This document shows positions 1 to 64,000 of a stretch of 64,000 nucleotides of DNA, in pieces; within the stretch, counting starts at the first letter, position 1, and each line of letters begins with the position of its first letter. The position numbers were made by a program, and so were the translations under genes. The notes under the pieces are model-generated. The model was not told the origin of the DNA. It made no database searches and worked only from the letters and a program-made list of their open reading frames with translations. Origin of the DNA: Maridesulfovibrio sp. (lineage in GTDB: Bacteria; Desulfobacterota; Desulfovibrionia; Desulfovibrionales; Desulfovibrionaceae); assembly GCF_963677005.1 (NCBI RefSeq), contig NZ_OY781616.1, positions 1,309,501 to 1,373,500 on the forward strand, read 5' to 3'.

Positions 1-1921
1 CGGGATTCTCCGGATTCTGCTTAACTTCGGCAGAGAATTTGGCAATACCGTCTTTTATTTTATCTGCACCAACATAGAGATCACCTATACGCATGTATGG
101 AAGCATCCACTGCGGCGCAATAGATACCGCCTTTGAAAAATCCGCTTCGGCCTTTTCAAAATCCCCTCTTTTGGCATGGATACGTCCCATGATCTCATAT
201 ATGCGTGCGTTATCGGGATACTTTTCAAGCAGCCTGTTACAAAAATTGACTGCGGCCGTGTACTTGTTCTGGTCCAGCATCGTCTCCACCTTGCCCTGAA
301 TTGCGACAAGAGAATCCGGTGCTATATCAAGAACTTCGGAATAATATTTTTCTGCCTCGGCACTTTTGTTGTCTCGACGGGCAAGCTCGGCCAGTTTGAG
401 CGGTCCGACAGGAGAATCGGGAAACTTCTTGGCAATCTCGGTGTAGGCGTGAATCGCGAGGTTGGTATCCCCCTTGATGGCATACACATCACCTATTGCA
501 GCCATTATGTTGATATCATCCGGACGTTTTTCTCGCAGCCGCTGCAACTCAAGAATAGCCTGATGCCAATCCTTACGGTCCAGATAGGTATTGATAAGGG
601 CTTCACGAGCCGGACCGTATCCGGGGTCTAGAGATATCGCCTCTTTCAGATTCTCTACGGCAATGCTGGTTTCATCGTTGGCGAGGTGCCCCTTGGCCAG
701 CAACACATAAGCCGGAGCACTGGTGGGGTTATCCCGTACAACCTGACGAAATTCGGCAACAGCGTTCTGCCCTTTGCCGTCCAGCAGATATATCTGTCCA
801 CGCAGATAATGAGCTTCCGAATCCTTGGGGTTACGGTCAATTACCTCATTAAGCTGTTCAAGCGCCTTTTCGGAATCGTTCATATCAAGATACAACGTAG
901 CCAACTGTTTGCGGTAAATCACATTATCAGCACTTTCTGCATCCAGGGCTATTCCCTTTCTCAAAACATCAACGGCCTCTTCCTGCCGCCCCTGAGAAAC
1001 ATATAATGCGGACAGGGCCACACGGACTTCCAGCGAGGCTTTATCGATGGCAAGGCCGGCTTTCAGCACTTTCTCGGCTTCTTCCTTTTTATCATTGGAA
1101 GAAAGCATATTTGCATACAGAACCCTGTACTTATCCTCATCTGGAAAACGGCTTACAAGATCAGCCAGCAGGGATTCCGCTCTATCCTTCTCGCCGATGC
1201 CGGAAAAATACTCCGAAGCAAAAACAACAAAACGAGGCTTCCCTTCCGACACTTCAAGAAGTTTATCAACATAAGGACGAGCCTTGTCTGTATCTCCAGC
1301 CTGCCGATAAAGCATGGCAAGCTTCATTAACAGCCCTGTATCAGAGGGAATACGGCTGACTCCGTCCTGCAGTACTTTCTCAGCCTCGGCCATCTTTTTC
1401 TGGCGTATATAGACACTGCTCAGGGTAAGGTAGACATTCGGATTTCCGGGGTCCTCATTCCTGGCAATATCGAGCATGTGTTCAGACTCTTCATATTTTT
1501 TGTTCTCGGCCAGAACAGAAGCGAGCACAAGCCGGGCATCTATGTTGCCGGAATCTTCGTTAAGCGCCTTGCGGGCCATATCGCCAGCATTGTCGAACTC
1601 TCCGGCCAGCAGATAGAGTTTGCCCAGCTCAACTTTGGCGTCCACCAGCTTGGGATCAAAATCCACGGCATAGCGGAAGTTGACAAATGCTGTCTGAAAA
1701 TTACCCTCCTCAAGCGCCAGCCTGCCGAAAAGCAGCCTGCATTCAGCGCACTCCGGGTCTATTGCCAGTGCGTTCATCAGTTCAAGCCGTGATTCAGTAT
1801 ATTTCTTCTGCTTGTAGTACTCGACAGCTTTTCCGTAGAATTCTTCGCGTCTCTTTTCACAGCCGGTAAAAAGAAGAGAGACAAAAACTACAAGTATCAC
1901 CGATATTATTGATCTGCGCAT
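1..1921 (-). CDS. TPR-repeat lipoprotein of the exosortase/EPS cluster (3' end outside window)
   Basis: Reading the minus strand from the ATG at 1921 gives an open frame of 640 codons that leaves the window at its left edge, so the C-terminus is missing. The N-terminus is a lipoprotein signal: hydrophobic residues 4-19 and lipobox LFTGC with Cys21; the following Glu does not signal inner-membrane retention. The rest is almost wholly helical tetratricopeptide repeats of about 34 residues. Long TPR lipoproteins of this kind (PrsT-like) accompany exosortases in PEP-CTERM/EPS loci and are thought to act in polymer export or protein sorting. It follows the exosortase gene by 31 bp, so it is probably co-transcribed. 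The PrsT assignment is inferred from context and architecture. Confidence 0.85.
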   Translation of the reverse strand, partial: MRRSIISVILVVFVSLLFTGCEKRREEFYGKAVEYYKQKKYTESRLELMNALAIDPECAECRLLFGRLALEEGNFQTAFVNFRYAVDFDPKLVDAKVELGKLYLLAGEFDNAGDMARKALNEDSGNIDARLVLASVLAENKKYEESEHMLDIARNEDPGNPNVYLTLSSVYIRQKKMAEAEKVLQDGVSRIPSDTGLLMKLAMLYRQAGDTDKARPYVDKLLEVSEGKPRFVVFASEYFSGIGEKDRAESLLADLVSRFPDEDKYRVLYANMLSSNDKKEEAEKVLKAGLAIDKASLEVRVALSALYVSQGRQEEAVDVLRKGIALDAESADNVIYRKQLATLYLDMNDSEKALEQLNEVIDRNPKDSEAHYLRGQIYLLDGKGQNAVAEFRQVVRDNPTSAPAYVLLAKGHLANDETSIAVENLKEAISLDPGYGPAREALINTYLDRKDWHQAILELQRLREKRPDDINIMAAIGDVYAIKGDTNLAIHAYTEIAKKFPDSPVGPLKLAELARRDNKSAEAEKYYSEVLDIAPDSLVAIQGKVETMLDQNKYTAAVNFCNRLLEKYPDNARIYEIMGRIHAKRGDFEKAEADFSKAVSIAPQWMLPYMRIGDLYVGADKIKDGIAKFSAEVKQNPENP

Positions 1922-1952
1922 CCTATCCTCTGCAGGGGTATGTCCTGCCGAA

Positions 1953-3461
1953 TTAATCGGGAACATACGGGGCTAAAATTGAACTGAAACTATTTATGAA
2001 CCGGTCGAGTATCTTTTGACCGTTTTCTACAGTTTCTCCATCTGCAAGCATAAGCTCAATACGGACAAGGGCGCCATCCGTACGCTGCCTGCTCATTGAA
2101 TCAAGAGCCAGATAGGCCTTGTTAAGGTATTCATTCGTAATTATCCGACCGCGCTGCTGAAACCAGTAGAGAGCAAGCAGTCTGGCTCCGGGCTTGCTCA
2201 GTATAAGCCGTTCGACTTTGAACGGTCTTCCTGCTGCCTTGTCCGGGGCAAGCTCGGTGGTGGACGATAAATCCCACCCCCCTCCGCCAAGCAGGCAGCT
2301 TATCGGATTATGTGCCGCGCGCTGCGGCTCCTGATAATCGTAATACGACACAAGCAGCAGGATATCACGGCCGGTAACCTTATCCCTGAATACTCCCGAA
2401 AGATAATCATCAGCCCCCAGAGACTCGACTATCTCCTCGGAAAAAAACTCGCGACGCCCTTCAAAGTCCGAAAACGTCATCGGAAATGATTCAAAGGAAG
2501 GACGTTCCGGGACAACCCGCCCGGCAACTGCATTTATATATAGCACGAACATCCCGGCAAGAAAAACAGCCATAATTATGAGGTGCAGGGGAGCATTGGT
2601 AGCTGCCTGCCCGTAATAGGTCCTGTCGGCCAGATCAGCTCTCTTTACCCCTCTGTCAAACAGATTAAGCAACAGGCTCAATGTCACCAGCATAACTATG
2701 GAAAGCAGATAAATTACTATTCCGGAAGCATCGTGAAAAAAGTTCTCTGCTGTTTCCAGCGAAATATTGCGTGCAATATACCCGACAATCGCTATACGAA
2801 CCGCATTGGAGGCGATGGCTGTCGGAATCGTGGCCAGTATTACCACAAATCGCTGCCAGGCGCGGGAATTAAACCAGTAGGCCATTATAATTCCCAGCAG
2901 GACAGTCGGAAAAAGGTAGCGGAGCCCGCTGCAGGCATCAACCACGTGCAGTTTAATCATCCCAAGGTCTATTATATTTCCCTCCCGAAAGACCGGGATG
3001 TCTATAAACTGCATTATCCTTACGGACAAATCCGATGAAATCAGCCGCAGACGAAAAGTGAGCATGCGGTTGATGAACGGCGGAGGGGGAATGGCAAAAG
3101 CCAAAATCAACAGCGGGAAAAACATGGCCTTCATGGCCTTCCAGCCCCGGACGAAAAGCAGAACAGCTACAACACATAACCACATGGAAACAAAGACCAG
3201 TGCATCAACCGCAGAGGCCTTGCCCAGAAAGAAAAGAACCGCCACAAACAGCAGCATCAGATAACCGGATTTTACGGCAGGTCTGCTTGATTCGGGCAGA
3301 AGAGATCTACGCTGCCAGGCGACATAAGCAGCCAGCGGCACAACCAGCCAGCAATATGAATAATCGCCGCTGTTCCAGCGGTTCAGAAGGATTGGAAATG
3401 TATCCAGATACAGGACAACCCAAGCCGCCAGAACGGATATAAAAGAAAAAACAACAGTCAC
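1953..3461 (-). CDS. Exosortase with fused C-terminal EpsI domain
   Basis: A 502-residue integral membrane protein with a GTG start (preceded by GGGGAG, 10 nt spacing). The N-terminal ~270 residues are multi-helix and carry the exosortase triad: Cys in DACSGLR (about residue 177), Arg in NAVRI (about 222) and His in FFHDASG (about 243). Exosortases are cysteine transpeptidases that cut C-terminal sorting tags of exported proteins tied to exopolysaccharide. Residues ~300-502 match the layout of the EpsI (DUF3485) domain, usually a separate gene but fused in some classes such as XrtD. I cannot say which tag (PEP-CTERM, VPLPA-CTERM) it recognises; no target protein is in the window. Neighbours are polysaccharide genes. 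Confidence 0.9.
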   Translation of the reverse strand: MTVVFSFISVLAAWVVLYLDTFPILLNRWNSGDYSYCWLVVPLAAYVAWQRRSLLPESSRPAVKSGYLMLLFVAVLFFLGKASAVDALVFVSMWLCVVAVLLFVRGWKAMKAMFFPLLILAFAIPPPPFINRMLTFRLRLISSDLSVRIMQFIDIPVFREGNIIDLGMIKLHVVDACSGLRYLFPTVLLGIIMAYWFNSRAWQRFVVILATIPTAIASNAVRIAIVGYIARNISLETAENFFHDASGIVIYLLSIVMLVTLSLLLNLFDRGVKRADLADRTYYGQAATNAPLHLIIMAVFLAGMFVLYINAVAGRVVPERPSFESFPMTFSDFEGRREFFSEEIVESLGADDYLSGVFRDKVTGRDILLLVSYYDYQEPQRAAHNPISCLLGGGGWDLSSTTELAPDKAAGRPFKVERLILSKPGARLLALYWFQQRGRIITNEYLNKAYLALDSMSRQRTDGALVRIELMLADGETVENGQKILDRFINSFSSILAPYVPD

Positions 3462-3618
3462 CCGAATAAAACTCCCCGAAACAGACCGATATTTTTATCC
3501 AGAATACTTCTTCAACACAAATTCTTCGAAACATAACAAAAAAACAACTGACCAGAAACAGCAAACAGTCCGAGCTTAAAAATAATTACCAGCAACGCGT
3601 GCCTGCAGATAACAGCAA

Positions 3619-4875
3619 TCACCCGACTCCGGAATCAACTTCCTCAGCAGGTTTATCCGAGCCATTTGTTTTGGCGCCCGGGAGCTCAATATAACAGAGA
3701 ATTGAGTAAAACATCTGCCCAAGGCCGAACCGGGAAATATAACTGTTGCTTGCAAAGTTCATCATGCAGACGGCAAAAAACAGCGCCATGAAAATATAGC
3801 GCACCCTTCCTTCCAGAGCGAGCACCTTTCGAAACAGGCAGTACTGAAATGCCAGAAAAAGCACCAGTCCCACAGCACCTGTCTGGACCAGCACGTCCAG
3901 AAAGTCGTTATGACTGTTCAACATATCCACAAAACTGGGCTTTCCGCTAATATCAGACCAGGTGTTTCCGACACCTACCCCGGCCAGAATTCCGTCTATG
4001 GGCTGCTTGGAAAATTCCGTGATATTGTATTTCCAGATGATCGGACGCCCGGAACCGAAATTCTCCAATCCTTCCTTACCGCTGGCCGAATCGACCATAT
4101 CGTAAAAAATAGTATACAGCATGGCGGCAAAAAGAATCCCCACAACAGCAAAAATCGCTGTAAGAATAACCAGTAGACGTTTATTGACCCGGAACAGATA
4201 ATAATAAAGATAGATCATCAATCCGAGAATACATGTACGCACATAGCTCTTCCACAGACAGTACGCGGCAAAAACGCTTAATGTAAGTACAAACACAAAA
4301 AAAAGACGCTGTTTGGGCAGCGGAGTAAGTTCTTCATCACAGGCGCAGAGCACCCAGTATAGGACAATAAGCATACAGAACAGAGTCATGCAATGCGCAA
4401 GGTCATGGCAATTAACGTATACCCCCTTGAACCTTGCCAGGTTATTCCAATACAGAACAGTATAAAGACTCTTTCCCTGAATTATAAGAAATGTACTTCC
4501 CAGAATTGGTACGGCGTAACCTATCATCATGACCTTGATCAGCTTCGCATAACGCCTTGTATCGCTTATGACGTTCTTGAGAATAAAATAAGTTATGAAT
4601 GGCAGTACGAATTTGGCGGCCTTCTTGAAAGACGAACGATCAATATACAGAACATAAATGAAGAGTACCCAGATAACAAAGGCGAACAGAAAAAAATCAA
4701 CAACCGAGACATTAAGTTTCTTGGCTGTGATGATGTAAAGAACGAAAGCTATGCTCAGTATTCCGGTTGCCATGATGGCAAACGCCTCACTGATATTAAG
4801 ACCGAAAATTGTCCAGCCGATATCAATGAACATGATCGGGCGGAAAAAAAAGAAAAGCGAAAGTAATGCAGTCAT
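3619..4875 (-). CDS. O-antigen ligase / Wzy-type polymerase family membrane protein
   Basis: A 418-residue polytopic membrane protein with about ten hydrophobic segments. Toward the C-terminus lies the Wzy_C/O-antigen-ligase signature: a periplasmic loop with FGSGRPIIWK, GVGVGN and SHNDFLDVLVQTGAVG, followed by closing helices. Members polymerise or ligate lipid-linked glycan repeats in the periplasm. Its place between a glycosyltransferase and the exosortase suggests it is the polymerase of an exopolysaccharide rather than an LPS ligase. Family resemblance is clear; the substrate is unknown. The 157-bp gap to the exosortase holds no clear gene. Confidence 0.85.
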   Translation of the reverse strand: MTALLSLFFFFRPIMFIDIGWTIFGLNISEAFAIMATGILSIAFVLYIITAKKLNVSVVDFFLFAFVIWVLFIYVLYIDRSSFKKAAKFVLPFITYFILKNVISDTRRYAKLIKVMMIGYAVPILGSTFLIIQGKSLYTVLYWNNLARFKGVYVNCHDLAHCMTLFCMLIVLYWVLCACDEELTPLPKQRLFFVFVLTLSVFAAYCLWKSYVRTCILGLMIYLYYYLFRVNKRLLVILTAIFAVVGILFAAMLYTIFYDMVDSASGKEGLENFGSGRPIIWKYNITEFSKQPIDGILAGVGVGNTWSDISGKPSFVDMLNSHNDFLDVLVQTGAVGLVLFLAFQYCLFRKVLALEGRVRYIFMALFFAVCMMNFASNSYISRFGLGQMFYSILCYIELPGAKTNGSDKPAEEVDSGVG

Positions 4876-4935
4876 GTCAACCTGATTGGTAAGCTAGCTT
4901 TATTGATTTGGGACAGATAAATCTCTCCGCATTGA

Positions 4936-6033
4936 TTATCGGGATGAACAGATATCTTCATACCATCTCAGTATGGCTTGTGTCACCATGCCGGAACCGA
5001 AATGTTCGGCCGCATAGCGGGCCGCATCCGCGCAAATCCGCAGTCTGAAATCATTATCGGCCAAAAGCGATTCCACCGCCCCTGAAATTTCAGCACTGCT
5101 GACCTCCCGCAGCAGCACAGCAGTTCTGCCGGGCTGTATAACATCCTTTATCCCGCCCACATCAGTTACCACTGGAGCAAGACCGGCTGCCATTGCTTCC
5201 AGCAGGGACACAGGACACCCTTCGCGACGGGACGGCAGCAGGAAAATACAGGATTTCTCCAGAATCTGATACTTATCCCTGCCGCGGACATAGCCGGGAA
5301 AATGAACGTTACTGAGATCCTTATCTGAAACCGCTTTCTCCAGACCGGAACGTTCAGGCCCTTCTCCGGCCATAATAAGCTCAAGATTATCATATTTTCT
5401 GTTCAAATACCCGAATGCGTCAATTATTTCGTAAACACCCTTGTTCCTGACCAGACGGGAAAGCGAGAGAATGGTCAGGCAATCCCGCTGCGGACGAGGT
5501 TCCGTAGGGATGTTCGACATATCAACCATGGTGGTGACAACTCCGATACTGCCTCCGTCAACACCTGCTCCGATAAGCGAATCCCGAAACTCTCCGGCGA
5601 GGACCAGAACGGCCCCGGCGCGTTTCATCACCTTGCGCAATACAAAAAGGGCAAAAGGGCGCGAGGCAATGCGCTCGAAAAAATCCTGCTCCCACCCATG
5701 AATGAGCAGCAGTATCCTGCCGGAGTATCCGAACAGACAGAATACGACAAACAGAAAAAATTCCTTGAGGACCGAGCGGGGATTAAGCGAAGGATTCATA
5801 TGGATTACGTCGAAACGTTCGCGGCAGAGCATAAACGCAAAACGGAACAGGTCCAGAAACGGCATGGCGTATCCCGCAACGCCTGCCTGCCCCTTCCTCC
5901 TGCCGAAAGGCGCGTAAAGGACATCCGCTGATCCTTCAAGCTCCCGCACAAGAAGCTTCACTGTTTCCGAAACCCCGCCCATAAGCTCAGGATCGGGAGC
6001 TGAAACCAGAACCTTGACAACTTTTTTTTCCAC
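4936..6033 (-). CDS. Glycosyltransferase family 4 (GT-B fold)
   Basis: A 365-residue protein starting at GTG with GGAGGATGA just upstream. The N-terminus has a glycine-rich loop (PELMGGVSETV) as in GT4 enzymes. The C-terminal half has SLSRLVRNKG, an AGEGPE loop, a GYV segment and the E(x7)E motif in SRREGCPVSLLEAMAAG, which binds the nucleotide sugar. There is no signal peptide; it should act at the cytoplasmic face of the membrane, adding a sugar to a lipid-linked intermediate. It is the first gene of the leftward cluster seen here (60 bp before the polymerase). Donor and acceptor cannot be predicted. Confidence 0.88.
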   Translation of the reverse strand: MEKKVVKVLVSAPDPELMGGVSETVKLLVRELEGSADVLYAPFGRRKGQAGVAGYAMPFLDLFRFAFMLCRERFDVIHMNPSLNPRSVLKEFFLFVVFCLFGYSGRILLLIHGWEQDFFERIASRPFALFVLRKVMKRAGAVLVLAGEFRDSLIGAGVDGGSIGVVTTMVDMSNIPTEPRPQRDCLTILSLSRLVRNKGVYEIIDAFGYLNRKYDNLELIMAGEGPERSGLEKAVSDKDLSNVHFPGYVRGRDKYQILEKSCIFLLPSRREGCPVSLLEAMAAGLAPVVTDVGGIKDVIQPGRTAVLLREVSSAEISGAVESLLADNDFRLRICADAARYAAEHFGSGMVTQAILRWYEDICSSR

Positions 6034-6236
6034 TCATCCTCCGATAATTCCTTATCTCTGACTACTCTAAACACAGAATTTGATCCAGACCGCGGACAGG
6101 CTTCAAAACGACATTCTTTAAACAAGAATGTAACGGGAAAGAAACATTACGCGAGTATCTATGCGTACAGATTTCATCCAGAGATCAGCAAATAATAATT
6201 AAATGAACCTGCAACAATATCCGGGAGCATGAATCC

Positions 6237-8507
6237 ATGCTGCAACTTCTCAAGAAAAAAGCCGAACTGTTTATAGAAAATTCCGGCAATAGTGCGGATT
6301 GTATGGAGGGACCCGGAATCGGAAGTCTTATCCAGAATGTCGGGCAGCTCAATATCCTTTACTTCGCCATTCAGGACTTCCCCACCCTCTCCGCCATGTA
6401 CGGACCGGAATGGGCTGAGAAAATAGAAACCGACATCCGCGCTGCACTTTCAGACGAAGGAGAAGCAAACCTCAGCCATAACGAATTTCATATATTTTCC
6501 TTTAATGCCGGTGAATTCTTCCTGCTTGATCCTTCCGAGAAGATGGACAAACTGCAGTTGCAGGAACTGGCCTATCAATTCAAGGTGAACATAGAAAACA
6601 AGCTGAAAACGGACCAGATAAGCCGCACAGGAAACAGCGTGACCATCAACAGCGGCTATTCTCTTTTTCTCGCCGCGCACTCCACAAACAAACTCTGGTC
6701 AGGATTCCTCTCCGCCATCGGAGAAGCCCGGCTGGAAGCACAGAAAAGCCTGGATATATCAAATCTGGAACTCTCCAATGAATTCTGTGAAATCCTCACC
6801 GGAGGGGAAATCCGCTGTCACTACCAGCCCATAGTCAACTTAAGTGACAAGAGCATACACGGATGGGAAGCCCTGGCCAGAGGTCCGCTGAATTCCCCCT
6901 TTCGATCTCCCCTGACTCTTTTCGATATGGCCGAAAAACTTGGAAAGCTGTTTCAGCTTGAAAAAGTCTGCAGAGAATCTGCGATACGTAATTTCGGGGA
7001 ACACCGCCCGCAACACAAACTCTTCCTGAACATTCATCCCCGGACCATAGTAGACCCAAACTTCACCACCGGACAGACCAAAATCCTGCTCGAGAGGTTC
7101 GGACTGAAACCCGGAAACATAGTGTTCGAAATAACTGAAAGGCACAGCGTCAAGGACTTCAAAACATTCCGCCAGACCCTCGACCACTACCGTAATCAGG
7201 GCTACATGGTCGCAATCGACGATGCCGGAACCGGATACTCCGGTCTTACTTCCATCGCCGAAATTAAACCCGACTACATAAAAATGGACAAGGCGTTCAT
7301 CAAGGATATTGAGATCAATCAGGTCAACCGGGCAATCATAGATACCTTTACCGATTTTGCGGAAAAAATCGGCGGCAAACTAATCGTGGAGGGGCTTGAA
7401 ACACAGACCCAGACCCTTGCCGCCATTGATATGGGTGTTCATCTGGGTCAGGGTTTTTTTCTGGCCAGACCTCAAAAAGATAAACCCGAACTTACGGACG
7501 CGGCCATGACCCTGAAAATGGCTACCCCGTCTCTTTATGAAAACTCTGTATACGGGATCCCGGTCAAAAATCTGATCAACAAGGTTGAATCAGTGGAATC
7601 AGACACCCCGGTTCCGCTGGTGCAGGAACTTTTCGAAGAAAAGAACTCCATCAACTGCGTTGTGGTGGTAAAAAACAAAATTCCATGCGGGCTGGTGATG
7701 GAATATGACCTCAACAAGCATCTATCCGGGAAATACGGTGTCGCGCTCTACTCCAACAAGCCAATTACCTCGGTCATGGATGACAACCCGTTGATAGTGG
7801 ACCTTGAAACCACGGTGGAAAAGGTTTCCCAGCTGGCCATGGCCCGCAATCGCAAGAAAGCATACGATGATGTGATAATCACCTGGCACGGACAGTTGAT
7901 GGGCACGATATCGGTCCAGCGCATGCTGGATACCCTTGCTTCAGCACAGGTGGAAATGGCCAAGGGAACAAACCCCCTGACCGGTCTGCCCGGCAATCTG
8001 GGCATAGAAAAGGAAATTGAGCGGCGCATGAAGACAATGGAAAAGTACAGCATCATCTACGCCGATCTGGACAACTTCAAAGTCTACAACGACACATACG
8101 GATTCAAGAACGGGGACAAGATATTACTCCAGATCAGCAAGCTGCTCACCTGGGCGGCCAAAAGGCACGGAGCAGGCAATGACTTTGTCGGACACATCGG
8201 CGGAGACGACTTCGTGATTGTGACCACCCCGGAAAAAGCCGAAAGAGTCTGCCAGGGAACAACCCGCTGCTTCAAACGGCTGGCAAAGCAGAATTACAAC
8301 GAAAACGACGCGCAAAACGGCTGGATCGAAGGGAAGGGACGCAACGGCTCGGTATCAAGATTTCCTCTTGTTTCCGTTTCCATGGCCATACTGGACTGCG
8401 AACCGGAACAGACTCTGATGGCAATAGGGGAACAGGCGGCATCATTGAAAAAATGGGCCAAGTCTATTGAAGGGAACTGCTGGGTGCGCGAACGCCGCAG
8501 GAGATAA
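6237..8507 (+). CDS. EAL-CBS-GGDEF c-di-GMP protein
   Basis: A 756-residue soluble protein. Residues ~1-170 resemble a worn GGDEF-like fold. The EAL phosphodiesterase domain (~180-420) keeps its key residues: EAL in GWEALARG, Asn in LFLNIHPR, Glu in EITER, DDAGTGYSG, Lys in IKMDKAF and EGLET. A CBS-pair region follows (~430-570), then a GGDEF domain (~580-750) whose active-site motif is GGDDF with no RxxD inhibitory site. The expected role is c-di-GMP hydrolysis, perhaps tuned by adenine nucleotides through the CBS pair; cyclase activity is uncertain. It stands alone, divergent from the EPS operon (204 bp between starts), so control of polysaccharide production is a plausible inference. Confidence 0.9.
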   Translation: MLQLLKKKAELFIENSGNSADCMEGPGIGSLIQNVGQLNILYFAIQDFPTLSAMYGPEWAEKIETDIRAALSDEGEANLSHNEFHIFSFNAGEFFLLDPSEKMDKLQLQELAYQFKVNIENKLKTDQISRTGNSVTINSGYSLFLAAHSTNKLWSGFLSAIGEARLEAQKSLDISNLELSNEFCEILTGGEIRCHYQPIVNLSDKSIHGWEALARGPLNSPFRSPLTLFDMAEKLGKLFQLEKVCRESAIRNFGEHRPQHKLFLNIHPRTIVDPNFTTGQTKILLERFGLKPGNIVFEITERHSVKDFKTFRQTLDHYRNQGYMVAIDDAGTGYSGLTSIAEIKPDYIKMDKAFIKDIEINQVNRAIIDTFTDFAEKIGGKLIVEGLETQTQTLAAIDMGVHLGQGFFLARPQKDKPELTDAAMTLKMATPSLYENSVYGIPVKNLINKVESVESDTPVPLVQELFEEKNSINCVVVVKNKIPCGLVMEYDLNKHLSGKYGVALYSNKPITSVMDDNPLIVDLETTVEKVSQLAMARNRKKAYDDVIITWHGQLMGTISVQRMLDTLASAQVEMAKGTNPLTGLPGNLGIEKEIERRMKTMEKYSIIYADLDNFKVYNDTYGFKNGDKILLQISKLLTWAAKRHGAGNDFVGHIGGDDFVIVTTPEKAERVCQGTTRCFKRLAKQNYNENDAQNGWIEGKGRNGSVSRFPLVSVSMAILDCEPEQTLMAIGEQAASLKKWAKSIEGNCWVRERRRR

Positions 8508-8576
8508 CGGGAGCTTCTACATAGATAAACGTGGCTATTTTCCTTTACTCCGCAAAAACAGACTTAAGACACTGGA

Positions 8577-8696
8577 TTTGATGCGCCTAGCGCTTTTGAC
8601 AAACGGATTCGCCGCTGGCAGCCAAAGGGGATAATCCCCTTTGGAATCCCTGGTTGCTGGAGTAGGCTGCATTAAAAGAGGCAACTTAAATCAAAG
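8577..8696 (+). repeat. Intergenic repeat element, copy 1
   Basis: The block 8577-8650 matches 11751-11823: a GATGCGC...GCGCTTTTG start, a GCCGC(T/C)GGC segment, the perfect inverted repeat CCAAAGGGGAT-A-ATCCCCTTTGG (8622-8644) and a GGAATCCC end. A tail at 8665-8696 (GGCTGCATTAAAAGAGGCAA, then CTTAAATCAAA) resembles 39281-39312. It lies 70 bp after the EAL gene and may act as a transcript-end hairpin, though no U-run follows. No coding sense is evident. Confidence 0.75.
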
Positions 8697-8739
8697 TTTT
8701 TTTGCAAAGTTAAGAAAACAACCACCTAAGGAATAGTGT

Positions 8740-10932
8740 TTAAAGCAGATTCTCTTCGAAAATATTACGAATGCGATAGCGCAGATTGGTAAAACGCTTT
8801 CCGGCAGTAACGTTGCCAAGCCCGATATGAAAAGCCCGCTTGCTGCCGATAAGAACGGCCAGCCTGCGGGCTCTCGTAAGCCCGGTATAGAGCAGGTTGC
8901 GCTGCAGCAGCAGAAAATGCTGTGAAACGATCGGCATGACCACCGCCGGATACTCACTGCCCTGCGACTTGTGTACGCTGACCGCGTAGGCGAGAGTCAA
9001 TTCATCAAGATCGGAAAGTTCATAGTGGACGATGTTACCGTCAAATTCGGCTGTCAGCTCGTTTTCGGCTGTATCCACATACATGACCCGTCCAAGGTCG
9101 CCGTTGAAAACTTCCTTTTCGTAGTTGTTACGCAACTGCAGCACCCTGTCTCCGACCCGGTATTCCACAAAGCCGCGCTTAAGCCCTTTTCCGGTCGAAG
9201 GATTAAGCCTTTCCTGCAGCATGGCGTTCAGTTTCATGGTTCCCACATCCCCCTTGTGCATCGGGGTCAGCACCTGAATATCAGTCATGGGGTCAAGCCC
9301 GTAACGCTCCGGGATACGCTCGCAAACAGTCTGGGCAATCAGTTCCTGAACTTTCAGCGGGTCTTCCTGAGGAATCCAGTAGAAATCAGCTTCCGGAGCA
9401 TCGGCGGGATGCCCGAGGGGAAACTGCCCGTCATTGATGCGGTGGGCATTAACAACGATATAGCTTTCCTGAGCCTGCCGGAAAATATGACTCAGCACGG
9501 CGCTCGGAATCTTGCCGCTCTGCAGCAGGTCGGCCAGCACGTTGCCCGGACCTACGGACGGAAGCTGGTTCACATCACCCACAAAAATAACCCGGCAGGT
9601 CAAGGGGACTGCGCGCAACACGGCAAGACACAACTGGGCATCAAGCATGGAAGCTTCGTCCACCACCAGCACGTCAGCCTTCAGCTTCTGATCCTCGTTA
9701 TAGTAAAAACCGCCGCTGTCGGGAGTATACTGCAGCATGCGGTGTATTGTGGACGCATGCCTGCCCGTGGCCTCGGAAAGGCGTTTGGCTGCGCGCCCGG
9801 TGGGGGCGGCAAGCTTTACCTTTAATCCCAATTCACGCAATGTGGTGACCACGGCTCTGGTGATGGTGGTTTTTCCGGTGCCCGGTCCGCCGGTGATTAT
9901 GAAAAATTTATTTACACAGGCCTCGAAAACAGCCTCGCGCTGTTCTTCCGAAAGGCTGAATCCAAGTTGCGATTCAACCTCGGGCAGAACTTCCTCCACC
10001 TTCTCGCGGCTTACCGGCGAGGGGTGGCTGATCAGGCCGTAGAGCCGCTTACAGATCTCCCTCTCAAACCGGAAAAAATGCATCAGGAAAACCGCTTCCT
10101 CAATATCCTGCTCCGGCAGGTTCTCCACCCGCACCCGCTTGCGTTCTTCAAGCGAACGGATACCTTCGCTGATAAGATCAAGCTCAACACCACCAAGCAT
10201 TCTGGCCACGTCTTCAACCAGTTTCTCACGCGGACAGAACATGTGTCCGCCCCGCTCGCTCACCGAAAAAAGGGAATAGATTACAGCGGCCTCAATGCGC
10301 TGCGGGGAATCCGGCGCAAATCCGAGTTTCAAGGCCATGGCATCGGCTGTCTTGAAACCTATGCCCCGGACTTCGTAAGCCAGTTCGTACGGGTTTTCAC
10401 TGATCCTGCTCACCGACTGCGCACCGTATAGATTGAATATTTTGGCTGCGTAGGTGGGAGGAACATCGTGGGTGTGCAAGAACAGAATCAAATTCTTGAT
10501 CTCGCGCTGGGACTGCCACGACTCCTTGATGTCTTCCAGTTTCTTCTTTGAAATACCCTTGATCTTGAGCAGTTTTTCCGGCTCCTCATCAAGAACATCC
10601 AAAACCTCTACACCGAATTCCTTGACCATATCTGTTGCAATGGCCTCGCCGACCCCCTTGATGGAGGAAGACTTGAGGAAACGGATGACACCGGCCTCGG
10701 TAGCGGGACGTATTCTTTCATGAAAATCGGCCTCGAACTGACGGCCGAACTTGGCGTGCTGCTTCCAACGTCCGTGAAATTCGGCGGATTCCCCGGGCGT
10801 AAGCGCTCCCAGAACTCCGACAACTGTCACCTGAGACGGTTCGTCCTTTGACGAGACCCGGGCCACGATGTACCCGTTCTCCTCGTTATGATAAACAACA
10901 GTACGAACTTCGCCTGTGAGAGTGTCCGACAT
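8740..10932 (-). CDS. recD2: RecD2-type SF1B DNA helicase
   Basis: An ATP-dependent 5'-3' DNA helicase of the RecD/TraA family found without RecBC. An N-terminal OB-like region (TGEVRTVVYHNEENGYIVARV) is followed by helix-hairpin-helix repeats (SIKGVGEAIA, KIKGISKKK) and the helicase core: Walker A GGPGTGKTT (~349), motif Ia AAPTGRAAKRL, Walker B VVDEASML, a GDVNQLPSVGPG motif and C-terminal motif VI (YTGLTRAR). I chose the ATG at 10932: AGGA sits 7 nt upstream and the family start SDTLTGEV follows; an upstream in-frame ATG at 10998 adds 22 unconserved residues. The protein is 730 aa. Likely role: DNA repair or replication-fork maintenance. Confidence 0.95.
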   Translation of the reverse strand: MSDTLTGEVRTVVYHNEENGYIVARVSSKDEPSQVTVVGVLGALTPGESAEFHGRWKQHAKFGRQFEADFHERIRPATEAGVIRFLKSSSIKGVGEAIATDMVKEFGVEVLDVLDEEPEKLLKIKGISKKKLEDIKESWQSQREIKNLILFLHTHDVPPTYAAKIFNLYGAQSVSRISENPYELAYEVRGIGFKTADAMALKLGFAPDSPQRIEAAVIYSLFSVSERGGHMFCPREKLVEDVARMLGGVELDLISEGIRSLEERKRVRVENLPEQDIEEAVFLMHFFRFEREICKRLYGLISHPSPVSREKVEEVLPEVESQLGFSLSEEQREAVFEACVNKFFIITGGPGTGKTTITRAVVTTLRELGLKVKLAAPTGRAAKRLSEATGRHASTIHRMLQYTPDSGGFYYNEDQKLKADVLVVDEASMLDAQLCLAVLRAVPLTCRVIFVGDVNQLPSVGPGNVLADLLQSGKIPSAVLSHIFRQAQESYIVVNAHRINDGQFPLGHPADAPEADFYWIPQEDPLKVQELIAQTVCERIPERYGLDPMTDIQVLTPMHKGDVGTMKLNAMLQERLNPSTGKGLKRGFVEYRVGDRVLQLRNNYEKEVFNGDLGRVMYVDTAENELTAEFDGNIVHYELSDLDELTLAYAVSVHKSQGSEYPAVVMPIVSQHFLLLQRNLLYTGLTRARRLAVLIGSKRAFHIGLGNVTAGKRFTNLRYRIRNIFEENLL

Positions 10933-11058
10933 TATTAGGTCCTGATAAAAATTGTGCCGGGAATGCCAGCCTTCAGACGGGCTGATGCGGCTGAGCATTA
11001 TCCTGTAAGGTCAGGAACGCCATTTCGGCGAAATGAGCCCATCCCGTGGTGATATGAA

Positions 11059-11664
11059 TTAAAGCTTCTGGCGATATTCCAGAGATTGCCGCAGCGTTTC
11101 CTTATCCGTGTATTTCACTTCCGATCCGATAGGAATCCCCTGAGCCAGACGGCTCAGTTCAACATCCGGAAAACGGGTTTCAATCATATTTTTGATGTAG
11201 GAAGCTGTGGCTTCAGCGTCAACGGTTGCCCCAAGAGCGAGAATCAACTCCCGCACCTCGCCCTTGTTCAAGCGGTCCTCAAGCTTGGCGAATTCCAGAT
11301 GCTGCGGAGTAACACCGTCGAGCGGAGACAGGAGACCGCCCAGAACAAGGTAATACCCCTTGTACAATCCCATCTCCTCAATCGCCAGCAGGGAATCCCA
11401 CTCGGAGACAAGGCAAAGCTTCTCTTTCTCACGCCCCGGATCGGAGCATATCCGGCAGGGACAGGTATCGGTTATGCTTGCGCACTGTTCACAGATGCAC
11501 AGCTTTTCACGCAGGTCGATAACACTCTGACCAATGCCGACCACCTTTTCCTTGGGCATTTTCAGCATGGTGAGCGCAATCCTGAGCGCGGATTTCGGCC
11601 CCAGCCCCGGCAGCTTTGCCAGTTCCTGGGCCACAACCCTCAACGGTTCCGGTAAATTATCCAT
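11059..11664 (-). CDS. recR: Recombination mediator RecR
   Basis: A 201-residue RecR: N-terminal helix-hairpin-helix (AKLPGLGPKSALRIAL), a four-cysteine zinc finger (CICEQC...CPCRIC, ~55-72), then a Toprim domain (CLVSEWDSLLAIEE...YLVLGGLLSPLDGVTP). RecR with RecO/RecF loads RecA on SSB-coated gaps. I chose ATG 11664 because homology begins there (MDNLPEPLRVV); the frame stays open to 11826, but those 54 codons run through the intergenic repeat and are not conserved. It sits in the widespread dnaX-ybaB-recR order, though a 343-bp gap with two hairpins and a repeat separates it from ybaB, so it may have its own promoter. Confidence 0.95.
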   Translation of the reverse strand: MDNLPEPLRVVAQELAKLPGLGPKSALRIALTMLKMPKEKVVGIGQSVIDLREKLCICEQCASITDTCPCRICSDPGREKEKLCLVSEWDSLLAIEEMGLYKGYYLVLGGLLSPLDGVTPQHLEFAKLEDRLNKGEVRELILALGATVDAEATASYIKNMIETRFPDVELSRLAQGIPIGSEVKYTDKETLRQSLEYRQKL

Positions 11665-11750
11665 ATTTATGCCTGCTGGGATGAAAGAATTCCCAAAATT
11701 CGTGCCTATTTCCCTTAACTCTGCCAAAAGGCATTTAAGAGATTGAACTA

Positions 11751-11823
11751 GATGTGCTTCGCGCTTTTGGCAATTTGATTTTGCCGCCGGCGGCCAAAGG
11801 GGATAATCCCCTTTGGAATCCCT
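11751..11823 (+). repeat. Intergenic repeat element, copy 2
   Basis: This copy of the 8577-8650 element shares GATG(T)GC, TTCGCGCTTTTGG, a GCCGCCGGCGGC palindrome (11783-11794), the inverted repeat CCAAAGGGGAT-A-ATCCCCTTTGG (11794-11816) and GGAATCCC. It lies in the ybaB-recR gap, antisense to the operon, and is the reason for the spurious N-terminal extension of the recR frame. Confidence 0.75.
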
Positions 11824-11901
11824 CATAATTTAAACCTGTTGCCTTGAAATTCGTCATTCAAATCACAACTTTTGCAGAACTAAGGCAATAGCCGTATATT
11901 T

Positions 11902-11932
11902 AAAAAGCCCCGAACCATTAAGAACGGGGTGC
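11902..11932 (-). terminator. Rho-independent terminator after ybaB
   Basis: On the minus strand, CCCCG and CGGGG arms enclose TTCTTAATGGTT and are followed by CTTTTTA. A second, longer hairpin without a good U-run (ACGACAGG at 11945-11952 pairing with CCTGTCGT at 11979-11986) lies just upstream. Together they probably end or attenuate dnaX-ybaB transcription before recR. Confidence 0.65.
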
Positions 11933-12007
11933 TTAACTTTAAAGACGACAGGCAGAGCGGCAAGGTTTCCCCTCTCTACCTGTCGTTATTTATATAAATT
12001 CTGCGAC

Positions 12008-12319
12008 TTAGAACATACCGGGGAGATTCATTCCGCCGGTAATCTGAGACATTTCGGATTCCATCATGGCCTTGGCTTTCTTATTGGCGTCATTGACTGC
12101 GGCAAGTACCAGATCCTGAATCATTTCCACGTCACCGGCCTCAACAATGGCAGGATCGATCTTGATTTCAAGAACTTCAGAGGAACCGTTAACCTTAACG
12201 TTAACCATTCCACCGCCTGCGGAACTCTCAACTTCGCGGGTTTTCAGCTCTTCCTGCAACGCGGTCATTTTGCGCTGCATGATCTGGGCCTGGCGTACGA
12301 GATCGTTCATACCTTTCAT
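12008..12319 (-). CDS. ybaB: YbaB/EbfC family nucleoid-associated protein
   Basis: A 103-residue small DNA-binding protein with the family layout: N-terminal helix (MKGMNDLVRQAQIMQRKMTA), a beta-rich centre (VNVKVNGSSEVLEIKIDP) and a C-terminal helix with LVLAAVNDANKKA. YbaB dimers bind DNA and condense the nucleoid. The start is supported by AAGGAG upstream. It lies 54 bp after dnaX, the conserved arrangement. Confidence 0.95.
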   Translation of the reverse strand: MKGMNDLVRQAQIMQRKMTALQEELKTREVESSAGGGMVNVKVNGSSEVLEIKIDPAIVEAGDVEMIQDLVLAAVNDANKKAKAMMESEMSQITGGMNLPGMF

Positions 12320-12373
12320 TATATTACTCCTTTTGGTCGGTTATCATTTTCACAACTGATCCGCATCTTGGTA

Positions 12374-14281
12374 TCAGCCGTCCTTGCGCGGGTCCACAGA
12401 AATAATGCTGGCGGAAAAGGAGTCAATAACCCGCATGACATCGGGGTGCGACTCGACTTCATCGCGCAATTGCTGCCTGCTCTTGCCCTGGCCCCTTTTA
12501 CTTATCCGCACTTCAAGACCAGTATCGGGCCCGAAATATTCGCAGGCCAGACGGGAGACGGTTCCACGTACCTCACGGTCATTCACCTGACTCTCGTGAA
12601 AAGGGTTGGCGCAGGTCAGGACCAGATTTCCATCCGTAAATTCACCCTTGCACTTGCTCAGGCCTGAGACGGAACCATTGGCGCCGCAGGATTCCACGTA
12701 ATCCAGAAAGCCCTGAAAATTGCGGGGGCCTGAAGGTCCTGGGGAAGATACTCTTTCCGGCTCAGAGCGTTCCGGGATCATATCTTCGCCACCCGCTACA
12801 GGCTGCGGGTTGTACTGCTCGCCACTGTAGGCAGGCCGGTTTTCCGCGCTGTCAGCTGCCGGCTGAAAATTATTATCCGATTGCGGAGCTGCCGCGTCAG
12901 GCAGGGAGGAATCATCAGAGCCGTCTTCCGAGGCTGGATGATTTCCTGATGCGCTTCCTTCCGTGCGGCCCATGGGACGCCCGCCGGAAGCATTCATCTG
13001 TCCACCCTGCTGCATCGGCTGCCGGGGGGCCACGCCCTGTGCGGAAGGCTGCCCGCCCTGCTGCCACGGAGGATTGCCTGCGGGAGGACGCCGTCCCTGG
13101 TTCTGGCCCGGAGCAGGTCTGGACTGAGGCTGCGCACCGGAACCGGCTGCAGAAGAAGCAAGTGCTCCTGCACGCTCTACGGAAATAAGGTCGGTAAGGC
13201 TGGCCATGTTCAGAAGCAGCAGTTCCAGCGCCATGGCCGGTTCCAGACTGGACATGACCCGACGCTGTCCGTCCACGGTCATCTGCCAGCAGGCGTGGAT
13301 GAAAGCACGGTCGAATGTTCCGGCCCAGTGCATGAACTCGGAAGCCTCGGCCGAAGAAAGCCCCAGCAGCGGAACCGCCCTTTCACCGGACTGGTTGAGC
13401 AGAAACATGTTGCGCCAGCAGTTGCCCAGTTCGCGGATAAAAAAGCCGAGATCCAGACCGCGCCCAAGCACCTGCTGCACGATTTCCCCTACAGACACAA
13501 GGTCGCGGGAATGGATGGCCTGCATGAGGGAGAAAAACACATCGCGCCCGGCAAGCCCAAGTATGGAGCGCACATCCTCTTCAAGCAGCTTATCGCTGCC
13601 CAGAGCCAGCACCTGCCCCAGCAGCGACATGGAATCACGAACGCTTCCGGCCCCGCGCTTTGCAATCAGGTCCAGAGCGGACGGTTCAAACTGCACGCCT
13701 TCCTTGTTCAGGATATTGGAAAGATGGTCTGTCAGCTCGGATGCGCTGAGCATCTTGAACGCGTAATGCTGGCACCGGCTGATGATAGTGGCCGGAAATT
13801 TGTGCGTTTCCGTGGTGGCCATTATGAACGTGGCGTGCGGCGGCGGCTCTTCCAGAGTCTTCAGCAGGGCGTTAAAGGCCTGCACGGTGAGCATGTGAGC
13901 CTCGTCAATGATGAAGACCTTGTAGCGGAACTCGATAGGAGCATAGCCGATATCTTCCTTCAAACGCCGGGCATCATCGACCTTGCCGTGGGAAGCGGCG
14001 TCTATCTCGACCACGTCCACACCGACCCCGGCAGTTATCTGCCGACAGTTGTCACAGACATTGCAGGGTTCGGCGGTAGGTGCGTTCTTGCAGTTAAGCG
14101 CCTTGGCGAAAATTCGGGCAATAGTGGTCTTGCCTACACCGCGTGTTCCACTGAAAAGGTATGCCGGAGCGACCTTGTCCTGGGCAGCGGCACGGGAAAG
14201 GATTGTCTTGACCGCATCCTGTCCGGCAACATCCCCGAAGGTCTGCGGACGGTATTTTGCTGTCAGATTGGATGAACTCAT
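12374..14281 (-). CDS. dnaX: DNA polymerase III subunit gamma/tau
   Basis: A 635-residue clamp-loader ATPase. The AAA+ part (~1-370) shows Walker A GTRGVGKTT (~45), the zinc-binding cysteines (CKNAPTAEPCNVCDNC), Walker B FIIDEAHML and sensor 1 (ATTETHKFPATIISRCQ). Residues ~385-520 are a low-complexity Pro/Gly/Gln/Ser linker, followed by a C-terminal domain (~525-635) expected to contact the polymerase as in tau. I saw no obvious frameshift site that would produce gamma. It heads the dnaX-ybaB(-recR) block; the ribosome binding site is weak. Confidence 0.95.
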   Translation of the reverse strand: MSSSNLTAKYRPQTFGDVAGQDAVKTILSRAAAQDKVAPAYLFSGTRGVGKTTIARIFAKALNCKNAPTAEPCNVCDNCRQITAGVGVDVVEIDAASHGKVDDARRLKEDIGYAPIEFRYKVFIIDEAHMLTVQAFNALLKTLEEPPPHATFIMATTETHKFPATIISRCQHYAFKMLSASELTDHLSNILNKEGVQFEPSALDLIAKRGAGSVRDSMSLLGQVLALGSDKLLEEDVRSILGLAGRDVFFSLMQAIHSRDLVSVGEIVQQVLGRGLDLGFFIRELGNCWRNMFLLNQSGERAVPLLGLSSAEASEFMHWAGTFDRAFIHACWQMTVDGQRRVMSSLEPAMALELLLLNMASLTDLISVERAGALASSAAGSGAQPQSRPAPGQNQGRRPPAGNPPWQQGGQPSAQGVAPRQPMQQGGQMNASGGRPMGRTEGSASGNHPASEDGSDDSSLPDAAAPQSDNNFQPAADSAENRPAYSGEQYNPQPVAGGEDMIPERSEPERVSSPGPSGPRNFQGFLDYVESCGANGSVSGLSKCKGEFTDGNLVLTCANPFHESQVNDREVRGTVSRLACEYFGPDTGLEVRISKRGQGKSRQQLRDEVESHPDVMRVIDSFSASIISVDPRKDG

Positions 14282-14309
14282 TACTTAAGGCAAGCCCATG
14301 CGGGTTCCG

Positions 14310-14359
14310 TTTTTAATAAAGGCAGATCCGGGCCCGGAACCGCATATCCCGGATCTGCC
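14310..14359 (-). terminator. Rho-independent terminator after ilvE
   Basis: A perfect 12-bp stem, GGCAGATCCGGG (14321-14332) with CCCGGATCTGCC (14348-14359), is followed on the minus strand by TTTATTAAAAA. It lies 40 bp past the ilvE stop and 40 bp before dnaX, separating the two units. Confidence 0.85.
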
Positions 14360-14398
14360 GTGATTCTATTATGATGACGCCCCGCAGGGGCTATCTGA

Positions 14399-15322
14399 TC
14401 AGATTTCGTAACAGTCGAGCCAGGACTTGTACTTTTCATTACCGCCCTTGACCGCATTGAAGTATTCCTTCTGCAGCAGGGTGGCAACAGGACCGCGCCG
14501 TCCTTCACCGATAACGCGGTTGTCCACTTCACGGATGGGGGTGACTTCGGCTGCGGTACCGCAGAAGAAGGCCTCGTCCGCAATGTAGAGCTCGTCGCGG
14601 GTGAACTGCTGCTCGACGACCTGATATCCGAGATCGCGGGCAACGGTCATCAGGCTGTTGCGGGTGATGCCCGGCAGAACTGAAGTCAGCGGAGTGGTCT
14701 TGAGAAGTCCGTCACGGACGATGAAGATATTCTCACCTGTGGCTTCGGAAACGAATCCGGCGGTATCAAGCATGAGTGCCTCATCATACCCGTCCTTGAC
14801 AGCCTCAACCTTGGCAAGAATGGAGTTTACGTAGTTGCCGCAGGCCTTGGCCTTGGTCATCATGGCGTTAACATGATGGCGGTTGAAGGAAGAAGTCTTC
14901 ACCCGGATACCCTTCTCAAGGGCTTCCTCACCGAGATATGCACCCCAGGGCCAGGTGGCGATGCACACCCTGATGGGGTTGTTTCCGGGGAAAACGCCCA
15001 TGGCACCGTCACCGATGAATACCAGCGGACGGATGTAGCCTTCCTTGAGTCCGTTTACCTTGAGGGTATCGATAATAGCTTTCTCAATTTCCTCTACAGT
15101 AAAAGGAATGGCTATTCCAAGAATCTTGGCGGAATCGAAAAGTCTGACAACATGCTCACGCAACCTGAATACAGCGGATTTTCCGTCCACGGTCACATAG
15201 GCTCTGATGCCTTCAAATACACCTGCTCCGTAATGGAGAGTATGGGTAAGAACATGTACCTGGGCATCATCCCAGTTGACCAATTCTCCGTCAAACCAAA
15301 TTTTTTCTGCTTTTTGAACCAT
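14399..15322 (-). CDS. ilvE: Branched-chain amino acid aminotransferase
   Basis: A 307-residue fold-type IV PLP aminotransferase that makes Leu, Ile and Val from their 2-oxo acids with glutamate. Visible family features: [36 protein letters not shown] at the N-terminus (quoted in part: [16 protein letters not shown]), the PLP-lysine region [15 protein letters not shown] (~150-165), [20 protein letters not shown] and the late GTAAEVTPI loop. GGGGG lies 5 nt before the ATG. It is single, flanked by a terminator on its 3' side and a possible terminator hairpin upstream. Confidence 0.95.
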
Positions 15323-15355
15323 TATGTCCCCCTGATTTCTTCATAAATATAATAA

Positions 15356-15385
15356 GCTCTTCTTTTCAAAAGGAAGAGCCTTTTT
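15356..15385. terminator. Possible terminator hairpin between the CBM48-like gene and ilvE
   Basis: GCTCTTC (15356-15362) pairs with GAAGAGC (15373-15379); the plus strand then has CTTTTTG and the minus strand TTATTATATTT. It lies 33 nt before the ilvE start and could end the upstream minus-strand gene. The 180 bp between here and 15566 hold no gene I can support. Confidence 0.45.
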
Positions 15386-15565
15386 GACAACAGAATGAAA
15401 GAAGCTAAAAAAAAGAGGGTCCGAGGTCAAGAAGGAACGCGAAGATCACTTCATAAGAACGCTGAGCGGAGAATGAAAGGAAGGGCAAAAAGCGCAGCTA
15501 TAGTAAGACGGAAGAAACAGTTCGTCCTTCCGCCTGGCTATATGCAACAATCACAGGCAGGACAA

Positions 15566-15874
15566 TCAGCAGCTTACAACCGAATTTTCGGCATCCCCGT
15601 AAGGAGTGGTCTCGGTCCGGTCGGGTTCGTTGTCATTGAACCAGATGTCCTCTCCGGCCAGATATCTGAATCTGTAATCGCGCCCGGTTTCAAGATCCAC
15701 TGTTACGGTATACTTCCCGCTCTTGAGTTTTTTCATGGGAGTGGATTTTTCATTCCAATCGTTGAAATCGCCCACAAGGTAAATTATCTCGCCGTTTTCG
15801 ATCTGATCTTTATCAACGTCGAACTTGACCTTGCAAATAGGCTTGCTTTTCAGAAATTTCTTGGAGATTGCCAT
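15566..15874 (-). CDS. Small CBM48/isoamylase-N-like carbohydrate-binding protein
   Basis: A 102-residue protein starting at ATG 15874, which has AGGAGG 5 nt upstream; the frame extends 40 codons further but without conserved sequence. The core (CKVKFDVDK...YLVGDFNDWN...MKKLKSGKYTVTVDL...YRFRYL...WFNDNEPD) is the immunoglobulin-like early-set fold of glycogen-binding CBM48/AMPK-beta domains, including the GDFNDW motif. No catalytic domain is attached. Role unknown; glycogen binding or regulation is inferred only from the domain. It is a lone gene with an AT-rich upstream region. Confidence 0.85.
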   Translation of the reverse strand: MAISKKFLKSKPICKVKFDVDKDQIENGEIIYLVGDFNDWNEKSTPMKKLKSGKYTVTVDLETGRDYRFRYLAGEDIWFNDNEPDRTETTPYGDAENSVVSC

Positions 15875-16212
15875 GATAGCCTCCTGCTGTTTGAATAAAA
15901 AAAAAACATCCGTGATAATAAAATTCTTACGACCAATTAATCGTGATTTTTTTTTAATGTCAACATCGGCGTAAAAAATACATGCAACCGTCACCGGTTC
16001 TGACTGACGAAAATTTTAGTAAAAACAACACACCGAATTATATATTCATATAAATGCAACTTTAAGCCGAATATTCTGCGCAATGCACAAACAAACACAT
16101 TCTTTTATACCGTATACATAACGACAAACATGAAAATAATAGTTTTGACAGCAACAGTTGCCACGGTTACAACCGAATACCAAGTTTATTTTATAAGTTA
16201 GGAGTAACGACC

Positions 16213-17388
16213 ATGGACAAATTTCCAAGAGTTCACCGGCTGCCCCCCTATGTGTTTGCCCAGGTGAACGAATTGAAGATGCAACTGCGCCATCAAGGCG
16301 AAGACATCATTGATCTGGGAATGGGAAACCCGGATCTGCCGACCCCGCAACATATCGTGGACAAGCTGGTGGAAGCGGCGCAGAAGCCCGCGAACCATCG
16401 TTACAGCGCGTCACGCGGAATCAAGGGTCTGCGTAGGGAAATGGCACTCTGGTACAAGAGAAGGTATGGCGTTGAACTGGATTATGATCAGGAAGTGGTC
16501 GTTACCATGGGCGCCAAAGAGGGGCTGGCGCACCTGGCGCTGGTCATGCTTTCTCCGGGCGATGTTGTTTTCGCGCCGGACCCGTCCTATCCCATACACC
16601 CGTACGCAAGCATCATCGCAGGAGCGGATGTGCGGCGCATCCCCATCGGGGCGAACCGCGACTTCATCGAAGACCTGGAACTGGCTATGCGTCAGACCTG
16701 GCCGCGTCCGAAACTGCTGATACTCAACTATCCGCACAACCCCACCGGAGTAACTGCGGATATCCCGTTCTTTGAAAAAATTGTCGACTTCTGCAAGGAA
16801 AACGACCTGCTGGTCATCCACGACCTTGCTTATGCCGACTTCACCTTTGATGGATACGAAGCACCCAGCTTCCTGCAGGCCAGGGGCGCCATGGATGTAG
16901 GGGTGGAATTCTTCTCCCTGTCCAAAAGCTATTCCATGCCCGGATGGCGTGTGGGATTCTGCTGCGGAAACAGGGAAATGGTTCAGGCTCTGACCCGCAT
17001 CAAAAGCTATCTTGATTACGGACTCTTTCAGCCGATCCAGATTGCAGCCTGCCACGCTCTTTCCGGTCCTCAGGAATGTGTCCGCGAAATCATGGACATC
17101 TATCAGGACCGCCGCGACGCCCTTTGCGAAGGATTGCAGCGCATAGGCTGGGATGTGACTCCCCCGAAGGCCACCCAGTTCCTCTGGGCGGAAATTCCTG
17201 ATGAATTCAAGGATATGGGTTCCGTGGAATTCTCCAAGATGCTGCTGCGCGAATGCAAGGTGGCGGTCTCGCCGGGTCTCGGCTTCGGCAGCTACGGGGA
17301 CGACCACGTCCGCATGGCTCTTGTGGAAAACAGGCAGAGAATCAATCAGGCCATACGCGGCATGAAAGATCTTTTCGCCAAAGGATAA
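16213..17388 (+). CDS. alaC: AlaC-like class I aminotransferase
   Basis: A 391-residue fold-type I PLP enzyme. Visible: [13 protein letters not shown] start, [47 protein letters not shown] and the Schiff-base lysine in [14 protein letters not shown] (~237), plus a C-terminal VRMALVEN arginine. This pattern matches AlaC/YfdZ-type glutamate-pyruvate aminotransferases more than aspartate aminotransferases. GGAG precedes the start. It lies upstream of hom but a strong terminator intervenes, so it is its own transcript. Confidence 0.88.
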
Positions 17389-17410
17389 AAATTACAGTTC
17401 AAATTTCTGA

Positions 17411-17446
17411 CAGGCTGCGGTATAACGCAGCCTGTTGGTTTTTTGG
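17411..17446 (+). terminator. Rho-independent terminator after alaC
   Basis: CAGGCTGCG (17411-17419) pairs with CGCAGCCTG (17426-17434), followed by TTGGTTTTTTGG. It lies 22 bp past the alaC stop. Confidence 0.85.
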
Positions 17447-17569
17447 CCCCGAATATGATTTTAAAGACCGGGCAGCAGGACAGACAACCGCACCGCGCCA
17501 GCGGATTAAAGATGCCGGTTTTCCCGGCCGATGCGCAACTCCCCTCTCAACCGGTCAAATGAGGTTCAG

Positions 17570-18859
17570 ATGCAGACTGTAAAGCTTGCCATTGCCGGAT
17601 TCGGCACGGTCGGAACCGGACTGGCCCGGATTCTGGAAGATAACGAAGAAATTATTCGCGCCCGCAGCGGCAAGAAATTCGTTCTGACAACCGTACTCGT
17701 CCGTGACGTCAACAAGAAAAGGGATTACCTGCCCGGCCCGGGAGTAAAGTTCACCGCCGATCCCGAAGAATTCACCTCCAGCCCGGACGTTGACATTGTC
17801 GTCGAACTCATGGGCGGCACAACCGTTGCCAGGGAAATCGTCGTCAAGGCTCTTGAATCAGGCAAGCACGTAGTCACCGCCAACAAGCACCTTCTGGCAG
17901 AACACGGCATAGAACTTTTCGAAATCGCCGCCAGAAAAAAAGTCGGCCTCTTTTACGAGTCAAGCGTTGCCGGTGGTATTCCGATCATTCAGTCCATCAA
18001 GGAATCACTGGCCGGAAACCGTATCAAGTCCATAGTGGGTATTCTGAACGGGACCGCCAACTATATTCTTTCGGAAATGTCCACCAACAGCCTGGAATTC
18101 GAAACAGCCCTTCAGCAGGCTCAGGACCTGGGATACGCAGAAGCGGACCCGACCTTCGACATTGAAGGCATAGATACCGCGCACAAGGTCTGCGTACTGA
18201 CCCGCATAGCATACGGAAAGGACTACCCCCTCTCCGAACTGCCGGTGGAAGGCATCACCAAGGTGGAAGGACAGGACATCAGGTTCGCCAGAGAATTCGG
18301 CTACCGCATCAAACTCATCGGGCAGGTCTGCGATGTAGGCGGAAAGCTGGAAGCGGGGGTTTTCCCGGCTCTGGTCAAATACACGCTGCTGCTGGCCCGG
18401 GTGGGCGGCAACTACAATGCCGTACGCGTGGAAGGGAATGCCGTTGGTCCCGCATTTTTTCACGGACAGGGAGCCGGATCGCTGCCCACGGGAAGCGCCG
18501 TGCTGGCCGACATAATGGCCCTTGCCCGGACCGAAGTCCCGGACAACACAGGATTCTGCAACGCTCCCATACCCAAAGCGGACATACTGCCCCCGGAACT
18601 GACCACCTCGGAATACTACTTCCGTTTCACGGTGCAGGACAAGGCCGGGGTAATGGCTGCCCTGTCCAAATGTCTGGCTGAACACAATATTTCCATTGCC
18701 CAGGCAGTACAGAAAGGCAACCCGGACGACAGGGACATACCGGTCGTATTCACCACCCACACCGCAAGCACCAAAGATGTCAAAGCGGCCCTTGAAGAGA
18801 TTGACAAAATGCCCTTCATTGCCCGCAAGACCGTATCAATGCGCATTTTAAAGGGATAA
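17570..18859 (+). CDS. hom: Homoserine dehydrogenase
   Basis: A 429-residue NAD(P)-dependent enzyme that reduces aspartate semialdehyde to homoserine. The N-terminal Rossmann loop is AGFGTVGTGLARIL; the catalytic domain shows TANKHLLA, ESSVAGGIPII, GILNGTANYILS and AEADPTFDIEGIDTAHK; the C-terminal ACT domain (~350-429, TVQDKAGVMAALSKCLAEHN) implies feedback control by an amino acid, usually threonine. I chose ATG 17570 (GAGG 5 nt upstream) over an in-frame ATG at 17531. The next gene starts 9 bp later, so the two are co-transcribed. Confidence 0.96.
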   Translation: MQTVKLAIAGFGTVGTGLARILEDNEEIIRARSGKKFVLTTVLVRDVNKKRDYLPGPGVKFTADPEEFTSSPDVDIVVELMGGTTVAREIVVKALESGKHVVTANKHLLAEHGIELFEIAARKKVGLFYESSVAGGIPIIQSIKESLAGNRIKSIVGILNGTANYILSEMSTNSLEFETALQQAQDLGYAEADPTFDIEGIDTAHKVCVLTRIAYGKDYPLSELPVEGITKVEGQDIRFAREFGYRIKLIGQVCDVGGKLEAGVFPALVKYTLLLARVGGNYNAVRVEGNAVGPAFFHGQGAGSLPTGSAVLADIMALARTEVPDNTGFCNAPIPKADILPPELTTSEYYFRFTVQDKAGVMAALSKCLAEHNISIAQAVQKGNPDDRDIPVVFTTHTASTKDVKAALEEIDKMPFIARKTVSMRILKG

Positions 18860-18868
18860 TATCCAACG

Positions 18869-20050
18869 ATGAAACTTCTTTTTCTAGTAGCAGACGGAAT
18901 GGGCGGATGGCCCCTGGATGAACTCGACGGCAAAACCACGATGGCCGCCGCAAATACACCGAACATGGACATGCTGGCCTCAAAGGGACTGCTCGGAACC
19001 TGCCGGACCGTCCCCAAGGGGATGGCTCCGGGCTCCGATGTAGCGAACATGTCCCTGCTGGGCTTCGACCCGGCCACCTATCATACCGGACGCGGGCCCA
19101 TTGAAGCGGCAGCGCAGGGACTCAAGCTTGATCCGGATGACCTTGTCTGGCGCATGAATCTGGTCAACATCTCCGGTTTCACCGAAGACGGAACAATGTA
19201 CGACTATTCATCCGGACACATAGGCACAGACAAGTCCGTTCCGCTGGTTGAAAAGCTTCAGGCCGAACTCGGCAACGATGAATTTTCATTTTATCCCGGT
19301 ATCCAGTACCGGCACCTGCTGGTTCACAAGGGCGGTGCCGCAAAAATGGAAAGCGGACTGAATATCCGGCCGCCGCACGACATTACCGACAAGCCCATTG
19401 CTGCAGACGTAAAGGAATTCGCCAGAAGCCCGCTTATGGACAAACTCATGCGCGATGCGGAGAAAGTTCTGGCCGGGAACGGTACAAAAGCAGTCTCCAT
19501 CTGGCCGTGGGGTCAGGGCAGGCCGCTGATCCTGCCGCCCTTCGAAGAGAAATTCGGCATGAAAGGAGCCGTGATTTCGGCGGTTGATCTCATCAAGGGA
19601 CTCGGCAATGCTTCGGGCATGAAGGTTATCGACATTGAAGGGGCCACCGGTCTTGTGGACACCAACTACGAAGGCAAGGTGCAGGCCGCACTGGATTTTC
19701 TTGAACACGGCGACTTTGTTTACGTGCACCTTGAAGGCCCGGACGAATCCGGACACATGGGCAGTGTCGAGGACAAGATTAAATCCATAGAAAGATTCGA
19801 TTCGCGCATAGTTGCCCCGCTGCTGGAGAAATACCCTCTGGATCAGGCAAGCTACGTAATCACCTGCGATCATTTTACTCCGATAGAAATCAGGACCCAT
19901 GACGCCACCCCGGTTCCGTTTCTCATGACTTCACCCCGCTGCATTGCATCCGGCGTAACGTCATTTACCGAGGAAACTGCGGACCGCGCCGGTATAATCA
20001 TCCCGGAAGGCCATGAATTCATGCAGTGGGTGCTGGACAAGATAGGATAG
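18869..20050 (+). CDS. ApgM-family protein; probable homoserine kinase by context
   Basis: A 393-residue member of the cofactor-independent phosphoglycerate mutase (archaeal ApgM-type) family within the alkaline-phosphatase superfamily. Metal and nucleophile motifs are visible: VADGMGGWP, the Ser in PGSDVANMSLLGFDP, GRGPIEAAA, HLEGPDESGH and TCDHFTP. Such proteins are commonly annotated phosphoglycerate mutase. Here the gene is 9 bp after hom, and as I recall fitness genetics in Desulfovibrio linked this family to homoserine phosphorylation. So the likely role is homoserine to O-phosphohomoserine for threonine synthesis. Family: sure; reaction: moderate. Confidence 0.8.
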   Translation: MKLLFLVADGMGGWPLDELDGKTTMAAANTPNMDMLASKGLLGTCRTVPKGMAPGSDVANMSLLGFDPATYHTGRGPIEAAAQGLKLDPDDLVWRMNLVNISGFTEDGTMYDYSSGHIGTDKSVPLVEKLQAELGNDEFSFYPGIQYRHLLVHKGGAAKMESGLNIRPPHDITDKPIAADVKEFARSPLMDKLMRDAEKVLAGNGTKAVSIWPWGQGRPLILPPFEEKFGMKGAVISAVDLIKGLGNASGMKVIDIEGATGLVDTNYEGKVQAALDFLEHGDFVYVHLEGPDESGHMGSVEDKIKSIERFDSRIVAPLLEKYPLDQASYVITCDHFTPIEIRTHDATPVPFLMTSPRCIASGVTSFTEETADRAGIIIPEGHEFMQWVLDKIG

Positions 20051-20052
20051 AC

Positions 20053-20463
20053 ATGAGCAAGGAATTCCCCACACCGGACGCATGGCTGGACCACAGCGTA
20101 TCCTATGGCGAAACAGATGCCATGGGCGTAGTCTATTACGCCGAATACCTGCATTTTTTCGAAAGATCGCGCTCGCACTACATACGCGAGCGCGGCATGA
20201 GCTACAATGAAGTTGAAGAACGGGGCATCTTTCTGCCCGTGCGCGAAGCTTCCTGCAGATACCGCATTTCGGCTCACTATGACGACCTGCTGAACATACA
20301 TGTCGGCATAAGCGAATGGAAACGTGCATCAGTCATATTCGTCTACGATATTTTCAAGGACAACAGAACGAAACTGGTTGCCAGCGGATTCACCGAGCAT
20401 GCCTGCGTAAACGCAGACGGGCGCCCTGTAAGGGTTCCGGACTGGCTCAAGGAAATATTTTAA
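20053..20463 (+). CDS. YbgC/FadM-type acyl-CoA thioesterase
   Basis: A 136-residue hotdog-fold protein. The signature YGETDAMGVVYYAEYLHFFERSR is present (conserved DAMGVVYYAEYL with its Asp), followed by the usual ISAHYDDLL strand region. It hydrolyses acyl-CoA or acyl-ACP thioesters in the cytoplasm. The ATG at 20053 begins 2 bp after the previous stop, so it is the third gene of the hom unit. The link to amino-acid synthesis is not obvious. Confidence 0.9.
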   Translation: MSKEFPTPDAWLDHSVSYGETDAMGVVYYAEYLHFFERSRSHYIRERGMSYNEVEERGIFLPVREASCRYRISAHYDDLLNIHVGISEWKRASVIFVYDIFKDNRTKLVASGFTEHACVNADGRPVRVPDWLKEIF

Positions 20464-20916
20464 GCCAGTTCCATTTGATGCGCTTCGCGCTTTCCACAAG
20501 GACAACACTCGTCGACTTCTGTGCATGACCGGACAATCCAATGCCGGGCCAGTTGGAATGAAGGTTGACATCATTTTCATTTGATTTAATCTTTTGTCCT
20601 GTTCAGGACGCCTGTTATTCCACCAAGCATCAAGCCGCTCAGCGCGTCACACAGGGACTGCCTCCATATAAAGGCATGCACCGCCCGGATTAGACCGGCG
20701 GGATAGAATCGACCAGAGTGTCCCGGCCACACAACAATAAAATTTACCGAGAACACCCAGACCGATAACCAGACAACTTGACCGTCAGAAGCAACCTTGT
20801 CTTCTGACAGCTTCAGCGTGGTCCACTCTTTCCATAGAAAGAATCCGGACACACGAGTCAACCACAAACCGGCAGGGTGACAGCACTGCATTCCTGCGGA
20901 CAAAATCAGGCACATC
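20464..20916. other. 453-bp gap with a repeat fragment
   Basis: Only the first ~20 bp (TTTGATGCGCTTCGCGCTTT, 20474-20493) match the repeat family at 8577 and 11751; the palindromic half is absent, so this is a truncated or diverged copy following a plus-strand gene. The rest has no recognisable gene, RNA or terminator. A 110-codon minus frame (20586-20918) overlaps the next gene's start and lacks any recognisable family. Confidence 0.5.
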
Positions 20917-21708
20917 ATGTACTACGACGTTCACACTCACGCATTTCATCCCAAAATTGCAGACAAAGTTCTGGAACAACTGCACGGCCACTACGGAATA
21001 GAAATTGTCGGAAACGGACGCACTGACGACCTGCTCCAAAGAGCAACCAGAGCAGGCATAGACCGTGTAATAGTTCATACAGCCGCAACAACACCGGATC
21101 AGGTCATCCCGGCCAACAACTGGTCTCTGGAACTGGCCGCATCAGATGAGCGGATAATCACCTTCGGCACCATGCACCCGGACTACAAAGACCCTGAAAA
21201 GGAATTTGAAAGACTAGAACGTCACGGGATCAAGGGGCTGAAATTTCATCCCGACTTTCAGGGATTTTTCATGGACGAGCCCAAATTCTACCGCCTTCTC
21301 GAAATGGTTCAGGGCCGATTTGTTGTAATGTTTCATGTAGGGGACAAACTGCCTCCGGAGAAAAATCCATCCTGCCCGATAAAACTCAGAAAAATATTGG
21401 AAAACTTTCCGAAACTGACCTGCATTGCAGCACACATGGGCGGCTACTGCCACTGGCAGTGGGCCTCGGAACAACTGGCCGGATACAACGTGTACATGGA
21501 TACCTCCAGCGCAATTCCGTTCATGGACAAACAGGTATTAAGGGAAATAATGAACAAGCATCCCCGGGAACGGATACTTTTCGGCAGCGATTATCCGCTG
21601 TTCGATCCGGGTCAGACAATGAAAGACCTGCAGCAGGCGCTGAACCTCAAGGACTCGGAACTTGAAGTCCATCTCAGCGCGGCGGAACAACTCTTCGCAG
21701 AACTGTAG
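20917..21708 (+). CDS. Amidohydrolase-family metal-dependent hydrolase
   Basis: A 263-residue TIM-barrel amidohydrolase (Amidohydro_2 type). The metal ligands are visible: DVHTHAFHP (residues 4-12), His in LKFHPDFQGF, His in VMFHVGD, AAHMGGY and the Asp in LFGSDYPLFDP. The protein is soluble and complete. Substrate is unknown; relatives decarboxylate or hydrolyse cyclic and aromatic acids. No clear ribosome binding site is visible. It is followed by a bidirectional terminator. Confidence 0.88.
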   Translation: MYYDVHTHAFHPKIADKVLEQLHGHYGIEIVGNGRTDDLLQRATRAGIDRVIVHTAATTPDQVIPANNWSLELAASDERIITFGTMHPDYKDPEKEFERLERHGIKGLKFHPDFQGFFMDEPKFYRLLEMVQGRFVVMFHVGDKLPPEKNPSCPIKLRKILENFPKLTCIAAHMGGYCHWQWASEQLAGYNVYMDTSSAIPFMDKQVLREIMNKHPRERILFGSDYPLFDPGQTMKDLQQALNLKDSELEVHLSAAEQLFAEL

Positions 21709-21740
21709 ACTGGTTCTGATAAATATTACGGCGACATAAG

Positions 21741-21774
21741 AAAAGCCGCCTGCGGGCAACCACAGGCGGCTTTT
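21741..21774. terminator. Bidirectional terminator
   Basis: AAAAGCCGCCTG (21741-21752) pairs with CAGGCGGCTTTT (21763-21774), giving a U-run on both strands. It separates the plus-strand amidohydrolase from the convergent cytochrome gene. Confidence 0.85.
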
Positions 21775-21802
21775 GCGTGTAACCAAAAACTATGAAGACA
21801 GT

Positions 21803-22297
21803 CTAGTTGTGCGCTCTTTCCCGTTTGGGGTGGCAAGCGTTGTTCGCACAGGGAGCTGTCGCGATATCGGTCTGTCCTTCCTTGTTCAACTTTACATGGC
21901 AGCCACGGCAGCTTCTGTCGCTGGACAGAGTGTGGAATGCCTTGAAGTAGGAGTGGGGACGTCCCTTGTGTTTCAGATCATCGTGACATCCGGCGGAAGC
22001 ACAGTTCTTGATCTGGGATTTGCCGTCCCAGGTGTGGTGACACTTGGAACAGTTTTCATCCTGATGGTCGAAATGGGAAAATTTAACCGGGGTGAAACGC
22101 ACCTGATTCAGCACCTCGGGACGCTGAAATTCAAGGTTGATCGGAAAACGGACAACCAGTTCTTCCTTAACAATTTCAGGCTTGCTGTCAGAAATGTTAG
22201 CAATCTCCTCGCTAAGATTGCTGGTGGTGGTTGCGTAAATAATTACGAGAACGGCAAAAACTACTGCCATTCCTACATACAGAAAATTAGTCTTCAT
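21803..22297 (-). CDS. Membrane-anchored tetraheme cytochrome c3 family protein
   Basis: A 164-residue class III cytochrome. The heme motifs are CSKCH, CASAGCH (CX4CH), CRGCH and CANNACH (CX4CH), the c3 pattern, with additional histidines (FSHFDH, KHKG, KAFH) as sixth ligands. Residues ~4-24 form one hydrophobic segment without an obvious cleavage site, so it is probably anchored to the membrane facing the periplasm. Start ATG 22297 is set by AGGAGG; an upstream ATG at 22312 lies before that site. It should carry electrons between periplasmic hydrogenases/formate dehydrogenases and membrane complexes. It stands alone; a Rex-like site lies 126 bp upstream. Confidence 0.9.
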   Translation of the reverse strand: MKTNFLYVGMAVVFAVLVIIYATTTSNLSEEIANISDSKPEIVKEELVVRFPINLEFQRPEVLNQVRFTPVKFSHFDHQDENCSKCHHTWDGKSQIKNCASAGCHDDLKHKGRPHSYFKAFHTLSSDRSCRGCHVKLNKEGQTDIATAPCANNACHPKRERAHN

Positions 22298-22826
22298 TCT
22301 ATTCCTCCTCATGAAAGTCGTTTTTAACTAATAAAAATCCACGATTATTTCAATAAAAATACGTAGATGTATATGCTCTGCAACTAAACTCGACAACATT
22401 TGGACAAACTACAGAAGGCACATTGAGAAAAATTTCACACAGATTCAAAATCTATTACTACACTCCAAAACCACACAATAGGGACACCGAACAGCGCAGT
22501 AAGATGTTTTAGGATTATTCAAGCAAGCAAAATTGTATTACAGACTGGCAATTTTATCTAATTTTACTATAAAAAATACATTAGACACTCAAAAACAAAA
22601 GACTTATTTAATCAGAATACGTTTTTAAAAACTTTATTTTTTTCTACATAGGCGCAAATCTTTACAGCCAGGAAGCAAAACAGCCCTACCAAATAGAAAA
22701 TACTACCCTCAACTTATACATAACTGTAAAATTTAAAATTAAATTCAAAATAACATACAATTATGTAGAATAAACTTTGATGTAAAAATCCGTCTGCAAA
22801 AGCCCCTACAACATAAATCTGAGCTA
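22298..22826. other. Long AT-rich intergenic region
   Basis: About 530 bp of strongly AT-rich DNA lies between the cytochrome start and the terminator of the ABC operon. I see no gene, tRNA or repeat. The only candidate signals are the Rex-like site at 22423-22440 and short A/T palindromes near 22620. It must hold the cytochrome promoter. Confidence 0.6.
22423..22440 (-). promoter_or_regulatory. Candidate Rex operator upstream of cytochrome c3
   Basis: TTGAGAAAAATTTCACAC matches the Rex consensus TTGTGAAATATTTCACAA at 15 of 18 positions. Rex senses NADH/NAD+ and represses energy genes in sulfate reducers. It lies 126 bp upstream of the cytochrome start. The right half is TTTCACA; the left half has one mismatch. 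Function is inferred. Confidence 0.4.
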
Positions 22827-22865
22827 AAAAATCAAAAACCGTGATATCGAAATCCGATACCACGG
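22827..22865 (-). terminator. Terminator of the purine ABC operon
   Basis: On the minus strand CCGTGGTATCG pairs with CGATATCACGG and is followed by TTTTTGATTTTTT. It lies 70 bp past the ATPase stop codon. Confidence 0.85.
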
Positions 22866-22935
22866 CCTTGCTGTTGAAAAACAATGAAGGGCCGATTATG
22901 ACGCCCGCAGTTCGACCCAGAAATTCATGAAAGAT

Positions 22936-24477
22936 CTATTCACGAACCCCGGCCATGAGCAGGCCGATATTATCAACCTTGGCCTTATCGCAGACCGGGA
23001 ATTCATCCATTATCTGGCCGCAGTACATAACCGCAACACGGTCGGCCAGTTGCAGGGCTTCACCGAGATCACCTGTCACAAGCAGCACACCGGCCATTTT
23101 ACGGGCATCCAGCAGTCTGTACCAGACTTCCTCTGTGGCTGAAATATCCAGCCCCTGAGTCGGCTGCTCGGCAACAATCAGGTGAGGCTGCCGGTAAAGC
23201 TCACGAGCCAGCACCATTTTCTGGAGGTTGCCGCCTGAAAGCTGCCAGGCAAGCGCCTGAACGCGTCCCGGCCGGACATCATAGTCCCGGACAAGCTCAC
23301 GAGCCACGGATGCGGCCTTTTCCCTTTTCAATATGGGCCCGGACGAAAATCCCTGCCTTGTGGTCAGCAGTAGATTGTCCACCAGATCAAGATTGCGGGC
23401 GGTGGCAAGGTCAAGCCGGTCTTCGGGAATGTAGGACATGGAATTGTTCCAGGTCATTTCCGCAAAAAAAGTTCTCCACGGCTTGCCCATGATGAAAATC
23501 GTGTCCTTGGGCGGCTTGCGCAGACCGCAGACCCCTTCGACAAGTTCCTGCTGTCCGTTACCGGCCACCCCTACTATTGCCACGACTTCCCCGCGGCGAA
23601 CATCAAGGTTAATTCCGCGCAGACCGATGCCGGTCATGTTCTTTATCTCAAGAACCTTTTCGCCGATCTCCACTTCCTTCCGGTCAACTTCCAGAATTAT
23701 TTCCTTGCCGACCATCCGGCAGGCCAGATCGGCCTTTGAAACAATCTTATCCCGCGGAACTTCGGCATCGATATTACCGCGGCGCAGGATTGCGACTTCG
23801 TCCGCAATGGCCATGACCTCTTCCAGCTTGTGGCTGATGAAAACAACTGATTTGCCCTGACGGGTCATTGCCCAGAGCGCCTCAAACAGACGGAACGCCT
23901 CGCGAGGAGTCAAAACGGCCGTAGGTTCATCAAAAATCAGCACCCGGCTTTCACGATACAGCAGCTTCAGGATCTCAACCCGCTGCTTCTCGCCCATGGA
24001 CAGGTTGGCCACTTTCGCGGAAGGATCAATGTCCAGCTCGTAATCCGCAGCAAGTTTCCGGACCCGCTCCTCCATCTCCGCAGGGTTGACGAAGAAGCCG
24101 CCCTCCTGTCCGAGCAGGACGTTCTGGGCCACGGTCATGGTATCAACAAGCATAAAATGCTGATAAACCATCCCGACTCCGGCCCTGATGGCGTCCTTGG
24201 AGTTGGAAAAATCAACCGGCTGTCCATCCACTTCAATATGCCCTTCGTCCGGGCGGAACCTCCCTGCCAGCATGGACATAAGCGTACTTTTACCCGCACC
24301 GTTTTCGCCAAGAAGCGCCTTGATGCGCCCGGGGTAAAGATCCAGTGAAATATCGTTGTTGGCAACAACCTTGCCGAACCGCTTGGTGATGCCCTTGAGT
24401 GAGATAATTGGAGGGCAGCCTTCAAATCCTTTGGCCTTCCGGCATTCCGGGCGGGTAAAATCTGTTTGCGAACTCAT
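22936..24477 (-). CDS. Nucleoside/purine ABC transporter ATPase (double domain)
   Basis: A 513-residue protein with two ABC domains in tandem. The first has Walker A GENGAGKSTLM, a Q-loop YQHFML, the signature LSMGEKQRVE and Walker B LIFDEPTAVL. The second has the degenerate Walker A typical of this class (GVAGNGQQELVEG) but an intact signature (LSGGNLQKMV). This is the layout of RbsA/YufO-type ATPases of nucleoside and simple-sugar importers. It is the last gene of the operon, 9 bp after a permease. The neighbouring gpt and BMP protein point to nucleosides or purines. Confidence 0.9.
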   Translation of the reverse strand: MSSQTDFTRPECRKAKGFEGCPPIISLKGITKRFGKVVANNDISLDLYPGRIKALLGENGAGKSTLMSMLAGRFRPDEGHIEVDGQPVDFSNSKDAIRAGVGMVYQHFMLVDTMTVAQNVLLGQEGGFFVNPAEMEERVRKLAADYELDIDPSAKVANLSMGEKQRVEILKLLYRESRVLIFDEPTAVLTPREAFRLFEALWAMTRQGKSVVFISHKLEEVMAIADEVAILRRGNIDAEVPRDKIVSKADLACRMVGKEIILEVDRKEVEIGEKVLEIKNMTGIGLRGINLDVRRGEVVAIVGVAGNGQQELVEGVCGLRKPPKDTIFIMGKPWRTFFAEMTWNNSMSYIPEDRLDLATARNLDLVDNLLLTTRQGFSSGPILKREKAASVARELVRDYDVRPGRVQALAWQLSGGNLQKMVLARELYRQPHLIVAEQPTQGLDISATEEVWYRLLDARKMAGVLLVTGDLGEALQLADRVAVMYCGQIMDEFPVCDKAKVDNIGLLMAGVRE

Positions 24478-24486
24478 GCCAGAAAC

Positions 24487-25416
24487 CTATCCTTCCGGTT
24501 CTATGTTGATTCCCAGATGTGCGGGAGCCGCACCGCTGCGTCCGCGCACGGCAGAAAAAATGAGCACCAGAATGGTCAGGGCATACGGCAGCATAAGCAG
24601 AAGAGATGAAGGGATGTGGGTTCCGACGGCCTGCAACCTGAGCTGAAATGCCATGACTCCCCCGAAAAGATAGGCTCCGAAAACGGCCCTGCCGGGTCTC
24701 CAGAAAGCGAAAATTACCAGCGCAACAGCTATCCAGCCGCGTCCGCCGGAAAGACCGTTGGCCCAGAGATGGGTATACGCAAGCGACAGATAGCCTCCGC
24801 CCAGACCGATCAGAAATCCGCCGCCGAGAAGTGCGATCCAGCGCAGCCGAATGGCTTTCAGCCCGACTGCTGCCGCGGCCGAAGGCTTTTCACCCACGGC
24901 GGTTATTGCCAATCCGAGACTGGTTCTGTTCAGGAAAACCATAAGCAGAAACGGAACAACGAACGAGACATAAACCAGAGCGTCCTGCTTGAAGAGAATA
25001 TCACCCAGATAAGGTATGGACGACAGAATCGGAAAACTGAACTTATCGAATCCGTCCGTGGCCACACCGATGTATGGAGTGCCCAGAAAGTTGCACAGCC
25101 CGGTGCCGAGAATGGTCAGGGCCAGCCCTGAAACAACCTGATTGCCGAGGCAGGTGATGCAGACCAGTCCGTGCATAGCGGCCATGCAGCTGCCGGCAAG
25201 CCCGCCGCAGACAAATCCAAGCCATGGATTGCCGGTAGTCATGGTGACGAAAAACGCCGCAAAAGCGGCCATGCTCATCATACCCTCTACACCGAGGTTG
25301 AGCACTCCGCCTTTTTCGGTGAGTATTTCACCGAGCGTGGCGTAAAGAATCGGCGTACCGGATTGAACCGTAGCAGCCAGCAGGGGGACTATAAAGCTTT
25401 CCAACATCTCTACCAC
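24487..25416 (-). CDS. ABC transporter permease (YufQ/NupQ type)
   Basis: A 309-residue polytopic membrane protein with about eight to nine helices of the BPD_transp_2 family (LTEKGGVLNLGVEGMM near the start; GYLSLAYTHLWANGLSGGRGWIAVALVIF near the end, cited in part: WANGLSGGRGWIAVA). It pairs with the permease at 25452 as a heterodimer in a BMP-dependent importer. Spacing to the following ATPase is 9 bp. Confidence 0.9.
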   Translation of the reverse strand: MVEMLESFIVPLLAATVQSGTPILYATLGEILTEKGGVLNLGVEGMMSMAAFAAFFVTMTTGNPWLGFVCGGLAGSCMAAMHGLVCITCLGNQVVSGLALTILGTGLCNFLGTPYIGVATDGFDKFSFPILSSIPYLGDILFKQDALVYVSFVVPFLLMVFLNRTSLGLAITAVGEKPSAAAAVGLKAIRLRWIALLGGGFLIGLGGGYLSLAYTHLWANGLSGGRGWIAVALVIFAFWRPGRAVFGAYLFGGVMAFQLRLQAVGTHIPSSLLLMLPYALTILVLIFSAVRGRSGAAPAHLGINIEPEG

Positions 25417-25451
25417 CCGAAAAAACGACAGTCCGCAACAAATGCGGACGC

Positions 25452-26510
25452 CTAATTTTTCTTAACGATCTTATAAGTAACCAGCATCTGACCGGCCAGT
25501 ACGGACAGAAGAATCAGACCTTCCATTATGGAACCGAAAGAAGCCGGGGTCTGCAGTTCAAGCTGCATGTTTTCCACCCCTACCCGCAAAGCGGCCAGCA
25601 GATAGGCGGAAATACCTATATAAAGGGGATGCAGCCTTGCCAGCCAGGCCACGACAATAGCCGTGTATCCGTAGCCGACCATGATGCTTGCCTGAAGCCT
25701 GTTAATGGTGGCGGAAGCCTCGATGCACCCTGCCCAACCGGCCAGCGCGCCGGAAATAGCCATAACCAGTATGGTCAGCATTCCGTAAGGCAGGCGGGAG
25801 TACATGGCTACTCTTGCCCCTTCTCCGGCAACCCTTATCTCGAATCCGAGACGGGTGAAACGCAAAAAGGCCCACATGGCCACTCCGGCACCGATGCAGA
25901 CAACCACGCCCCAATGCAGCCGGCTATCACCTATCTGGCCGATAATGGCGCTTGGTGAAAACTCCGGGGTAACCGGAAAACCGAAACTGGACGGATCCTT
26001 CCAGACTCCGAACACCAGATATTCCAGCAGGAGTATGGCGATATAGTTGAGCATCAGGGTGGATATGATTTCGTTCACCTGCAGCTTGAGGCGCAGTATC
26101 GCCGGAATGAACGCCCAGAACGCGCCGAACAGGGCCGCACAGATAAACATCAGCGGCATGAGCAGAATACCGGGCAGATCAGGAAAAGTAAGCGCTGCCC
26201 AGGTTGCACCGATGGCACCGAGAGCAAACTGACCTTCGGCACCGATATTCCAGACCTGCATGCGAAACGCCACGGCCACGCCGAGGGCGCACAGAAAAAT
26301 GGGGATGGCTTTCAGGAGAGCGTCTTCCAGCGCCCATGAAGCTCCAAAAGACCCCTGCCAGAGCACGAGGAGTCCTTGAACGGCGGATTTACCCTGCAGT
26401 TCCAGCAGGAGCGCGCTGATCCCGAAAGAAAGAACCAGAGCGCCCGCGATAATAATCGGGGCGCCCCAGTTCCAGGGTTCGTCGCGCTTTTGTAAGCGAT
26501 AACCCAACAT
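25452..26510 (-). CDS. ABC transporter permease (YufP/NupP type)
   Basis: A 352-residue integral membrane protein of the BPD_transp_2 family with an extra N-terminal helix. Typical stretches are FRMQVWNIGAEGQFALGAIG and VNEIISTLMLNYIA. It starts 6 bp after the binding-protein stop codon, and the next permease follows after 35 bp. Together they form the membrane channel of the proposed purine nucleoside importer. Confidence 0.9.
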   Translation of the reverse strand: MLGYRLQKRDEPWNWGAPIIIAGALVLSFGISALLLELQGKSAVQGLLVLWQGSFGASWALEDALLKAIPIFLCALGVAVAFRMQVWNIGAEGQFALGAIGATWAALTFPDLPGILLMPLMFICAALFGAFWAFIPAILRLKLQVNEIISTLMLNYIAILLLEYLVFGVWKDPSSFGFPVTPEFSPSAIIGQIGDSRLHWGVVVCIGAGVAMWAFLRFTRLGFEIRVAGEGARVAMYSRLPYGMLTILVMAISGALAGWAGCIEASATINRLQASIMVGYGYTAIVVAWLARLHPLYIGISAYLLAALRVGVENMQLELQTPASFGSIMEGLILLSVLAGQMLVTYKIVKKN

Positions 26511-26516
26511 AAATAA

Positions 26517-27596
26517 TTACTTGGTATTTCCGATTACGCCTTCAACAAACCAGTTCATGCCCAGCATATCGGGATCGGACATGGTTTTACCGGCCGGGAC
26601 AACTTCCTTACCGTTCTGATCGTTGATGGGACCTACGAAAACAGCGTTATTGCCGCTGATAATATCCTGCTTTGCGGCAGCGACCTTGTCCTTTACGTCC
26701 TGCGGGACCATGGGGCCGAAGGGAGCGATGTCCACAACACCCTGATCCATGCCCCACCACAGTGCTTCGTTACCCTGCCAGACACCGTCGCGAACCTGTT
26801 CCACGGTATTCTTGAAAAGGGGTGCCCAGTTCCATACAGCGGAAGTAAGCTGGGTATCGGGAGCCATTTTGGACATATCGGAGTTGTAAGCGATAGCGTA
26901 TTTTCCGCGTTCGTGAGCAGCTTCGAGAGGTCCGGGAGAATCCTGATGCTGGGTGATGATATCAGCCTTCATGTCGAGCAGGGAGATGGCGGCGTCTTTT
27001 TCCAGAGCAGGATCATACCAGGTCTTGGTCCAGACAACGCGGACAGTGGCTGCGGGATTTACGGAACGAACACCAAGGGTGAAGGCGTTGATGCCGCGGA
27101 TAACTTCAGGAATGGGGAAAGCGGCAACATAACCGATAACGTTCGACTTGGTCATCATACCTGCTACGATACCGGTAAGATATCTGGCCTGGTACATACG
27201 ACCGAAATAGTTGCTCATGTTCGGGGTGGTTTTGAAACCGGAACAGTGCATGAACGCAACTTTGGGAAATTTTTTGGAAACCTTGACCATGGGGTCCATG
27301 TAGCCGAAGCTGGTTCCGAAAATAACATCATATCCCTTGCGGGCAAGGTTAAGCACTACGCGCTCGGAGTCGGGACCTTCGGGAACAGACTCGATAGCGG
27401 TTGTTTCAACCCAGGGAAGGGCATCGATGGCTTTACGTCCCTGATCCTGAGCAAAGGAATAACCTTCGTCACCGATGGGTGAAATGTAGACAAAACCGAC
27501 TTTGACCTTTTCTTTTTTAGCTCCGGCGAAAGCAACGGATGCCATCATTACGGACATGGCCGCAACTATGAGCATAAGCAGAATTTTACGCATCAT
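26517..27596 (-). CDS. BMP-family periplasmic substrate-binding protein
   Basis: A 359-residue protein with a Sec signal (MMRKILLMLIVAAMSVMMASVAFA, cleavage after AFA, ~24; shown in part) and a mature region of the BMP/PnrA family (KVGFVYISPIGDEGYSFAQDQG..., here VGFVYISPIGDEGY; GTSFGYMDP; NYFGRMYQARYLTG). PnrA-like proteins bind purine nucleosides. The ATG has AAGGAG upstream. It lies 164 bp downstream of gpt, and a weak hairpin after gpt may reduce read-through. Confidence 0.9.
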   Translation of the reverse strand: MMRKILLMLIVAAMSVMMASVAFAGAKKEKVKVGFVYISPIGDEGYSFAQDQGRKAIDALPWVETTAIESVPEGPDSERVVLNLARKGYDVIFGTSFGYMDPMVKVSKKFPKVAFMHCSGFKTTPNMSNYFGRMYQARYLTGIVAGMMTKSNVIGYVAAFPIPEVIRGINAFTLGVRSVNPAATVRVVWTKTWYDPALEKDAAISLLDMKADIITQHQDSPGPLEAAHERGKYAIAYNSDMSKMAPDTQLTSAVWNWAPLFKNTVEQVRDGVWQGNEALWWGMDQGVVDIAPFGPMVPQDVKDKVAAAKQDIISGNNAVFVGPINDQNGKEVVPAGKTMSDPDMLGMNWFVEGVIGNTK

Positions 27597-27760
27597 CCAC
27601 TCCTTGATTCAATTTTGAACAGTCAATGAAATTCCGTACCTATAGTCTTCCATCAAAACATAAAATACACAGAAGCTGAAAAAGGAACCTGCCCGGTCAA
27701 ACGTTCCGGCGGCAAATCCCCCGTTTCAGGTCCTGCTTTTTTAAAGCCTGAACTCAGGCC

Positions 27761-28267
27761 TTAATCATCCTGATTTTCCTGAGAAACCTTCACAATGGGC
27801 TGGGCAAACTGGGTTGCACTGTCCCATGGAAAGAGAATCCAGGTATCCTGGCTCACTTCAGTAATATATGTATCAACCAGCGGACGCCCCTCCGGTTTGG
27901 CATATATGGTGGCGAAATGAGCTTTGGGGACCATTTCACGTACCAGCCTTGCCGTGCCGCCGGTATCAACCAGGTCGTCAACAAGAAGCCAGCCCTCGCC
28001 GTCTCCATTGAAACCTTTAAGCACTGTGGCTCTCTTTTCCTGCACCTTCCAATCATATGTGGAAATACACACAGTGTCGATGAGCCTTATTTCCAGTTCT
28101 CGGGCCAGAATAGCGGCGGGAACAAGACCCCCGCGAGTGATTGCAAGAATTCCCTCAAACGGCCCTTTATCCAGCAGTCGCCAGGACAGAGCCCTGCAAT
28201 CACGCTGGAGTTGTTCCCACGATATGGGATACATTTTAGAATATCTGTCTGCCTTGGACAATTTCAT
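27761..28267 (-). CDS. gpt: Xanthine-guanine phosphoribosyltransferase
   Basis: A 168-residue type I phosphoribosyltransferase with the PRPP loop [13 protein letters not shown] (~90-102), [10 protein letters not shown] near residue 45 and WILFPWDS near the C-terminus, as in E. coli Gpt. It turns guanine, xanthine and hypoxanthine into nucleotides. Placement ahead of a BMP-type importer suggests one purine uptake and salvage unit. A short hairpin (GCCTGA/TCAGGC, 27746-27759) follows the stop with only a poor U-run. Confidence 0.92.
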
Positions 28268-28576
28268 TCTCCTTGAATTTCCTTGCGCGTACGCGGTTTC
28301 CCTAGCTCAAGGAGTGTACAAGGGCAACATAAAAAATCAATCATCCCCGGACCAAGGGCAGGCAATCACTGTTATATACCCTTCCCGACCTCTGACAGGG
28401 AACGCATGAAACCGCATATTTATTTTGTAACAACATCTATTACAGTTTATCTTTTCCACCGTCTACCCTGCTGAAGCAATCAACGGGAAGGACAGAGGCC
28501 GATTCCTTTTGTATAATTATAATTTTACAGAAAGCCCGCCGCAGGATAAAATGAAAAAATAAATGTCCGGAAAATA
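28268..28576. other. 309-bp divergent promoter region
   Basis: This gap lies between the divergent starts of gpt and the GGDEF protein and should hold both promoters. A possible -10 (TATAAT) for the plus gene is at 28512-28517. I see no c-di-GMP or purine riboswitch consensus. Confidence 0.4.
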
Positions 28577-29656
28577 ATGAATGAAAACTTCAAGGCCCAG
28601 GAAATGAGACAGAAGAAAATCAACGGCATCAGGTACAAGCTGACACTTCCCCTTATCATTATCATGTCACTTGCGGCGGTCTATCTGTTCCACACCATCA
28701 TAATTGATGGCAGAAACTACTCTTCCCTGAGGTCCGGTCTACTTGAAATCAAACTAAACACATACGAGACTGCTTTCAGTGATTCTGCAACCGGCTACGA
28801 TCTGCACCGGCTGAAAGGGCTGGTGAATGAATTTGAAAACTACCCGGACAATCGCAAAGAACAACTGTTTCCCGAAAACACGGCGGAGGATTTTTTTCAG
28901 GCTGCTCAGCAATTCATGCAGGCAACCGAATCCGGAGACAAGGACACTGTTTCAGGCTCCGCAAAAACACTGGATCGGATTATAGACAGAATTCTGCTTG
29001 AGTCCGGGAAAAAATTCAAAGCCGAGACAGGCTCACGAGTCAAAATAGAATATGGCCTGCTCTTCCTGATCTGCGTATTTGCCGTGGTTCATTTCATGCT
29101 TGTTGATAAGCCGATGCGCAACGAACTTCTCCGCAGCCTGCGGGAAAAGGAAATCTGCAATTCCACCATCCGCAAGCTGGCGGAAAGGGATACCCTGACC
29201 AACCTGCCGGGCCGCATGAAATTTTATGAGGAATCCGAACGGGAAATTTCATCTGCCGCGCGTTACGGGTCAGACCTTACTCTCATCAAGATGGATATAA
29301 GCAACTTCAAGGACATAAATTTAAAGCACGGCCAGAAAGCGGGAGACAAACTGCTGGCCGGATTCGCCCGTACAGTCCGTAAACACCTGCGCAGGCCGGA
29401 CAGCTTCTTCCGCGTCGGCGGCGATAAATTCATCATTCTGGCACCGCACACTACGGTGAAAAACGCCCTCAATCTGGCCGAAAAAATAGACCGGATCATA
29501 AAAACCGACCGGGCATTGCTGAAAATACCCTTCAGCCTGAATACGGGAATAGCTGCCTGCACAGCTGAAGACACTGCGGAAACACTGCTTGAAAAGGTGG
29601 ACGCCGCCTTGAAAAAGGCAAAACAGGACGGACCGGGCTCGGTCTGTTCCGCCTGA
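28577..29656 (+). CDS. Membrane GGDEF protein with degenerate active site
   Basis: A 359-residue protein: TM helix (~21-41), a periplasmic domain of ~120 residues, a second TM (~157-175), then a GGDEF domain (~200-355). The active-site motif reads GGDKF, replacing the catalytic acidic residue with Lys, so cyclase activity is unlikely. The inhibitory-site RxxD is kept (RRPD, five residues before GGDKF), which suggests a c-di-GMP receptor instead. The periplasmic part is not a family I recognise. It is convergent with dgt and has a weak ribosome binding site. Confidence 0.88.
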   Translation: MNENFKAQEMRQKKINGIRYKLTLPLIIIMSLAAVYLFHTIIIDGRNYSSLRSGLLEIKLNTYETAFSDSATGYDLHRLKGLVNEFENYPDNRKEQLFPENTAEDFFQAAQQFMQATESGDKDTVSGSAKTLDRIIDRILLESGKKFKAETGSRVKIEYGLLFLICVFAVVHFMLVDKPMRNELLRSLREKEICNSTIRKLAERDTLTNLPGRMKFYEESEREISSAARYGSDLTLIKMDISNFKDINLKHGQKAGDKLLAGFARTVRKHLRRPDSFFRVGGDKFIILAPHTTVKNALNLAEKIDRIIKTDRALLKIPFSLNTGIAACTAEDTAETLLEKVDAALKKAKQDGPGSVCSA

Positions 29657-29699
29657 CCGGGAAGTTCACACAGAGGATCACAACCGCAATACAGGCTGA

Positions 29700-31019
29700 T
29701 CATCTGCGCATAAGCGATATCCCTGTAATCTTATTGAATGTGCGCACGGCAAAGGCATCGGTCATGCCGGAGACATAATCCACTACCTTCTGAGTATTTT
29801 CATACACGGACAGATCTTCCGAAGGTTTGTAATGATCCGGCAGGAGTTTGATTGATTTTCGACTTTTCGCTCCGAGTTTTTCCCCGGTGTGAAGTTCGCA
29901 CACTATCTGACCGAAAAAATCAAGAATCTTCCAGAGCACCTCATACGCAGCGGCCTCCGTATCAATCACTTCGGTAGAATTGTAGACCTTCTCTATTGCC
30001 ACTTTCTTGAGCATGCTGAACTCATGCGACTTTTCAATACATTCGGTAAGGCTGGACTCAAACGCGCCTTCCAGTATGGCGTCCTCGTTGGCAAGAAAGA
30101 CTTCACAGGAACTGGTCACAAGCGCATTTATGGCCGTGGCCCTCAGAAACTCGACCTTTTCCTTATCCTCACCCATGGAATCGATCCGCTTGGCCACAGC
30201 CGGATCATGATCCAGCACATCCATGAACATGGCCCGGATATCATCAAAGGAAACCAGCCCCAACCGGTAGCCGTCTTCCAAATCCACTACGTGATAACAG
30301 ATGTCGTCGGCAGCTTCCACAAGGTAGGCAAAAGGATGGCGGGCCCACCGGTTTCCTTCCTTCTTGGAAAGTCCCAGGTATTCTGCCAGCTCCGCATAAG
30401 TAGCAACTTCAGTCAGGAAAATTCCGAATTTCTTTTTGCTTCCGGCATATTCGGAAGTAAACGGATACTTGGTAAAAGCGGCAAGGGTTGCGCAGGTCAG
30501 CTGCATACCGCCGGGATTGTTGGGCCGCTGCAGGGCCAGCACATTTCGCAATCCCTGAGCATTGCCTTCGAACAGCCGGAAATCATCCCTCTTCTTCCTG
30601 CCTATCCAGGTACAGAGATCACTGCCTATAGAGGAACACTCGAACCAGTCCCGGATTGCATCCTCGCCGGAATGGCCGAACGGAGGGTTGCCGATATCAT
30701 GCATGAGGCAGGCGGTGGCCACTACAGTGGCAGGCTCCGCGGGCATGAGATCAAGGCCGTGTTTATCAATAAGCCTGCTTCCGACCATGTATCCCAGAGA
30801 ACGCCCAACAGACGAGGTCTCAAGGCTGTGTGTCAGCCGCGTGCGCACGTAGTCGCTTCTGGAAAGAGGAAAAACCTGAGTCTTATCCTGCAACCGCCGG
30901 AATGCGGAAGAAAAGATAATACGGTCGAAATCTTTTTGAAATTCACTTCTGTCGCGGTTGGCTTCCGCGGCAAGTGTCTTACCGATTCTCTGCTTGCCTA
31001 ATAGCTTGTCCCACTGCAT
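29700..31019 (-). CDS. dgt: Deoxyguanosinetriphosphate triphosphohydrolase-like HD protein
   Basis: A 439-residue HD-domain dNTPase that releases triphosphate from dNTPs. Seen: RSEFQKDFDRIIFSSAFRRLQDKTQVFPL region (here FSSAFRRLQDKTQVFPL), TRLTHSLETSSVGRSLG with the first His, the HD pair in CLMHDIGNPPFGHSGEDAI, and the later YLVEAADDICYHVVDLEDGY metal-site segment (part: EAADDICYHVVDLED). Length matches the dNTP triphosphohydrolase family type I. It controls dNTP pools and can limit phage DNA synthesis. AGGATAAACG precedes the ATG. Confidence 0.93.
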   Translation of the reverse strand: MQWDKLLGKQRIGKTLAAEANRDRSEFQKDFDRIIFSSAFRRLQDKTQVFPLSRSDYVRTRLTHSLETSSVGRSLGYMVGSRLIDKHGLDLMPAEPATVVATACLMHDIGNPPFGHSGEDAIRDWFECSSIGSDLCTWIGRKKRDDFRLFEGNAQGLRNVLALQRPNNPGGMQLTCATLAAFTKYPFTSEYAGSKKKFGIFLTEVATYAELAEYLGLSKKEGNRWARHPFAYLVEAADDICYHVVDLEDGYRLGLVSFDDIRAMFMDVLDHDPAVAKRIDSMGEDKEKVEFLRATAINALVTSSCEVFLANEDAILEGAFESSLTECIEKSHEFSMLKKVAIEKVYNSTEVIDTEAAAYEVLWKILDFFGQIVCELHTGEKLGAKSRKSIKLLPDHYKPSEDLSVYENTQKVVDYVSGMTDAFAVRTFNKITGISLMRR

Positions 31020-31103
31020 CGTTTATCCTGAACACATCATGTAAAAACGGCCCCATACGGGCGACATTCGGCCTTCGACCTGCTAAATTCCTAGATAGCA
31101 GCG

Positions 31104-31907
31104 TCAGTGCGCCCCGCCGTTCATGATGAAAGTTTCGTTGGGGAAATCATTTATGTACCGATTTCTGTATTTCTGAATCACAGCTTCCCATGTACCGTCA
31201 TCCTTCATGGATTTCAATGCCTTGTTGAACCGGTCACGCAACAATGCGGTATTATTTTTCTTGCAGAACGAAACATATACAGGATTCTGCCCCACGGTTG
31301 GTAGCAGCCTGCGAATCCCGGATAAAACCCCGATCTTGCGGGCTGTATAGAATGTCGACAGGTCATCGGAAATAAATATATCAAACCGGCCTTTTATGAG
31401 CTTGCTGAGGTTGGTCTGCACGGAATCGGCGGTCTCAACCCTGTGCCACAATTTATCCTTTATATATTTATCAATTTCCTTGCCGTAGAGAAAATCCTTT
31501 ATGACTCCGAAGCTGTATTCATCAAGCGAAGCAAGATCACCGTTGAAATCAATTGTTGAATCACTACGGACAAAAAAGGCCATGGATTCCAAGCGAACAG
31601 GATCGCTGTATTCCATGTACTCACAACGCTCAGGAGTTTTAAGCAGCAGGAACATTCCGTCTGCCAGCCCATGGCTGGCCATGGCGAGCGCTCTCTTCCA
31701 TGGAAAGAATTTGAACTCCACCTCTTCACCCATACGGCGGAAAGCTTCCTGTATTATTTCAACGTCGCAACCGCTCGCAACTCCGTTCTCCAGATATCCG
31801 TAAGGAGGATAATCCAGAGAAACAAGCGTGTAGGTTCCCGCCTCTGCAGAACAGACAAGCAGTACCAAGAATAGTATCACTGTTACGACTTGAAATTTTA
31901 TCTTCAT
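31104..31907 (-). CDS. Orphan periplasmic solute-binding protein, family 3
   Basis: A 267-residue protein with a signal peptide (hydrophobic 7-20, cleavage after SAEA, ~23) and a SBP_bac_3 fold (YPPYGYLENGVASGCDVEIIQEAFRRMG, partly: GCDVEIIQEAFRRMG; FFPWKRALAMASHGLADG). No permease or ATPase gene is adjacent, so it may serve a distant transporter or act as a sensor ligand binder. It resembles the protein at 39325 (PW(K/E)RAL motif), another orphan. Ligand unknown, possibly a polar amino acid. Confidence 0.85.
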   Translation of the reverse strand: MKIKFQVVTVILFLVLLVCSAEAGTYTLVSLDYPPYGYLENGVASGCDVEIIQEAFRRMGEEVEFKFFPWKRALAMASHGLADGMFLLLKTPERCEYMEYSDPVRLESMAFFVRSDSTIDFNGDLASLDEYSFGVIKDFLYGKEIDKYIKDKLWHRVETADSVQTNLSKLIKGRFDIFISDDLSTFYTARKIGVLSGIRRLLPTVGQNPVYVSFCKKNNTALLRDRFNKALKSMKDDGTWEAVIQKYRNRYINDFPNETFIMNGGAH

Positions 31908-32146
31908 AAAGGACCTGCAACAAAAAAATCTCTGTCCTCATCATAGGCATATTCTTTTAAAAAACAAATTGCTTTTTACTACAATCTGTCAATAGTCAAA
32001 CCCAATAGAATCAAGTCCGACCAATCACTCATTTCTATAAAGACAAAACAAACTCCGGAAACATTCATCCCGGCAGGACAGGCCCTGTGACCACTGCTGA
32101 AAACAAATCAGTATTTGGCGGTGAATTCTAAAAACGATATATGAAC

Positions 32147-33100
32147 TCAATTCAGTTGCCACACTCCTCGTAACGCCGCACCGTAAAGTCCGCTGTCCTG
32201 ATTATCGTTCAGAAATACCGGAATACGCTTAAGCAGATCTTCCATGGACGAAGAACGCAGAAACTCTTCCATGAACACTGGTTGATCCACAACAAAAGGA
32301 TTCTTTGCTACGATTCCTCCGGAGATATACAGCCCTCCGGTAGCGCAGACGGTCAGGGCATAATTCCGACAGCATCTGGCGGTAAACTTCGAGTACCATT
32401 CAAGAGTCTTTCCGCCTTCCTTCATCCGGGCTGCAACTTCTCCGGCTTCCAGCTCTTCTCCGGTCAGATAGCGATGCAGAATGGTAAGCCCCCTTCCGGT
32501 CAGCACTTCATCGCCGCAGCAGTAGGTAATTCCTCTGCGATCCATAACATAACGGCAGAAATCAAGTTCCTCCACAGTCTCTGCCGGAAACGAAATATGT
32601 CCGGCCTCGGAAGGCACCGGAGCAAAGCCGCAACCGGGCAGCGGAACAAGGGCGCAATGTCCCAATCCCGTTCCCGCTCCGATGACTCCCAGTGTGCCGG
32701 TCGGCGAAACCTCGATATCATGTATGACCCTGCATCCTTCCACGGCCTTGGTACGGCAGGCATAAGCCTGTGCGACAAAGTCGTTGATAAGAACGGCCCG
32801 CCGGAAACCGTATTTTTCATACCCGTCCCTGAAATCAACATCCCAGTCCACATTGGTGACATTGCAGTACACACCCCGGATTATAGGTCCTGCAGGGGCC
32901 AGCACTGTCACATCAAAATCCTGCGGAGAATACGGAAATTCGCTTTCCGCCAGCATTTCCAGCAAATGAGCAAAGCTTCCCGCATTCTTGCTGGAAAGCC
33001 AGACGGTTTCCTTCATTACCGGCTGCCCTCCCGGACCGGTTTCGAACGCCGCGAACCTGCTGTTTGTCCCGCCAATATCAACCGCCAGAATAAGTCCCAT
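32147..33100 (-). CDS. glk: Glucokinase
   Basis: A 317-residue bacterial hexokinase-family protein: phosphate loop LAVDIGGTNSRFAAFE at the N-terminus, LAPAGPI, NDFVAQAYAC, GAGTGLGHCALVP and the SEAGHISFPAE segment with its conserved Glu-His. It phosphorylates glucose with ATP in the cytoplasm. AAGGA precedes the ATG. Lone gene; its presence implies use of storage or imported glucose, consistent with the CBM48-like protein in the window. Confidence 0.92.
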   Translation of the reverse strand: MGLILAVDIGGTNSRFAAFETGPGGQPVMKETVWLSSKNAGSFAHLLEMLAESEFPYSPQDFDVTVLAPAGPIIRGVYCNVTNVDWDVDFRDGYEKYGFRRAVLINDFVAQAYACRTKAVEGCRVIHDIEVSPTGTLGVIGAGTGLGHCALVPLPGCGFAPVPSEAGHISFPAETVEELDFCRYVMDRRGITYCCGDEVLTGRGLTILHRYLTGEELEAGEVAARMKEGGKTLEWYSKFTARCCRNYALTVCATGGLYISGGIVAKNPFVVDQPVFMEEFLRSSSMEDLLKRIPVFLNDNQDSGLYGAALRGVWQLN

Positions 33101-33264
33101 AAATCCGTCCTTGAAAAGCAGCCCGTAAAACGGCTGATTGGTTTAATCTAATTCGAACAATATCCGCATTACTAACGTCTATTAAAAGTAAAACAATCCC
33201 CCGGCCAACGTAAAGCTGTAACAGATTATTTTTGTCAAATGATACGCAGTGTCAAAAAAAAGAC

Positions 33265-33308
33265 ACAAAAAACCGGAGCTGTCCGCGCTACAAGCGGAAC
33301 AGCCCCGG
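33265..33308 (-). terminator. Terminator of motAB
   Basis: On the minus strand CCGGGGCTGTTCCGC pairs with GCGGACAGCTCCGG, followed by TTTTTTGTGTC and a further T-run. It lies 32 bp past the motA stop codon. Confidence 0.88.
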
Positions 33309-33339
33309 TAATTCAATGCCTGAAAACAGATTTTTCGTA

Positions 33340-34203
33340 TCAGGAAGCTTTGACCAGCGGCACCTCGTGCAGAATCTTATCCTTGGCAAGACGCTCCTGC
33401 TTACGCATCTTTATGTACTTGCGGGTGATATTCCTGAGTTCTTCTGTCTTGGCTTCACGATCTTCCGGGCTGAGGAAGGCCACCAGCTTTCTTTCAAGCT
33501 TATAGGGGTTCTGCTCTTTTTTGATGGCTATGACCCCGTCCATGATCATCTTGTGGTTTATAAGTTCGTTGCGGGTTCTGGCCCGAACGGTTTCGGCCAT
33601 GGGCGCAAAAATCATGTTGCTGAGAATAACACCGTAAAGAGTTGAAATGAACGCCACGGGGATATGCTTCAGGATCACTTCGGGATTGTCTATTCCCATG
33701 AGCAGGCCGATCAGCCCGATAACCGAACCGGCAACACCGAAAGCGGGTGCGTAACGGGCCATGGAGAGGAATATTCTTTCCGATTCACTCCTGCGCATAT
33801 GAAAAAAAGACATTTCGGTCTTGAGGCAGTCCTTTATTTCGTCTTCCTCAAAGTTATCCACCAGCAGAGTAAGCGAATTGCGCAGAAATGATATGGTGGT
33901 TTTTTCATTGGCCTTTTCCAGAGAAAGCATACCGTCCATCCTGGAGCGCACACTCAGATCAAGCAGGGTGTCGACAATCTCCTCATGAGTGGTAAGCCTG
34001 CCGGAATAAGTTTCATGGACAACCTTGAAAGCGTCACGAAGCTGCTCGACCGGATAGCTGAGCAGGACCGCAACGGCAAGACCGGAAAGCACTATGACCA
34101 ATGCGGCCGCATTCCAGTACAGCGCTATTCCGCCGCTGACCCAGAAACTGGCCAAAAATACTGCTGAAGCGACAATTACGCCCGCCAGATTCTTCTTATT
34201 CAT
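33340..34203 (-). CDS. motA: Flagellar motor stator protein MotA/PomA
   Basis: A 287-residue membrane protein with four hydrophobic segments (two at ~8-50, two at ~150-200) and the conserved ARYAPAFGVAGSVIGLIGLL stretch carrying the proline region, followed by HIPVAFISTLYGVILSN. With MotB it forms the ion channel that turns the flagellum. The large cytoplasmic loop (RSRMDGMLSLE) contacts the rotor. AAGGAGG precedes the ATG; motB is 11 bp upstream. Whether H+ or Na+ is used cannot be told with certainty. Confidence 0.93.
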   Translation of the reverse strand: MNKKNLAGVIVASAVFLASFWVSGGIALYWNAAALVIVLSGLAVAVLLSYPVEQLRDAFKVVHETYSGRLTTHEEIVDTLLDLSVRSRMDGMLSLEKANEKTTISFLRNSLTLLVDNFEEDEIKDCLKTEMSFFHMRRSESERIFLSMARYAPAFGVAGSVIGLIGLLMGIDNPEVILKHIPVAFISTLYGVILSNMIFAPMAETVRARTRNELINHKMIMDGVIAIKKEQNPYKLERKLVAFLSPEDREAKTEELRNITRKYIKMRKQERLAKDKILHEVPLVKAS

Positions 34204-34214
34204 AACAGACCTCC

Positions 34215-34937
34215 TTACTCGGCATTGATGTCGGTATTTATAACGACGATTTCAACCCTTCGGTTGTTTCCGCTGACCTTGCCCATATCATCCGGAAGCT
34301 CAGGGGCGTAATTTCCGCGCCCGCTGACGATGATACGCACAGGATCAATCGCTTTTTCATATGACAGGTATCGAGCCACACGGGCAGCTCTGGCAGTGGA
34401 CAGTTCAAAGGCTGCACTCTGCCCGATTTTTGCCACATCCTTATCATCCACATGCCCCACAACATGGATGGCATGTGTATTTGTTTTCAAAACATCGGCC
34501 ACTTCGGCCAGATACTGTCTGGTTTTTTCTTCCAGCCTGCTTTCTCCCGGCGCAAAAAAAGCATCCCCGCGCATGACAATTTTGAGCTCGCCGTTTTCCT
34601 CTTTCATGCTGACGGCACCGTCTGTGCTCCGGTAAAGGGTATCCTCCGGAGTAAGCAGCACTTTGGCTGATCCGCTCATGGCATCTCTATGAAAGGAAAT
34701 CATATCGATAAGATCGTCCGCCGGACTGACGGAAACCTGACTGCGGGCATTGCCGCTGAAAATGACTTTGATATTTTCCTTGGACTGGCTGTAGATAAAC
34801 AGAACCACAAACAGGACGAACATGACCATCATCAGGTCCGCCCAGGGCACGGACCAGCCGTTCATCCCGGATGTATCGGAACTTCCAGACTCAAAATCCA
34901 TGAGCCCCAGTTCTTCTTTCAAGTCGTCAAATTTCAT
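34215..34937 (-). CDS. motB: Flagellar motor stator protein MotB
   Basis: A 240-residue protein with one TM helix (~25-47) holding the essential ion-binding Asp in WSVPWADLMMVMFVLFVVLF (the Asp after PWA), a plug/linker and a C-terminal OmpA-like peptidoglycan-binding domain (IHVVGHVDD...LSTARAARVARYL...GRGNYAP...NRRVEIV). I chose ATG 34937 since GGAG lies 6 nt upstream; another in-frame ATG at 34949 has no such site. First gene of the motB-motA pair. Confidence 0.93.
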   Translation of the reverse strand: MKFDDLKEELGLMDFESGSSDTSGMNGWSVPWADLMMVMFVLFVVLFIYSQSKENIKVIFSGNARSQVSVSPADDLIDMISFHRDAMSGSAKVLLTPEDTLYRSTDGAVSMKEENGELKIVMRGDAFFAPGESRLEEKTRQYLAEVADVLKTNTHAIHVVGHVDDKDVAKIGQSAAFELSTARAARVARYLSYEKAIDPVRIIVSGRGNYAPELPDDMGKVSGNNRRVEIVVINTDINAE

Positions 34938-35116
34938 ACGCCGCTCCATGATTCAGATGCACCGGGATATTTGCCCGGAATATTCACCCGACATGGAAGC
35001 AAGGGTAATGCCAATCCCCAAAAAAGTGTATATTAAAGGAATTAACAAGCATTAAGCCGACTATCGGAAATGATAAAAATTGAAAAAGTCAAAAAGAAGA
35101 CATAAACGCCGGGCAC

Positions 35117-35141
35117 AAAAAAGCCCGCCGGTAAGGCGGGC
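35117..35141 (-). terminator. Terminator after the MBL-fold hydrolase
   Basis: GCCCGCC (35123-35129) pairs with GGCGGGC (35135-35141); the minus strand continues with TTTTTTGTG. It lies 33 bp past the stop codon. Confidence 0.88.
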
Positions 35142-35173
35142 ATATGGAAAAGCACAAATATTTCACTAAGCTA

Positions 35174-36130
35174 TTACAGATCCAGAACAAGACCGTCCTG
35201 AGCCATGATGATGTTCCCCGGCTTTTTCTCCACAAACCCGGCAAACTCGATGGTGTCATCAAGAAATTTCTGAAGCTGAAAATCGTCAAGGACCGGTTCC
35301 TGATGAAACAGACACAAGGTCTTTACGCCGGCCATACCCGACATTTCAACAGCGATTATATTATTGGAATGGCCCCAGTCCTCTTTTATGGAATTTGCTT
35401 CCGCAAACGAATACTGGGCATCCATGATAAGCAGGTCCGCATCCCTGAAAAAATCAACAAATCCCTCATCCGTAAGGGCTGTGGCGCTCTTGTGTTCACA
35501 ATCCGTTGAATAGACGGCCGCTTTGCCGTCCTTTTCGAAACGGTATCCGAATGAGCCGCCGGGATGATACTGAGCCTTGACCCGGATAGTGACCCCGCAC
35601 AATTCCAGTTCCTGACCGTTTTTCAGCCGCACGAAATCTATTTCTGATCCGAGATTGTCGAAATGCACAGGAAAACCGGGTTCACTCTGCTGCGTACGCA
35701 ATGCAGCTTCAATGTTGGGATGCCCGCCGTAAAAGGTGACTCTGTTTCCAGGAATGTATGCCGGAACGAAAAAAGGAAATCCCTGAAGGTGATCCCAGTG
35801 CAGATGCGACATAAAAATATGGAAATGAGCACCGTTCTTACCCTGACGCTCCTGCATGACTTTATTGCCCAGATCACGGAGCCCTGTACCGCAGTCGCAG
35901 ATAATGTACTCATCACCCCGCCCTTCTATCTGAATACAGGGCGTGTTGGTCCCGTATGACCCCCTTACAGGAAACGGAAGCTCATTATCAATGAAAGAAT
36001 CCAGATCGGTAGTGGAATCTATCCCTTTAGCCACAGCAATTTCCAGAGCCGCCTTGACCTTGTCCCTGGCCCTCTCTGCATTGAACGTGGCCGGCAGGGA
36101 CCCTCGTGCCCCCCAGATGCATACCTTCAT
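35174..36130 (-). CDS. MBL-fold metallohydrolase, PhnP-like
   Basis: A 318-residue metallo-beta-lactamase-fold protein. It opens with KVCIWGARGSLPA, a start seen in PhnP/RNase Z-like phosphodiesterases, has the metal motif SHLHWDHLQGFPFF (HxHxDH), YSTDCEHK and a late His (GHSNN and LFHQEP). The substrate is unknown; cyclic phosphodiesters or nucleotides are the best guess. GGAG lies before ATG 36130. Single gene with its own terminator. Confidence 0.88.
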   Translation of the reverse strand: MKVCIWGARGSLPATFNAERARDKVKAALEIAVAKGIDSTTDLDSFIDNELPFPVRGSYGTNTPCIQIEGRGDEYIICDCGTGLRDLGNKVMQERQGKNGAHFHIFMSHLHWDHLQGFPFFVPAYIPGNRVTFYGGHPNIEAALRTQQSEPGFPVHFDNLGSEIDFVRLKNGQELELCGVTIRVKAQYHPGGSFGYRFEKDGKAAVYSTDCEHKSATALTDEGFVDFFRDADLLIMDAQYSFAEANSIKEDWGHSNNIIAVEMSGMAGVKTLCLFHQEPVLDDFQLQKFLDDTIEFAGFVEKKPGNIIMAQDGLVLDL

Positions 36131-36340
36131 TAAAAACTCCTGTTCTGATTTTCTCGATTATCATTACCGTTAGTTCCATTAAAGGGCAACAATTCTGTAT
36201 ATAAATAATCGGTAAAAGAACAAAACAAAAACACGCATCGTTAACACTGTGAAGAACACCTATACGTTGACCTTTGCACATAGAAAAGGCAAATACCGCA
36301 ATACGTAATACGGAATTCACTTACACAAAAGGATATATAA

Positions 36341-36943
36341 ATGAAAATATACACCACAACCAAACCGCTGATCCTGGGTTCAGCTTCCCCAAGAAGAAAA
36401 GACCTTCTCGGTTCGGCAGGCATTGAATTCAAAATACAGCCTGCCTGCGGCGAAGAACCCAAACCGCTACCCGGCCAGAATCCGGAAGAGTACGCAAAAA
36501 AGACCGCACTGCTGAAGGCTCTGGAAGTTTCCGAAGCACATCCGGGAAACTATGTTCTGGGTGCAGACACGATAGTTGTGCGGGACATGGATATACTCGG
36601 TAAACCGGCAGATCAGGACGAAGCTTTCGGGATGCTCAAAAGCCTGTGCGGAAGGTCCCATAAAGTCATCACCGGCTGCGCGCTGATTGGGCCGGACGGT
36701 AATTCCGTAAACTTCTCCGTCTCAACCGATGTGGAATTCATAGATTTCGAAGAGAAATGCATCCGGGCCTACGTCACAACAGGAGAACCGGACGACAAGG
36801 CCGGGGCATACGCCATTCAGGGACTTGGAGCCTTTCTGGTCAAAGGGATTTGCGGGTCGTATACGAATGTTGTGGGGTTGCCGCTGGCGCGGGTAATTGA
36901 GACACTGGTTCAGTGGGGTGTGGTTGTTCCGGGGGATGAATAA
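36341..36943 (+). CDS. maf: Maf-family nucleotide pyrophosphatase
   Basis: A 200-residue Maf/YhdE protein: ILGSASPRRKDLL at the N-terminus (the conserved S-SPRR), VLGADTIV with the catalytic Asp, LGKPAD, GRSHKVITG, DDKAGAYAIQG. It hydrolyses non-canonical or methylated NTPs (dTTP/UTP class likely). AAGGA lies 9 nt before the ATG. Lone gene. Confidence 0.93.
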   Translation: MKIYTTTKPLILGSASPRRKDLLGSAGIEFKIQPACGEEPKPLPGQNPEEYAKKTALLKALEVSEAHPGNYVLGADTIVVRDMDILGKPADQDEAFGMLKSLCGRSHKVITGCALIGPDGNSVNFSVSTDVEFIDFEEKCIRAYVTTGEPDDKAGAYAIQGLGAFLVKGICGSYTNVVGLPLARVIETLVQWGVVVPGDE

Positions 36944-36963
36944 ACCACTATAAACGTAACATA

Positions 36964-37281
36964 TTAAAATTCGCTATCCCGTTCCACCTTGACTACCCGT
37001 ACTTTAAAAGAACCATACCATTTTGAACGGCCAAGCTGCTGTGCTTTTTGGTGCCGCGGATCATTTTTCCATTGAACAATGGACTCCATATCCTTCCAAT
37101 AGGAAATAGTTATGCCCAGTTCCTCTCTAACCGACTCTACGCCGAGAAATCCAGGTTGCTCAACCGCCAGATCAACCATTTCTTCTGCCATAGAACTGTA
37201 TCCATTATCTCCCTGCGTACGCAGTGAAGTGAAGATCACAGCGTAATATGGAGGAGCCGGAGTTTTCGCTATCACTCCCAT
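36964..37281 (-). CDS. Antibiotic biosynthesis monooxygenase-like (ABM) protein
   Basis: A 105-residue dimeric alpha-beta-barrel protein. The stretch PPYYAVIFTSLRT...VDLAVEQPGFLGVESVRE...ITISYWKDMESIVQWKNDPRHQKAQQ follows the ABM family (cofactor-free oxygenases and heme-degrading relatives). Its true activity is unknown. AAAGGA precedes the ATG. It is convergent with maf, 20 bp apart. Confidence 0.88.
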   Translation of the reverse strand: MGVIAKTPAPPYYAVIFTSLRTQGDNGYSSMAEEMVDLAVEQPGFLGVESVREELGITISYWKDMESIVQWKNDPRHQKAQQLGRSKWYGSFKVRVVKVERDSEF

Positions 37282-37527
37282 TTCAGGCCATCCTTTTCTA
37301 TAAAGACATAGTTTGATTATAATATTTACTCAATATACCGTAACATGGATATAACTTATTATCCCGAATACGTAATGTCCAGTCCATCTGGATGTGTATG
37401 AAAAACCCACTCTAGAACATAACCCAATAAAATAGTATATTATTCATACCATATTACACATTAGATAAATTCTAATAAACAGGCATGGCTGGTGGTATGT
37501 ATGACCACGTAAAAAAAGGAACAAAAA

Positions 37528-37947
37528 ATGAACTTTGAAGTAAAATATAGCTGTAGTGGAATAGACTGGAACCTCGTAGCCAGCATACTCAAAACAGTCG
37601 GAATGGCTCACTATAAACCTGAAATTCACGCAAAAGCCTTCGAGGCAAGCCATACGACAGTATTTATATTCGATAAGGATAAAATGATCGGTTTCGGCAG
37701 AGCAATCTCGGATGGAGCATATCAGGCTGCCATATATGATTGCGCAGTTATTCCCGAGTATCAGGGACAGAAGGTCGGTTCCCTGATAATGACGCACATT
37801 CTGAAACAACTTGAAGGGTGTAATGTCCTTCTTTATGCGGCTCCGGGAAAAGAAGGTTTCTACGTAAAACACGGATTCAAACAAATGAAGACGGGCATGG
37901 CAAGATTTATCGATGAAAATACCATGCACAACAAGGGCTTTATTTAA
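37528..37947 (+). CDS. GNAT N-acetyltransferase
   Basis: A 139-residue GNAT protein. The acetyl-CoA motif is YDCAVIPEYQGQKVGSLIM (QGQKVG, ~84-95), followed by LLYAAPGKEGFYVKHGFKQM. Substrate unknown. AAGGA is 7 nt upstream of the ATG. The surrounding DNA is AT-rich with no terminator seen. Confidence 0.9.
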   Translation: MNFEVKYSCSGIDWNLVASILKTVGMAHYKPEIHAKAFEASHTTVFIFDKDKMIGFGRAISDGAYQAAIYDCAVIPEYQGQKVGSLIMTHILKQLEGCNVLLYAAPGKEGFYVKHGFKQMKTGMARFIDENTMHNKGFI

Positions 37948-37993
37948 TGGCCCACGCTTGTTGGCCGGCATAAGGAAAAGATTATAATTCCTC

Positions 37994-38021
37994 TTGACCT
38001 TTTGTTAGGAAACCTTACAAT
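37994..38021 (+). promoter_or_regulatory. marR1 promoter with embedded MarR operator
   Basis: TTGACC (37994-37999), 16 bp, TACAAT (38016-38021). The spacer and -10 hold the 19-bp near-palindrome TTGTTAGGAAACCTTACAA (38002-38020), so a bound repressor would block RNA polymerase. Predicted transcription start is at about 38028, the A of the marR ATG. The same palindrome class recurs before the flavodoxin gene. Confidence 0.7.
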
Positions 38022-38027
38022 AAATCC

Positions 38028-38498
38028 ATGAATGAACTGAAAGAACGTTTTGAAGCAGTGCAGTGCTCCCTGATGGATTTGATTGATACCATCAACGATC
38101 AACATAAGGGAGGGGTGGATTTCGGCACAGGCCACAGGTTGTATCCCGCAGAGATTCACACCATTGAGGCCATCGGTGATTCGCCGGAAATTACTGTAAC
38201 CAGATTGGCGGAACGTATGGGAGTATCCAAACCCACCATATCTGAACGCATCAACAAACTATCCCGGAAAGGACTTGTCAGCAAGGGAACCAAGGCAGGC
38301 GATGCCAAGGCTGTGCCGCTGTGCCTCACCGAATCCGGCAATGCAGCCTATAAAGGTCATGCGGATCACCACCAGCAGATGTTCGATCTGTTCGTGGGGA
38401 AATACGGAGATGACGCGGAAGCTGTGCTGCGTAAATTTTCTTTCGCATTTAAAGAAATGCGCGAACTCGCAGTAGAATTCAGTTGCAAAAAGGGCTGA
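38028..38498 (+). CDS. MarR-family regulator (flavodoxin module)
   Basis: A 156-residue winged-helix protein: dimer helix at the N-terminus, then IHTIEAIGDSPEITVTRLAERMGVSKPTISERINKLSRKGLV (HTH ~57-80, wing after). It probably represses itself and the flavodoxin gene 70 bp downstream, since a matching palindrome precedes both. The ATG at 38028 has no Shine-Dalgarno and coincides with the predicted transcription start; the next in-frame ATG (38073) would lose the N-terminal helix. The mRNA is therefore probably leaderless. Confidence 0.9.
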   Translation: MNELKERFEAVQCSLMDLIDTINDQHKGGVDFGTGHRLYPAEIHTIEAIGDSPEITVTRLAERMGVSKPTISERINKLSRKGLVSKGTKAGDAKAVPLCLTESGNAAYKGHADHHQQMFDLFVGKYGDDAEAVLRKFSFAFKEMRELAVEFSCKKG

Positions 38499-38522
38499 AA
38501 CCAGAACCCGTTTGAGTTTTTT

Positions 38523-38550
38523 TTGAACCATTTGTTAGGTATGCTAACAA
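38523..38550 (+). promoter_or_regulatory. Flavodoxin promoter with embedded MarR operator
   Basis: TTGAAC (38523-38528), 16 bp, TAACAA (38545-38550), with TTGTTAGGTATGCTAACAA (38532-38550), a perfect 7-bp-arm palindrome of the same class as 38002-38020. In contrast to marR1 a good ribosome binding site (GAGGAG) follows. Confidence 0.65.
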
Positions 38551-38568
38551 AAAAAGAGGAGAACTGAC

Positions 38569-39156
38569 ATGAAAGTATTGAGCCTTTACCATTCACAGAC
38601 ACAAAACACATTGAAGGTAGCGGAAACAATTGAACAGGCGGCAAAGAGTGCTGGTTGCGAGGTCAAAACCATGCAGGCGAAGCCGGGGGCAGAACCGGTG
38701 CAGCTACTCGATTTTGATTTGATTTTTATCGGCTCGGGTGTTTACGGCTGGCTCCCTGGCAAAGCCATGATTGAATGGCTGGGTGAGCGCGCAAAGGAAA
38801 ATATGAAAGAATTCGGAGGGTCGGGTCTATTCAAGCCCGGATCGCCTCGCCTGACTGGAAAATACGTTGCGGTATACTGCACGTATGGAGGAAGCCACAC
38901 CGGAATAAATGAAGCCGTTCCGGCAGTGAAGTATATGGGGCAGCTGTTCGATCACCTGGGTTTTACCAATGCCGCAGAATGGTATGTACCGGGCGCGTAC
39001 CACGTTCCAAAACTGCACCACCACAATACCCAGGGAAGACTGGGGGACATAAGTAACCGCCCTAATGAGAACGATCTGGCTTCCATCGCTGAAAAAGTAA
39101 AAGGGCTGATCAAATCAATCGAGCCCTCCATACAGGCCAGCAAAACTGTAGCGTGA
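38569..39156 (+). CDS. Flavodoxin-family protein
   Basis: A 195-residue flavodoxin-like FMN protein: KVLSLYHSQTQNTLKVAETI (phosphate loop SQTQNT, ~8-13), FIGSGVYGWLPGKAM, YCTYGGSHTG. It is an electron carrier or quinone/nitro reductase-type protein. Under likely control of the MarR upstream, it may answer oxidants or aromatic compounds; the inducer is unknown. GAGGAG lies 8 nt before the ATG. Confidence 0.88.
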   Translation: MKVLSLYHSQTQNTLKVAETIEQAAKSAGCEVKTMQAKPGAEPVQLLDFDLIFIGSGVYGWLPGKAMIEWLGERAKENMKEFGGSGLFKPGSPRLTGKYVAVYCTYGGSHTGINEAVPAVKYMGQLFDHLGFTNAAEWYVPGAYHVPKLHHHNTQGRLGDISNRPNENDLASIAEKVKGLIKSIEPSIQASKTVA

Positions 39157-39324
39157 CCGCCGGCATATAAATACGTTTGATTTCAGCTGGATATTCTCCA
39201 CATCCACTTAAACTGTTTCCCCTGATTGAATCTGTTCACAAGGTAATCCATCTTATAACGACCAATAAGAGGACTAAGGGGGTTGCATTGAAAGCAGCCT
39301 CCTTAAATCAAAACGCCATAAGTT

Positions 39325-40107
39325 TTACGGAGATTTCAGCACAGGAGATTTCTTACCCAAAGTTTCTCCGAAAATTTTGTCATAAGTCCCGTCTTTCTTC
39401 ATTTCAGTAAGTATGTCGGCTAATTTTGCCACTAGATTTCCATACTTAACACTTATCCAGGGATAAGAGCAGGCATCATCAAGGATACCGATTTTAACAA
39501 TATCAAATTTTATTTTTTTATTCTGATTTAAAATAGTCATTACAGAATGATATGACGACACAAAAACATCAAACCTTTCTGAAAAAAGCATCCGCAGTCC
39601 CTGCTCTATAGAAGTTGCAGACATAGTTCTTATGTTTGGAACGTTATTTTTTAATTTTGCTTCAACCAGTTTATGTCCACGAATATAACCTACCCGCAAC
39701 GGTGCCAGATCAGCCCAATTTTCAATGCTGCTGACCGGAACACTTCCATTTTGCACGGCCAATTTACTCGCAAAGACAGCCACATAGTCATCCAAAATAG
39801 GAACAGGCACCTTTATGAGATTCTGATATTGGAATGGATAGTACTTATGCAGGTCAACTCTGGCCGCATCGCCGTCAACAATTCCTGCATTCGCCATCAA
39901 TAGTGCGCGTTCCCAGGGAACTACCTGCAATTCGAACTTACACCCAATTTTTTTAAAGGCTTCGGAGTATAGTTTTTGAATAAAATTAACCAGTTCCTGA
40001 TTGCCATGATCAGCCAAGGAAAATACGATTGTCCTGCCTGAACGAGGAGGCAAAGAACTTGCCGTAAACAAGAAAATCGACATGAGAGCTACAATTATTA
40101 TTCGCAT
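39325..40107 (-). CDS. Orphan periplasmic solute-binding protein, family 3-like
   Basis: A 260-residue protein with a short signal peptide (MRIIIVALMSIFLFTASSL) and the SBP_bac_3 layout (FVFSLADHG-type start, VVPWERALLMANAGIVDGDA, YIRGHKLVEAKL, FSERFDVFVSSYHS). No transporter genes adjoin it. It is related to 31104. Ligand unknown. Confidence 0.82.
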   Translation of the reverse strand: MRIIIVALMSIFLFTASSLPPRSGRTIVFSLADHGNQELVNFIQKLYSEAFKKIGCKFELQVVPWERALLMANAGIVDGDAARVDLHKYYPFQYQNLIKVPVPILDDYVAVFASKLAVQNGSVPVSSIENWADLAPLRVGYIRGHKLVEAKLKNNVPNIRTMSATSIEQGLRMLFSERFDVFVSSYHSVMTILNQNKKIKFDIVKIGILDDACSYPWISVKYGNLVAKLADILTEMKKDGTYDKIFGETLGKKSPVLKSP

Positions 40108-40426
40108 TTTTCCCCTTCAGTGAATTAAATAAAAATCGTAACATCTTGAAAGGTATTTCGTCGACAACTCCAAAATGCTGGGCGAATTTCTTTCACAATT
40201 TAAATATGGTTGCTGCAATTATGTTTTATCCATTCTCCTAGCATACTCCAGAGAGAAACAATATCACAACAGCCCGATTTTTAGGAACACTTCCCAAGGG
40301 GGTATCATCACGCCGGGTGGAGGTAGACCTGCTGCCTGCTGAGTGGATTGAACCTTCGAATGCTGACCTTCTCAGGCATTGGACCGAATCTGCATGTTTC
40401 TGAAAAACAAAAACCGATAGTTCAAA
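40108..40426. other. Gap of 319 bp with a compact unexplained segment
   Basis: The first ~130 bp are AT-rich promoter-like DNA of the solute-binding gene. From ~40240 to 40426 base composition rises and several short complementary stretches appear (for example GCCTGAG near 40376 with CAGGC in the complement near 40335). A 71-codon minus frame crosses it but I recognise no family. It could be the remnant of a gene or a structured RNA. Confidence 0.4.
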
Positions 40427-40448
40427 CGGGAGGGTTTCGTCCCTCCCG
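40427..40448 (-). terminator. Hairpin after the Vat-like gene
   Basis: CGGGAGGG (40427-40434) pairs with CCCTCCCG (40441-40448); the minus strand then reads TTTGAAC, a short U-run. It lies 36 bp past the stop of the 40485 gene. Confidence 0.55.
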
Positions 40449-40484
40449 CACACGCTAGAATTACACCCATAGCAGGATTAGACA

Positions 40485-41117
40485 TCATCTTGGGCTGGCG
40501 AGAGCGGCCAGATCGCAACCGGTAATTGCCTTCAAATTACGGGTAACTTTTTCAGGTGACCAGTTCCACCAGGCAATCTCCAAAAGTTTTTCAATGACAA
40601 GTTCATCGAATCTGGGGTGGATCAGCCGTGCAGGGTTGCCTGCAATGATGCTGTACGGTGGGAAATCCCCGGTGACCACAGACTTGGCTCCAATAACGCA
40701 ACCATGCCCTATATTCACACCGGGAAGAATTGTCGCGTCGTAACCGATCCAGACATCATTACCGATGTGTGTGTCTTTTACCGCTGGAAAAAGATCATCT
40801 TCAGGCCTGCCGTTCTCCCACCCGGAGCCGAAAATAAAAAACGGATACGTTGAAAAAGAGCTTAACGCATGGTTACCGCCGTTCATGATAAACGTGGTCT
40901 TCCTGGCTATTGAGCAATACCGCCCTATGATGAGTTTGTCCCCGATAAAATCGAAATGGTAGAGTATGTTTTCAAAGAAACGCTCAGGGCCATCAGGATC
41001 ATCATAATATGTGTAATCTCCGATGATGACATTGGGGTTGGTGCAATAATTTTTTATAAAGGAAACCTGAGGGAATCCTTCCATGGGGTGCTTTGTTTCA
41101 GGATGTGGTCCGTTCAT
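40485..41117 (-). CDS. Vat-like xenobiotic O-acetyltransferase
   Basis: A 210-residue left-handed beta-helix (hexapeptide) protein close to the Vat/CatB class: IGRYCSIARKTTFIMNGGNH (putative catalytic His at ~82), STYPFFIFGSGWENG, THIGNDVWIGYDATILPGV, IGAKSVVTGDFPPYSIIAGN, WWNWSPE. Vat enzymes acetylate streptogramin A, CatB chloramphenicol, with acetyl-CoA. The substrate here is not known; family resemblance to Vat is strong. The ribosome binding site is weak. Its setting among acetyltransferases and pumps suggests a detoxification role. Confidence 0.88.
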   Translation of the reverse strand: MNGPHPETKHPMEGFPQVSFIKNYCTNPNVIIGDYTYYDDPDGPERFFENILYHFDFIGDKLIIGRYCSIARKTTFIMNGGNHALSSFSTYPFFIFGSGWENGRPEDDLFPAVKDTHIGNDVWIGYDATILPGVNIGHGCVIGAKSVVTGDFPPYSIIAGNPARLIHPRFDELVIEKLLEIAWWNWSPEKVTRNLKAITGCDLAALASPR

Positions 41118-41320
41118 GGCTTTTCTTTAGGGCAGATTCTGGAGCCCCGCAACACAAACAGTAACCTCTTTACAACCGACCAAGCAGGTTAAGCTCCGGC
41201 ACCAATCAAGATAACCGGTTGCCTTGCCACCCACTCCACATCGATCAACATCCTATGTATCCGATTACCATTGCCCGAATTTCATAAAATCTTATTGCTG
41301 TGTTTTTCCGGAGACTTCCC

Positions 41321-43147
41321 CTAAGCACTGGCGAGGAAGTGCTGAACCTCTTCCCCAAGATCTTCCATTGTGAATGGCTTTTCCAGATATCCGTTGAAAC
41401 CGGATGCGAGGAACTTATCCTTATCCCCTGCCATTGCGTATGCCGTCAGAGCAACTATGGGGATATTCATATTCCTTCTTCCCGCCTTGCCGCTGCGTAT
41501 GGCTCTGGTCGCGGAAACACCGTCCATTTTCGGCATCTGTATATCCATAAGAATCAAATCAAAACTGTGTTTCAATAAAATTTCAAGGGCCTCTTTTCCG
41601 TTGCCGGCCATCTGCACATCCAGCCCGATGGATTGTATATACTTATGCACTGCAAGCCTCGACAGGCAGTCATCTTCTACCAACAGGACAGATGCCTTAC
41701 CTTTATTCTTCACAGGCTCAGGAGGGGCTACTTCTTCGGATTCCCCGGCCAGTTGAAAAGGAAGGCAGCAATAAAATGTTGAACCCTTATTCTCGATACT
41801 TTCCACCGACATGGTTCCACCCATCAGGCCCAGCAGCTTCTTGCAGATTGCCAGACCGAGCCCTGCCCCCTGTTTTTTCCGCTGATATCCTTCGGCCTGC
41901 TGCTCAAAGGCACTGAAAATTCTATCCAGCTTATCTTCACAAATCCCAATGCCGGTATCAGCAACGGTAAATAAAACCCAAAGCCTGCCATCCTTTCGAA
42001 CAGGTAAAGGATGAACATCAATATTTATGCCCCCCTTGTCCGTAAATTTCACTGCATTTCCAAGAAGATTGCTCAATATCTGCTGCACCCTGGTGGCATC
42101 ACCCAAAATGGTTTCAGGAATGTCCGGGCTCACGTCAAATGTCAGAACTACATTCTTGCCCATGGCAGTAGGTCTGAAAATTGTTTCCACAGCCGAAATA
42201 CAATCCCGGAGATTCATGGGGGCGGACCGTATTACCAGTTTACCGGCTTCAACGCGTGATAAATCCAGAATATCTGAGAGTAATGCTGTCAATCGGATTG
42301 TGGCTTCAGCCGCGTTCGTTGCATACAGTTTTTGCTCGTCATCAAGTTCCGAATGCTGCAGAAGTTGAAGCATTCCCATAATTCCATTGAGAGGGGTCCT
42401 GATTTCGTGGCTCATGTTAGCCAGAAATTCACTTTTTGCCTTGCTTGCGGCAACAGCTCCCTGCTGCGCCCGCTTCAATTCTCTCTCCACCTGCATGCGC
42501 ATCTGGATTTCATCCTGCAATTGCCTGTTGGCCTGCACCAGCGCCCCCGTAAGCCCCTGCAGTCTTTCCTGCGGATCAGTTGAAGACTCTTCCGGAAAAG
42601 TCATATCGAAACGTTCTGAAATTCTGAATCCCTCAAGCTCCGTTTCCAGATTTACACAATGACAAAGCTGAGCAAGCTGAAACTCGATAATATCGCGAAA
42701 CTGAATCATCAGGTTCTCAATCTTCGGAGAATAGGCATTGAATTTGTTGTCCAATACACAGATCGTTCCAAAGGGAGTGGAATCCGGGTACAGGATTGGG
42801 AAGCCGAGGTAAGAAATCATGTTCAGAGCAACATCCGGATTGTCCTTCCAATCAGGATCTTCCAGAGCATTGGGAACCAGCAGCTTTCGATCCGTCCTTA
42901 TGACGTGCTCGCAGTACAATCCGCATTTCTGGTAATAATGCTCGGTCGCGCCGAGTGGATATGGATTACCTTCGGATGCACTGGTCCGGAAAACCTCAAT
43001 CAATCCTTCTCCAACGCGCATGATGAGTGCGGCCGGTACATTTGAAAATTCGGCAAGAAGATCAACTATTGACTGCCAACGCTCAAGAATTCCATCAGAA
43101 ACAACGAGGATTTCCTGATACGATTTACCGGATATTATGGAACTCAT
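41321..43147 (-). CDS. Hybrid histidine kinase (GAF-HisKA-HATPase-REC)
   Basis: A 608-residue soluble sensor: GAF-like domain (~15-165, with CGLYCEHVIRTDRKLLVPNA, partly: CGLYCEHVI), a short coiled coil (~195-240), HisKA with the phospho-His in ANMSHEIRTPLNGIMG, HATPase boxes (NLLGNAVKFTDKG, DTGIGI, GAGLGLAICKKLL) and a C-terminal REC domain with phosphoacceptor Asp in LILMDIQMPKMDG. I chose ATG 43147 because GGAGGA precedes it; the frame extends 10 codons further. No partner regulator is adjacent, so its output partner is unknown. Confidence 0.92.
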   Translation of the reverse strand: MSSIISGKSYQEILVVSDGILERWQSIVDLLAEFSNVPAALIMRVGEGLIEVFRTSASEGNPYPLGATEHYYQKCGLYCEHVIRTDRKLLVPNALEDPDWKDNPDVALNMISYLGFPILYPDSTPFGTICVLDNKFNAYSPKIENLMIQFRDIIEFQLAQLCHCVNLETELEGFRISERFDMTFPEESSTDPQERLQGLTGALVQANRQLQDEIQMRMQVERELKRAQQGAVAASKAKSEFLANMSHEIRTPLNGIMGMLQLLQHSELDDEQKLYATNAAEATIRLTALLSDILDLSRVEAGKLVIRSAPMNLRDCISAVETIFRPTAMGKNVVLTFDVSPDIPETILGDATRVQQILSNLLGNAVKFTDKGGINIDVHPLPVRKDGRLWVLFTVADTGIGICEDKLDRIFSAFEQQAEGYQRKKQGAGLGLAICKKLLGLMGGTMSVESIENKGSTFYCCLPFQLAGESEEVAPPEPVKNKGKASVLLVEDDCLSRLAVHKYIQSIGLDVQMAGNGKEALEILLKHSFDLILMDIQMPKMDGVSATRAIRSGKAGRRNMNIPIVALTAYAMAGDKDKFLASGFNGYLEKPFTMEDLGEEVQHFLASA

Positions 43148-43478
43148 CACTCCTCCATGATCAAAGCCTGCACGCATTGCCTGACACCATTCTATTACTC
43201 TACCCCAAGCGTTTTACTATAGGCAACAAAATCCATAATAAAACTGTTTATATCACAGGTTACAGCTTTAAAAGACAACTATTTTAGATAGATAAGACTT
43301 GCAGCAGGTTGACAACCAGACTATTATTAAAAATAATCCTATAAGCATGCAGGTGTATCATTTGAGCACTCTGCAACTAGTGATTGACTGGAAAAACCTG
43401 TGCCGCGACTAGGCTGTGAAAAGCGTTCAATATCGTACACATTGTAAAAATGTATAATAGGAAAAAGGATGCCGGAGA
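43148..43478. other. 331-bp divergent intergenic region
   Basis: Between the divergent kinase and GNAT starts. AT-rich, no gene, repeat or RNA family recognised; presumably promoters for both. Confidence 0.4.
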
Positions 43479-43901
43479 GTGATACGCAAATTCAATATTC
43501 AGGATATGGACATGGTCCTCAACATCTGGCTTGAAGCCTCCATTCAGGCACATTGTTTCATATCACGTGACTTCTGGGAGTCAAAAGTATCGGATATGCG
43601 AAATATATACATTCCAAACAGCGAAACGTATGTGTATGAAGCAGATGGAACAGTCAAAGGATTCATAGCACTCCACCATAACACTGTAGCCGCTTTATTC
43701 GTTTCACCGGACAGCCAGAGACAAGGTATCGGCACACAACTGCTGGAGGAGGCCAAGAGTATGATTCCAAACTTGAATCTTACAGTCTACAAGGCAAACT
43801 CAAACGGCATCAGATTTTACCGGAAATGCGGTTTCAGAGTGGCAAAAGAACAGATTGATGAGCACACAGGGCATCCGGAACTGCTGATGATTTTCCCCTG
43901 A
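43479..43901 (+). CDS. GNAT N-acetyltransferase (YjaB-like), tandem copy 1
   Basis: A 140-residue GNAT with a GTG start (AGGA 9 nt upstream). The acetyl-CoA loop is VSPDSQRQGIGTQLLEEA and the tail NGIRFYRKCGFRV is typical of the family. Start IRKFNIQDMDMVLNIWLEAS resembles YjaB. It is a likely paralogue of the next gene, which has the same order of motifs. Substrate unknown. Confidence 0.88.
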   Translation: MIRKFNIQDMDMVLNIWLEASIQAHCFISRDFWESKVSDMRNIYIPNSETYVYEADGTVKGFIALHHNTVAALFVSPDSQRQGIGTQLLEEAKSMIPNLNLTVYKANSNGIRFYRKCGFRVAKEQIDEHTGHPELLMIFP

Positions 43902-43976
43902 CACGGTCATGGTCTGAGTGACAGAAACGAGTTATCGACCGAAAATGTTCAATTATTCAAATTTAAACATAGTATT

Positions 43977-44432
43977 ATGAAAATCGAAATTGCTGATAAA
44001 AGGGATTACCCTGAACTGATAAAAATATGGGAAGCTTCCGTACGAGCAACACATTTTTTCCTGAAAGAAGAAGATATCGTGTTTTTGCTACCGCTGATTC
44101 TCAATCAATACTTTGATGCGGTAGAATTACGATGTGCAAGGGACAATCAGGATAAAATTACGGGGTTCTGCGGGGTGACTGAAAATAAACTTGAAATGCT
44201 GTTCATAGCACCGGAAAGCCGGGGACAAGGTATCGGTTCCGCCCTGTGCCGCCATGTGATTGATAATATGCATGTCACAGCCGTAGACGTAAACGAGCAG
44301 AACCCGCAGGCCGTCGGATTCTATGAACACATCGGATTTGGAATCACCGGCAGGTCCCCGGTGGATGGGCAGGGGAATCCTTTCCCCTTGTTGCACATGA
44401 AGTTGAGAAAAAACCTACCCACCGGTCAGTAA
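43977..44432 (+). CDS. GNAT N-acetyltransferase, tandem copy 2
   Basis: A 151-residue GNAT: IEIADKRDYPELIKIWEASV start, LFIAPESRGQGIGSALCRHV acetyl-CoA loop, NPQAVGFYEHIGF, ending with GQGNPFPLLHMKL. It parallels 43479 in its IW-EAS(V/I)-(R/Q)A(T)H region, so the two are probably an old tandem duplication, 75 bp apart. Substrate unknown. Confidence 0.88.
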   Translation: MKIEIADKRDYPELIKIWEASVRATHFFLKEEDIVFLLPLILNQYFDAVELRCARDNQDKITGFCGVTENKLEMLFIAPESRGQGIGSALCRHVIDNMHVTAVDVNEQNPQAVGFYEHIGFGITGRSPVDGQGNPFPLLHMKLRKNLPTGQ

Positions 44433-44534
44433 CACTCTGCACTTCTGTAATAATTTAAAGAGACCAGGTTCACCTTCCAAGCTCCACGCAGTGGATCTTC
44501 TGTCAGGCTGCAGATAAGGAATTCAAAATTTCAG

Positions 44535-44564
44535 TTGACAAACGTATGGTGTCCATACGATATA
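44535..44564 (+). promoter_or_regulatory. marR2 promoter with embedded MarR operator
   Basis: TTGACA (44535-44540), 18 bp, GATATA (44559-44564). The spacer carries the perfect 17-bp palindrome CGTATGG-TGT-CCATACG (44543-44559). The start of transcription is predicted at ~44571, the A of the marR ATG. TATAGT at 44561 is an alternative -10 with a spacer that is too long (20). Confidence 0.65.
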
Positions 44565-44570
44565 GTTTGA

Positions 44571-45008
44571 ATGAATCCAGTCATAGAAAAATATATGCTG
44601 CTGCTTGAAAAGATTTCAAACACGACTAAAGCGTACAAATCATTCGGTACGGATGTGAATATTTATCGTAGCGAGATCCACGTCATTCAGCTGATAGGTG
44701 ATCGCGGAAGCATCCATATCTCTCAGATATCGCGCTTGATAGGTGTTACAAAAGGAACCGTTTCCCAAATAGTCAAAAGACTGGAAGGTAAAGGGTTGGT
44801 GGAAAAAATCGTCGACAAAGCGAACAACACCCGTCAACTGGCCAGTCTTACGGACAAGGGTAAGACCGCATACAAGGCTCACGTAGAATTTCATAGCCGT
44901 CAACACGCGGAAATGAACTCGTTTATAGTGTCGTTAACTGAAGAGCAGCAGGCTGTTCTGGATACGTTTCTCACCAAGGCATATGATATGATCGAGGACC
45001 ATCTATAA
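44571..45008 (+). CDS. MarR-family regulator (MFS module)
   Basis: A 145-residue winged-helix protein: IHVIQLIGDRGSIHISQISRLIGVTKGTVSQIVKRLEGKGLV (HTH ~50-75) and a wing with NTRQLASLTDKG. It sits 49 bp before an MFS pump gene; the same 17-bp palindrome lies in its own promoter and just before the pump gene, so it probably represses both. No Shine-Dalgarno precedes the ATG, as with the MarR at 38028. Ligand unknown. Confidence 0.9.
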   Translation: MNPVIEKYMLLLEKISNTTKAYKSFGTDVNIYRSEIHVIQLIGDRGSIHISQISRLIGVTKGTVSQIVKRLEGKGLVEKIVDKANNTRQLASLTDKGKTAYKAHVEFHSRQHAEMNSFIVSLTEEQQAVLDTFLTKAYDMIEDHL

Positions 45009-45022
45009 TTTTTTTAACCATA

Positions 45023-45041
45023 ACGTATGGACACCATACGT
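45023..45041. promoter_or_regulatory. Second MarR operator, before the MFS gene
   Basis: ACGTATGGACACCATACGT, a perfect palindrome with ACA centre. Its inner 17 bp are the exact reverse complement of the site at 44543-44559. It lies 17 bp before the MFS start codon; no strong -35/-10 is seen here, so it may control read-through or a weak internal promoter. Confidence 0.7.
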
Positions 45042-45057
45042 TCAGAAGGGATTAATC

Positions 45058-46266
45058 ATGAAACAGGAAAATAAAATTGTATGGATCGCAGCGTTGATCC
45101 AGCTTATCAATCTTATAGACTTTATGATGGTGATGCCGCTCGGGCCGGACATATCGAAGGACCTGCCTATCAGCAATGCCGATATTGGATTTATTTGCGG
45201 TGTATATACTCTGGCAGTTGGATTCTCAGGAATTGCCTGCGCTAAATTCTTAGATAGGTTTGCCCGTAAATCCGTAGCAATTGTGGCGGTACTTGGTCTG
45301 TCGATTGCTACCCTGTCTGCCGCTTTCTGCTGGGATTTATATTCAATGCTCGGCGCGAGAATTCTGGCGGGATTTTTCGGAGGACCTGCCGCCGCCATTG
45401 CTTTTTCGATGGTTTGCGATGCTGTACCGCCTGAAAGAAGAGGACGGGCGATGGGGATTGTAATGGGAAGTTTTTCTGTCTCCTCCATTGCAGCTATCCC
45501 TTTCGGACTGGAATTAGCCGAAATAGGCTCCTGGCGCACACCTTTCTATGCTATTGCCATTCTGGGATTTGCCGTTCTTTCAATGATCCTGTTCTTCACT
45601 CCCCCCATGAAAACTCATATGGAAGGACATAGCGAACCGGTTTCACTCATTCGCATTCTGGCTAACAGAAAATATCAATTGGCTTTCTTTATGATGGTGA
45701 CAGCCATGATATCTTCTTTCGCCATAATCCCCAACTTCTCGGCCTATTTTCAGGTCAATCTTGGATTTGAACGATCTTCGTTAAGCTTTCTGTACTTCAT
45801 CGGCGGGGTTTTCAGCTTGATTCTGATGCAGGTCGGCGGCAGAGCCTCAGATAAAATCGGCCCTATACCTACCAATATACTGGGCACAGTTCTACTGGTG
45901 GCTTTCATCTATGACGGATTCATGCATCCGCCGTTTTCATCCTGCCTTGTTATTTTCATTATGTTTATGGGGATGGTCTGCTTCAGAAATGTTTCTGCCA
46001 CTACGGAAGCGTCCAAACTTCCACAGCCGTATGAAAGAGCGGCTTTCATGTCACTGTTTTCTTCCCTGCAGCATATAGGAAACGGCATAGGCGCATTGCT
46101 CTCGTCTGCAATCCTGAGCATCGGTCCGGATGGACGGCTTATAAATATGCAATGGGTCGGGTTGCTGGCGATTGTTATGGCATTATTCCAGCCGCTTGCT
46201 TTGATGAAGATTCGTCAACCGAAAATAGGCCTCAAAACCCGGCAATTGACGGACCCCATCGGCTAA
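45058..46266 (+). CDS. MFS transporter (drug-efflux-like)
   Basis: A 402-residue protein with about 12 TM segments. Motif A-like loop is KFLDRFARKSVAIVAVLGL after TM2 and AGFFGGPAAAIAFSMVCDAVPPERRGRAMG after TM4 (part shown: DAVPPERRGRAMG). Probable role: export of small toxic compounds in antiport with protons. Controlled by the upstream MarR by context. GAAGGG lies before the ATG. Ends before a bidirectional terminator. Confidence 0.9.
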   Translation: MKQENKIVWIAALIQLINLIDFMMVMPLGPDISKDLPISNADIGFICGVYTLAVGFSGIACAKFLDRFARKSVAIVAVLGLSIATLSAAFCWDLYSMLGARILAGFFGGPAAAIAFSMVCDAVPPERRGRAMGIVMGSFSVSSIAAIPFGLELAEIGSWRTPFYAIAILGFAVLSMILFFTPPMKTHMEGHSEPVSLIRILANRKYQLAFFMMVTAMISSFAIIPNFSAYFQVNLGFERSSLSFLYFIGGVFSLILMQVGGRASDKIGPIPTNILGTVLLVAFIYDGFMHPPFSSCLVIFIMFMGMVCFRNVSATTEASKLPQPYERAAFMSLFSSLQHIGNGIGALLSSAILSIGPDGRLINMQWVGLLAIVMALFQPLALMKIRQPKIGLKTRQLTDPIG

Positions 46267-46303
46267 GCGGGCATGCCCCGGATTGGTAAAAAGGACATTC
46301 TTT

Positions 46304-46378
46304 AAAACAGTCAACATGGAGTCCAGCCGATGAAAGCATATGCAAGCACCGGAAAGGACACGCCATGTTGACTGTTTT
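46304..46378. terminator. Long inverted repeat acting as bidirectional terminator
   Basis: AAAACAGTCAACATGG (46304-46319) is the exact reverse complement of 46363-46378, around a 43-nt centre which itself contains GTCC...GGAC complementarity. A T-run (TTTTTTAG) follows on the plus strand. It lies between the MFS gene and the convergent hydrolase gene. Confidence 0.7.
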
Positions 46379-46400
46379 TTAGCAAGCATGTTGTGGCGGA

Positions 46401-47477
46401 TTAACGGGGCGTCACATCCAGTATCGCGTTACCCGTGTCCCTTGAAACAGGGATGGGTTTGTAATCGGCGCGGGAAAAATCAAGTTTCTTGAGGTCTACA
46501 GTGCGCAGGGTCTGATCGTTATAGTCCGCGAAATAAAGCACACGATTGGTCAGATCCTCAATAGCGGTCCACTGGGTGTAATCGGCCTCTTCTCCCTTGG
46601 GAGTCTTATCTCTACTGATCCCCTTGATGACAAATATCTGCTCAAGCAGATGACGCGCCAACACAACAGCCTCGGCGGAATCCTTAGGCTTGTAGGCAAA
46701 CTGTCTGAGGATGGCAGTGCGCACAAACCGGGAAGGCGGAGTGCAGTCGCCCGGCAATCCGAGCAGGCCGGAGCCGTTGCCGGTGCCGGCAACGGTCATA
46801 CCTTCGAGCTTGAGTTCTTTCTGAATCATGGGCGAAAGGTTGACGTAGTTGCGCAGGTTGGCCCACTGCTTGGGCAGGGGCGGTTCGTTTGTCATGATGC
46901 CCAGTGGATTATCATAAAGATTAAGCTTTCCATCAATCCATTCGGCCACAATGCTGTTGCCTGCGGCATCGTGCACGGCAACGTGCAGAACCGGAATGCC
47001 TCCCAGTCCGGGAAGCTCATTTCCCCAGGCGAAAATTGTTGGTAATGCCTTCCGTACTTCAGCCACGGAACTGAAGTTGCCCAGTATCCAGTCCGGCAAA
47101 AGGGCTACATCAAGCGCCCGGTCTTCTTTCCCTTTGGGAACGGTCTGATAACCGACTGAAGGGAGCCACAGGAACTTGGCCGAGAGGCCTTTTTCATTCA
47201 TTCCGTCCGATGACTTTTCCTGTCCGAGAACGGATAAACCGACGAATCCGTAACGCTGTTTCCATTTGAGCCCCTTCTTTTTACCGGGGGCTTCAGAAAC
47301 CCACTGTTTACCTCTCGGATAAACGGTTACAAGGGCATGGTCATCAATGGCAAAATCCATGGACCGGCCGTTAACCACGGTACCGTCTGCAGCCTTGACC
47401 ACAAAATCGGTGCAGGCCATGGCCGGAGCGGCACAGAATGTCAAAGTCAGGATGAATAATATTATGATGCGGAACAT
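46401..47477 (-). CDS. Penicillin V acylase / choloylglycine hydrolase family protein
   Basis: A 358-residue Ntn-hydrolase. The signal peptide MFRIIILFILTLTFCAAPAMA ends just before Cys22, the expected N-terminal nucleophile (ACTDFVVKAADG). Arg (NGRSMDF) and Asp (FAIDDH) of the active site follow; NELPGLGGIPVLHVAVHDAAG and TNEPPLPKQWANLRNY fit the family. The Gram-negative periplasmic group acts on penicillin V or acyl-homoserine lactones more than on bile salts. Substrate here unknown. Single gene. Confidence 0.88.
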   Translation of the reverse strand: MFRIIILFILTLTFCAAPAMACTDFVVKAADGTVVNGRSMDFAIDDHALVTVYPRGKQWVSEAPGKKKGLKWKQRYGFVGLSVLGQEKSSDGMNEKGLSAKFLWLPSVGYQTVPKGKEDRALDVALLPDWILGNFSSVAEVRKALPTIFAWGNELPGLGGIPVLHVAVHDAAGNSIVAEWIDGKLNLYDNPLGIMTNEPPLPKQWANLRNYVNLSPMIQKELKLEGMTVAGTGNGSGLLGLPGDCTPPSRFVRTAILRQFAYKPKDSAEAVVLARHLLEQIFVIKGISRDKTPKGEEADYTQWTAIEDLTNRVLYFADYNDQTLRTVDLKKLDFSRADYKPIPVSRDTGNAILDVTPR

Positions 47478-47582
47478 GATATCTCCTAAGGTAAATTTTG
47501 ATACAGTATAAACCGGTTAGCTAAGCACCAGAGTAGGCCACCGACCTTATGTTGTCGACACGAAAGTAAGACATTTTTATGA

Positions 47583-47623
47583 CATAAAAAAGGAAAGCAG
47601 GCAGTAAACACCTGCTTTCCTTT
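47583..47623 (-). terminator. Strong rho-independent terminator of the candidate sRNA
   Basis: Minus strand: 13-bp perfect stem (AAAGGAAAGCAGG with CCTGCTTTCCTTT, 47589-47623), 9-nt loop, then TTT; in total a run of six U. It is not at the 3' end of any annotated gene. Confidence 0.85.
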
Positions 47624-47666
47624 GAGTTCGGCAAAAAAGATAATCAACTGCAGCTGAGTATAATTC
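47583..47666 (-). ncRNA. Candidate small RNA (~84 nt)
   Basis: A promoter (47673-47700) fires toward a strong rho-independent terminator (47583-47623) with only ~84 nt between predicted start (~47666) and end. No ribosome binding site or conserved frame is in it; a 62-codon frame there overlaps the -10 box. It lies between divergent genes and would not end either of them. Start and length are predictions. Confidence 0.5.
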
Positions 47667-47672
47667 ATATTC

Positions 47673-47700
47673 ATTATAACAGCAGCATATTACTGTACAA
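47673..47700 (-). promoter_or_regulatory. Sigma70-like promoter of the candidate sRNA
   Basis: Minus strand TTGTAC (47700-47695), 16 bp, TATAAT (47678-47673). The -10 is a perfect consensus. Confidence 0.6.
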
Positions 47701-47832
47701 TTTCCATAAACGAGAGCATTCTGCGCATATATTTTCAGGAAATATCAAAAGCGCTTTTCTCTACATTGAAAAAATTCCCGACTAAAATTTCTCCAACAGA
47801 AGAGAAGAACACAACAAGGACAGTACAAGATC

Positions 47833-48351
47833 ATGACAGATATCACCATACGGCAGCTTGAATCCATCTCAACCTCACGGCTGAATGAATTGTGCACCCT
47901 CCTTATTGATACCGTCGAAGGCGGTGCTTCCGTTGGTTTCCTGAGCCCGATTGCCATGGACACGGCCAAAAGCTACTGGCTCAAAGTTGAATCCGAACTG
48001 GAATCAGCAACCGACCTTCTTGTTGCTGAAAAAAACGGACAAACAGTCGGCTCTGTTCAGATTGTATATTGTACCAAAGAAAATGGTGCACATAGAGGCG
48101 AGGTACAAAAACTATTTGTTCTGCAAAGCAACCGAAGGCATGGGGTTGCGACCAGATTAATGCTTGAAGCCGAAAAAAGGGCTGCCCAAAAAGGAAAGAC
48201 TCTACTCACACTTGATACACAGGAAAACAGCTCTGCTGAAAAGCTTTACGAAAAGCTTGGGTGGCAGAAAGCGGGTGTAATTCCGGACTATGCATGCAGC
48301 CCGAACGGGAAACTGCATGGAACTACACTATTCTTTAAGCATGTATACTGA
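47833..48351 (+). CDS. GNAT N-acetyltransferase
   Basis: A 172-residue GNAT: VGSVQIVY, VQKLFVLQSNRRHGVATRLM acetyl-CoA loop (RRHGVA, ~105-110), LDTQENSSAEKLYEKLGWQKAG. The IDTVEGGASVGFL segment near the N-terminus is common in this subfamily. Substrate unknown. AAGGA lies 13 nt before the ATG, a little far. Confidence 0.88.
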   Translation: MTDITIRQLESISTSRLNELCTLLIDTVEGGASVGFLSPIAMDTAKSYWLKVESELESATDLLVAEKNGQTVGSVQIVYCTKENGAHRGEVQKLFVLQSNRRHGVATRLMLEAEKRAAQKGKTLLTLDTQENSSAEKLYEKLGWQKAGVIPDYACSPNGKLHGTTLFFKHVY

Positions 48352-48572
48352 CACCAACACTTACAACTGATTTTGTTCTTATAATTTGACCAGTTAAATA
48401 CAACATATCGACAACATTAAGCACAACAGGTTAATTTTTACCAATACGCAGCGGAATACCGTTTTTACTGCTGAATATAAATCAATCCGGCGATATGAAA
48501 ATCCGCTGGATATAGCCCGCAATTACTGCTATCCAACTCTCTGGATTGAATTTATTTACCCAGAAGAGCAAA

Positions 48573-49748
48573 ATGAAAAAAACGCGCGAGATTCAGGATT
48601 TCGATAACCAGACAAATCAATCATCCTCTGATGAGTCTGCTGCAACCACCGGATTTTTCCAGGATCTTCGATACCTGCTTTTCCCCACACAGGATTTTTT
48701 ACACAAAAGATACAGGGATTACCGGCTAAACGCTCTTGTCATAATTTCAGTCTGTTCTCTTATCTGGGCGTCCCTGTGGGCCTGGGACATAACAGTTGAC
48801 CCGATTGGTGCGGCAAACACACTCTGGCTACGCCTGCTGTTTATTGCAATTGGTTCCTGTTCGGTAGTTTTCATAATCTGCAAGGACCTGAACAGTTGGA
48901 TTGCCTCGTTCGTTTTAGTAGGCAGCCTGAGCAGCGAGGCCGTATTTATTGAAATCCTGACCCGCCTCAATGGTGGGCTGGTCTACGGACTGGCCGGGTT
49001 CATGTACAGCATGCTGGTTGCGGTGCTGCTTTTCCAATGCTTTTCACTGCGGATAAATTATGCATTTACGCTCCTTTCCTCTGCCCTGCCCCACCTGGCA
49101 GGCATGGTCGGGATAGTGCAGGGTTTCCCCCACCGGCATTATGCAATGCTGATCTGGCCGGCAGCAGCTCTGGCTGCTATCTCGCAAACAATACATTCAC
49201 GCAACTATCTGCTTCGCTACCGACTGGAAAAAAAGCTCAAAAATCTATCGAACACGGACCCTTTGACCGGCATAAGAAACCGACGCTATTTCATGCCGCA
49301 GCTTGAGCATGAAACCCGCAGAGCAGCCAGGACCAAACAGAATCTGTCCTTGCTGCTGCTTGATATAGATGACTTCAAAAGCATAAACGACCGCTACGGC
49401 CACCCTACCGGGGATCAAGTTATCTGCCGTGTAGCAGAAATCTGTGATCGTTTGTCACGGGATATTGATGTGGTTGCCCGGATTGGAGGGGAAGAGTTTT
49501 CCATTTTACTGGTAGGCAGTAATCTGGAACAGGCCGGAAATGTTGCCGAAAGAATCCGAACCCAAATTGCCAAGACTGTGATGCATGGTCCTGACAAAAT
49601 GCCCTTTAACTGCACTGCCAGCATCGGCATTGCAGAATTTGATACGATAGACAAAACAGAAAATTCTCTTCTTTCAAGGGCAGACGCGGCACTTTATAAG
49701 GCTAAACGAACCGGCCGCAATAAGGTTATGACTATTCCGACAACTTGA
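48573..49748 (+). CDS. Membrane-bound diguanylate cyclase
   Basis: A 391-residue protein: soluble N-terminus, about six TM helices (~50-205), then a GGDEF domain (~225-391) with the active motif GGEEF and an intact inhibitory site RDID five residues earlier. It should make c-di-GMP under product feedback. I chose ATG 48573 (GAAGAG upstream); an in-frame TTG at 48546 adds nine residues. The membrane part is a MASE-like sensor I cannot place more exactly. Lone gene. Confidence 0.9.
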   Translation: MKKTREIQDFDNQTNQSSSDESAATTGFFQDLRYLLFPTQDFLHKRYRDYRLNALVIISVCSLIWASLWAWDITVDPIGAANTLWLRLLFIAIGSCSVVFIICKDLNSWIASFVLVGSLSSEAVFIEILTRLNGGLVYGLAGFMYSMLVAVLLFQCFSLRINYAFTLLSSALPHLAGMVGIVQGFPHRHYAMLIWPAAALAAISQTIHSRNYLLRYRLEKKLKNLSNTDPLTGIRNRRYFMPQLEHETRRAARTKQNLSLLLLDIDDFKSINDRYGHPTGDQVICRVAEICDRLSRDIDVVARIGGEEFSILLVGSNLEQAGNVAERIRTQIAKTVMHGPDKMPFNCTASIGIAEFDTIDKTENSLLSRADAALYKAKRTGRNKVMTIPTT

Positions 49749-49800
49749 ATAGTTACAAAAAAATCTTCATCACAACTTTGCAGCATTCGCTGGTAGCACC

Positions 49801-50448
49801 ATGAAACTACTAGACCTTACCCATCCCATAACTGAAAACATGCCGGTATTTCCGGGATCTCCCCTACCGAAACTGCAACCCATCGCAGCAGTTGAGACCG
49901 AAGGCTACAGGGAACACAGCATTTCCATAACGACCCACACAGGCACTCACATAGACGCCCCTGCCCATATCCTCAACGAAGGACTTACACTCGACCAAAT
50001 GGACATCGGCTGTTTTTTCGGCTCTGCTGCTGTGCTTGACTGTAGGAGACCGGCAACGGAAGGAAGACAGATTGAGATCGACGATCTGCGCGAATTTGAG
50101 GAAATAATTTCCGAAAACGATTTCCTGCTGCTCTACACGGGATGGGACACCTTTTGGGGGACTGAAAAATATTATTCCGGATTTCCCGCCTTAAGCGAAG
50201 ATGCCGCGGTATGGTTGTCTGATTTTGGTTTGAAAGGGATCGGCATTGATACTATTTCTGCTGACCGGGCCGATTCCCAGGACTTACCGGTCCATTCCAT
50301 ACTGCTGGAAAACGGCACAATCATCATTGAAAACCTGACAGGGCTGAACGCACTCATCGGCCTTGATTTCATATTTTCCTGCATGCCTCTCAAATTTGCA
50401 GGCGCTGACGGTTCTCCGGTCCGGGCTGTAGCGTTACTTACTTCTTAA
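49801..50448 (+). CDS. Cyclase family protein (kynurenine formamidase-like)
   Basis: A 215-residue metal-dependent hydrolase: LLDLTHPITENMPVFPGSP, the metal motif THTGTHIDAPAHI (HxGTHxDxPxH, ~48-60), LLYTGWDTFWG, GIGIDTISAD. Members hydrolyse N-formylkynurenine, isatin or cyclic amides. Substrate unknown. Weak ribosome binding site; 52 bp after the cyclase gene. Confidence 0.9.
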   Translation: MKLLDLTHPITENMPVFPGSPLPKLQPIAAVETEGYREHSISITTHTGTHIDAPAHILNEGLTLDQMDIGCFFGSAAVLDCRRPATEGRQIEIDDLREFEEIISENDFLLLYTGWDTFWGTEKYYSGFPALSEDAAVWLSDFGLKGIGIDTISADRADSQDLPVHSILLENGTIIIENLTGLNALIGLDFIFSCMPLKFAGADGSPVRAVALLTS

Positions 50449-50557
50449 ATGCAGCTATGCGCTCTAAATTGGATTGCAGTTTACCGGGCCCGATGCTATT
50501 TTTCTATCGTCTGACCCCAACTCACCAATACATACAGAAAAGACCGGATTGAATCAT

Positions 50558-52717
50558 ATGACAGACGAACACTCCGCCATTCTGGCCAGATTCCTGGACA
50601 ATGCCAGCCATATTGCAATCATCAAAGACCCCCTATTCCGCTTCATATATACAAACAAACCATTCTTTGACCTGCTTGATATGGACCGTGACTCCGATAT
50701 CACGGGAAAAACAGATGCAGACATACTCACAGGAATAGCGTCTGAAAAACAGTTGTCTGAAATTGCCTCCACAGACCGCAAGGCCTGCACCCTGGCAGCA
50801 GGTGAACACCTGTCGCTGGAATTTGAACTGACCATCCCCTGCGGGAAAACAGTTATCCTTAAGTCATACAAATTTCCAATCAGAGACAAATCCGGAAGCC
50901 TGCTGGGCATTGGCGTGCTTACCGCCGATATTTCGCAATTGAAATCGCGGGAACAGGAACTCATTGATACTCACCATGCGCTGACACAGGAATTCAAGGA
51001 ACAGGCTGAAATTCTCCGGGACGCAAATGAAAACCTTCAATTCATGCGTCATGTTTTCAAAAACACCCTTGATGGAATCATAATTACCGACAAGGATGGT
51101 AAAGCTCTGCAGATCAACCCCGCCTTTACCGAGATCACAGGCTATACGCTTGATGAAATACGGGGAGAAAACCCGCGCTTTCTTAAATCGAACTACCATA
51201 ATGCTGAGTTCTACAAAGAGATGTGGGCAAGTCTGGCCAGTAAGGGATTCTGGGAAGGAGAACTATGGAACAGACGTAAAAGCGGAGAAATCTACCCGCA
51301 ACGCCTGAACATAAGCGCCATATATGACCAGAAGGGGAACATCACTCATTACGTGGGTGTAAACAACGACATCAGCGAACTCAAACGCAAAGAAGAAAAA
51401 ATACACTTCTATTCCTATCACGATGCGCTGACCAACCTTCCAAACCGTAAGCTCTTCAGTGACAGACTGAGACGCGAGATTGAAAAATCGGCAAAAACAG
51501 GAGTCAAAATAGCTCTGCTTTACATGGACCTTGACGACTTTAAAAAAGTCAATGACTCGCTTGGATACACAGTCGGTGACGAGCTCCTGAAACAACTGGC
51601 CGGACGCATAAAGCCCATGCTCGGAGAGCAGGACTCGCTGGCCAGACTCGGAAGTGATGAATTCGCAGTCGCTCTGGTCGGATATAAGAAAATCAATAAT
51701 ATCATTTCGTTCGCCCAGAAAATAGGTGAACAGCTCTCCAGTCCGTTTCACATTGAAGGACACGAAATATTCATCAACGCCAGCATCGGAATTGCCACTT
51801 ATCCTGAAGACACAACAAGCCCCGAACAATTGGTGCTGCACGCGGATACGGCAATGCATCAGGTAAAAAGCAGTTACCTCGACAATTTCAGATTCTATAC
51901 CTCACAGATGAAGACGCAGGCCCAGCATAAGATAGATATGGAGTCTGCAATCAGAAAAGGGATAGTAAACGGAGAATTCGTTCCCTTCTATCAGGCCAAA
52001 GTGAGCACAAGCACAGGAAAGGTCATGGGAATGGAGGCACTTGCCAGATGGGTCAGGCCTGATGGCAGCATTATTCCACCATCTGAATTCATACCTATTG
52101 CCGAAGAACTGAACCTTATCCATGAAGTTGACACCCTGATAATAAGGCAGGCCGTAAAGGATATGACTGTCTGGGAAGAAGCCGGATACACGGACCTTGT
52201 TGTTTCCGCGAACGTCTCTGCCAAGGAGCTGGACACTCCTGCCTTTGCTGAAAATATTTTTGCAATCCTTGAAGAGAGCCACCTGCCCAAGGAAAAACTT
52301 GATCTTGAAATAACTGAATCCCTGCTGATGCAGGATGTTGAAAAGAATGCCGGTATACTGGATTCTCTATGCTCATCAGGTATTTCCTGCTCCATAGACG
52401 ATTTCGGTACAGGCTATTCCTCGCTGAGCTACCTGAAAAAACTGCCTATCAGTACCTTGAAAATAGACCGTTCCTTCGTAAACGACATAATGACAGATAA
52501 AAATGATCTGGCTATCGTTTGCGCCATTATAAGCATGGCCAAGCATATGGGGCTTAAGGTGGTGGCAGAAGGGGTGGAAGATGCGGAACAGGTGAAACTG
52601 CTCAAAAGTCAGGGCTGCGACCTTATTCAGGGGTTCTATTACAGCAAGCCCCTTTCAAAATCTGAATTTCTGAATTTTCTGAACGGCAGAAGAGACAACA
52701 TATTTCTCCAGGAGTAG
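50558..52717 (+). CDS. PAS-PAS-GGDEF-EAL c-di-GMP protein
   Basis: A ~719-residue cytoplasmic protein with two PAS domains (~10-125 and ~165-275, the second with TDKDGKALQINPAFTEITGY), a GGDEF domain whose motif is GSDEF without RxxD, and a full EAL domain (GMEALARWV, EITES, DDFGTGYSSLSYLK, LKIDRSFV, EGVEDAEQ). Likely a phosphodiesterase with a modified GGDEF used as regulator. I chose ATG 50558; an in-frame TTG at 50474 would add 28 residues. Neither start has a strong ribosome binding site. Confidence 0.9.
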   Translation: MTDEHSAILARFLDNASHIAIIKDPLFRFIYTNKPFFDLLDMDRDSDITGKTDADILTGIASEKQLSEIASTDRKACTLAAGEHLSLEFELTIPCGKTVILKSYKFPIRDKSGSLLGIGVLTADISQLKSREQELIDTHHALTQEFKEQAEILRDANENLQFMRHVFKNTLDGIIITDKDGKALQINPAFTEITGYTLDEIRGENPRFLKSNYHNAEFYKEMWASLASKGFWEGELWNRRKSGEIYPQRLNISAIYDQKGNITHYVGVNNDISELKRKEEKIHFYSYHDALTNLPNRKLFSDRLRREIEKSAKTGVKIALLYMDLDDFKKVNDSLGYTVGDELLKQLAGRIKPMLGEQDSLARLGSDEFAVALVGYKKINNIISFAQKIGEQLSSPFHIEGHEIFINASIGIATYPEDTTSPEQLVLHADTAMHQVKSSYLDNFRFYTSQMKTQAQHKIDMESAIRKGIVNGEFVPFYQAKVSTSTGKVMGMEALARWVRPDGSIIPPSEFIPIAEELNLIHEVDTLIIRQAVKDMTVWEEAGYTDLVVSANVSAKELDTPAFAENIFAILEESHLPKEKLDLEITESLLMQDVEKNAGILDSLCSSGISCSIDDFGTGYSSLSYLKKLPISTLKIDRSFVNDIMTDKNDLAIVCAIISMAKHMGLKVVAEGVEDAEQVKLLKSQGCDLIQGFYYSKPLSKSEFLNFLNGRRDNIFLQE

Positions 52718-52891
52718 GGGTAAACCGCAAAACCCTCCCAACACCCTCAAAAACCCTACCTACATATACAGGTAAACGCACTGCAAATACAAAGAGCATG
52801 GCGTTTACAACATACTGGACTCCGTCAATAATGTAACTCAAAGGATGATTAACAATCACCTGAAAGGACGCATTACATGAAGGAGTTTTAA

Positions 52892-53140
52892 ATGCATCTT
52901 TTATCAATTACAAAAGTTACTCAGGATATAGTCCTCGAAGGAAACAAGCCGGCAAAAGAAGTAGCCAAGAGCATCGGCAAGCCATATTCCACTCTTCTCA
53001 GGGAAATAAATCCCTTTGATGACAACGCCAAACTCGGCGCGGAAACACTGATGGATATCCTAAGAGCCACGAACGAGGTGAAACCCCTTGAATACATCGC
53101 CCGGAGCATCGGCTACACCCTGAAACCGAGAACGAACTAA
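52892..53140 (+). CDS. Phage-CII-like small regulator
   Basis: An 82-residue protein resembling phage regulatory CII/CP76 proteins: KPAKEVAKSIGKPYSTLLREINPFDDNAKLGAETLMDILRATNEVKPLEYIARSIGY (shown in part: KPYSTLLREINPFD, LMDILRATN). HTH-like helices are expected at ~18-40. AAGGAG lies 6 nt before the ATG. No other phage gene is near, so it looks like a domesticated regulator. DNA target unknown. Confidence 0.8.
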   Translation: MHLLSITKVTQDIVLEGNKPAKEVAKSIGKPYSTLLREINPFDDNAKLGAETLMDILRATNEVKPLEYIARSIGYTLKPRTN

Positions 53141-53230
53141 TCGCATCACGACCATCCTGGCCGGAATAAACCGGAGTATCCACTTCAGTGTGGTATGGAC
53201 TTTTTTCAAGGATCGTTGGATAATGGGGAG

Positions 53231-53695
53231 ATGAAAAATTTAAAACCAAATCTCACTCAGATCGCAACTCTGGGACCGATCGGATTACTGCCAAAAGCCC
53301 CCGGAACATGGGGATCAGCAGCTGCGCTGATAGTTGCTCCGTTCATTTTTTTCCCCCTCCCGATTCCGCTGAGAGTAATTGTGCTGGGACTGCTGTTCTA
53401 TTTCGGTGCACAGGCATGCACTGCCGCTGAAAAAGAACTGGGGAAGAAAGATCCGGGTTGCGTGGTAATAGACGAATTATTAGGGCAATGGGTCGTGTTT
53501 CTGCCTTTTCCGGGAATAGTCGGCTGGCAGGCAATAGCAGGGTTCGTGCTGTTCAGGATCTTCGATATCTTCAAACCATGGCCGGTTCGCGCCTCGGAGA
53601 AATGGCTCAAGGACGGTTACGGAGTTATGGTAGATGACCTGTTTGCCGGAATATACGCCATGCTCGTCCTGTGGCTGCTGCGCTATCTGACATAA
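53231..53695 (+). CDS. pgpA: Phosphatidylglycerophosphatase A
   Basis: A ~154-residue membrane enzyme that dephosphorylates phosphatidylglycerophosphate in phospholipid synthesis. Visible: GLLPKAPGTWGSAAAL, DPGCVVIDELLGQWV, FRIFDIFKPWPVR and GVMVDDLFAG, with several TM segments. The start is uncertain: family homology begins near ATG 53231; an in-frame ATG at 53195 adds 12 residues, and neither has an ideal ribosome binding site. Single gene before a bidirectional terminator. Confidence 0.9.
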   Translation: MKNLKPNLTQIATLGPIGLLPKAPGTWGSAAALIVAPFIFFPLPIPLRVIVLGLLFYFGAQACTAAEKELGKKDPGCVVIDELLGQWVVFLPFPGIVGWQAIAGFVLFRIFDIFKPWPVRASEKWLKDGYGVMVDDLFAGIYAMLVLWLLRYLT

Positions 53696-53737
53696 CATTC
53701 GATGAAACAATTTCATGCTTAGAAGAGCACCAAAAGT

Positions 53738-53769
53738 AATCCCCCGACAGCCAACGCTGCCGGGGGATT
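53738..53769. terminator. Bidirectional terminator between pgpA and cstA
   Basis: AATCCCCCG (53738-53746) pairs with CGGGGGATT (53761-53769). It serves both convergent genes; U-runs are short. Confidence 0.7.
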
Positions 53770-53791
53770 CTTACGTCATATTTCGGTTTTG

Positions 53792-55531
53792 TTAGGCATT
53801 TTCAGTTGCCGTTACAGGATTATCGCACCCGTAAACCTTCTTCATTACGAGATAGGTCTCGGCAATCATCCATATTTCAAGAACAAAAACAATCAGCCCC
53901 ACAACAAACAGCAGCCACTTTTCGCCCGCATAGAATTTCTGGAGGTTGAAAACCATCGCCCATCCGGTCATGGCAACCATGAAAAGCATGGGAATGGCGG
54001 TATAAATAACCTTAACCCGTTTGCGAGCGAGATAAACAGTAATGATGAGCAGAGCAAGTGCGGCCAGAAGCTGGTTCACAGTACCGAACAGCGGCCAGAG
54101 AGCAAGTGCTCCTTTCTTCAATGCGCCCACTGAGAATCCGCCGTTAAAGCAGAGTATGGCCGCAGTTCCCACAGATATCAGGGTAGCAGGAATAGCACCG
54201 GCCAGCGAAGGCACCTTGTACGCCTGGGCCAGTTCGCTGACTACATACCGCTGAATACGGGTTGCACTGTCAAGAGTGGTTGCCGCAAAGCTGACTAGAA
54301 AGACTCCCATGACAGCCAGAGCAATATTGACGGGAATGCCGTAGCTGGCCATGAGGTTGGCGGAGCCTTCGACAAAAGCACTCAGCTTTGCCCCCAGACC
54401 TGCGGCAGATGCCCAGGATGCGTAATGGGTGGTGAATGCAACTGTTCCGGTAAGCAGCTGTCCGTCCGGGGTGTGCTTGCCCATGCCGATTCCGGCACCG
54501 ACAGCAACGATTACCAGCACGGACAGAGCGGCTTCCATCAGCATGGAACCATAACCGATCATGCGTGAGTCGCGCTCGGTTTCACACTGCTTGGCGGAAG
54601 TCCCGCTACTGACCAGGGAATGAAATCCGCTGATCGCCCCGCAGGCAACGATAACAAAAAGGAACGGCAACATCGGCGGAGCCCCCTTAGGAGCAAGATC
54701 AATGGTCGGTGCCACAAAGACAGGATGAGCCACAACCGCACCGACCACGAGCAGAACCAAAGCAACCAGAAGCTGGTGGCCGTTGATATAATCTCGCGGC
54801 TGAAGCAGTGTAGTGACCGGCAGAACGGACGCGATGAAGGCATAGATCAGCATGATCACGGTCCAGACTACAATCGGGTTCATTCCCATGATTGTGGGCA
54901 TTTTAACCGGAACATAAACACCCACGACAACAAATGCATACATTAACAGAAGCGCCACAATACTCCACACAGTATGGTCGGCCTTCTTGGTATACATTAT
55001 CCACCCGAGAGCAATGGCAATGGGAACCTCGCTCCAAACCGGTATTACCGCAGCCGGATACATGTTGAAGAGAATGGCGATAATAAGCGCGAATACGGCT
55101 ATTACTATCAGCAGTTCAAAAAAGATTATTATCAGGAACAGAGTGCGGACACGGTGGTTTATAAGGCCGGCTGCCAGGTCCCCTACGGACCGCCCCTGAT
55201 TGCGCAAGCTGACGACGAGAGAACCGAAATCATGCACAGCACCCATGAAAATCGCGCCGAAAAAGACCCAGATAACGGCAGGAACCCATCCCCAGATAAT
55301 GGCAATTGCAGGACCGACAATAGGTCCAAGCCCGGCTATGGAAGTAAAATGATGGCCGAAAAGGACTTCCTTCTTTGTGGGGACAAAATCCTTTCCGTCC
55401 TCAAATTCACAACTGGGACAGACTTTTTGTTCATCTACCTGAAAAATTTTTTTTGCCAGGAATTTCCCATAAGTATTGTAGGCAATGATGTAGCCCACAA
55501 AACAAAGCCCGGCGATGACAAGAGAGTTCAC
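53792..55531 (-). CDS. cstA: Carbon starvation protein CstA
   Basis: A 579-residue membrane protein with about 16 TM helices. Starts at GTG with GGAGG 7 nt upstream. Family stretches: YGKFLAKKIF, DFVPTKKEVLFGHHFTSIAG, GPAIAIIWGWVP, GAISGFHSLVSSGTSAKQ, TTLDSATRIQRYVV. CstA-type proteins take up pyruvate or peptides. Monocistronic; the 400-bp upstream region is AT-rich. Confidence 0.95.
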   Translation of the reverse strand: MNSLVIAGLCFVGYIIAYNTYGKFLAKKIFQVDEQKVCPSCEFEDGKDFVPTKKEVLFGHHFTSIAGLGPIVGPAIAIIWGWVPAVIWVFFGAIFMGAVHDFGSLVVSLRNQGRSVGDLAAGLINHRVRTLFLIIIFFELLIVIAVFALIIAILFNMYPAAVIPVWSEVPIAIALGWIMYTKKADHTVWSIVALLLMYAFVVVGVYVPVKMPTIMGMNPIVVWTVIMLIYAFIASVLPVTTLLQPRDYINGHQLLVALVLLVVGAVVAHPVFVAPTIDLAPKGAPPMLPFLFVIVACGAISGFHSLVSSGTSAKQCETERDSRMIGYGSMLMEAALSVLVIVAVGAGIGMGKHTPDGQLLTGTVAFTTHYASWASAAGLGAKLSAFVEGSANLMASYGIPVNIALAVMGVFLVSFAATTLDSATRIQRYVVSELAQAYKVPSLAGAIPATLISVGTAAILCFNGGFSVGALKKGALALWPLFGTVNQLLAALALLIITVYLARKRVKVIYTAIPMLFMVAMTGWAMVFNLQKFYAGEKWLLFVVGLIVFVLEIWMIAETYLVMKKVYGCDNPVTATENA

Positions 55532-55935
55532 CTAAACACCTCCGATAAAAAAGAACCAACACACAGCGGAAAAGCAAAGCGTTTCCGAACCCACACACTG
55601 CTATAAAAACCGCAGTCAGGACCCATTAACGCTTCAGCCCGCCCACTGCACCGTTTTTAACGGAAGCAGTGTAAATATAAATATTTACTGCAGCGATACC
55701 CCTCGGTCTGATCTACGGAATCTATAATCCATTTAAGTCCGCCCTACCTATATTATTTTACCGCAAATTACCAGTTCAACTTAAAATATTGCGCAACGAC
55801 CTATCGGCAAATTTATTTTACGCGAAATAATGCCGCCTGCTGAAAACATTTTTACTGCAACAAAGCATCAGAAACTATATTTCACGAAAATTTAAGTCAT
55901 ATAATTAAATTTTGAAACAGGCGACACCATCATTT
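55532..55935. other. 404-bp gap upstream of cstA
   Basis: AT-rich region without a gene. An inverted repeat GTAAATA-TAAA-TATTTAC (about 55670-55688) within a GCAGT...ACTGC frame might be a regulator site. It should hold the cstA promoter; no terminator for the next minus gene is evident. Confidence 0.4.
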
Positions 55936-56688
55936 CTATGTCCCTTCAACGACATCAACCTTTGCAAAGGACGGCTCATGCAAAGGAATCAGGATATCAG
56001 CCATATCCCGCACCTTGAGCATAATATCGTATGCTTCATAAGTATTGACAGGTGTGCCCGGAGGAATAACCTCCATCTCCATACCGGTAATTTCCGGCGG
56101 CGGGTTGAAATTTTCCATAATCACGCAAAATCCGGTAATAGCCGCAAGCCCGCCTTCAGTATCCACCAGCACAGTCATACCGCCTTCGGTATGCACAGGC
56201 GTATGCATCATGCGTATGCCGGGAACGACTTCGAAATCACCATCCAGCACCTCCAGTTGACCGGCTTCTTCCACATCCTCCACATAGTCCTCAAGGTAAC
56301 GGAAATCCAGAGGATGAGGATTGTGGACATGTTCCAGTTCCTTGCGATGCACGTAAAATCTGGCATTGGAACACTTGTAATCGTTTTCACAATGATCGTT
56401 ATGAAGGTGGGTATGAATAACAATATCTATGTCTTCCGGTTTGAGCCCGTATCTGCCGAGTCCTTCCTCAAAAGTATATATCTTACCGCCGAGATCAGCT
56501 TCCCTGTCAGCTGAAATGATGGGCTGCATCTCTCCGGTATCGACTATTATGTTCTTGTCTCCGCCCTCCAGATACCAGCAGTATATTGGGATAATATAAG
56601 GCTCTCCGTAGCCGTGCTGGTAAGTCATCATGCCCTTGTCAAAACGTTTGGTCCCCATGACTATGGGGTGTATTCTGTACTTGCTCAT
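55936..56688 (-). CDS. Lactonase-like MBL-fold hydrolase
   Basis: A 250-residue metallo-beta-lactamase-fold protein with the metal motif HTHLHNDHCEN (~89-99), MMHTPVHTEGGMTVLVD, GFCVIMENF and the final PLHEPS His. Layout fits N-acyl-homoserine-lactonase/ahlD-like proteins. I chose ATG 56688 (GGGAG upstream) over 56745. Substrate unknown. It is divergent from the DUF169 gene across a long AT-rich gap. Confidence 0.87.
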   Translation of the reverse strand: MSKYRIHPIVMGTKRFDKGMMTYQHGYGEPYIIPIYCWYLEGGDKNIIVDTGEMQPIISADREADLGGKIYTFEEGLGRYGLKPEDIDIVIHTHLHNDHCENDYKCSNARFYVHRKELEHVHNPHPLDFRYLEDYVEDVEEAGQLEVLDGDFEVVPGIRMMHTPVHTEGGMTVLVDTEGGLAAITGFCVIMENFNPPPEITGMEMEVIPPGTPVNTYEAYDIMLKVRDMADILIPLHEPSFAKVDVVEGT

Positions 56689-57123
56689 GGTTTCTCCCGA
56701 ATTTGAAACTGCACTTGATGTATATATATGTAGCAGGCAAGACATTACTCCTGTATGCGACCAAAAGTAAATTTCTGGTTACGAATATATAACTTGATAT
56801 AAGTGAAAAAGAAAACAATCACAAACTTGTAACATTATTTTAAAACTAAAATAAATAAATTCAGTTCCTACTTAATCAAATAATATCTTCTAACTAGTTA
56901 AATTTTTTCTTTATTTAAAAATTATTGTTATTTATTTCACAATATTTGCAGAAAATAGCTCTCGTTAAACAAACTTAAATTGTGAAAAAGTTATTTTTTT
57001 CTTTATCTCAAATTTCATTGTTTAATTATCCCCCTCACTCTAATTAAGTGTTACTTTAAAAATTAACCGGGAAAACCCGGTTGTGACAAAAATATCATTA
57101 ACCCGGAAAGCGAGGAGGACACG
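56689..57123. other. 435-bp AT-rich divergent promoter region
   Basis: Strongly AT-rich. It holds a Rex-like site (56925-56942), a second TTGTGAA half-site in inverse orientation (ATTGTGAAA 56979-56987 against TTTCACAAT 56935-56943), and GAGGAGG before the DUF169 start. No gene seen. Confidence 0.55.
56925..56942 (+). promoter_or_regulatory. Candidate Rex operator upstream of DUF169 gene
   Basis: TTGTTATTTATTTCACAA: right half TTCACAA is perfect and the left half TTGTTAT has two mismatches to TTGTGAA. Position ~180 bp before the DUF169 start. Inferred from the known Rex consensus. Confidence 0.4.
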
Positions 57124-57897
57124 ATGACCTACAAGGAGATGCAGGAACTGCTGATGAAGGAAATGAGACTGTACCACTATCCCGTGGCAGTGAAATATTT
57201 CTATGATCAGGCCGAAGTCGACGAATTCAAGGAAAAAGCAGAATACCACGTACCGGTTAAGGCTATGACCTTCTGTCAGTGGGAAATTGCAGCACGCATG
57301 AAAGGTCAGACAGTTTACGCTGATGTTGACGGGCTGGGTTGCGGCAATGCGAAATACGCTTTTGCATGGAAGGAACTTGATGAAGGCGAGATCAAGGGAC
57401 ATATGAAATATGTAAAGGATATGGAACAGGCCAAGAAATTTGTTCTCAGCAAGCCCCGCCTGCCGGAAGGACTCATAGGCATCGCAGTTGCTCCGCTCGG
57501 TTCCATTGACGGCATTTTCGAGCCCGACACTGTACACTTCTACTGTGACAACATGCAGGCATACCACCTGGCAGTAGACTACGCAGCAGCAACAGACACG
57601 CATCCTCTGCGCTCCAACATCACCATGAACTCCTCGGCATGTGCAGGAAACGTATTCTCGTACCTGAATCAGGAATTCAACATGGTTCCGGCCTGCTCCG
57701 GCAGCTATAACGCAGGCAAGACCGAACGCGGCGAAATCAACGTCATGATCCCCGGCAAAAAGTTCAAGGCCGTTGTTCAGAGACTTGTTGACCGCATCGA
57801 ACTGGCCAGCTCCTCCATCACCAAGCCCGGTGACGGTTTCCCCGGTCAGGATGTCTGCAAGAACTGTCCGCTGATCATCTTCAAGAAAGAAAAATAA
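57124..57897 (+). CDS. DUF169 family protein
   Basis: A 257-residue cytoplasmic protein of uncharacterised family DUF169. Conserved features: YPVAVKYFYD near the start, AMTFCQWE, GLGCGNAKYAF, HFYCDNMQA, SSACAGNVFSYL, VPACSGSYN and a C-terminal CKNCPLII. The seven or so cysteines could bind a metal or Fe-S centre. No enzyme activity is known. GAGGAGG lies 8 nt before the ATG. It leads a plus-strand series with TSUP, PhnD-like and kinase genes; a stem-loop follows its stop codon. Confidence 0.9.
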   Translation: MTYKEMQELLMKEMRLYHYPVAVKYFYDQAEVDEFKEKAEYHVPVKAMTFCQWEIAARMKGQTVYADVDGLGCGNAKYAFAWKELDEGEIKGHMKYVKDMEQAKKFVLSKPRLPEGLIGIAVAPLGSIDGIFEPDTVHFYCDNMQAYHLAVDYAAATDTHPLRSNITMNSSACAGNVFSYLNQEFNMVPACSGSYNAGKTERGEINVMIPGKKFKAVVQRLVDRIELASSSITKPGDGFPGQDVCKNCPLIIFKKEK

Positions 57898-57913
57898 GCA
57901 ACCGACGCAATTA

Positions 57914-57945
57914 ACGGATTTGCGCAAATAGAAGCGCAAATCCGT
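57914..57945 (+). other. Stem-loop after the DUF169 gene (no U-run)
   Basis: A perfect 12-bp stem, ACGGATTTGCGC (57914-57925) with GCGCAAATCCGT (57934-57945), 8-nt loop, followed by GAAATATG. Lacking a U-run it is more likely an mRNA stabiliser or processing site than a full terminator. Confidence 0.6.
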
Positions 57946-57969
57946 GAAATATGAATGATGACGCTGAAT

Positions 57970-58008
57970 CCGGATCCGGCCTGATTGGGTCAGGCGGCTG
58001 CAACAGCC
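57970..58008 (+). promoter_or_regulatory. Structured leader before the TSUP gene
   Basis: Three adjacent inverted repeats: CCGGATCCGG (57970-57979), GCCTGA-TTGGG-TCAGGC (57979-57995) and GGCTG-CAA-CAGCC (57996-58008), 57 nt before the start codon. The compact series suggests a cis-acting RNA. It does not match a riboswitch I know. Confidence 0.45.
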
Positions 58009-58064
58009 AGGGGAAGCAGGTGATGGGTTCGGCAAAACTGACTTTCGCTTCAAGGAGTAACTCA

Positions 58065-59225
58065 ATGTTCAAATCACGCAAAAGCCTTTTGATTCTGGCT
58101 CTCGCGGCGCTGGCTGTGGCGGTGTTCTTCCAACCCGCTTTTGCCGACAGACTGTCTGACGCAATCAGTTCAACCCCCAAAGGCCCTGATGCAGGCCAGA
58201 TCAACACTGATCTCGCCACCGGTTTTCTGGGAATCAACGGCGCTCCCAACGTCAACCTCGTTGTCGGCTTTTTCTGGGCCCTCTGGGTAGGCTGGATCTT
58301 CTCCACTGTCGGAGCTTTCGGCGGAATCATGGCCGGTGTCGGTCACATTACCATCTATGGTTTCGGTAACTACGCTTCCAGCTTCAAAAAGACCTCTCCG
58401 GTCATGAACAAGCTGGTAACGGACTCCATCCGCGTATCCAACCAGTGGCTTGTCGGTACCTCCGCAGCCATGTCCTCCTTCAACTATTATAAGATGGGCC
58501 GCCTGGTTCTCCCCCTTGCTCTTTCCCTGGCAGCAGGCTCCATTGCCGGTTCATATCTCGTTCCCTGGCTCACCGCCGGAAAAATCTCGCTGAAGTCCTA
58601 CATCGGTTTCTTCGGCCTCTTTGTCCTCGGCCTCGGCTGCTACCTGTTCTATGAAACCACTCCCAAAGGACAGGCCGGTAAGAAACAGGCCAAAGAAGCT
58701 GCAAAGGCTTTCGAAGCTTCCATCAAAACAGAAAAAGAAGGCGGAAAGGTAGACACCGCAGCCATGGGCGTAAAAGTTATCAGCTTTTCCATGTCCAAAT
58801 GCGTTTTCACCTTCTACGGCGTTGAATTCTCCTTCAACCCCCTGATTCCGGTAGTCGGCGGTTTCATCATCGCAGCTCTGGCTTCCTTCCTGGGTGTTGG
58901 CGGCGGCTTCCTGCTCGTTCCCTTCCTCACCAGTGTTGCAGGCCTGCCCATGTACCTCGTTGCAGGTACCTCCGCTCTGGCTGTTCTGGTAGGTATGACC
59001 ACCTCCATTTTCACTTACATGGTAGTCAAAGATACCCCGGTTTTCTGGCCCCTGATCGGCATTGAACTTCTGGGTATCCTCGTAGGCTCCTTCATCGGAC
59101 CCCGTACTTCCAAGTACATCCCGGACATCTGGCTGAAACGCCTGTTCGTAATACTGGCTCTGTACGTAGGTATCCGTTACTCCTCCAAGGGATTCCTGGG
59201 ATACAGCCTGCTGCCTCCGTTCTAA
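58065..59225 (+). CDS. TSUP (TauE/SafE) family transporter
   Basis: A 386-residue membrane protein with a signal-like first helix (~8-25, ending AFADR) and about eight further TM segments. The duplicated TSUP motif is seen at FSTVGAFGGIMAGVGHI and SFLGVGGGFLLVPFL. Between halves is a charged ~50-residue loop (TTPKGQAGKKQAKEAA...). TSUP proteins move sulfite, sulfonates, thiosulfate or organic acids. AAGGAG lies before ATG 58065; the frame is open from 57951 but that part is the leader. Substrate unknown. Confidence 0.92.
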   Translation: MFKSRKSLLILALAALAVAVFFQPAFADRLSDAISSTPKGPDAGQINTDLATGFLGINGAPNVNLVVGFFWALWVGWIFSTVGAFGGIMAGVGHITIYGFGNYASSFKKTSPVMNKLVTDSIRVSNQWLVGTSAAMSSFNYYKMGRLVLPLALSLAAGSIAGSYLVPWLTAGKISLKSYIGFFGLFVLGLGCYLFYETTPKGQAGKKQAKEAAKAFEASIKTEKEGGKVDTAAMGVKVISFSMSKCVFTFYGVEFSFNPLIPVVGGFIIAALASFLGVGGGFLLVPFLTSVAGLPMYLVAGTSALAVLVGMTTSIFTYMVVKDTPVFWPLIGIELLGILVGSFIGPRTSKYIPDIWLKRLFVILALYVGIRYSSKGFLGYSLLPPF

Positions 59226-59480
59226 ACCGACGCACGCCTTCCGCACCGGACCCACAACGGTGCGGAAGGAATTACACTACAAAGTCCCGGGGCCTTCCGC
59301 GCACTCCACTCAGGAAGGTTCCGGGCACCCGAAAGGACGTACGGATACGTCCATTTGAACTTTCAAAGACGGAATTTACAAACGCGGCAGATACTGATTT
59401 ATCAGGAAGGCCGCACCGAGATCGGCTTAACGGGCGGAAATTGAAAGAGCCCATGGACCAAACATTACCGGAGTCATAAA
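59226..59480 (+). other. Gap after TSUP gene with a strong stem-loop
   Basis: CCTTCCGCACCG (59237-59248) pairs with CGGTGCGGAAGG (59258-59269), a perfect 12-bp stem with no U-run, as after the DUF169 gene. The remaining ~200 bp show no gene; they may hold a promoter for the next cluster. Confidence 0.55.
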
Positions 59481-60113
59481 ATGCTGGAATCAATTTACCC
59501 GATTGTTGACGCCCTGCTCATAGGGCCTTACCGCACGGGGTTGCCTGCGGTGGCCGCTTTCTGGCTCGGATCTGCAGTTCTGGCACTGTGGTGCACACTT
59601 GGCGGCGAACTGAGCATGACTCTTGTCTATATCTGGAACCGGGATTACTACACCGATCTCAACTGCAAAATGACCCGCATGCACAATATTTCTGTCGAAG
59701 CGGTCCGGCACAAGGAAAAGGAAACCTTCAAATCCGCCAACACCTGGGCCAACGAATATTTCGGCAAGGTCTTCTTTTCCCAGGCGGCGCTGTTTGCTGT
59801 CTCGCTGTGGCCGGTTCCCTTTGCCATGGGCTGGCTGCAGGAGCGTTTTGCTGGCATAACCATTCACACTGTGCCTTTCACGGATTTTTCACTCAGCTAT
59901 CCTTTTGTTTTCATTTCCTCTTATATTATTGTACGATTCACCTTCTCTAAGATCAGGCATTTCATACCTGTGCTCAAAAAAATTGATGGAATGAGAGCGG
60001 AAGATGCCGAAAAGGCCGGTGAACTGACTTCCTGGAGCGAACTTGCCCCGCAAGGTAACGCAGATGATGAAGTTGCAGGAACAGAAGAAACTCCGGTCCA
60101 CGGCAGGATCTGA
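59481..60113 (+). CDS. Membrane protein of unknown function, EMC3/TMCO1-like layout
   Basis: A 210-residue protein: hydrophobic ~20-50, a charged helical hairpin with NRDYYTDLNCKMTRMHNISV and HKEKETFKSAN (~55-90), then hydrophobic ~95-120 and ~130-155 and a polar tail. This layout (TM, cytosolic helical hairpin, two TMs with a VPF loop) recalls the Oxa1/DUF106/TMCO1 superfamily, but similarity is in topology only. I do not recognise the gene. It is 58 bp before the PhnD-like gene. Confidence 0.75.
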   Translation: MLESIYPIVDALLIGPYRTGLPAVAAFWLGSAVLALWCTLGGELSMTLVYIWNRDYYTDLNCKMTRMHNISVEAVRHKEKETFKSANTWANEYFGKVFFSQAALFAVSLWPVPFAMGWLQERFAGITIHTVPFTDFSLSYPFVFISSYIIVRFTFSKIRHFIPVLKKIDGMRAEDAEKAGELTSWSELAPQGNADDEVAGTEETPVHGRI

Positions 60114-60171
60114 TTCAGGTCCGGACCGTGGCGAGCTGCACGGCGACCTTTCCGCTCTCGGCGGGGAAACC

Positions 60172-61134
60172 ATGCAGAAGCTCAAATTCATAATTCCGGC
60201 GGTCCTGCTGTTACTGGGTATCGCCCTCTATTTTTTCGGTCCTCCGCCGGAAGAAGAAGTTGTGCGTGTGGACATGTCCAAACGTGTTGAGATACGCGTT
60301 CCGGAACCGGAACCGGCCATAACTTACGCATATCTTCCGCAATATTCGCACAGGATTTCGTACCTGCGTCACAACAGGCTTATCGAATATCTATCCAAAA
60401 CAACCGGACTTTCCATCCGTCAGGTCTTTCCAGATACTTTCGAGGAACACCGGCGCATGGTAGAAAGCGGAGAGATAGACATATCCTTTTCCAACCCGGT
60501 GACCTACACCCGGATAGCCCAGAGCGGAGCCCGGGCCTTTGCACGTATAATCGAGCCTTCCGGCAGTCCTACATTCAAGGGACAGATAATAACCCGCAGG
60601 GACAACCGCTACATCCACAAACTGAAGGATTGCATAGGCAAAAGCTGGATTGCCGTTGATCAGCTTTCAGCCGGAGGATACCTGTATCCGCTGGGTCTTT
60701 TTATCGACAACGGAATCAATGCCACGGATTTCAAGGATATTTCTTTTGCCCCCGGCCCCGGAGGCAAACAGGAAAAGGTGGCCCTGGCTGTTTATGCCGG
60801 TAAATACGATTTCGGTTCCATCCGCGAAGGAACCCTTGATGTTGTCCGCGATAAAATCAATGTCGACAAGATCAGGATAGTGGCCGAGACAAAATCCTAC
60901 CCGGGCTGGGTCTACGCCGCCAGACGCGGACTGGACAAAGAGGTGATACGCAAGATTTCCAAAGCCATGTTCAATCTGTCAATGGATCACCCGGTTCAGG
61001 CCGGGATTCTGCGGCAGGCCGGAATGCGCGGAATAATCCCGGCCAAAGACAGCGACTACGACTCTGTGAGGAGTCTCATTCGGGAACTGGGTCTCCGCAA
61101 CCTTTATGGCTGGCAGGGAGGGCAGAATGACTAA
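60172..61134 (+). CDS. PhnD-like phosphate/phosphonate-type binding protein
   Basis: A 320-residue periplasmic-type protein with an uncleaved TM anchor (~6-24, KFIIPAVLLLLGIALYFFG) and a type-II binding fold of the PhnD/PtxB class: YLPQYSHRISYLRHNRLIEYLSKTTGL (shown partly: YLSKTTGL), DISFSNPVTYTRI, AVDQLSAGGYLYPL, EKVALAVYAGKYDFGSIREG. The next kinase gene starts inside its stop region (8-bp overlap), so the pair is translationally coupled; it may feed the kinase as an input protein rather than a transporter. GGGG lies 5 nt before ATG 60172. Confidence 0.88.
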   Translation: MQKLKFIIPAVLLLLGIALYFFGPPPEEEVVRVDMSKRVEIRVPEPEPAITYAYLPQYSHRISYLRHNRLIEYLSKTTGLSIRQVFPDTFEEHRRMVESGEIDISFSNPVTYTRIAQSGARAFARIIEPSGSPTFKGQIITRRDNRYIHKLKDCIGKSWIAVDQLSAGGYLYPLGLFIDNGINATDFKDISFAPGPGGKQEKVALAVYAGKYDFGSIREGTLDVVRDKINVDKIRIVAETKSYPGWVYAARRGLDKEVIRKISKAMFNLSMDHPVQAGILRQAGMRGIIPAKDSDYDSVRSLIRELGLRNLYGWQGGQND

Positions 61135-63082
61135 TCTGCTCAACAGGCTGCGTTTCCGCACGAAAATAAATATCGGCCTGACTCTTATAGTAGGGTTCAC
61201 ATCGCTTATCATAACCATTTTCGTTATCCGCATGGCTTCGGATGCACTCATTGAACAGTCGCGCAAAAGGGGCGAAGTGCTTTCGGGGAACCTTGCACTG
61301 CGCGCGGAAGACCCGCTTCTGTCCATGGATCTCCTGCGGCTGGAATCCATGGTAAATGAACTGGATCAGGTGGACGATGAAATCGTTTACGCCTTCATAA
61401 TGGACAACCGCAACAGAGTGATCGCAAACACCTTCAGCGATGGATTTCCCATCCAGCTCAAGGATGCCAACCCCGAGCACGGCGAATCAATCAACGTAGT
61501 GACAATAGATACCGGGACCGAACGCATATTCGACTTTGCGGCCCCCATATTCATAAGTGACAAAAGGCTCGGTACGGTCAGGCTGGGACTTTCCAGTTCC
61601 GGGATTCATTCCGTGGTCCAGAGTCTGGTCTTCGCCATATGCGCCCTCACCGGTGCAGTTCTTCTGCTCGCCGTGGTGGTCTCCACTCATTTCGCAAGGC
61701 GTATGACCATGCAGCTCGGCGCTCTGCGCAAGCATGCCCGGGACATCGTAAGAACCCACCTCGGCCCGGCGATTGAGGCTGACAGTTCTGATGCGGAAAC
61801 CGGCGGGTTCATGCGCGGATTCCGCAAAGGAGATGAAATAAGCCAGCTAACGGAAACATTTGACGCTATGGCTATGTCGCTAGAATGCCACATAGAAGAC
61901 CTGCAGATAACCGAGACCGATCTTACTCGGCAGAAGGAACTGCTGCGGACAATTATAAACGTAACACCGGATTTTGTTGCCCTGCTCAGCCCGCAGCTCA
62001 CATACCTGGCCGTAAACAAAACCTTTGCCGAACATCTGGGCCGGACTGAAGAGGAAATAATCGGCCTTACCGATGAAGACCTCTACCCTCCCGAAGAAGC
62101 GGCCCTCAAAACGGAAGAAGCCCGTCTTGTCCTTGCAACAGGACAGCCCATAAATAAGGAAAACCGCGAAGAGGGAACTGCTGAAACTTCATCCCGCTGG
62201 TTCCACACCATTCGCGTTCCAGTCTATGGTGAAAACAACCGGATTATCGGGGTGCTTTCCACCGCCAGGGATATTACCGAACTCAAGAGCTATCAGGCCC
62301 AGCTCATACAGTCGCAGAAAATGGAATCAGTGGGCAAGCTGGCAGGTGGCGTAGCCCACGAAATAAACACCCCCCTTGGAATTATCCTGGGCTATGCCCA
62401 ACTGCTGCAGGACGATTTTTCTCCGGATGATCAGGTCTACAAAGATCTGGGTATAATTGAAAAACAGACCCGCGTGTGCAGAAAAATCGTGGCCGACCTG
62501 CTCGGATTCTCACGCCAGAGCGAGAGTGAAAAGATAACCATGTGCTTCAACAATTCCATCATGGAAGTTGTCCAACTGGTCAGCCACACCTTCAAGCTGG
62601 AACAGATAGATATATCCACCAGCCTTGATGACCGCTTTCCCATAATCCACGGGGACCCGGAAAAGCTCAAGCAGGTCTGGCTGAACCTGCTTTCCAATGC
62701 CATGGAAGCAATCAGGGACAGGGGCGGCATCCATATTTCCACCAGACTGGATACTGTAGCCATGACCATCACCGCGATTTTCGCCGATACAGGACACGGA
62801 GTGGCCGCCAAGGATATCAACGCCATTTTCGACCCCTTCTTCTCAACCAAACCGGTAGGCAAAGGTACCGGCCTTGGCCTGTCGGTATCATTCGGCATAA
62901 TAAAGGATCATGGCGGCACCATAGAAGTAATCAGCCCCCTGCCCGTATCTGTTCTCAAAGAATTCGATCTTCCCGAGGATTCCGGCCCGGGAACCATGTT
63001 CACTGTCGTCCTGCCGCTTGATGAAAATTCGTCCGATGAGACCATTTCCACAGTTCAGGACTCTTCCTTCTTATCAGCTTAA
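61127..63082 (+). CDS. PAS-domain sensor histidine kinase
   Basis: A 651-residue membrane kinase: TM1 (~15-37), periplasmic domain (~38-165, dCACHE-like), TM2 (~170-192), HAMP (to ~250), PAS (~275-385), HisKA with the phospho-His in GGVAHEINTPLGIILG, and an HATPase domain (NLLSNAMEAI, DTGHGV, GTGLGLSVSFGII). ATG 61127 follows GGGAGGG and overlaps the preceding stop. No response regulator is in the window; one may lie beyond 64000. With its coupled binding protein it should sense a periplasmic ligand. Confidence 0.92.
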   Translation: MTNLLNRLRFRTKINIGLTLIVGFTSLIITIFVIRMASDALIEQSRKRGEVLSGNLALRAEDPLLSMDLLRLESMVNELDQVDDEIVYAFIMDNRNRVIANTFSDGFPIQLKDANPEHGESINVVTIDTGTERIFDFAAPIFISDKRLGTVRLGLSSSGIHSVVQSLVFAICALTGAVLLLAVVVSTHFARRMTMQLGALRKHARDIVRTHLGPAIEADSSDAETGGFMRGFRKGDEISQLTETFDAMAMSLECHIEDLQITETDLTRQKELLRTIINVTPDFVALLSPQLTYLAVNKTFAEHLGRTEEEIIGLTDEDLYPPEEAALKTEEARLVLATGQPINKENREEGTAETSSRWFHTIRVPVYGENNRIIGVLSTARDITELKSYQAQLIQSQKMESVGKLAGGVAHEINTPLGIILGYAQLLQDDFSPDDQVYKDLGIIEKQTRVCRKIVADLLGFSRQSESEKITMCFNNSIMEVVQLVSHTFKLEQIDISTSLDDRFPIIHGDPEKLKQVWLNLLSNAMEAIRDRGGIHISTRLDTVAMTITAIFADTGHGVAAKDINAIFDPFFSTKPVGKGTGLGLSVSFGIIKDHGGTIEVISPLPVSVLKEFDLPEDSGPGTMFTVVLPLDENSSDETISTVQDSSFLSA

Positions 63083-63102
63083 TATGCTATCGTTACAATA
63101 TC

Positions 63103-64000
63103 ATGAAATTCCGTCACGTATTCGATCATTGGACTTATGAAACATTTCCTCCGGGAAGACTGTTGCGCCGTAGATACAACTCCTTCAAAAAACTTATGGA
63201 ACTTGAGGAAGAGTGTCTCGGCATCATCGCGGAGATTGAAAATATAGGATTCGGGCAAATCCGCACCGACTGGACTCATGTGGAACAGATTTCCGCTGAT
63301 CTGGGACTTAAGGCAAGGGCAATGCTTGAACAGCTTCAGGAAATGAACCCGGTCAAGTTCATGGATATCATGGACTACTACAACAAGATCAACTTCTACC
63401 TGAGAATGTCCGTAACCGTCCCTGACCCGGAAATTTCGAAGCCTTTTACTTTCGCGCTGGAAGATGCCCCGGATTATGAAGCGAAATCCGGAGCTTTCGC
63501 CGTAAACCTTGCCAGACTGAAAGAGCAGCATGTCCCTGTCTTGGACGGAATGGTGCTCGGTACCGACATTTACAACTATTTCATTGAGGCAAACAACCTG
63601 CGAATAGCCATCGACGAGATACTGACTTCGGTGGACAGTACGGAAATGCCATGCCTGAAATCAGCATCCGAACGCATAATTGACGTCTTCATGAAGGGGA
63701 TAATGCCCCCGGTAATTGCCAACGAAGTCGAAATAGCCGCACTTGAAGCTTCGCGCGGCAGTGGGACACTGACCCTCTCGGCCGGTGTTACGCCCGAAGA
63801 CAGCACCCACCCTCTCCCTGAAAACAGGTGCACGATAAGCCAGGTGCAGGCTCAGGACATAGTTGAGGAATGGAAAAAAGCGGCGTTATGCAAATTTACC
63901 CCAGCTTCCTTGAAAGCCCGTATCGAAACAGGATACTCTGACCGGGAATCTCCTGTGGCCGTGCTTATCCAGCCGACGCGAGGGGGTAACTTCGATGGTA
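63103..64000 (+). CDS. PEP/pyruvate-binding domain protein (PpsA/PPDK-like N-part, truncated by window)
   Basis: An open frame of 299 codons from ATG 63103, running off the window. The first ~130 residues are helical, the middle reads AKSGAFAVNLARLKEQHVPVLDGMVLGTDIYNYFIEANNL, a PPDK_N-type ATP-grasp start (partly: ARLKEQHVPVLDGMVLGT), and the late ESPVAVLIQP continues that fold. Such proteins belong to the PEP synthase/pyruvate phosphate dikinase family. It follows the kinase by 20 bp with no good ribosome binding site. Function: unknown variant of the family. Confidence 0.7.
   Translation, partial: MKFRHVFDHWTYETFPPGRLLRRRYNSFKKLMELEEECLGIIAEIENIGFGQIRTDWTHVEQISADLGLKARAMLEQLQEMNPVKFMDIMDYYNKINFYLRMSVTVPDPEISKPFTFALEDAPDYEAKSGAFAVNLARLKEQHVPVLDGMVLGTDIYNYFIEANNLRIAIDEILTSVDSTEMPCLKSASERIIDVFMKGIMPPVIANEVEIAALEASRGSGTLTLSAGVTPEDSTHPLPENRCTISQVQAQDIVEEWKKAALCKFTPASLKARIETGYSDRESPVAVLIQPTRGGNFDG

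Follow-up and report, generated by a model that had tools for sequence, protein, structure and literature searches.

The minus strand of a divergent spacer in Maridesulfovibrio sp. is predicted to encode a discrete short RNA of about 82 nt, a reading to which we give a probability of roughly one half. The spacer lies in the window (the whole 64,000-nt stretch of DNA that was analysed, to which positions refer) between a hydrolase gene and an acetyltransferase gene (Table 1). That the site falls between divergent genes and that its signals are on the minus strand, as stated in the original prediction, was borne out by the sequence and the gene calls. A sigma-70-type extended -10 promoter would start the RNA at about 47666 and an intrinsic terminator would end it at about 47585, so that the product would be about 82 nt long, close to the ~84 nt first proposed. 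It would consist of a 43-nt 5' part that folds loosely, followed by a stable terminator hairpin, and its range would not extend beyond this species or a few close relatives. We infer its transcription, its ends and its stability from these DNA signals. A short terminated transcript, as originally suggested, is the simplest reading, although that suggestion overlooked the hydrolase gene downstream on the same strand and the candidate proved to be unconserved.

Table 1. Features of the divergent spacer and its two neighbour genes (window positions)
Feature	Position	Strand	Description or basis
Linear amide C-N hydrolase, choloylglycine hydrolase family	46401-47477	minus	Pfam PF02275, E 3.2e-59
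Divergent spacer	47478-47832		355 nt, 36% GC; between hydrolase gene (-) and acetyltransferase gene (+)
Predicted RNA, about 82 nt	47584-47666	minus	Both ends inferred: start 7 nt past the -10, end in the U-tract
Run of six T	47586-47591	minus	Sequence and fold; three pair with A's of the stem, three free, then ATG
Terminator hairpin, 13 bp, perfect, 9-nt loop	47589-47623 (47623-47611 / 47601-47589)	minus	Inverted repeat, terminator scan
43-nt 5' part of the predicted RNA	47624-47666	minus	Small hairpin UCAGC/GUUGA and mostly unpaired UUUUGCCGAACUC; pair probabilities
-10 hexamer TATAAT, perfect	47673-47678	minus	Read from sequence, pattern match
Extended -10 TGT-TATAAT, TGTTATAAT	47673-47681	minus	Exact match to TGNTATAAT
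-35-like TTGTAC	47695-47700	minus	Read from sequence, pattern match; 16-nt spacer to the -10
GNAT-family acetyltransferase, divergent neighbour	47833-48351	plus	Pfam PF00583, E 2.8e-14

Terminator hairpin

The terminator is far beyond chance. Its 13-bp stem, claimed in the original prediction, is indeed a perfect inverted repeat, and the observed terminator energy is -21.3 kcal/mol. When the 355-nt spacer was shuffled 1000 times with dinucleotides preserved, terminators on the minus strand reached -9 kcal/mol in 13 shuffles, -12 kcal/mol in one and -15 kcal/mol in none. These counts make it very improbable that a chance hairpin and a chance -10 have come together in an AT-rich spacer, even though the promoter would not be rare on its own. 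The segment 47583-47673 folds at -25.6 kcal/mol (z -3.60). From the expected start at about 47666, the stem begins after 43 nt and not after the 50 nt originally given; this distance fits a short RNA. The claim that no gene ends there agrees with the gene calls, which accept no minus-strand ORF terminating before the stem.

Six U were said to follow the stem. Six T are present, of which three pair inside the stem and three are free. This short free U-tract (three U, then A) counts against a small RNA, and it is overlapped by a palindrome that could be an operator instead. A lax scan calls the hairpin on the plus strand too (-18.6, tail GAGTTCGG) because it counts the T's inside the stem; the first scan lists the minus strand only.

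The palindrome is perfect over 17 nt (8-1-8, TTTTTATGwCATAAAAA, 47574-47590), and one half of it is the terminator U-tract. Its core, with up to two mismatches allowed, occurs once in the window against 0.43 expected. Exact copies were present in seven of the 92 loci compared, six of which are this same place and one of which (L010) is in another family. Judged from its sequence, the palindrome is a putative operator and may bind a regulator.

Promoter signals

The perfect TATAAT and the TTGTAC at 16-nt spacing are present as originally described (47700-47673); the extended -10 element went unmentioned in that description. TTGTAC shares three of six bases with TTGACA. The first promoter scan demanded at least four of six matches in each hexamer and for this reason did not list the pair, and the promoter score favoured the overlapping TGTACA (4/6) as the -35 element, at a spacing of 15. 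To call the arrangement "textbook" was an overstatement, given a -35 of 3/6 and a free U-tract of only three U.

The extended -10 site is the top-scoring promoter-like site upstream of the stem. When the 209 nt preceding the stem were shuffled, 41 of 2000 sequences scored as high, and with the nearest 120 nt 56 of 2000 did. Within the window, TATAAT occurs 32 times (22.65 expected), TTG-N19-TATAAT twice (0.52 expected) and TGNTATAAT twice (1.38 expected); by these counts, the promoter alone is unremarkable. Divergent spacers contain 33 copies of TATAAT in 39.0 kb (both strands counted), compared with eight in 25.8 kb of convergent spacers, a higher density that favours the small RNA. Codirectional spacers contain 16 copies in the sense direction and 20 in the other, each in 36.1 kb. 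Because sense-direction copies are no commoner in these spacers, promoter use of TATAAT is not firmly shown. No sigma-54 site was found in 47401-47900, either as GG-N10-GC with 7/10 matches or with up to two mismatches. The promoter evidence is less sure than the terminator evidence.

Orphan terminators elsewhere in the same genome

The window and twenty 20-kb stretches of the same genome were sampled, with genes called by a home-made dicodon gene finder. At a strength of -15 kcal/mol or better, 52 of 68 terminator calls follow a gene (31 convergent, 21 codirectional). The other 16 comprise nine in spacers with both flanking genes on the other strand, five in divergent spacers and two inside genes. 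The window hairpin is called on both strands, so the five divergent-spacer calls represent four places in 45 divergent spacers, a figure that is approximate owing to the home-made gene calls and that includes calls made with the lax tail rule, which counts T's inside the stem.

At one of the other three places (L055:4906), the terminator comes after a tRNA that is split by a group I intron. The remaining two, L051:14062 and L053:9165, follow the short Phe-rich ORFs MNTREAYFFFFSFFSFTSPVVWRCLLA and MFNHDFFTFFFFFFFKTEI, respectively, and have alternative folds resembling those of amino-acid attenuators; by this analogy, both look like Phe leader attenuators. With two apparent Phe leaders and one tRNA among the other three places, terminators in divergent spacers have a purpose in this small sample, and attenuation of a downstream gene is their commonest job in it.

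These loci have further features of their own. The intron at L055:4601-4899 (own genome C1, about 1104601-1104899) matches RF00028 at 69.9 bits within the tRNA; judged by eye, splicing leaves the anticodon loop CTTCTAA, so that the molecule would be an Arg tRNA with anticodon UCU. At L053:9158-9305 (own genome C1, about 709158-709305, minus strand), the Phe-rich ORF and its terminator are followed by a gene for an AMP-binding-domain protein and by an ACT-pair protein. At L051:14055-14203 (own genome C1, about 314055-314203, minus strand), they are followed by a 53-aa ORF and a sodium:solute symporter.

A possible leader of the hydrolase gene

The protein encoded downstream of the hairpin does not reach the curated cut-offs that NCBIfam sets for its penicillin V amidase and bile salt hydrolase models, and a scan of genome contigs with it gave seven distant relatives, which were set aside. 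Since its gene lies downstream on the same strand, the main rival to a discrete small RNA is a terminated 5' leader, or attenuator. Positions 47673-47700 would then be the hydrolase promoter, and the hairpin would set the passage of polymerase into 46401-47477. We consider this possible but doubtful. The end of the stem is 111 nt before the hydrolase ATG, on the same strand. The extended -10 promoter is the sole minus-strand site that scores at least 8.7 between the two divergent starts, and the promoter-like sites seen nearer to the gene are weak; TATACT at 47510, for example, has a -35 of 2/6. Two of the three comparable orphan terminators are the apparent Phe attenuators described above, and a 62-codon minus-strand ORF (47674-47486) crosses the stem and stops 8 nt upstream of the hydrolase ATG.

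However, an ORF of this length arises in 56 of 1000 shuffles and its 62-aa product has no Pfam or NCBIfam match, so we rejected it as coding. The stem is not preceded by a leader peptide that has control codons and a stop. The competing fold is weak (-9.1 vs -25.2 kcal/mol) and lacks the alternating segments seen in the two Phe leaders, although the energy gap itself separates little (16.1 here, 15.4 at L053 and 11.8 at L051). Rfam yielded no riboswitch match, either at the gathering score or at E up to 10.

The hydrolase loci of other genomes also speak against a leader. A part of the matches listed, comprising 33 loci of the hydrolase family with our own included, was examined for terminators up to 400 nt upstream. 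Six of the 32 other loci have one; five of these terminators lie 2-82 nt after the end of a same-strand ORF, and the sixth follows a tRNA-like end. Eleven of the loci are hydrolase orthologues (57-81% identity), of which two, both among those six, have an upstream terminator. That of L077 lies 20 nt after a same-strand ORF, and that of L073 lies 82 nt after one, less surely because of an overlapping ORF on the opposite strand. At L083, the sixth case (reverse-complement, about 1025-1214), two terminator hairpins in a row come after what resembles the 3' end of a tRNA, and the second has no evident gene before it. If the discrete short RNA is made as we propose, a minor read-through product could still feed the hydrolase gene.

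Conservation of the locus

Joint conservation of promoter and terminator, the check named beforehand in the original prediction, was not found. The 161-nt element matches only one of 288 family genomes (E 0.001), its own, in a set with one genome per species. A search with the whole spacer against 148 genomes, including its own (E up to 10), gave two non-self matches below 0.001, both in one genus of another family. The match at L010 (26 nt) spans just the U-tract and the palindrome, without promoter or stem, and that at L011 (35 nt) lies inside a long ORF; both were taken as chance matches in AT-rich DNA. Further copies in the same genome were limited to short matches with E of at least 0.09, in the first of which the hairpin matches its own reverse complement. 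There was no match in plasmids (2-kb query), phages (element) or viral contigs (exact 20-base stretch). Against Rfam, the window as a whole had no match at the gathering score; 47400-47850, searched at E up to 10, had 11 sub-threshold matches (E 0.08-9), none of them usable.

The locus is variable across relatives. A search of 395 phylum genomes at 1e-20 found no relative of the acetyltransferase outside its own genome (394 others), and its one weak match in the genus has 35% identity (E 3.7e-6). The diguanylate cyclase encoded after it was found in one of 16 other genus genomes at 1e-60. Given this variability, failure to find the RNA elsewhere argues only weakly against it. A species-specific RNA is compatible with that absence, because the locus is variable and each species is represented by one genome. 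Conservation lends the RNA no positive support. A species-specific 82-nt product might also act on mRNAs while read-through, perhaps with a palindrome-bound regulator, expresses the hydrolase; we hold this fuller version to be quite improbable.

The same observations would suit a terminator that is a relic of a lost gene, or one whose only role is to block stray transcription coming from the acetyltransferase side; no functional small RNA would then exist. The acetyltransferase and the next gene are rare in relatives, and the candidate RNA shares their lack of conservation. We nevertheless regard such a relic or insulator as unlikely, as a promoter-like site is located upstream of the terminator at the distance of a short RNA, and no coding remnant was recognised, including in the 62-aa ORF. 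Literature searches listed no paper on this locus; for another sulfate reducer, a computational survey of non-coding RNAs exists (PMC11124144).

RNA chaperones and targets

No Hfq was found in the 17 genus genomes searched (our own and 16 relatives), while the same search matched five of 14 control genomes. ProQ was likewise not found in our own genome, and control genomes gave matches. Any action in trans would proceed without Hfq or ProQ. If the short RNA acts at all, it would most likely be an Hfq-independent antisense-type small RNA that pairs by means of the mostly unpaired segment UUUUGCCGAACUC.

Target prediction, also proposed at the outset, did no better than shuffled RNAs. The best duplex among 359 start regions reached -29.7, and 37 of 100 shuffled RNAs reached the same value; these gene starts were drawn from the window and the 20 stretches, which make up 464 of 4259 kb. 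We infer a function for the candidate RNA from its class alone. Should it be expressed, it would add another short intergenic RNA to a lineage in which Hfq was not found, and it could be a case on which to test regulation without a chaperone. On its own it is an ordinary candidate and changes no general picture.

Comparison with known systems

The Hfq-dependent antisense small RNAs of enterobacteria, for example MicC, are similar in size and also have a 5' single-stranded stretch and a terminator hairpin. MicC (RF00121) was among the sub-threshold Rfam matches; its score of 19.4 bits (E 2) falls far short of the gathering score of 90. The host genus also differs from those of Hfq-dependent small RNAs, with Hfq found in none of its 17 genomes searched.

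Like the apparent leader-peptide attenuators at L051 and L053, the candidate has an orphan terminator within a divergent spacer; in the three cases a gene on the same strand begins 53-111 nt beyond it. It differs from both in having neither a stop-ended leader peptide before the stem nor alternating segments.

The arrangement also resembles that of the intergenic small RNAs predicted by the sRNAscanner/sRNAPredict approach, which combines orphan promoters with Rho-independent terminators at a spacing of 40-350 nt (PMC2916834). The abstract for that tool puts the estimated share of genuine RNAs among high-scoring hits at about 40% (PMC2916834). Our candidate differs in being known from DNA alone and in belonging to a genus without a recognised Hfq. 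Like the RNAs described for that approach, it consists of an intergenic promoter and terminator whose spacing falls within 40-350 nt (PMC2916834).
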